Shown here: in pieces, positions 1 through 20,175 of the stretch | How the letters are laid out: every line of letters begins with the position of its first letter | How positions within the stretch are numbered: position 1 is the stretch's first letter | IMG/VR virus record: IMGVR_UViG_3300020450_000129 | Span: 1-20,175 of that record | Direction: 5' to 3' (one strand) | DNA from: a virus | Length of the DNA stretch: 20,175 bases | Program-made: the position numbers and the translations under genes | The notes under the pieces: model-generated | Database searches by the model: none | The model's input: only the letters and a program-made list of their open reading frames with translations | Told to the model about the DNA's origin: nothing

Positions 1-786
1 TGATTTTATTACTTGAACTGTTTCTGTTGTAGACTGTGCGGTTCCTGCCTGGATTGTTTGACTGCCAGGTCCGTTATCATATGATGTAACATAACCTATA
101 CCCTCTTCTCTAGACTTACTAGCAGCAGAAATACCTGCAGTATTAAGGAAGCGAGATGACATATTCAATACACTCTTTTTATTACCCAGTTGATCTAATT
201 CTGAGTGTGGTTCGTAAGCAATCACATCTTCAAACTCTGCTAGTATTAGTTCTATTACAGGTGGTGTAGGTAATTTTATGATACGTTTCTGTTCATTTAG
301 ATAGTCTTCATACTCATAGTTTGTCACTGGATAGATTGATTGAGTTTCTCCTAGTGTAGTACCGTCTGGTAATACAGTTCTCCATGTGTCATTAACTTGT
401 ATACCTTGTTCTAAGAATACATCTCCATTATATTCTGCTTTGACTGTTTCATAGTGATGAATGGAATCTGGATTAGTATATTTTTTTCTTGTATATTCTT
501 GTAGATCATTGATATTTTTTGGCCACTGTTCATATACATCAGTAATATTATTAACCATCAAGATCATCCAGTCTAAGAATGGATCATTAAAAAATGCTAG
601 TGCTACATTAGCAGGAGATTCATCTTCTCCTACCTCATACGCTTCGAGTAAAGTTACATATTGATCTAAGTCTGCTCTAGTTTTTGCTCTTCGGAATATG
701 TTTTTGACAAGACGATACTTGAAGTCCTCATCGTCTTTGATGCCTTCACCTACATATACATTTGGGAGATAAGAAAAGAATGACAT
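1..786 (-). CDS. gp53: Baseplate wedge subunit gp53 homolog (partial, C-terminus off the left edge)
   Basis: An open frame reads leftwards from an ATG at 786 for 262 codons and leaves the window without a stop. Residues 65-80 (FFNDPFLDWMILMVNN) match the pattern in T4 gp53 where a short segment of the form NPxLYWVLLMCNDN follows an N-terminal helix; in T4 gp53 is a structural wedge protein that helps wedges join around the hub. T4 gp53 is about 196 residues, so this version is longer, with an acidic middle and a Ser/Thr/Gly-rich end in the visible part. Its ATG overlaps the gp48 stop by one base (TAATG on the minus strand), so the two are probably translationally coupled and transcribed together. 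The family call comes from the N-terminal third; the extended C-terminal part I cannot assign. Confidence 0.8.
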   Translation of the reverse strand, partial: MSFFSYLPNVYVGEGIKDDEDFKYRLVKNIFRRAKTRADLDQYVTLLEAYEVGEDESPANVALAFFNDPFLDWMILMVNNITDVYEQWPKNINDLQEYTRKKYTNPDSIHHYETVKAEYNGDVFLEQGIQVNDTWRTVLPDGTTLGETQSIYPVTNYEYEDYLNEQKRIIKLPTPPVIELILAEFEDVIAYEPHSELDQLGNKKSVLNMSSRFLNTAGISAASKSREEGIGYVTSYDNGPGSQTIQAGTAQSTTETVQVIKS

Positions 787-1841
787 TAGTAACCTGCTGC
801 AACGTCTTGCTGTGTAAGTAATCTAGTTTCTGTGAATGTTATAGTCATAACTATCGCAGGAACATCGGTAGTTTCTTCTGTTGGATTTTTAAGTGATACG
901 TATTGATTGTCTGGTGTATAGTTTACATTGATACCTGTACAAACAGAAGGATAAATTTTAAACATTAGATCTCTTCGTTGTGAAGGTTCAAGTTTACCAA
1001 GATCATTAACGTTAGTTCCAAAACGAACAAACCTTAACTGATATCTATCTGGAACCTCGAAGAATCTATTTTGATATGCGTATCCATCTTTACCACTAAA
1101 AGCATCTGTTTTAAACCAGTCCTGATCAAAGGTCATCTTATCTCTTTCTTTATCCTTACCATATGCTGAGAACTTTTTGTTCTTGTTGATAAATTTCTTA
1201 TTATAATCACCTGCTGATATCTTAGGAACAGAACCGATCTTAATATAATCTATGATACTTTTAATTTCTTGTGACTCTCTAGCATTTCTTGCTAAGAATT
1301 TAAAAGCAAAGTTATGAGTTCTAAAACTCATCCCTTGAAATATCTGTTCACTATATGGGTTGAAAATTTTACCACTTTGTAGAGATTGTATTGTATTAAT
1401 ATCTAACTGACCTTGTAGACCTATGAACTGGTTGAATCCATTGATCATAGAAAGGATAGCACCAGTAGAGAACTCAGGTAGTGCAGCAGCTGCAGCATCT
1501 TGTAATGTTCCTGCCATTGCAGTAAAGTCTTTACCATCACCTAGTAAACCTAGAGCAGCAACACCAGACACACCAACGTCTGCTCTCCTATATGCAGGTG
1601 CATATTGTGTAGTAATTTGTGGAGGGATTGCAATGTAACACCTGTCAGGGTGTGCAATTACAGTTTGTTGATTACCTGGTGTACGTCTGTCATAGAAAGC
1701 AGGGACTGACTGGTCATCATACTTATATCTTTCACGTCTTATCATCAGATAATCAGTGGCATCAGTAGGCATATCGGCTGCCTTGCCACCAGATTGTGAT
1801 CTTGTAGCGGGTAATCTATATGGATATCTGTAAACAGCCAA
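786..1841 (-). CDS. gp48: Baseplate tail-tube cap protein gp48 homolog
   Basis: 351 residues, close to T4 gp48 (about 364). Residues 161-201 carry the gp48/gp54-type signature NPYxExxFxGxxFRxxxFxFxFxxRNxxExxxIxxII, part of the tail-tube-like fold with which gp48 and gp54 cap the baseplate hub and start tube polymerisation. An Ala-rich stretch lies near residues 110-121. The start is unusual: the frame has no ATG before residue 24, and the TTG at 1841 gives an N-terminus (MAVYRYPY) that I judge native. No strong Shine-Dalgarno sequence is visible. A late-promoter-like CATAAATA stands 33 bases upstream. It is the first gene of a minus-strand pair with gp53. The fold is shared with gp54, so a swap of the two names is possible, but length and signature favour gp48. 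Confidence 0.8.
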   Translation of the reverse strand: MAVYRYPYRLPATRSQSGGKAADMPTDATDYLMIRRERYKYDDQSVPAFYDRRTPGNQQTVIAHPDRCYIAIPPQITTQYAPAYRRADVGVSGVAALGLLGDGKDFTAMAGTLQDAAAAALPEFSTGAILSMINGFNQFIGLQGQLDINTIQSLQSGKIFNPYSEQIFQGMSFRTHNFAFKFLARNARESQEIKSIIDYIKIGSVPKISAGDYNKKFINKNKKFSAYGKDKERDKMTFDQDWFKTDAFSGKDGYAYQNRFFEVPDRYQLRFVRFGTNVNDLGKLEPSQRRDLMFKIYPSVCTGINVNYTPDNQYVSLKNPTEETTDVPAIVMTITFTETRLLTQQDVAAGY

Positions 1842-1848
1842 CTTTCTA

Positions 1849-1856
1849 ACTAAATA
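1849..1856 (+). promoter_or_regulatory. Variant late promoter for gp4 (ACTAAATA)
   Basis: ACTAAATA differs by one base from the cyanophage/T4 late motif NATAAATA. Its end lies 23 bases from the ATG at 1879, the same gap as between the CCTAAATA motif and gp26. The matching distance is what makes me list it. It lies inside the leader of the divergent gp48 gene. Confidence 0.4.
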
Positions 1857-1873
1857 GTCTATGATACATGTAT

Positions 1874-1881
1874 TATTTATG
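1874..1881 (-). promoter_or_regulatory. Late promoter for gp48-gp53 (CATAAATA)
   Basis: Read on the minus strand this is CATAAATA, a match to the NATAAATA late-promoter core of T4-like cyanophages, which is recognised by the phage late sigma factor (gp55 type). It lies 33 bases upstream of the gp48 start codon, and transcription would begin near 1868. It overlaps the gp4 start codon on the other strand. Confidence 0.5.
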
Positions 1882-2298
1882 AGGTATCAAGGAAAATACC
1901 GACCTACCTTTCCACGAAAGTACAAAGGTGATTATCATAACATTATTTATAGGTCTTCGTGGGAGTATAAGTTCATGGTTTGGTGTGATAGGTCATCTTC
2001 TGTTACCGAATGGGGTAGCGAAGAAATAATTGTTCCGTATATCTCTCCTGCTGATGGTCGTCGCCATAGATACTTTCCTGATTTCTATGTAAAAATAGGA
2101 CGCAAAAAGTATATGGTTGAGGTTAAACCTTTAAGACAGACTAAACAACCTAAGAAACAAAAGAGACAAACTAAAGCATATATCACAGAGGTTGTTACCT
2201 ATGCTATTAATCAAGCAAAGTGGGAAGCAGCTAAAGAATACTGTAAAGATCGTGGATGGGAGTTTATGTTAATTACAGAAAAGGAGCTTAAAGTATAA
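1879..2298 (+). CDS. gp4: Head completion protein gp4 homolog (PD-(D/E)XK nuclease fold)
   Basis: About 139 residues from the ATG at 1879; T4 gp4 is about 150. In T4 this protein completes the DNA-filled head before tail joining. Signature segments are IIYRSSWEYKFM, EWGSEEIIVPY, DGRRHRYFPDFYV and YMVEVKP. They give a TnsA-like nuclease core: a Glu in SSWE, Asp in FPD (about 22 residues after EWGSEE) and the E-V-K triad, all retained. A Lys-rich segment follows the core. An in-frame ATG exists at 1861, adding six residues, but MRYQGKYRP looks like the family N-terminus and sits 23 bases after a late-promoter-like motif, so I prefer 1879. The stop overlaps the gp54 ATG (TAATG). Whether the nuclease is active cannot be told from sequence. 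Confidence 0.85.
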   Translation: MRYQGKYRPTFPRKYKGDYHNIIYRSSWEYKFMVWCDRSSSVTEWGSEEIIVPYISPADGRRHRYFPDFYVKIGRKKYMVEVKPLRQTKQPKKQKRQTKAYITEVVTYAINQAKWEAAKEYCKDRGWEFMLITEKELKV

Positions 2299-3215
2299 TG
2301 TTTGGTGGAATAATATCATCAATTACTTCAAACTTATTCAACGATGTAGGGAATGCATTTGATCAGACATTGCAAGATTATGCTGCAGCATTTAACTCAG
2401 AGAATAATTTGTATGGAGGAGTAGTTCCCAATCAACAAGATGCTAGAGATAGTTCTTTCCAAGAGTTCCTTGCGTTCTCTAGAAAACTACAGAACAATCC
2501 TAGTTACACTAACATGTACTCGGTGCATTTTCTTACACCGTCCATGTTTGGTAGTCAACCAGGTTGGTCTTTAAGTAATAATGATGAAGCATACTTATTA
2601 GATTACTATTGTGATAGTGTAAGTTTACCTAGTAAACAGATGGCGACTGGACAGTTAGTTACAATAGGTTCACCACACAGATATGTTACTGGTACTAACT
2701 TCAGTCAAGTAAGTATGACATTTAAGATGCCAGCTAATCATAAAACAAGAACACTCTTTGAAAGATGGATGGCATTTACAAGAAATGATGCAGATCAGTA
2801 TGTAGATTTCTATGATAATTATTGTGCACCAGTAGTAAGAATATTCAAATGGGAGAGAGGAGGAGGAAATATTCTTAGTGTTTTTGATAAAGATAACTGG
2901 GCAGCATACGTAAGGAAATGTGCAGATTCTCAAGGATGGGTTGGAACTCCACAACGAAATCGTATCGTTGCTATGTGGGAACTAAGACAGGTATTTCCAT
3001 TTAATCTAGGTTCAACTCAGTTGAATAACATGGAGTCAAGAGTTAATACGTTGACTGTAGGATTTTATTTTGAAAGATATAGATACTATGTTCCATCGTA
3101 TACCGATTGGGGAGATTCTGAAGCACATATTCCTGGTGATCATCAACATGATCCTAGAAAAGCATCTACTAGAACCGTAAGAGATAGATCTAAGTGGATT
3201 ACATATAACTTCTAG
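2298..3215 (+). CDS. gp54: Baseplate tail-tube initiator gp54 homolog
   Basis: 305 residues; T4 gp54 is about 320. Residues 72-81 (NMYSVHFLTP) resemble the early NMFSCVFATTP segment I recall for T4 gp54. The later order of segments also fits the tube-like fold: VSMTFKMPANHKTRTLFERWMAF in the middle, then ELRQVFPFNLGSTQLNNMESRVNTLTVGFYFERYRYY towards the end. gp54 sits on gp48 and nucleates the tail tube. The N-terminal 60 residues are a family-specific extension. The start codon overlaps the gp4 stop by one base, which suggests coupling, and no Shine-Dalgarno sequence is visible. The identity could be confused with other tube-fold proteins (gp48, gp19), but the length, the domain order and the gp48 and gp26 neighbours support gp54. 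Confidence 0.7.
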   Translation: MFGGIISSITSNLFNDVGNAFDQTLQDYAAAFNSENNLYGGVVPNQQDARDSSFQEFLAFSRKLQNNPSYTNMYSVHFLTPSMFGSQPGWSLSNNDEAYLLDYYCDSVSLPSKQMATGQLVTIGSPHRYVTGTNFSQVSMTFKMPANHKTRTLFERWMAFTRNDADQYVDFYDNYCAPVVRIFKWERGGGNILSVFDKDNWAAYVRKCADSQGWVGTPQRNRIVAMWELRQVFPFNLGSTQLNNMESRVNTLTVGFYFERYRYYVPSYTDWGDSEAHIPGDHQHDPRKASTRTVRDRSKWITYNF

Positions 3216-3222
3216 AAACCCT

Positions 3223-3230
3223 CCTAAATA
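3223..3230 (+). promoter_or_regulatory. Variant late promoter for gp26 (CCTAAATA)
   Basis: CCTAAATA lies in the short gap between gp54 and gp26, ending 23 bases before the gp26 ATG. It is one base off the NATAAATA core and matches the motif and spacing seen before gp4. Confidence 0.45.
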
Positions 3231-3252
3231 ATTGTACTGAATTGAAATTATT

Positions 3253-3963
3253 ATGGCATTACCGACCTTAGTAACCCCAAAATTTAAAATGAAACTACCG
3301 TCTGACGGTAGAGTGGTAAATTATAGACCATTCCTTGTTAAAGAAGAGAAAGTTCTATTGATTGCTACTGAAACTGGCAACCAAGATAGTATCGTGAGTG
3401 CTATCAAAGATATAATTGCAGCTTGCACTGATATTAAACAAGTAGAAGCACTACCAACATTTGATATTGAGTATGTATTCTTACAAATCAGAACCAAATC
3501 TGTTGGTGAGAGTGTAGATGTAAATGTGACTTGCCCTGATGATAATGAAACACTGGTAGAAGTTAAGATACCTCTTGATTCTATCAAAGTTAAGAAGACT
3601 AAAGGTCATAGCAAAGAGATTAAGATATCAGATGAGATCTTAGTTACTATGAACTACCCAAGTCTTGATACATTTGTTAAAGCAAACTTTGTTAACGATG
3701 CTCAAGACGTAGATCAAATCTTTGAGATGGCAGCAAGTTGTGTGAAGAGTGTTACTACACCAGAAGAGGTGCATGACTGTACTACTATGCCTCATAAAGA
3801 AGTTCTAGAATTTTTAGATTCAATGAGTTCAGCTCAGTTTAAAAATGTTCAAGACTTTTTTGAGACAATGCCTAAGTTAACTCACACACTTAAGGTTACA
3901 AATCCTAATACTAATGTAGTGAGCGACGTTACACTAGAAGGTTTAGCATCTTTTTTCGGATAG
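3253..3963 (+). CDS. gp26: Baseplate hub assembly protein gp26 homolog (0-frame product)
   Basis: 236 residues; T4 gp26 is 208. The N-terminus MALPxLVTPKFKMKLPSDGRVVNYRPFLVKEEKVLL is typical of the T4 baseplate gp26 family, which is needed for hub assembly. A CPDDNE segment near residue 90, where the family often has a CP-type turn, and an alpha-helical C-terminal third (HKEVLEFLDSMSSAQFKNVQDFFETMP) fit this. The coding sequence ends in GCA TCT TTT TTC GGA TAG, and the TTT TTC pair forms the slippery heptamer T TTT TTC described separately. The normal stop is at 3961-3963. Position directly before tape-measure genes matches the place where tail assembly chaperones with frameshifted long forms lie in lambda, P2 and Mu type phages. 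Confidence 0.85.
   Translation: MALPTLVTPKFKMKLPSDGRVVNYRPFLVKEEKVLLIATETGNQDSIVSAIKDIIAACTDIKQVEALPTFDIEYVFLQIRTKSVGESVDVNVTCPDDNETLVEVKIPLDSIKVKKTKGHSKEIKISDEILVTMNYPSLDTFVKANFVNDAQDVDQIFEMAASCVKSVTTPEEVHDCTTMPHKEVLEFLDSMSSAQFKNVQDFFETMPKLTHTLKVTNPNTNVVSDVTLEGLASFFG
3951..3957 (+). other. Probable -1 ribosomal frameshift site (T TTT TTC)
   Basis: The heptamer T TTT TTC is in the correct X XXY YYZ phase relative to the gp26 frame (TTT 3952-3954, TTC 3955-3957) and lies two codons before the gp26 stop. A -1 slip continues through 67 further codons to TAA at 4158-4160. The -1 frame has no ATG, GTG or TTG start until ATG at about 4050, although the conserved-looking part of the peptide begins well before that, so frameshifting explains the reading frame better than a new start. 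Confidence 0.75.
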
Positions 3964-4160
3964 CCCTTCTCCATAATAACCTTCGGGCTTATTATGATAC
4001 CAATTTTGCTCTAATACATCATCATAAATGGCATATAGAACACATTGAAAACCTTATGCCTTGGGAGAAGGAAATCTATGTAACAATGTTAATCGACTTC
4101 TTAAGAGAAGAAGAGAAACGAATGAAGGATCAACAAGCAGCTCAACAAGCAAGTGGCTAA
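3957..4160 (+). CDS. -1 frameshift extension of gp26 (gp51-like small helical domain)
   Basis: Read from CGG at 3957 after the -1 slip, this adds 67 residues to residue 235 of gp26, giving a fusion of about 302 residues. The peptide contains NNLRAYYDTNFALIHHHKW, HIEHIENLMPWEKEIY and VTMLIDFLREEEKRM. The order aromatic/His patch, then hxxhhxLMPWEKEhY, then charged helix resembles the short second domain of frameshifted tail assembly chaperones, and the small protein called gp51 next to gp26 in cyanophage annotations. Without frameshifting only a 34-residue piece from the ATG at about 4050 could be made. Its stop overlaps the GTG of the next gene, so ribosomes that shift could restart on the tape-measure gene. 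Likely role: chaperone for the tape-measure proteins or hub, by analogy with lambda G/GT. Confidence 0.65.
   Translation, partial: RIALLHNNLRAYYDTNFALIHHHKWHIEHIENLMPWEKEIYVTMLIDFLREEEKRMKDQQAAQQASG
3972..3996 (+). promoter_or_regulatory. RNA hairpin with UUCG tetraloop downstream of the slippery site
   Basis: CATAATAACC (3972-3981) pairs with GG and TTATTATG (3986-3987, 3989-3996), leaving C3988 as a single bulge and a UUCG tetraloop (3982-3985) closed by C-G. This gives ten base pairs. No T-run follows, so it does not look like a terminator. It starts 14 bases after the heptamer. A competing shorter hairpin AGCCC (3962-3966) with GGGCT (3985-3989) would start only 4 bases after it. Confidence 0.65.
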
Positions 4161-7100
4161 CCCAAAAATAGACCCTTACAAATTAGTTAATCCTAGCGGA
4201 GGTGGTAAGAATACACTTGCTTCTAATGGTCCTAGGACTAATCTTTTAGCGGTCAATCGTCTTGGGAAAACTGTTACTAGTATTGGTGTTGTAGTAAAAG
4301 ATCTTCATGAGATATCTCTTGCATCTATCAAAGTTGATAAGATGAGGGAGGTAACTAATCGTCGTAGATTACAACGTGAAAGAGATCAAAGAAATGAGGA
4401 CGAGTTTGAAAGACAGAATGCCTTAAAGGGGAAAGGCATCGGTAAGATAAAGAAATCACAGATAAAAAAACCAAAGGAGAGTGCTCTTACACAATTTGCT
4501 AAGTCACTCTTTGGTGGTGTACAGGGGTTGTTATTATCTGCAATGCAATTCGTTGCAGGTCTTGTAAATCTACTTGCTATAAAAGGTTTACTAACATGGA
4601 TGTCAGATGCAGGAGAGATAAACAAGATAGCAGTGTTCTTACAGAAATTAAGTTTTGTAGTCAGAAAGTTATATGGATTTGCAAAGGGTAGTGTAAATAA
4701 TATACTGAATGGATTCTCTGCATTAGTTGATGGTAACAATAGTTTTTGGGGTAGGTTAAAAGGATTAGGAACATTACTACTAGGAATAGTAGGACTACAG
4801 GCATTATTAAATCCATTTGGATTAATGGATTCTATCCTTCGTATGTTGAATCTGGATTTTTATAATCCAAACAGACAATCTAAGAGTAACAATAAAAACA
4901 CATCTAATAGTAATAGTAGAGTCAACAGTAGAGTTAAGAATTATAGTAAGCAAGTAAAGTCAGGTAACAATCCTATCTTTAAAAAGTTTGGTAAAAATGG
5001 TGATAGAGTATATCGTGACGCACTTAAGCAAGGATTAACTAGAGAGCAAGCACTTAAAAGAGTACAAAGATTAGCAAATAGAAATCCATCTGCATTTAAA
5101 CCGCCAGCTAAACCACCAGTTACATCAGGTCTTAATCCTAGGACTGCTCCATCAGGAAAGGTATTATCAAAGGGTTTGAGCAGAGGATTTGGTCGTGGTG
5201 CTTTGAAGTTTCTTGGAAAGAATAATGTAAAACTTCTTAGTAACGCATTTAAAAATACCTTTGGTAGGATACCTGTTTTTGGTGCATTATTAACAGGTGT
5301 ATTCTCTATACTAAATGGTGATCCTTGGGACAAAGTAATATTTAAAACACTGGGTTCAGCTGTCGGTGGAGCATTAGGTACATTCATACCAGTACCAGGT
5401 ATAGGATCACTCTTAGGTATGATGGGTGGTGAATATGTCGGTGAGTTATTATACATTGGATTCAAAGGTGGTGGATGGAAGGCAGCAGGTAAGAAGTTAA
5501 GAGAAGATATGATGGGACTGTTTAGACAGTTCACTAAGATGTTAGTCTGGATAAAGGAAGGATGGACAAGATTCTATAAAGGTATTCCTAAGTTTAAGAT
5601 ACCAGACTTTCCTAAAGATCCTCCTAAATGGATTCCTAAGTTAACACCACTTAGAAATAAGATCTGGGCAGGTGCTAAGGTAGCAATGAAAGCTATGCTT
5701 GGTCCGTTTGGATTGATGATGGGTAAAGAAATACCCAACGTCTTCTGGATGGCAAACCTTACTGGTAACACATTCCCATTACTACACAAATCATTCTTCC
5801 CAGAAGCAGGATCAGTAAGCGAAGGTAAGACTGAAACTGGTCAGAAAATGGAGGGTGTTCAAGGTGGTGGCACTGCTAATGATACTGATATGTCTGGAAG
5901 TGGTAGTGGCACTGGTAGTGAAAGTGGTAGTCAAGTAGAGACTGATGATCCTAGAGGCGTTCCTATAAAGAATAGGCGTGGTAGAATAACTGGTTATTCT
6001 AAAGATGGTATAGTAACTCCTGTTGCACAGACATTTAATAAACCAAAGGTATCTGAACCCACATTCATGGACAATAAATCATCTAATCAATGGTGGGATT
6101 TCTTAGATGTTTTTCCTAATCAATCTGCAAAACCTAAACCGATACCAACTCTGCCAGATGGAATGACCGACTGGTCGAAAGCAGAAGTTATAGGAGGAGA
6201 GAAAGAAGAAAAGAAGAGTACTTATGTAAGTCCATACGAAAGAAAGTTTGGTAAGAAACATAATCCATTGGAGAATGTCGTTGGTATAGGTCCTAAACCA
6301 ATACCAACTTTAGCAGATGGAATGACTGACTGGTCAAAAGCGGAAGTTATAGGAGGAGATGATGAAAATAAAAATGCAAAGAAGAATAGAAAATGGTGGA
6401 ATCCATTTAGTTGGGCTACTGGCGGTCACCTACTAAGAAAGTTACCTCGACTAAACAGAAAACAATTCTTCTTTGGTAAGATATTCAGAGGTATTGGTAA
6501 AGCAGTTAGTGGTGTAGTTAAAGGTGTTACTAACGTTGTAAAAAGTGTAGTTAGTTCACCTATAGGTAGTCTTCTAGGAGCAGTTGTTCCAATAGTATTT
6601 CCTCCTGCTGCACCATTTATAGGTGCTGTTAGAGCTATAGGTGCTGCTGCATCTGGTGATATATTTGGTGCAATTACTGGTGGTATTGGTGCTTTAGGTG
6701 GTATGTTCCCTGGTACATTCGGTGGTATAGCAGATAAGTTTGGTAGTTTCATGAGCAGTAATCCACTAGGACAAGCACTTGGCGGGTTTATGCAGGGAGG
6801 TATTCAAGGAGCATTAGGTGGATTGATGGGTGGTCTAGGATCATTCTTACCAGAAGGTGTATCAGGAATGCTTAATAAGTTTGGTGGGTTCATGAAAAAG
6901 TTCCCAGCCGTAGGTGGACTGATTGGTATGATACCTGGTGTTGCTAATGTACCAGGTTTGTCTCAGTTATTTGGTTTAGATTCATTCGGACCTCATGGTT
7001 TCTCACCAATGGGATTGATAGGTAACATCGCAGACAGTATGGGATTTGGTGGACTGTTCAGAACTATCACAGGTATGATGGGAGCAGGTGGAGCTGGTGG

Positions 7101-7347
7101 ACTCATGAATGGTCTAAGAAATATGGCAGCTGAATTGGGTGTCAAACCAGAAGTGCTTGGTGTTATGTCACAGTCTGGAAGGTATATGAGTAACAAGAAA
7201 GGTGGTATGTCAAGAGAGTATGCTATGCAGTCATCACTTGAGTTTATACCAGTTCCTATGTTACTAGAGAAGTTGGTAGAGATTCAAACACCAGTTCCTA
7301 TACCTAGAATGGTACCTGTTCCAATGCCAGCTCCTGCTCAAGCATAA
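4153..7347 (+). CDS. Tape-measure-like protein 1 (baseplate hub/tail length)
   Basis: 1064 residues from a GTG that overlaps the stop of the gp26 frameshift extension. Visible parts: an N-terminal KIDPYKLVNP motif and IGVVVKDLHEI helix (residues 5-55), a charged helix (60-110), hydrophobic helices (about 110-240), a Gly/Ser linker near 568-590, two copies of a 23-residue repeat near 661-683 and 714-736, the motif LPRLNRKQFFFGKIFRGIGK near 764-783, then a long Gly-rich hydrophobic stretch and a Pro-rich end. Such long, Gly-rich, helix-forming proteins directly after frameshifted chaperones are tape measures that set tail length and fill the tube. T4 uses gp29 (about 590 residues) for this; I see no clear gp29 motif. 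It is paralogous to the next gene. The exact role of each of the two is an inference. Confidence 0.6.
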   Translation: MANPKIDPYKLVNPSGGGKNTLASNGPRTNLLAVNRLGKTVTSIGVVVKDLHEISLASIKVDKMREVTNRRRLQRERDQRNEDEFERQNALKGKGIGKIKKSQIKKPKESALTQFAKSLFGGVQGLLLSAMQFVAGLVNLLAIKGLLTWMSDAGEINKIAVFLQKLSFVVRKLYGFAKGSVNNILNGFSALVDGNNSFWGRLKGLGTLLLGIVGLQALLNPFGLMDSILRMLNLDFYNPNRQSKSNNKNTSNSNSRVNSRVKNYSKQVKSGNNPIFKKFGKNGDRVYRDALKQGLTREQALKRVQRLANRNPSAFKPPAKPPVTSGLNPRTAPSGKVLSKGLSRGFGRGALKFLGKNNVKLLSNAFKNTFGRIPVFGALLTGVFSILNGDPWDKVIFKTLGSAVGGALGTFIPVPGIGSLLGMMGGEYVGELLYIGFKGGGWKAAGKKLREDMMGLFRQFTKMLVWIKEGWTRFYKGIPKFKIPDFPKDPPKWIPKLTPLRNKIWAGAKVAMKAMLGPFGLMMGKEIPNVFWMANLTGNTFPLLHKSFFPEAGSVSEGKTETGQKMEGVQGGGTANDTDMSGSGSGTGSESGSQVETDDPRGVPIKNRRGRITGYSKDGIVTPVAQTFNKPKVSEPTFMDNKSSNQWWDFLDVFPNQSAKPKPIPTLPDGMTDWSKAEVIGGEKEEKKSTYVSPYERKFGKKHNPLENVVGIGPKPIPTLADGMTDWSKAEVIGGDDENKNAKKNRKWWNPFSWATGGHLLRKLPRLNRKQFFFGKIFRGIGKAVSGVVKGVTNVVKSVVSSPIGSLLGAVVPIVFPPAAPFIGAVRAIGAAASGDIFGAITGGIGALGGMFPGTFGGIADKFGSFMSSNPLGQALGGFMQGGIQGALGGLMGGLGSFLPEGVSGMLNKFGGFMKKFPAVGGLIGMIPGVANVPGLSQLFGLDSFGPHGFSPMGLIGNIADSMGFGGLFRTITGMMGAGGAGGLMNGLRNMAAELGVKPEVLGVMSQSGRYMSNKKGGMSREYAMQSSLEFIPVPMLLEKLVEIQTPVPIPRMVPVPMPAPAQA
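6133..6359 (+). repeat. Internal direct repeat in tape-measure protein 1 (2 x 68 bp, period 159)
   Basis: Copies lie at 6133-6200 and 6292-6359. They encode PKPIPTLPDGMTDWSKAEV and PKPIPTLADGMTDWSKAEV, each followed by IGG. The period of 159 bases keeps the frame (53 codons). Differences are mostly at third codon positions, which points to an older duplication kept under protein selection. Confidence 0.85.
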
Positions 7348-7353
7348 TAAATA
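7346..7353 (+). promoter_or_regulatory. Possible late promoter before tape-measure protein 2 (AATAAATA)
   Basis: AATAAATA matches the late core but ends only 6 bases before the ATG at 7359, so transcription would start at or near the A of the ATG. It also overlaps the tandem stop codons of the previous gene. It is either a leaderless start or a chance match. Confidence 0.25.
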
Positions 7354-7358
7354 TACAT

Positions 7359-10300
7359 ATGACGATATCTAAAGATACCAAAATAAATGTTTATAAGTTG
7401 ATCTCTCCCAACATTGCGAAGAGTGCAGCGGCTGGTGCTGCTGATAAAGCAACAGCATCTTATCAGATGAAGACTATTGAAGCTTATAATAATCTTGGAG
7501 CATGTATTAATTCTATTGGTGGTGTTGTAGCAGATATAAAGAAGATAGAATATAAAAGATTACAAGACGAAAAGAAAAGACTAAGAGAAACATTTGAACC
7601 CAAGTATACTAAGATAGAGAAACCTAAGTTCGTATCATTTGTTAATGAGTTTGTAGGTAGGAACGCACCTAATTTCTTGAAAGGTTTACTACAAATTCTT
7701 AGTGGGTTTATTAAACTAGCAATCATAAAACCTGCGTTAGAATGGTTGTCGGACAAACGGAATCAACAAAAGATAGTCAATGCTATTGAAGCAATTTACA
7801 AAGCGTTTAAATGGATCAGTAATTTTATACAGAAACGGATAGGAGGAATAGTTAACGGGTTGTATGATCTCTTACGGGATGATGCTACATGGTGGGAACG
7901 ACTGACTGGATTTGCTAGGTCATTTGTAAACTTAGGGGCTATCTTTGTAGGTATAAGATGGTTAACTAATCCTGTTAAGTTGATCAAAGATGTTAGGTTT
8001 GTACTAACAACATTCTATAAATCATTAACTAGATTTTCTAAAGGATTAAAAACAAGAGGAAGATTTCCTGGTGGTTGGAAAGGTAAAGCATTAGGTGCGA
8101 CCCTTGCAGTTGGCACAACTCTCTGGGGTGCCAATAAGATCAAACAGATGGGTGATGATGATCCAGCCGATGAAGAGATGGCAACAGGTGGTTACCGTCA
8201 GGCACCATTAAAAAAAGTATTACCTGGTTTTGCTACTGGTGGTTGGATCTCTGGTCCTGACTCAGGTTATCCTGTATCTACAAGTCCTGGTGGTGGTAGT
8301 CCTGAGTTTATCGGTCATGGAACTGAGTATGTAGCGAAGAAAAATACTGGTGAGAGTTTTGTTATACCATTTAATAACTTTGCTACACGACAATTACCTG
8401 GTCTTACTGAAGCAAATTTAATCCAAGCAAAGCAACTTGGGTTTGACATGCCACGACTTAGTGACAAACAATTCTTCTTAGGTAAGATGTTTAGCGGTAT
8501 CAAATCTGGTATCGGTAATATGTTTAAGAGTGGCGGTGTTGGCACTAGTGGCATAGGACCTGTGGCAAGTGGGTCATCCTATGGTGCGATGTTAAAGGGT
8601 GCCTCAATGGGCATAGACTATAAGGGTGGTCGTGCTACAATGGGATCTCTCATGAAATCCCCACTCCTTACAAACGTAATAGGAAATGTATTTGGTAGTA
8701 AAGCAGGTAATATTGCAGGTACATTACAGACTGTCTTTGGTGGTGGAGGTAGTGGTGAAGGTGGCAAGGCAACCTTCATGGACATCCTTAAAGGTGGTAT
8801 CAATATAGCAGGTCAGTTCGTAGAACCTGGTAGTAAAGCATCTAATTGGATGAGTACTATCGGTGGTCTTGCTGGTACAATGTTCGGACCAGGCACTGAA
8901 GGAATGACCTTTGGTCAAAGACTTGGATACCTTGGTAAAGATTTCCTTGGCAAGATGGCAGGGAATATGCAGGGTCCTCTTGGTGGTATCATGCGAACTG
9001 TTATGGGTTCAGATGGTGGAGGATTGAACCAAGCATTAGGTAATGTTCTTGGTGCATCTGTAAGTGGATCATCTGGTGGTCAAGGTGTAGATCAAAAACT
9101 TGTAGGTGGTGGACAACAGGCAGTAATAGAGGCAGGTCGTGGATTCTTGAACCAAGGATACACAGTTTATAATCATAAAAACTTTAAGAATAATAGATGG
9201 AGAAAAGGACCTCCTAATAGATCAGGATACGATCCATCTGGTAAGCAAAGAAGAGGTAGAGGTGGTTTATATTCTAAGAACTTAGCATTTGATGTTAGTT
9301 GGCACGGTAAAGGTGATAAGACATCTAAGTTACAGATGGTTGCTGATCAAGCATACGGTAATAGAAGAGGATTAAAACTAACTTCTATCATTGGTAACAA
9401 GTGGGGTAAATGGATCTTTGGTCGTGATAAGAAGGCACCAGGTTCTCATGGTGTAAGAAATAAGGTTCAGTTTGGTTTCGGTGACAATCAGGTTGCAGGG
9501 TCAGGCAACATTGGTATGAGTGGAAGTGATCTAGAGCAAATGAAGAGTGTCATAGCTCAAGCATCTGGCGGTGATCCAAAAGAGATGGCAATCATGGCTA
9601 GATCTTTTATGAATCAGGCAGGTGTAATAGATCAAGGAGCAGGTGCTAACTTCGGTGGTGCACAAACTATGGGTGATATCCTTAACAATCTTCAAGGTGC
9701 ATTCAACCCAGACAAAATGCTATCACCTGCTATGCAGAAGAAGGCAACAGCAGCGATCAATATTGCAGGTGATACTAACTGGATGACTTCCATGTTAGGA
9801 GGACAGGGATTCTCTGAACCTCAGACAATGGCACTGTTGAACTCTACAACGTTTAAGAACACTGGAATATACAATAAGGGTGACGACTCATCACAAATAA
9901 AATTTGGAGATACAGTCTTTAGTACTGAGGGTAATAAGTTCTTCAATGATTACATGAAGAACACTGATTTAGGTGTAGCAAATGGGGAGAACCCAATGTT
10001 CCCTAGCACAAAGGAAACTTCTACTAAAGCATACCAAAAGAATAAAAGAGGTAGTGCGTTCCAATCTAACACTAACTATGGTGGTGGTGTTACTGGTGCA
10101 TCATCAGGTGGTGCATCATCAGGTAGTATATTAGGCACACCCTCTGGTGGACAGCAAAGAGGTGGTAACAATCAAAATCAACAGAGAGAAGAAGCGTATG
10201 CTCTAAAGAAGGTATATAGTGAGAGATCATATGCAAGAGAGCAGATCACAGAAAGAACAAGGAGACTTGTTGCTGAAACTATGGCTGCTGTTGAAGCACA

Positions 10301-10454
10301 TAACGCATCCGTAAGAGCAAATGTTGCTGCTGCAGCATCAGCAGTTGAAAAGTTGAAGTCAGGTGGTGGAGGAATGCGAGGTCTTGCAGGTGCTAAGGCA
10401 TCATTAAATGCTGCCAACTTACAAAGTAATTTCAGTGTCGCTAAGTTTGCTTAA
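7359..10454 (+). CDS. Tape-measure-like protein 2 with hydrolase-like domains
   Basis: 1031 residues. Its N-terminus (KINVYKLISP, then NSIGGVVADIKKIEYKRL) and the motif PRLSDKQFFLGKMFSGI near residue 367 parallel the upstream gene, so the two are paralogs. A tape-measure-like patch FATGGWISGPDSG with GHGTEYV lies near 290-330, followed by a Gly-rich region. Residues about 590-705 resemble phage M15-type peptidases (LNQGYTVYNHKNF, LYSKNLAFDVSW, PGSHGV), but the expected zinc-ligand histidines look replaced. Residues about 723-905 resemble SleB-type cell-wall hydrolases (AQASGGDPKEMAIMARSFMNQ, TMGDILNNLQGAFNP), with Gln at residue 734 where the catalytic Glu is expected. A charged coiled coil (about 945-1010) and an Ala-rich end follow. 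Role: probably the tube-filling or hub protein that meets the cell wall. Enzyme activity is doubtful. Confidence 0.6.
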   Translation: MTISKDTKINVYKLISPNIAKSAAAGAADKATASYQMKTIEAYNNLGACINSIGGVVADIKKIEYKRLQDEKKRLRETFEPKYTKIEKPKFVSFVNEFVGRNAPNFLKGLLQILSGFIKLAIIKPALEWLSDKRNQQKIVNAIEAIYKAFKWISNFIQKRIGGIVNGLYDLLRDDATWWERLTGFARSFVNLGAIFVGIRWLTNPVKLIKDVRFVLTTFYKSLTRFSKGLKTRGRFPGGWKGKALGATLAVGTTLWGANKIKQMGDDDPADEEMATGGYRQAPLKKVLPGFATGGWISGPDSGYPVSTSPGGGSPEFIGHGTEYVAKKNTGESFVIPFNNFATRQLPGLTEANLIQAKQLGFDMPRLSDKQFFLGKMFSGIKSGIGNMFKSGGVGTSGIGPVASGSSYGAMLKGASMGIDYKGGRATMGSLMKSPLLTNVIGNVFGSKAGNIAGTLQTVFGGGGSGEGGKATFMDILKGGINIAGQFVEPGSKASNWMSTIGGLAGTMFGPGTEGMTFGQRLGYLGKDFLGKMAGNMQGPLGGIMRTVMGSDGGGLNQALGNVLGASVSGSSGGQGVDQKLVGGGQQAVIEAGRGFLNQGYTVYNHKNFKNNRWRKGPPNRSGYDPSGKQRRGRGGLYSKNLAFDVSWHGKGDKTSKLQMVADQAYGNRRGLKLTSIIGNKWGKWIFGRDKKAPGSHGVRNKVQFGFGDNQVAGSGNIGMSGSDLEQMKSVIAQASGGDPKEMAIMARSFMNQAGVIDQGAGANFGGAQTMGDILNNLQGAFNPDKMLSPAMQKKATAAINIAGDTNWMTSMLGGQGFSEPQTMALLNSTTFKNTGIYNKGDDSSQIKFGDTVFSTEGNKFFNDYMKNTDLGVANGENPMFPSTKETSTKAYQKNKRGSAFQSNTNYGGGVTGASSGGASSGSILGTPSGGQQRGGNNQNQQREEAYALKKVYSERSYAREQITERTRRLVAETMAAVEAHNASVRANVAAAASAVEKLKSGGGGMRGLAGAKASLNAANLQSNFSVAKFA

Positions 10455-10456
10455 TC

Positions 10457-11830
10457 ATGCCAATTAGTAGAGTCAATGTAGGAGAAATTGAATACCGTCT
10501 TAGTTTGTTTAGAGATGGAGAACGTCTATCAAACAAAGAGGGTGCTTTTAACTTGTACGATTTCTGTAGAGGGTTTGAAATTCGTGAGAGGATTGATAGA
10601 TCTACTATAGAAGCACAGTTTGTATTTGAGGATGCTGCAGGTATCATCAACATGATGACAGGACATGAAGAATTAAAACTACAAATCATATCTTCTATTG
10701 TTGACAGGACATATAATTTTAGAATATATTGTATTCACTCACGTTCTAGGACTAATAATTCTAATGATGCATACCTAGTAGAGGCATGTTCTACAGAGTT
10801 TATAACTAATGAATCTATTAGTGTCTTTGGTCAATCAGAGGTAATATTTCAAAATATAGAAGCAAGTTCTATAGTAAAGAAGTTATTAAAAGAAAGAAGA
10901 TATCTTAACACTGCAAAAAATATATTTACTGAAGATACTATTAACAATCAAAAATTTACTGCACCTAACTGGAGACCTATGGATACAATCTATTGGTTGG
11001 CACAGAGAAGTGTACGAAAGTCTAGAAAGGGTGGAGTGTTACAAAATGGATTCTTATTTTTTGAAAATTCTTTAGGTTATCATTTTAGATCTGTTGATGG
11101 TTTGATTGATGACATTAACGATCAAACATTTGATAAGCAGACTAATAAACTCACAGGTAAACCAAGATGCTACAAGTATCATTACAGTCCTAAGAAAGTT
11201 GATAACACTGGTGCTGATGCTTTTGCTATCTCTGGTATTGTATTTCCAAGAGAGAAACATCTCTTAGAACTGATGAGGGATGGTAGTTTCTCTGGTTTCT
11301 CAGTTGGATTTGATCCTGTAACTTTAGGGTCATCTAAGATGGGTTCTAGTACAGAGTTGACTACAGATGATCCTCAATATGGATTGGATGCTACATGGGA
11401 CAAGATGTCACATTTAGATGGTAAGAAAACCGTAAACCCATTGACTCAATTAGATCCATCGGTGCATAAGATGGTGTCTAAACCAAGAAGAATTAGGTAT
11501 TCATTTTTACCAAGTCAAAATTTTGATCCTAAGTTTATAAACAATCCTCAAGCAAACTATCAAGAGTTGACAGACTTACAGGCATATCAGTTTATGAGGC
11601 TAGAGTCCTTAAAAAATATACAGTTAAAGATTACAGTGCCAGGTAATCTAGACTTATATGCAGGTGGTGGAATAGATGTCATCATACCTGCTAACTTTAA
11701 ATCTGGTAGACAAACACCATTAGACAGGAAATATAGTGGTAGATATTTAATATCGTCAGTGACTCATAACACAACAGGTACAGTTCTCTACACCGAACTA
11801 GACTTGCTAAAGGACTCTGTGCTAAGATAA
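10457..11830 (+). CDS. gp27: Baseplate hub protein gp27 homolog
   Basis: 457 residues; T4 gp27 is 391. gp27 is the trimeric torus at the base of the tail tube that binds gp5. The N-terminus (VNVGEIEYRLSLFRDGERL, CRGFEIRERIDRSTIEAQFVFEDAAGIINMMTGHEEL) has the pattern of a hub tube-like beta domain, and the C-terminus (LKNIQLKITVPGNLDLYAGGGIDVIIP, DRKYSGRYLISSVTHNTT) resembles the end of gp27/gpD-type hub proteins, which closes the second tube domain. The ATG follows two bases after the previous stop, with no Shine-Dalgarno sequence. In T4 gp27 acts directly with gp5; here gp5 lies three genes downstream. The family call is from pattern and context and is good; domain borders are not resolved. 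Confidence 0.8.
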   Translation: MPISRVNVGEIEYRLSLFRDGERLSNKEGAFNLYDFCRGFEIRERIDRSTIEAQFVFEDAAGIINMMTGHEELKLQIISSIVDRTYNFRIYCIHSRSRTNNSNDAYLVEACSTEFITNESISVFGQSEVIFQNIEASSIVKKLLKERRYLNTAKNIFTEDTINNQKFTAPNWRPMDTIYWLAQRSVRKSRKGGVLQNGFLFFENSLGYHFRSVDGLIDDINDQTFDKQTNKLTGKPRCYKYHYSPKKVDNTGADAFAISGIVFPREKHLLELMRDGSFSGFSVGFDPVTLGSSKMGSSTELTTDDPQYGLDATWDKMSHLDGKKTVNPLTQLDPSVHKMVSKPRRIRYSFLPSQNFDPKFINNPQANYQELTDLQAYQFMRLESLKNIQLKITVPGNLDLYAGGGIDVIIPANFKSGRQTPLDRKYSGRYLISSVTHNTTGTVLYTELDLLKDSVLR

Positions 11831-11833
11831 ATA
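11826..11833 (+). promoter_or_regulatory. Late promoter for CP12-CpeT (GATAAATA)
   Basis: GATAAATA is an exact NATAAATA match. It overlaps the gp27 stop codon. Its end is 24 bases before the CP12 ATG, and the leader contains a Shine-Dalgarno sequence CGGAG (11846-11850) six bases before the ATG, one of the few clear ones in the window. Confidence 0.65.
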
Positions 11834-11856
11834 ATAGTATAGTAACGGAGTTAGCT

Positions 11857-12162
11857 ATGATTGAAACCGACTTTAAAGGTATCGGAGAAAATCCTCAAGC
11901 GAAGAGAACTCACGATCTTGATCATGAAGTTTACCTTGATCCTAAAGATGGCAAGGAGCATATCAATCACGGTATTCTAGAATATACTGTTGATGAGTTA
12001 AACAATGTTCATGCTGATTATGCAGACTACCATAAAAATGATGTAGTTGATCCTAATGATGGTAAAATCAATGATTGGCATACTAGACATCAAGACAAAC
12101 ATCTAGAAGTTTACTGTGACAATCATCCAGATGCATTTGAGTGTCGTGTTTACGACGATTAG
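11857..12162 (+). CDS. cp12: Phage CP12-like Calvin cycle inhibitor
   Basis: 101 residues. The end LEVYCDNHPDAFECRVYDD carries the CP12 C-terminal signature: Cys87-x8-Cys96-RVYDD, with Pro91 in the loop. Residues 44-60 (TVDELNNVHADYADYHK) resemble the CP12 core AWDxVEELQAEA. In cyanobacteria CP12 binds GAPDH and PRK and shuts the Calvin cycle in the dark; phage CP12 is thought to divert carbon flow to NADPH and nucleotide synthesis. Two features are unusual. The N-terminal Cys pair of standard CP12 is absent, and an N-terminal 40-residue, acidic, His-rich region has been added. The segment DPxDGK occurs twice (residues 28-33 and 65-70). It has a late promoter and a Shine-Dalgarno sequence, and CpeT follows after 14 bases. 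The C-terminal identity is strong; full regulatory function is uncertain. Confidence 0.85.
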   Translation: MIETDFKGIGENPQAKRTHDLDHEVYLDPKDGKEHINHGILEYTVDELNNVHADYADYHKNDVVDPNDGKINDWHTRHQDKHLEVYCDNHPDAFECRVYDD

Positions 12163-12176
12163 TTCTTTAGTTTGTA

Positions 12177-12623
12177 ATGATTTTTGATGAATATTTGTTA
12201 GGACATTGGACTAACAGGTCACAAGCACAATCTAACCCTCATAAAGTTGCCCAGACAGAGGTGATCTGGGCAAAAGAAGGTGATTGGTATACCTCTTTGA
12301 ATTTTTACAGAGTAGATGGTCCTCACAAACCATATCGCAATAAAAAACACAAGATAGAAATAGTATCAGATAATTATATCATTATGCAGAACTATAGACT
12401 GGATGGTTCTCGACATGAGGAATGTGATATGCATTTTAGATATGAATCTGAACATTGGAGTGGAAAATTAGACAGCGATAGATGTCGAGGAGAGAAAGGG
12501 TACAGGGTTGTTTCAGAAATATATCTCTACGGAGAGAAGTTATTGTCACGAGATAAAGGATTGAATCAACAGGGCAAGATGGTATGGGGTAGCGAGGAAA
12601 TGTATAAGTTCGTCCGTATATAA
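12177..12623 (+). CDS. cpeT: CpeT-like phycobiliprotein lyase
   Basis: 148 residues. Signature segments of CpeT/CpcT: LLGHWTNRSQAQSNP at the N-terminus, EVIWAKEGDWYTSLNFYRVDGPHKPYRNKKHKI, RHEECDMHFRYE, WSGKLDSDRCRGEKGYRVVSEIYLYGEKLLSRDKG and a closing WGSEEMYKFVRI. In cyanobacteria these lyases attach phycobilins to a cysteine of phycoerythrin or phycocyanin beta subunits, and homologs are known from marine cyanophages. Cyanobacterial forms are near 200 residues; this phage form is shorter, as other phage copies are. It follows CP12 and probably shares its late promoter. Substrate (phycoerythrobilin on CpeB) is inferred from the family. The presence of this gene argues for a phycobiliprotein-containing host. 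No Shine-Dalgarno sequence is visible before the ATG. Confidence 0.9.
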   Translation: MIFDEYLLGHWTNRSQAQSNPHKVAQTEVIWAKEGDWYTSLNFYRVDGPHKPYRNKKHKIEIVSDNYIIMQNYRLDGSRHEECDMHFRYESEHWSGKLDSDRCRGEKGYRVVSEIYLYGEKLLSRDKGLNQQGKMVWGSEEMYKFVRI

Positions 12624-12777
12624 TTCGACCTTTGATTCCTATATAAGTCGAAAAAAAATTCGGCAGATTTTTTCGCGTGTAGAGTTTTTTATATTACAAA
12701 AAAGTAAAGAAAACCTTAAGACACTCGCGTTTGTGTTAATTTCAAGATAAAATAGATGAGTAAATCAAATTAATGAC
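12624..12777 (+). other. Intergenic region with nested hairpins between CpeT and the next gene
   Basis: This 154-base gap is the longest plus-strand gap between genes. It holds an inverted repeat TTCGAC/GTCGAA (12624-12629, 12647-12652) and a second, CGAAAAAA/TTTTTTCG (12649-12656, 12668-12675), which share bases and could compete. The T-run lies in the second arm, so it does not fit a standard rho-independent terminator well. A GATAAAATA near 12747-12755 is a late-promoter core with one extra A. No gene is visible here. Confidence 0.4.
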
Positions 12778-13068
12778 ATGAGTGGAGACACAGGAATTGA
12801 GCAACCGCTAAAGTTTTACTCCGATCACATGTCTGAAGCTAAAAGAATCCTAATTAAAAAAACCATTTCTTATCGCACTCAGACATCAACCAGATCAGAA
12901 TTGACCGATGAAGAATGGATTGAGATGGTTGCCCTAAAACAAGCAATTAGCGAAAACCCCGCATCTGTACATCCTAATAAAATGGAGTATTTTACAGAAT
13001 TGGTGGTAAAGTCTGATGTGATGTATCAGACTAAACCTTGGAGAAAAGGAGGAGCGTTAGAGGAATAA
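12778..13068 (+). CDS. Small protein of unknown function
   Basis: 96 residues, charged, with no membrane segment or signal peptide. Middle part STRSELTDEEWIEMVALKQAIS looks helical; the end is basic then acidic (KPWRKGGALEE). I do not recognise the family. It lies between CpeT and gp5, with a long untranslated stretch upstream and 21 bases to gp5. The ATG at 12778 is the first in frame and has no Shine-Dalgarno sequence. Its late codons overlap the promoter motif before gp5. Given the position between two accessory genes and gp5 it may be either a structural accessory of the spike or a part of the inserted cassette; nothing in the sequence decides this. Confidence 0.7.
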   Translation: MSGDTGIEQPLKFYSDHMSEAKRILIKKTISYRTQTSTRSELTDEEWIEMVALKQAISENPASVHPNKMEYFTELVVKSDVMYQTKPWRKGGALEE

Positions 13069-13071
13069 ATA
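13064..13071 (+). promoter_or_regulatory. Late promoter for gp5 (AATAAATA)
   Basis: AATAAATA overlaps the stop codon of the 96-residue gene and ends 19 bases before the gp5 ATG. The 15 bases 13064-13078 are identical to 19885-19899, upstream of the last gene in the window. Confidence 0.6.
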
Positions 13072-13089
13072 ACTAAAAAACTGCTTAAA

Positions 13090-15435
13090 ATGAAGCTAGT
13101 TGACGGTATACAGAACGAAAACATATCAGGATTTGTCGGAAAGGACGGTTTCTTTTGGTGGGTTGGTGAAGTCGAGGATAACGAAGATCCGATGGAATTG
13201 GGTCGTGTAAAAGTTCGTGTCCTTGGTTATTACACTAATCTACAGGGAGCAACAGTTCAAGATCTCCCAACTAGTGCTTTACCTTGGGCAACGGTATTAC
13301 AACATACCTCTCAGTCAGGTAATGATGGACAAGGAGAATCTACTGGACAGTTGCAAACTGGTGCTATTGTCATGGGTTTCTTCATGGATGGTGAAAATGC
13401 TCAAATGCCAATAGTTATTGGTGTTATGAGAGTTAAGAAATCTGAAGATACACGTAAAACACAGTCACTTGCCTTTACAGATCAAATTCCTGAGTTTGGA
13501 ACCGCACCTAATTCATCTGCTGTTCATCCTGCAGAAAAAAACACTAATAAACCAATACAACCATTAAGGCAGAGTACAAATAATGGTGTTGCATATCCTG
13601 GTCAAATTACTACAGAATCAGGTGGTGATGGATCACCAAAAAACATAGGTATCAATATTCACGGTAGTTCATATAATCCAATAAAACCATTAGACCCTAC
13701 AATGCCATTTCCTACTGCTAACGGTGTAGGAGGTGCTTGGAAGAGTTTAGAGTATAAAATGTCTTATCTAGTAGAGGATTTAGCACATACTACTTCTAGT
13801 TTAGTAAAAATAACAGATGGTAAGTATTTGGACATAGTTGTCGGTAAATATGTAAAAACAGAAGATTTAACAGTAAAGATAGATAATTTCTTGACAGTTA
13901 TATACTCTCAAGTCATTTCTGCTATGAGACAAGCAACATCTACGTTAGCAACTAGTTTGCAGGTAGAAGCGTTACAGTCAGATGCTACTGGAATACCATT
14001 TGCATCATATAACTCAATACACGAAGCAGCAGAGACTATATTAAAGTCATTATGTCTAATAGACGCTAATATTGACACATATAAGAAAGAACCATTAGAT
14101 GTAGTCACAAATTACATTTCTGTATGTTTAGGTAACATGCAAACAAAAGAAGAATTAGTAAAACATACAGTTGACGCTGTTATTAAGAGTATAATTGACG
14201 AATCTACTAAAATTGTCAAAAATTTGAGTGATGTAGTAACTACTGTAAAAGATAAGGTAAAAACTACTAATGGATACAATATTATAACTGAGTGGGAGAA
14301 AGGAAGCGGTATATTTGAGTTGAAATCAGATTTATTCAGTCAAACTAGTACAAACCTAACTGGTTTGATGAAAATTTTATTAAAGTTCCGTTCTAGTGAT
14401 TGTAATAGAGTTACTAGTGGAAAAGACTTAATTGGTTGGTTCCCCTTATTTGGTTGCACTCGTTTAACAGGAAAAGACTTAGATAGTATTAATGCGATAA
14501 GAGGGGATGATTTATTTGGATCTATGTTTAAGGAAGCTGATCCAAACATGACAACTGCTAAAAGTCATATCAGTGGTGGTTATGATTTGCATTTAGGAAC
14601 ACCAGGTCGTAAAGCGGATATTACCAAAAAAGCAAATGGCACAACTCATACCTCTATAACCTTTAATAATGCTCATCTTTCTGAAAAGAAAATAAGAGAT
14701 GAATTAAGAAAGGCAGTTGATTATGGATCTCTATCAGATGAAGTTATAGAGGCAAAAGTCTCTGAATTTGTTAATGAATCTACTAATCAAGAAGGTGATA
14801 CTGGTTCTTTAGTAGCAGATCATATATCATACGCAGGTGTACTAACTCAAGAAGTTCATGGTGATGATTGTAAAATCGTAAATAAAGATTATGTTCGTAA
14901 TATTGAAGGTGATTATTTACTAAAAATAACTGGTAATTGTCATATTGAAGTAGGAGGAGGATTTTACCTAGGTGCAGAGGGAGGAACACATAAACATGCT
15001 CTTAGATTTGGATCTGACGTTGATATGAATGTTGTAGGATCTAAATTTGAACTACAAGGGACAGAATGTAAGTTAGGATCAATGTCTACTAAAATTACTG
15101 GTAGTATATTTGAAAACTCTTCCTATCAGCAAACTATGAGTGGTATGGAGATTACTATGTCAGCAGAAAACTCTATAGAAATGGTGACACCACATATACT
15201 TCAGTTAATCAATATAGAACAAAGCGAGACACCTAAAAAAATCACAGGTATTAGGACAGTTATCAATGGTGGATATGAGACCATAATCAACCCAGTAGTA
15301 CTAGAAAACTGGAAAGTAAAACTTTCTTCTACCGCTAGCTTGTATAACAATACCATTACCAACGGTAGATTCAGCATCGTTACACCAAACTCAACCAATC
15401 AAAATACTGTCACAGGCAACTTGACCCTAGAGTAA
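13090..15435 (+). CDS. gp5: Baseplate hub/spike protein gp5 homolog without visible lysozyme domain
   Basis: 781 residues; T4 gp5 is 575. Residues about 18-120 form the OB-fold of gp5/VgrG spikes (FFWWVGEVEDNEDPMELGRVKVRVLGYY, LPWATVLQHTSQSG, GAIVMGFFMDGENAQMPIVIGVM). A Pro/Gly/Asn-rich linker (about 130-220) leads to a long mostly helical insert (about 220-500). From about residue 590 the chain looks like the triple-stranded beta-helix: short strands with repeated G-D/N turns (VRNIEGDYLLKITGNCHIEVGG, ALRFGSDVDMNVVGSKFEL). T4 gp5 carries a lysozyme between OB-fold and helix; here the helical insert stands in its place and I see no T4-lysozyme E-D-T core. It pairs with gp27 as tail-tip needle. 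The lack of a lysozyme is from eye inspection only. Confidence 0.8.
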   Translation: MKLVDGIQNENISGFVGKDGFFWWVGEVEDNEDPMELGRVKVRVLGYYTNLQGATVQDLPTSALPWATVLQHTSQSGNDGQGESTGQLQTGAIVMGFFMDGENAQMPIVIGVMRVKKSEDTRKTQSLAFTDQIPEFGTAPNSSAVHPAEKNTNKPIQPLRQSTNNGVAYPGQITTESGGDGSPKNIGINIHGSSYNPIKPLDPTMPFPTANGVGGAWKSLEYKMSYLVEDLAHTTSSLVKITDGKYLDIVVGKYVKTEDLTVKIDNFLTVIYSQVISAMRQATSTLATSLQVEALQSDATGIPFASYNSIHEAAETILKSLCLIDANIDTYKKEPLDVVTNYISVCLGNMQTKEELVKHTVDAVIKSIIDESTKIVKNLSDVVTTVKDKVKTTNGYNIITEWEKGSGIFELKSDLFSQTSTNLTGLMKILLKFRSSDCNRVTSGKDLIGWFPLFGCTRLTGKDLDSINAIRGDDLFGSMFKEADPNMTTAKSHISGGYDLHLGTPGRKADITKKANGTTHTSITFNNAHLSEKKIRDELRKAVDYGSLSDEVIEAKVSEFVNESTNQEGDTGSLVADHISYAGVLTQEVHGDDCKIVNKDYVRNIEGDYLLKITGNCHIEVGGGFYLGAEGGTHKHALRFGSDVDMNVVGSKFELQGTECKLGSMSTKITGSIFENSSYQQTMSGMEITMSAENSIEMVTPHILQLINIEQSETPKKITGIRTVINGGYETIINPVVLENWKVKLSSTASLYNNTITNGRFSIVTPNSTNQNTVTGNLTLE

Positions 15436-15450
15436 TTCTTGTGCTAGTAT
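15421..15450 (+). promoter_or_regulatory. Sigma70-like promoter for the oxygenase operon
   Basis: TTGACC (15421-15426), 18-base spacer, and TAGTAT (15445-15450) preceded by TGC give a host-type promoter with an extended -10. It starts inside the last codons of gp5. Transcription would begin near 15457. A strong AAGGAG (15461-15466) stands five bases before the ATG at 15472. No ATAAATA motif is present here, unlike at the other gene groups. Confidence 0.6.
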
Positions 15451-15471
15451 AGATATATCAAAGGAGTAACA

Positions 15472-15681
15472 ATGTTTTTTGAAGATCTTTACACAGAGAA
15501 CGAAATTTATCTCGCACATGTTTTTATTAACATTGCTAAAAGACAAATTAAGATAGTTTCTGAGGATGGTTATGACGACACAGTTACTTGGAAATTCGAC
15601 GCTGAAGGTGCCGAAGGTTTTGCAGATACTACATCTGCGATGATTGAATCACTTGATGAAGAAATGTTGACTATTTACTAA
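15472..15681 (+). CDS. Small acidic protein of unknown function
   Basis: 69 residues, acidic, with no cysteine and no membrane segment. It has the best translation signal in the window (AAGGAG five bases before the ATG) and follows a sigma70-like promoter. The sequence EIYLAHVFINIAKRQIKIVSEDGYDDTVTWKF suggests beta strands around a turn, then an acidic helix. I do not recognise the family. It is the first gene of a four-gene operon: its stop overlaps the next ATG by one base. The strong signals suggest it is made in quantity and early, which fits a host-takeover or regulatory protein, but this is inference. Confidence 0.75.
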   Translation: MFFEDLYTENEIYLAHVFINIAKRQIKIVSEDGYDDTVTWKFDAEGAEGFADTTSAMIESLDEEMLTIY

Positions 15682-15899
15682 TGACTGACTTTCAAGAGAT
15701 AACTGAAGAAGAAGCGATAGCACAATTACCCTTTCTTTTAACAATGTGTGAGAGAAACAGAACCGTTTGGAAAATTAAACGAAAAGATGGTTCTGTAGCA
15801 ATTCTTTCTCCTGTAAAACAATCAGGTCCTCCAGTAGACCCAGAGGTTTTATCAGTTGTTGAAGAATTTCGTAAGAATATGGTTTTAGAACAAAAATGA
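15681..15899 (+). CDS. Small protein of unknown function
   Basis: 72 residues. An N-terminal acidic helix (FQEITEEEAIAQLPFLL) is followed by a small beta-like part (RTVWKIKRKDGSVAILSPV) and a C-terminal helix. One cysteine. I do not recognise the family. Overlaps: TAATG with the gene before and ATGA with the oxygenase gene after, so all four genes are likely translated in a coupled way. Such a small partner next to an oxygenase could be an accessory or a substrate protein, but no motif says so. Confidence 0.7.
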   Translation: MTDFQEITEEEAIAQLPFLLTMCERNRTVWKIKRKDGSVAILSPVKQSGPPVDPEVLSVVEEFRKNMVLEQK

Positions 15900-16372
15900 T
15901 TGATGTTATTGATGATTTTTTTGAACAAAGTATTCATGAACGATTGCATAACTTTTGCTTGAGAGCAAATTATCGTTATGGTGAATGCGATGCATATGGA
16001 TTACCACCAGTAGGTATGGTTTCTGATATTCTACCTAATGGACAGAGAAGTCCATTTGATTTATTTGAAGAAACTATAGAAAGAGAATTTAATATTGTTG
16101 ATTCACCTTACAGGATGTACATTAATTTGTTTGCACCTAATGAGCAACCATTTTGGCACTCAGATGGTCAAACTGGATATACATTTCTGTATTATCCTAA
16201 TTTAGAGTGGGATGAAAATGATTTGGGAGAAACACAGTTTCTTATTGATGGTGAAATTAGGGGTATTGTTCCTAAACCTAATAGAATGCTTGGATTTGAT
16301 GCTAGTCTAGTTCATAGAGCAACTACATTTAGAGATAAACATCGTTTTACTATCGCTATCAAATACTCATGA
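15896..16372 (+). CDS. 2-oxoglutarate/Fe(II)-dependent oxygenase 1
   Basis: 158 residues. The double-stranded beta-helix core of the prolyl-4-hydroxylase-like family is visible: iron ligands His88-x-Asp90 (PFWHSDGQTGYTFLYY) and His140 (LVHRATTF), and Arg150 ten residues later (HRFTIAIKY), the usual 2-oxoglutarate carboxylate binder. All key residues are present, so it is probably active. These enzymes hydroxylate proteins, small molecules or nucleic acid bases; cyanophages often carry several, with unknown substrates. It is the third gene of the operon, with ATGA overlaps on both sides. The short length is usual for phage members. The substrate cannot be inferred from the sequence. Confidence 0.88.
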   Translation: MIDVIDDFFEQSIHERLHNFCLRANYRYGECDAYGLPPVGMVSDILPNGQRSPFDLFEETIEREFNIVDSPYRMYINLFAPNEQPFWHSDGQTGYTFLYYPNLEWDENDLGETQFLIDGEIRGIVPKPNRMLGFDASLVHRATTFRDKHRFTIAIKYS

Positions 16373-17025
16373 CTGAAAAATTTTATATAGAACCTTTGTT
16401 CTCTAATTTTATTGCGTCTGATATATTAGATATTGATTGTGATAAAATTGTAGAGTTTATCAAAACTGTAGATACAGGTATACCACTTGACTTGAATGAA
16501 CCTGCTATACATGATGTTATAGATGAAGTTCACAACTCTATTCCTAAGTTTATGAAGATATATGGTTTAGGATTACAGGCAAAACCAAGAGTTACTACAT
16601 GTTGGGCAAACAGAAATAACGCTTCAGAACCTTTAAAACCTCATCTTCATGGCACACATTGGATTAGTTCTGTATTCTATCCAGAGGCAGATGAAGAATC
16701 ACCAGATTTAGTATTAAAAAATCCAATTACTAATGTGATGGAATATGCAGTTCCATATCAATATCATGAACATGCAACTTTGTATAATTCTGGAAGAATA
16801 AAAATAACACCTAAAAAAGGACTTTTAATATATTTTCCTAGTTGGATAGAACATTGGGTAGATCCAGAGTGCCCTTCCACTAGTAATAGGTATAGTTTAG
16901 CGTTTAATATAACGTTAAATCACATATCTAATGATTATATTGAACACATATATCACCCTAACAATCAGTTAGGTGAAATGTTTAACATAGTTAACAAAGA
17001 AAGGGATCGTACCCCTTATAAATAA
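16369..17025 (+). CDS. 2-oxoglutarate/Fe(II)-dependent oxygenase 2 (HxH variant)
   Basis: 218 residues. The segment LKPHLHGTHWISSVFYPEAD, then GLLIYFPSWIEHWVDPE and NRYSLAFNITL fits the group of putative 2OG-Fe(II) oxygenases often written 2OG-FeII_Oxy_5. Candidate ligands are His92 and His94 (HxH in place of HxD), His162 and the 2-oxoglutarate-binding Arg174 (12 residues on). It is unlike the first oxygenase in sequence, so the pair is not a recent duplication. It is the last gene of the operon, and its stop codon lies inside the next late promoter. The missing Asp may mean different metal chemistry or a normal trait of this subgroup; substrate unknown. Confidence 0.8.
   Translation: MTEKFYIEPLFSNFIASDILDIDCDKIVEFIKTVDTGIPLDLNEPAIHDVIDEVHNSIPKFMKIYGLGLQAKPRVTTCWANRNNASEPLKPHLHGTHWISSVFYPEADEESPDLVLKNPITNVMEYAVPYQYHEHATLYNSGRIKITPKKGLLIYFPSWIEHWVDPECPSTSNRYSLAFNITLNHISNDYIEHIYHPNNQLGEMFNIVNKERDRTPYK
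17017..17024 (+). promoter_or_regulatory. Late promoter (TATAAATA, exact T4 consensus)
   Basis: TATAAATA overlaps the end of the second oxygenase gene and ends 28 bases before the GTG at 17052. It is the only plus-strand exact match to the T4 form noticed in a gene-upstream position. It restarts late transcription for the structural genes after the sigma70-driven operon. Confidence 0.65.
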
Positions 17026-17051
17026 AACCGTAGCCAATAGTGTAATTATTC

Positions 17052-18383
17052 GTGGGAACCAAGAAGATTTCTCAGTTGGAAACGATTTCAGATAGCAATA
17101 TATCTGGAGAAGCAATTCTTCCTATTGTTGTTTCTGATCCGTTGATTCCTAATAGAAAAGCAAAAGTTAATCAATTATTCAGAGGTTTAGCACAAGGTAG
17201 CAAAGAAGCACCTGGTCTAGCTTTTGATTTGGATAGAGATAGTGGACTATATCAATCAGCATATAACCAAATAGGTATTGCCTTTGGTGATGGTGGTTTG
17301 TATATGACAAGACTTGACAACGGTAATAGTAGTACATCATTATATGTTACTGCTATTGATGATACTGCAAACAATACTGATATAGTTTTCGCACCAAAAG
17401 GAACGGGATCTGTAAAAGTAACGGGTCAGTTTTTGATGTCTGATGAGCAATTTTTGCTAGAAGATGCTCAAGGTCCCAAAATTAGATTTGAAGCAGGTAA
17501 TGTAGGAACTGGTAGTAATACTAGAATTATGACATTACCAGAAATAACAGCAGGTAATGGAACTACTCTTGTAGGTGCAGACACTACACAAACACTGACT
17601 AACAAAACTCTTCTTATTGATGAAGATAACTTTGTTATCATTGATGGTGCAGAGGAAGCAATATTTCAGATTAACTGGCCAACTACATCATCAACTCGTA
17701 GATCTTATTTTCTACCAGACGCAGGATCTGTAACAACTACTGCAGAACCTACTGCTACATCATCTACACTATTAGATACAAAGACAGAACAAATTGTTCT
17801 ATCAAAAACACTTGTAAGTCCTAAAATCTCAAACTCAGCTGAAACTACTTCAGCAACAGCTCAGTTTAACGCAGGTGCGTTAACAGCAGATAGGACAATT
17901 ACAATACCAGACCAAAGTTTAGAGTTAGTTGGAACTGAAGCATCTCAGATTCTCAAGAACAAAGTTCATGAGGATATAATTATTGCAGATTCAACTGATA
18001 ATACTAGAAGGGTTACATTTCTTCTTGACAACTCAAACACTCTGACTAACGCTCAGATGAAGTTCCCATCTACACCACTACTAAATACTGGTGCGGGTAA
18101 CCCATTATTCAGTACTATTGTTACTGAATTTGCTACACAGGTCATACAAAATAAGACCTTTTATCAACCAGTTTTACAAGACGAAGCAACCGCTACAGGA
18201 ACTGTTACTTTCAGAACTGATAACATCACTGCTGCAAGAACAATTAAATTTCCTGATGCTGATGCTACACTTCTTTCAACTGAGAACGTTACCTTAGACG
18301 ACGTTGCATTTGGTGCAGGTTTAGCAGCATCACATTTAACTGGTCGAACAAGATTACAACAATACTTCTACGCAGGATTCTAA
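17052..18383 (+). CDS. Repetitive virion structural protein (tail-fibre-like)
   Basis: 443 residues from a GTG. The N-terminus (KKISQLETISDSNISGEAILPIVV, VNQLF) and GLAFDLDRDSGLY segment are typical of tail-fibre or neck-appendage proteins of T4-like cyanophages. Residues about 135-425 form five modules of 53-64 residues, each with a beta strand ending in a PD-type turn (LPE 162, LPD 221, IPD 285, FPS 338, FPD 400) and four with a TQxLxNKT-like end (184, 251, 303, 367). This arrangement suggests a trimeric beta-structured shaft. A TATAAATA late promoter stands upstream, and no Shine-Dalgarno sequence is seen. It is followed after six bases by the next structural gene. Exact virion location unknown; fibre is inference from repeats and position. 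Confidence 0.65.
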   Translation: MGTKKISQLETISDSNISGEAILPIVVSDPLIPNRKAKVNQLFRGLAQGSKEAPGLAFDLDRDSGLYQSAYNQIGIAFGDGGLYMTRLDNGNSSTSLYVTAIDDTANNTDIVFAPKGTGSVKVTGQFLMSDEQFLLEDAQGPKIRFEAGNVGTGSNTRIMTLPEITAGNGTTLVGADTTQTLTNKTLLIDEDNFVIIDGAEEAIFQINWPTTSSTRRSYFLPDAGSVTTTAEPTATSSTLLDTKTEQIVLSKTLVSPKISNSAETTSATAQFNAGALTADRTITIPDQSLELVGTEASQILKNKVHEDIIIADSTDNTRRVTFLLDNSNTLTNAQMKFPSTPLLNTGAGNPLFSTIVTEFATQVIQNKTFYQPVLQDEATATGTVTFRTDNITAARTIKFPDADATLLSTENVTLDDVAFGAGLAASHLTGRTRLQQYFYAGF

Positions 18384-18389
18384 TTAACA

Positions 18390-19886
18390 ATGGCAACTCA
18401 AGGACTACTTGCACAACTTAAACCGACAGCTAACACGGATACAATTCTTTATGAAGGTCCTGTTGATAGTTCTGCAAGCACTCAATTAACAATTTCTAAT
18501 GATGGTACTGGTTCAGCATATGATGTTGCCATTAAAGACTATTGTCAGAAAGTAACTTTAGATGCATCGACATATAAGTTACATAAAGGTGACATACTCA
18601 CCCATTATCAAATTGATTTAAACGTAGCATCACCATTATCGGTAACTGCTAATATAGAAGCAGGGACTACTTTTATTTCAGCAGATAAAGAAAAAAGTTT
18701 AAAGTTTGAATCATATCTAGTTCCTGCTTTAACTACACTATTTGTAAAGGTATTTGCAATTAGGCAGGTAACACTTGAAACTACAGCAGGAAACTTTGCT
18801 ATTGGTGATACTATTACTAAAGGAACAGCACCTAACGATACAACTGCTACTGTTTTTGATGTATTTGATGATACTGCAAACAACTTGATGATTCTCCAAA
18901 TAGGTCCATCAACTATAAATGGAACAGGAGCTGAATTTGCAGACGGTGATTCAGTATCAGTAGGAACTAATGGTGCAGGTACAGTATCAACTGGTGGTGT
19001 AGGAACTGCTAATAATGAATTTGTGTTTTCTACTACAACCGCAGGTGGAGTTTATAAGATGTTTATTAATGAAGCAATAACGGTATTTACTGATAGAACT
19101 TATAGATTTGATATTGGTGACTCTACTATGAGTGGTAGAGATTTTAAATTATCAGTTGAAGCAAACGGAGAATGGGGACCTGATGGAACTGCAGGTAATT
19201 TAGATGATGGAACTGAATACACTACTGGTAAAACTAGTAGTGGTAGTGCAGGTGATGGTGCTAATGGATATGTTCAATATGACTTTAGTGCTAACCAAAA
19301 CGCAACTGCAGCATATTATTATTATGATGGTGGCACAGGAGATGCAGCTAATTCTAATTATGGTGGTTCAGACAGAGTTTTACAGACTAGCACAAACTTT
19401 ACTTATAACGGTTTTTGGGCATATGATGTCGTAGGAACATGGAGTGGTTCTGATACATTTACTGTTGGTGGAACAACTTATACCGTATCTGGCACAACAC
19501 CTGGTGCTTTTGGTTATGTTCGTGATTACACTGGATCCGTTCTTAAGTTTATAAAGGGTATAGGATCACCTGATATTACAACTTCTGATACATTCTTTGA
19601 TGTACCAGCTCTTGCAGGTTCTGCTCGTTCTGTTATGGGTGTTAACTCTATTGATGTTGCCTCAAATGCAGTTGAAGCATCACATTATATTGCTCAAGGT
19701 CATAGTAATGGTAATAATGAAGTAGTAAGAATTACTTCATTAGTCATCGGACCTGGTGAAACAGTTGTTGTTAAATCAACGACTGCTAATAATGTATTTA
19801 ATTTGATAGGTTTTGAGGATTCTACAACCAGTTTCCCAACTCAGACTTATGATGCATCGTCTGAAGGCGGTGGCGGTGCTCCATAA
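18390..19886 (+). CDS. Virion structural protein, beta-rich
   Basis: 498 residues, rich in Thr, Gly, Ser, Asn and Asp, and with only one cysteine in the N-terminal third. N-terminal part MATQGLLAQLKPTANTDTILYEGPVDSSASTQLTISNDG looks like a beta-sandwich domain. A central segment with GDTITKGTAPNDTTATV and FADGDSVSVGTNGAGTVSTGGVG suggests repeated beta hairpins, then Tyr- and Gly-rich stretches (ATAAYYYYDGGTGDAANSNYGGSD) and a Gly-rich end (SSEGGGGAP). This composition is typical of external phage appendages; I do not recognise a named family. It follows the 443-residue gene closely and is likely co-transcribed. It shares an exact 19-base stretch with that gene (17356-17374 and 18865-18883). 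Confidence 0.6.
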   Translation: MATQGLLAQLKPTANTDTILYEGPVDSSASTQLTISNDGTGSAYDVAIKDYCQKVTLDASTYKLHKGDILTHYQIDLNVASPLSVTANIEAGTTFISADKEKSLKFESYLVPALTTLFVKVFAIRQVTLETTAGNFAIGDTITKGTAPNDTTATVFDVFDDTANNLMILQIGPSTINGTGAEFADGDSVSVGTNGAGTVSTGGVGTANNEFVFSTTTAGGVYKMFINEAITVFTDRTYRFDIGDSTMSGRDFKLSVEANGEWGPDGTAGNLDDGTEYTTGKTSSGSAGDGANGYVQYDFSANQNATAAYYYYDGGTGDAANSNYGGSDRVLQTSTNFTYNGFWAYDVVGTWSGSDTFTVGGTTYTVSGTTPGAFGYVRDYTGSVLKFIKGIGSPDITTSDTFFDVPALAGSARSVMGVNSIDVASNAVEASHYIAQGHSNGNNEVVRITSLVIGPGETVVVKSTTANNVFNLIGFEDSTTSFPTQTYDASSEGGGGAP

Positions 19887-19892
19887 TAAATA
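19885..19892 (+). promoter_or_regulatory. Late promoter for the last structural gene (AATAAATA)
   Basis: AATAAATA overlaps the end of the previous gene and ends 21 bases before the ATG at 19913. Its 15-base context 19885-19899 is identical to that before gp5. An AAAGGCG at 19897-19903 may serve as a weak ribosome-binding site. Confidence 0.6.
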
Positions 19893-19912
19893 ACTAAAAG
19901 GCGAATAGTTAA

Positions 19913-20175
19913 ATGTCCCTAACGAGATTAAAGAATATTATTACGTCCAGAACTGGACGTATAATTTACGTAAACCCTGACGATTTTGACGCATCTGATG
20001 CTATTGATAATAGGGGTAACTCAGCGTTGCGTCCTTTCAAATCACTTCAAAGGGCATTTCTAGAGGTAGCAAGATTTTCATATAGAGTTGGTCTTAGTAA
20101 TGATGAGTTTGATGCATTTAGTATCATGCTTTACCCTGCTGAATATGTGATTGATAATAGACCAGGCGAAGTATT
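19913..20175 (+). CDS. Virion structural protein, N-terminal part only (right edge)
   Basis: 87 complete codons from the ATG at 19913 lead to the right edge without a stop. The segment GRIIYVNPDDFDASDAIDNRGNSALRPFKSLQRAFLEVARFSY and LYPAEYVIDNRPGE match a large structural protein present in many T4-like cyanophages; the PFKSLQRAF segment is the type found at the start of right-handed beta-helix (pectin-lyase-like) appendages, where parallel strands begin. Role in host adsorption is likely but not shown. It has its own late-promoter motif and probably continues the fibre/appendage block. Confidence 0.7.
   Translation, partial: MSLTRLKNIITSRTGRIIYVNPDDFDASDAIDNRGNSALRPFKSLQRAFLEVARFSYRVGLSNDEFDAFSIMLYPAEYVIDNRPGEV

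Follow-up and report, generated by a model that had tools for sequence, protein, structure and literature searches.

In phage λ, a -1 slip near the 3' end of the short tail chaperone gene, at the heptamer G GGA AAG, turns gpG into gpGT by adding a C-terminal domain read in the -1 frame. The E/E+E' frameshift of phage P2 uses the heptamer T TTT TTG. For the T4-like phages, Vladimirov, Gautam and Davidson (2022, Virology 566:9-15) reportedly, going by their title, identified the chaperone genes and suggested a non-frameshifting mechanism. A passage in a 2016 review describes the G-T tail-chaperone frameshift as widely conserved in long-tailed phages “except T4” (PMC5009743). Upstream of the tape measure gene, a conserved T-rich site with the motif GTTTTT and an open -1 frame after it has been described for the chaperone of Vandenendeviridae and Andersonviridae, the extension of which is stated to be routinely misannotated (PMC12846349). 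Going by that title, PRFect (PMC10885494) and the Adele paper (PMC12846349), T4-like chaperones are already in print together with a two-gene solution, and the poly-T signals of T4-like chaperone genes are attributed to Vladimirov et al. 2022, a study that probably covers part of the present finding.

Here we describe a cyanophage locus that resembles these systems. As in λ, the locus has a short chaperone gene with a putative -1 slip near its 3' end and a C-terminal domain in the -1 frame, and the gene order is by description also alike, with the tail tube gene before and a long ORF after. It differs from λ in the heptamer, T TTT TTC, and in the short form, which has 236 residues and belongs to family PF12322. 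By description, P2 E/E+E' likewise has a poly-T heptamer in a myovirus tail gene, and Vandenendeviridae and Andersonviridae have a similar T-rich site with an open -1 frame, though with another motif and in other phage families. Among the papers listed by our literature searches, no title or opening of an abstract described a gp26 frameshift in a cyanophage, which is not proof that no such report exists. Nor did a junction-spanning peptide or a reporter result come to light. Because T4-like chaperones and poly-T signals are already published, we regard the cyanophage case as a well-supported instance of a known system, to which we add the breadth of the heptamer rule and a structural test.

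The 3' end of gp26 in the window

The window analyzed here is a whole virus record of 20,175 bases, itself a fragment, and its gene set fits a T4-like cyanophage: tail tube, gp26, a gp5-like baseplate hub lysozyme family, head closure, CP12 and CpeT. The features that bear on the present question are as follows.

2298..3215, + strand: tail tube gene (phrog_45 tail tube, E 5.7e-48), directly upstream of gp26
3253..3963, + strand: gp26, zero-frame product of 236 residues, proposed short tail assembly chaperone (TAC-N)
3937..3941, + strand: GAAGG, an SD-like stretch 9 bases 5' of the heptamer, possible upstream stimulator, weak
3951..3957, + strand: slippery heptamer T TTT TTC, conserved in the distinct junctions of relatives
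3957..4160, + strand: extension in the -1 frame, with 67 codons and a stop, as the C-terminal portion of a proposed long chaperone (TAC-NC, 302 residues)
3962..3996, + strand: candidate downstream RNA structure, with a hairpin 3972-3979 / 3989-3996 (8 bp) and an alternative stem 3962-3966 / 3985-3989
4153..7347, + strand: next long ORF, 1064 residues, candidate tape measure (phrog_790, E 1.7e-139), the GTG start of which overlaps the stop of the extension

The gp26 product matches PF12322 (E 6.4e-73) and phrog_150 (E 1.3e-79), and an NCBIfam search with it gave no match. A preliminary description of this DNA had placed a slippery heptamer in the right phase close to the gp26 stop, and the zero-frame reading of 3949-3963, TCT TTT TTC GGA TAG, bears this out: after the shifty A-site codon there is a single sense codon, GGA, and then the TAG stop of gp26. 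The -1 frame is open for 67 codons after the slip (3957-4157) up to a TAA stop at 4158-4160, and the predicted slip product has 235+67 = 302 residues, compared to 236 for gp26 itself; both lengths agree with those first given. As also described, this frame is devoid of ATG, GTG and TTG until an ATG at 4056 (codon 33 of the 67 when the first is numbered zero). Among the rarer start-like codons sought upstream of that ATG (CTG, ATT, ATC and ATA), ATA occurs at 3960, 4014 and 4035, and ATT at 4044.

Within the 6,139 codon pairs of the 17 ORFs in the window, T TTT TTC occurs in phase only once; X XXY YYZ heptamers of whatever type number 29 in phase and include one T TTT TTT and two A AAA AAC. With 0.13 stops per codon, as in the -1 frames of ten genes of the window, a run of 67 open codons has a probability of ~9e-5. 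By itself, however, the open frame does not decide the matter, because of the 1092 wrong-frame runs actually present in these ten genes, 3 are at least 67 codons long. Since neither the open frame nor an in-phase heptamer is rare enough on its own, the question of chance is settled by comparison with relatives, which makes a chance origin of the arrangement very unlikely, as judged from sequence.

The conserved heptamer and excess RNA structure in relatives

The sample, collected by gp26 similarity, comprised 184 loci, with 21 from named phages and 162 from IMG/VR in addition to the window, and gave 159 distinct junctions. The heptamer T TTT TT(C/T/G) stands in phase at 157 of the 159 distinct gp26 3' ends, counts that are not independent events, because the sequences are related and were fetched by gp26 similarity. 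Of the 157 carriers, 19 come from named phage records; 151 have T TTT TTC, five T TTT TTT and one T TTT TTG. The codon before the heptamer is AGT (65), TCT (39), GCT (30), GAT (15), AAT (6) or GGT (2), so that it ends in T in every case despite encoding five different residues (Ser, Ala, Asp, Asn and Gly), compared to 59% expected from the codon use of the phages themselves. For the residues xFF, the codon use of each phage gives T TTT TTC an expected probability of ~0.11, and T TTT TTC occurs at none of the 158 further Phe-Phe pairs in these gp26 genes.

Beyond the gp26 stop, the -1 frame stays open at all heptamer-bearing junctions but one (156/157), with four of the open frames running off contig ends. 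The conserved heptamer and open frame that the preliminary description had proposed to look for in T4-like cyanophages are found, and they extend to Vibrio phage KVP40, Aeromonas phage Ahp1 and Pseudomonas phage Astolliot; Pelagibacter phage HTVC008M and Rhizobium phage RHph_I34 have the variants T TTT TTT and T TTT TTG, respectively. In KVP40 and Astolliot, the site persists in gp26 proteins only 24-28% identical to that of the window. The same layout in these 156 junctions, together with purifying selection on the -1 frame (see below), argues against a sequencing error or a decayed gene end followed by a chance open frame, for which the 3/1092 frequency of wrong-frame runs of this length would speak; we consider such an origin exceedingly improbable.

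Three junctions depart from this pattern. In S-SCSM1 (locus L005, 1180-1240), the heptamer is kept, but an apparent insertion puts the extension into the +1 frame, through either a sequencing error or a genuine decoupling in which an ATG serves as the start. The two junctions that miss the heptamer both belong to Ackermannviridae, namely Vi01 (L097, 2280-2470) and Vibrio 207E48.1 (L101, 2060-2260); they retain an extension-like -1 ORF without the canonical heptamer, and in 207E48.1 an ATG overlaps the gp26 stop. As a separate observation, the IMG/VR junction L045 (2180-2470) has an extension of 84 codons, the first part of which looks partly repeated (LEPYYKINF ... LESYFKINF).

Structure in the RNA 3' of the heptamer, the canonical bacterial (dnaX-like) companion of a slip site, is in excess in many relatives. 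In 68 of 106 clusters, the native segment at +1 to +45, counted from the heptamer, exceeds synonymous shuffles in stability (p<0.05), and the mean z is -2.59. Two control windows further downstream reach this level in 13/106 and 17/106 clusters (mean z -0.27 and -0.75), both counts above the ~5/106 expected by chance. The downstream fold differs between lineages, and covariation is weak. The Q/H group (51 sequences) has a 10-bp stem starting at +7, in which 86.7% of cells are paired, compared to 29-36% when the stem is slid; it shows few compensatory changes, and its covariation score was reached by 49 of 500 shuffles. Because this covariation is weak, the claim of structure rests on the codon-shuffle test. 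In the clade of the window, the 8-bp hairpin 3972-3979 / 3989-3996 starts at +15 and has 97.5% of its cells paired over five distinct sequences, with one compensatory change from A-U to C-G and a score reached by 98 of 500 shuffles. The structure of the window itself is modest, with p 0.037 against codon shuffles and, for a 73-base stretch compared to its dinucleotide shuffles, a z of only -0.62. A pseudoknot over 3962-3996, combining an AGCCC/GGGCT stem with the hairpin, looked promising in the window itself but was rejected, the first stem being paired in only 44% of cells in the five distinct clade sequences. A search of Rfam with 3800-4300 gave no match at E<=1.

Upstream of the heptamer, 69 of the 98 clusters with Glu (of 106) use GAG GGN for a Glu-Gly pair, compared to a GAG use of 30%. 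This choice places an SD-like GAGGG ~9 bases 5' of the heptamer, where the window has GAA; a test of upstream SD energy reached p<0.05 singly in only 6 of 106 clusters. In dnaX, an SD-like element is similarly placed upstream of the slip site.

The conserved T run, with 7 or 8 Ts in some members (L170, HTVC008M and L094), might alternatively point to slippage of the RNA polymerase, which would yield mRNAs of shifted frame. However, nearly all junctions carry precisely T TTT TTC (151/157), and the fixed phase together with RNA structure just downstream fits ribosomal slipping; moreover, the bacterial cases described in a passage of PMC5009743 involve runs of 9 A or T. Transcriptional slippage is accordingly a highly improbable explanation.

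The extension and its start codons

The extension matches phrog_634, “baseplate hub assembly catalyst”, with an E of 2.2e-29, and a tblastn search (E<=10) found it in 539 phage records, 524 of which cover at least 80% of its length. Its sole match in NCBIfam was to a sigma-factor model (E 0.014), well short of the cut-off of that model. Among eight sequences of the window's clade, the -1 frame contains no stop, where the remaining frames have 35 and 47. The dN/dS ratio in this clade is 0.042 for the extension (25 pairs) versus 0.100 for gp26 (28 pairs), so the extension is under stronger purifying selection than gp26 there. By its sequence record, the extension is a real protein segment.

An early start codon was defined as ATG, GTG or TTG within the first 11 codons after the slip. 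The preliminary description had named a proper start codon and ribosome-binding site for the downstream frame in relatives as speaking against the frameshift, and this is observed in part: an early start is present at 121 of 155 junctions, and the other 34, which comprise the window's clade and several other lineages, have none. The commonest are ATG at codon 3 (77), TTG at codon 1 (18) and ATG at codon 6 (14). Only 2 of 82 ATGs after the slip have an SD energy of -4 or below. Since an SD is missing (energy above -4) from 12 of 16 genes of the window as well, this scarcity carries little weight, and we rejected it as an argument against separate starts.

Annotation of the extension varies among relatives, being “gp51”, “hypothetical protein” or none. 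In the opened records of junctions without an early start, gp51 may be annotated from a later internal codon, down to 31 residues in P-SSM7 and ACG-2014g; such later starts are also used in S-CAM3, HTVC008M, Astolliot and OC records. The extension is unannotated in ACG-2014b, metaG-MbCM1 and DSL-LC03, which have no early start, and in S-PRM1 despite an early ATG.

These codons bear on the reading in which the extension is a separate gene, gp51, translated from its own start or by termination-reinitiation at the gp26 stop, with the T run a by-product of the conserved terminal Phe-Phe. A start codon within 11 codons of the slip at 121/155 junctions fits that reading, public annotations adopt such starts in P-SSM4, S-SM2 and ACG-2014f, the +1 frame of S-SCSM1 needs one, and a lack of SD is normal in this genome. 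But the 34 remaining junctions, the window included, offer no such codon before the conserved part, and conservation of Phe-Phe explains neither the choice of T TTT TTC nor the T-ending codon before it. In addition, T4 carries both parts in one protein, as set out below. Taken with these points, a separately initiated gp51 is improbable, although separate initiation may occur where an ATG follows the gp26 stop.

In our preferred reading, which we hold to be very probably right, gp26 would be a short tail assembly chaperone of the λ G/GT kind and the frameshifted 302-residue protein its long form. We propose that most ribosomes terminate at the TAG, giving the short form of 236 residues, and that a minority slip back by one base with two Phe-tRNAs on TTT and TTC, both of which could re-pair with TTT. 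The slipped ribosomes would then continue for 67 codons to yield the 302-residue long form. The downstream hairpin, lineage-specific in sequence, probably raises the slip rate, and the SD-like GAGGG/GAAGG ~9 bases upstream perhaps does so too. By analogy with λ, many short and few long chaperones would bind the tape measure, and the extension would recruit the tail tube protein. The cyanophage “gp51, baseplate hub assembly catalyst” is then probably the tail of a frameshift product, which some records trim to 31 residues or omit.

Relation to T4 gp26 and gp51, possible chaperone fold and the downstream gene

In text of PMC3004832, T4 gp26 and gp51 are listed as hub assembly chaperones, with gp51 needed yet absent from the particle; genetic work cited there places gp26 in the baseplate hub in a structural role. 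At E<=0.001, PF12322 has one match per record in 21 phages other than T4 and two in T4, namely gp26 and gp51. The window record also has a single match and thus differs from the two-gene arrangement of T4, although this record is a fragment and a second gene of this virus may lie outside it. T4 gp51 covers positions 13 to 280 of the 282 of phrog_150 and also matches phrog_634, families of which the T4 proteins may themselves be members. A profile of gp26 relatives with no T4 member aligns with residues 6-187 of the T4-type gp51 (E 1.6e-9, profile comparison), and a profile of the extension aligns with residues 206-245 (E 5e-7, hhalign). Profiles were needed to detect the homology between gp51 and the extension, because BLASTP of T4 gp51 against the extension alone gave no meaningful match (E 11).

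With both the gp26 relatives and the extension aligning to it, T4 gp51 appears to be what the frameshift product would be if encoded in a single frame, with a gp26-like part fused in frame to a homologue of the extension. The earlier proposal that gp26 and the so-called gp51 are the short form and the extension of one chaperone gains support from this match. T4 thus shares with the cyanophages PF12322 and the pairing of a gp26-like part with the extension, whereas in T4 the two forms come from a pair of divergent genes, with no heptamer in gp26, and the cyanophages have one gene with a slip site. Among 10 T4-type gp26 loci with a readable 3' end (T4 included), seven retain Phe-Phe, encoded each time by TTC TTT, and three have different residues at this site; the heptamer occurs in none of the 10. 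A broad part of T4's relatives, marine cyanophages included, carries the slip site, and this breadth suggests that T4 is the derived case. The comparison offers a testable path from frameshifting to two genes as means of making two protein forms in a set ratio.

The AlphaFold model of gp26 has a pLDDT of 85. Its nearest solved chain is the HK97 tail assembly chaperone (PDB 2OB9), with a Z of 7.7 and an RMSD of 4.5 over 83 aligned residues, followed by 3FGX (Z 7.1, RMSD 4.4, 84 aligned) and 3KLU (Z 6.9, RMSD 4.2, 84 aligned), both of which we take to be tail chaperone relatives. These three matches span the first 93 or fewer residues of gp26; further neighbours are 5IR0 (Z 5.1) and 6VEK (Z 4.8), and then chains at a Z of 2.8 or less. 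Foldseek gave no significant match in the PDB for either the gp26 model or the T4-type gp51 model, and against viral models the gp26 model retrieved gp26-type proteins, as expected. A fold search with the T4-type gp51 model reached a VIA Z of at most 4.9, with no tail chaperone among the matches listed, and a search of the PDB by sequence gave nothing relevant apart from one chance match at E 0.88. The model supports a tail chaperone fold for gp26, and such a fold is supported rather than proven because the Z scores lie below 8 and Foldseek alone is not significant.

At 119 of 143 junctions examined, the long ORF that follows has a start that overlaps or abuts the stop of the extension; these starts are 69 ATG, 49 GTG and one TTG, and 10 of them have an SD energy of -4 or below. 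In the window, this start is the GTG at 4153, without SD. The next ORF is labelled endolysin in PHROGs and “endolysin” or “lysozyme” in the records of several relatives; among the records opened, only HTVC008M has the label “putative tail tape measure”, there with a 110-residue ORF intervening. The downstream ORF may be the tape measure. Because the overlap recurs at 119/143 junctions, with GTG or TTG in 50 and a clear SD in only 10, the frameshifted ribosomes may also start the next gene. The overlap is not claimed as proof of coupling; other genes in the window overlap as well, for example at 2298, 15681, 15896 and 16369. A wider scenario is possible, if rather doubtful, in which frameshifting was the early state of the T4 superfamily, the T4 core swapped to two genes, and frameshifted ribosomes may start the next gene. 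If it is true, a single slip rate would set the levels of both the long chaperone and the tape measure.

Several other genes of the window deserve mention. An adjoining pair of genes, 15896-16372 and 16369-17025, resembles 2OG-Fe(II) oxygenases, and the former also matches phrog_274, “DNA endonuclease V”, a label that looks doubtful. The tail module contains auxiliary metabolic genes, encoding a CP12 domain protein at 11857-12162 (PF02672, E 8.3e-8) and a CpeT-like protein at 12177-12623 (PF06206, E 4e-15). Moreover, the tandem ORFs 4153-7347 and 7359-10454, of ~1,000 residues each, both match phrog_790, phrog_1200 and phrog_17778 in their N-terminal parts and are possibly duplicated proteins of the tape measure type.
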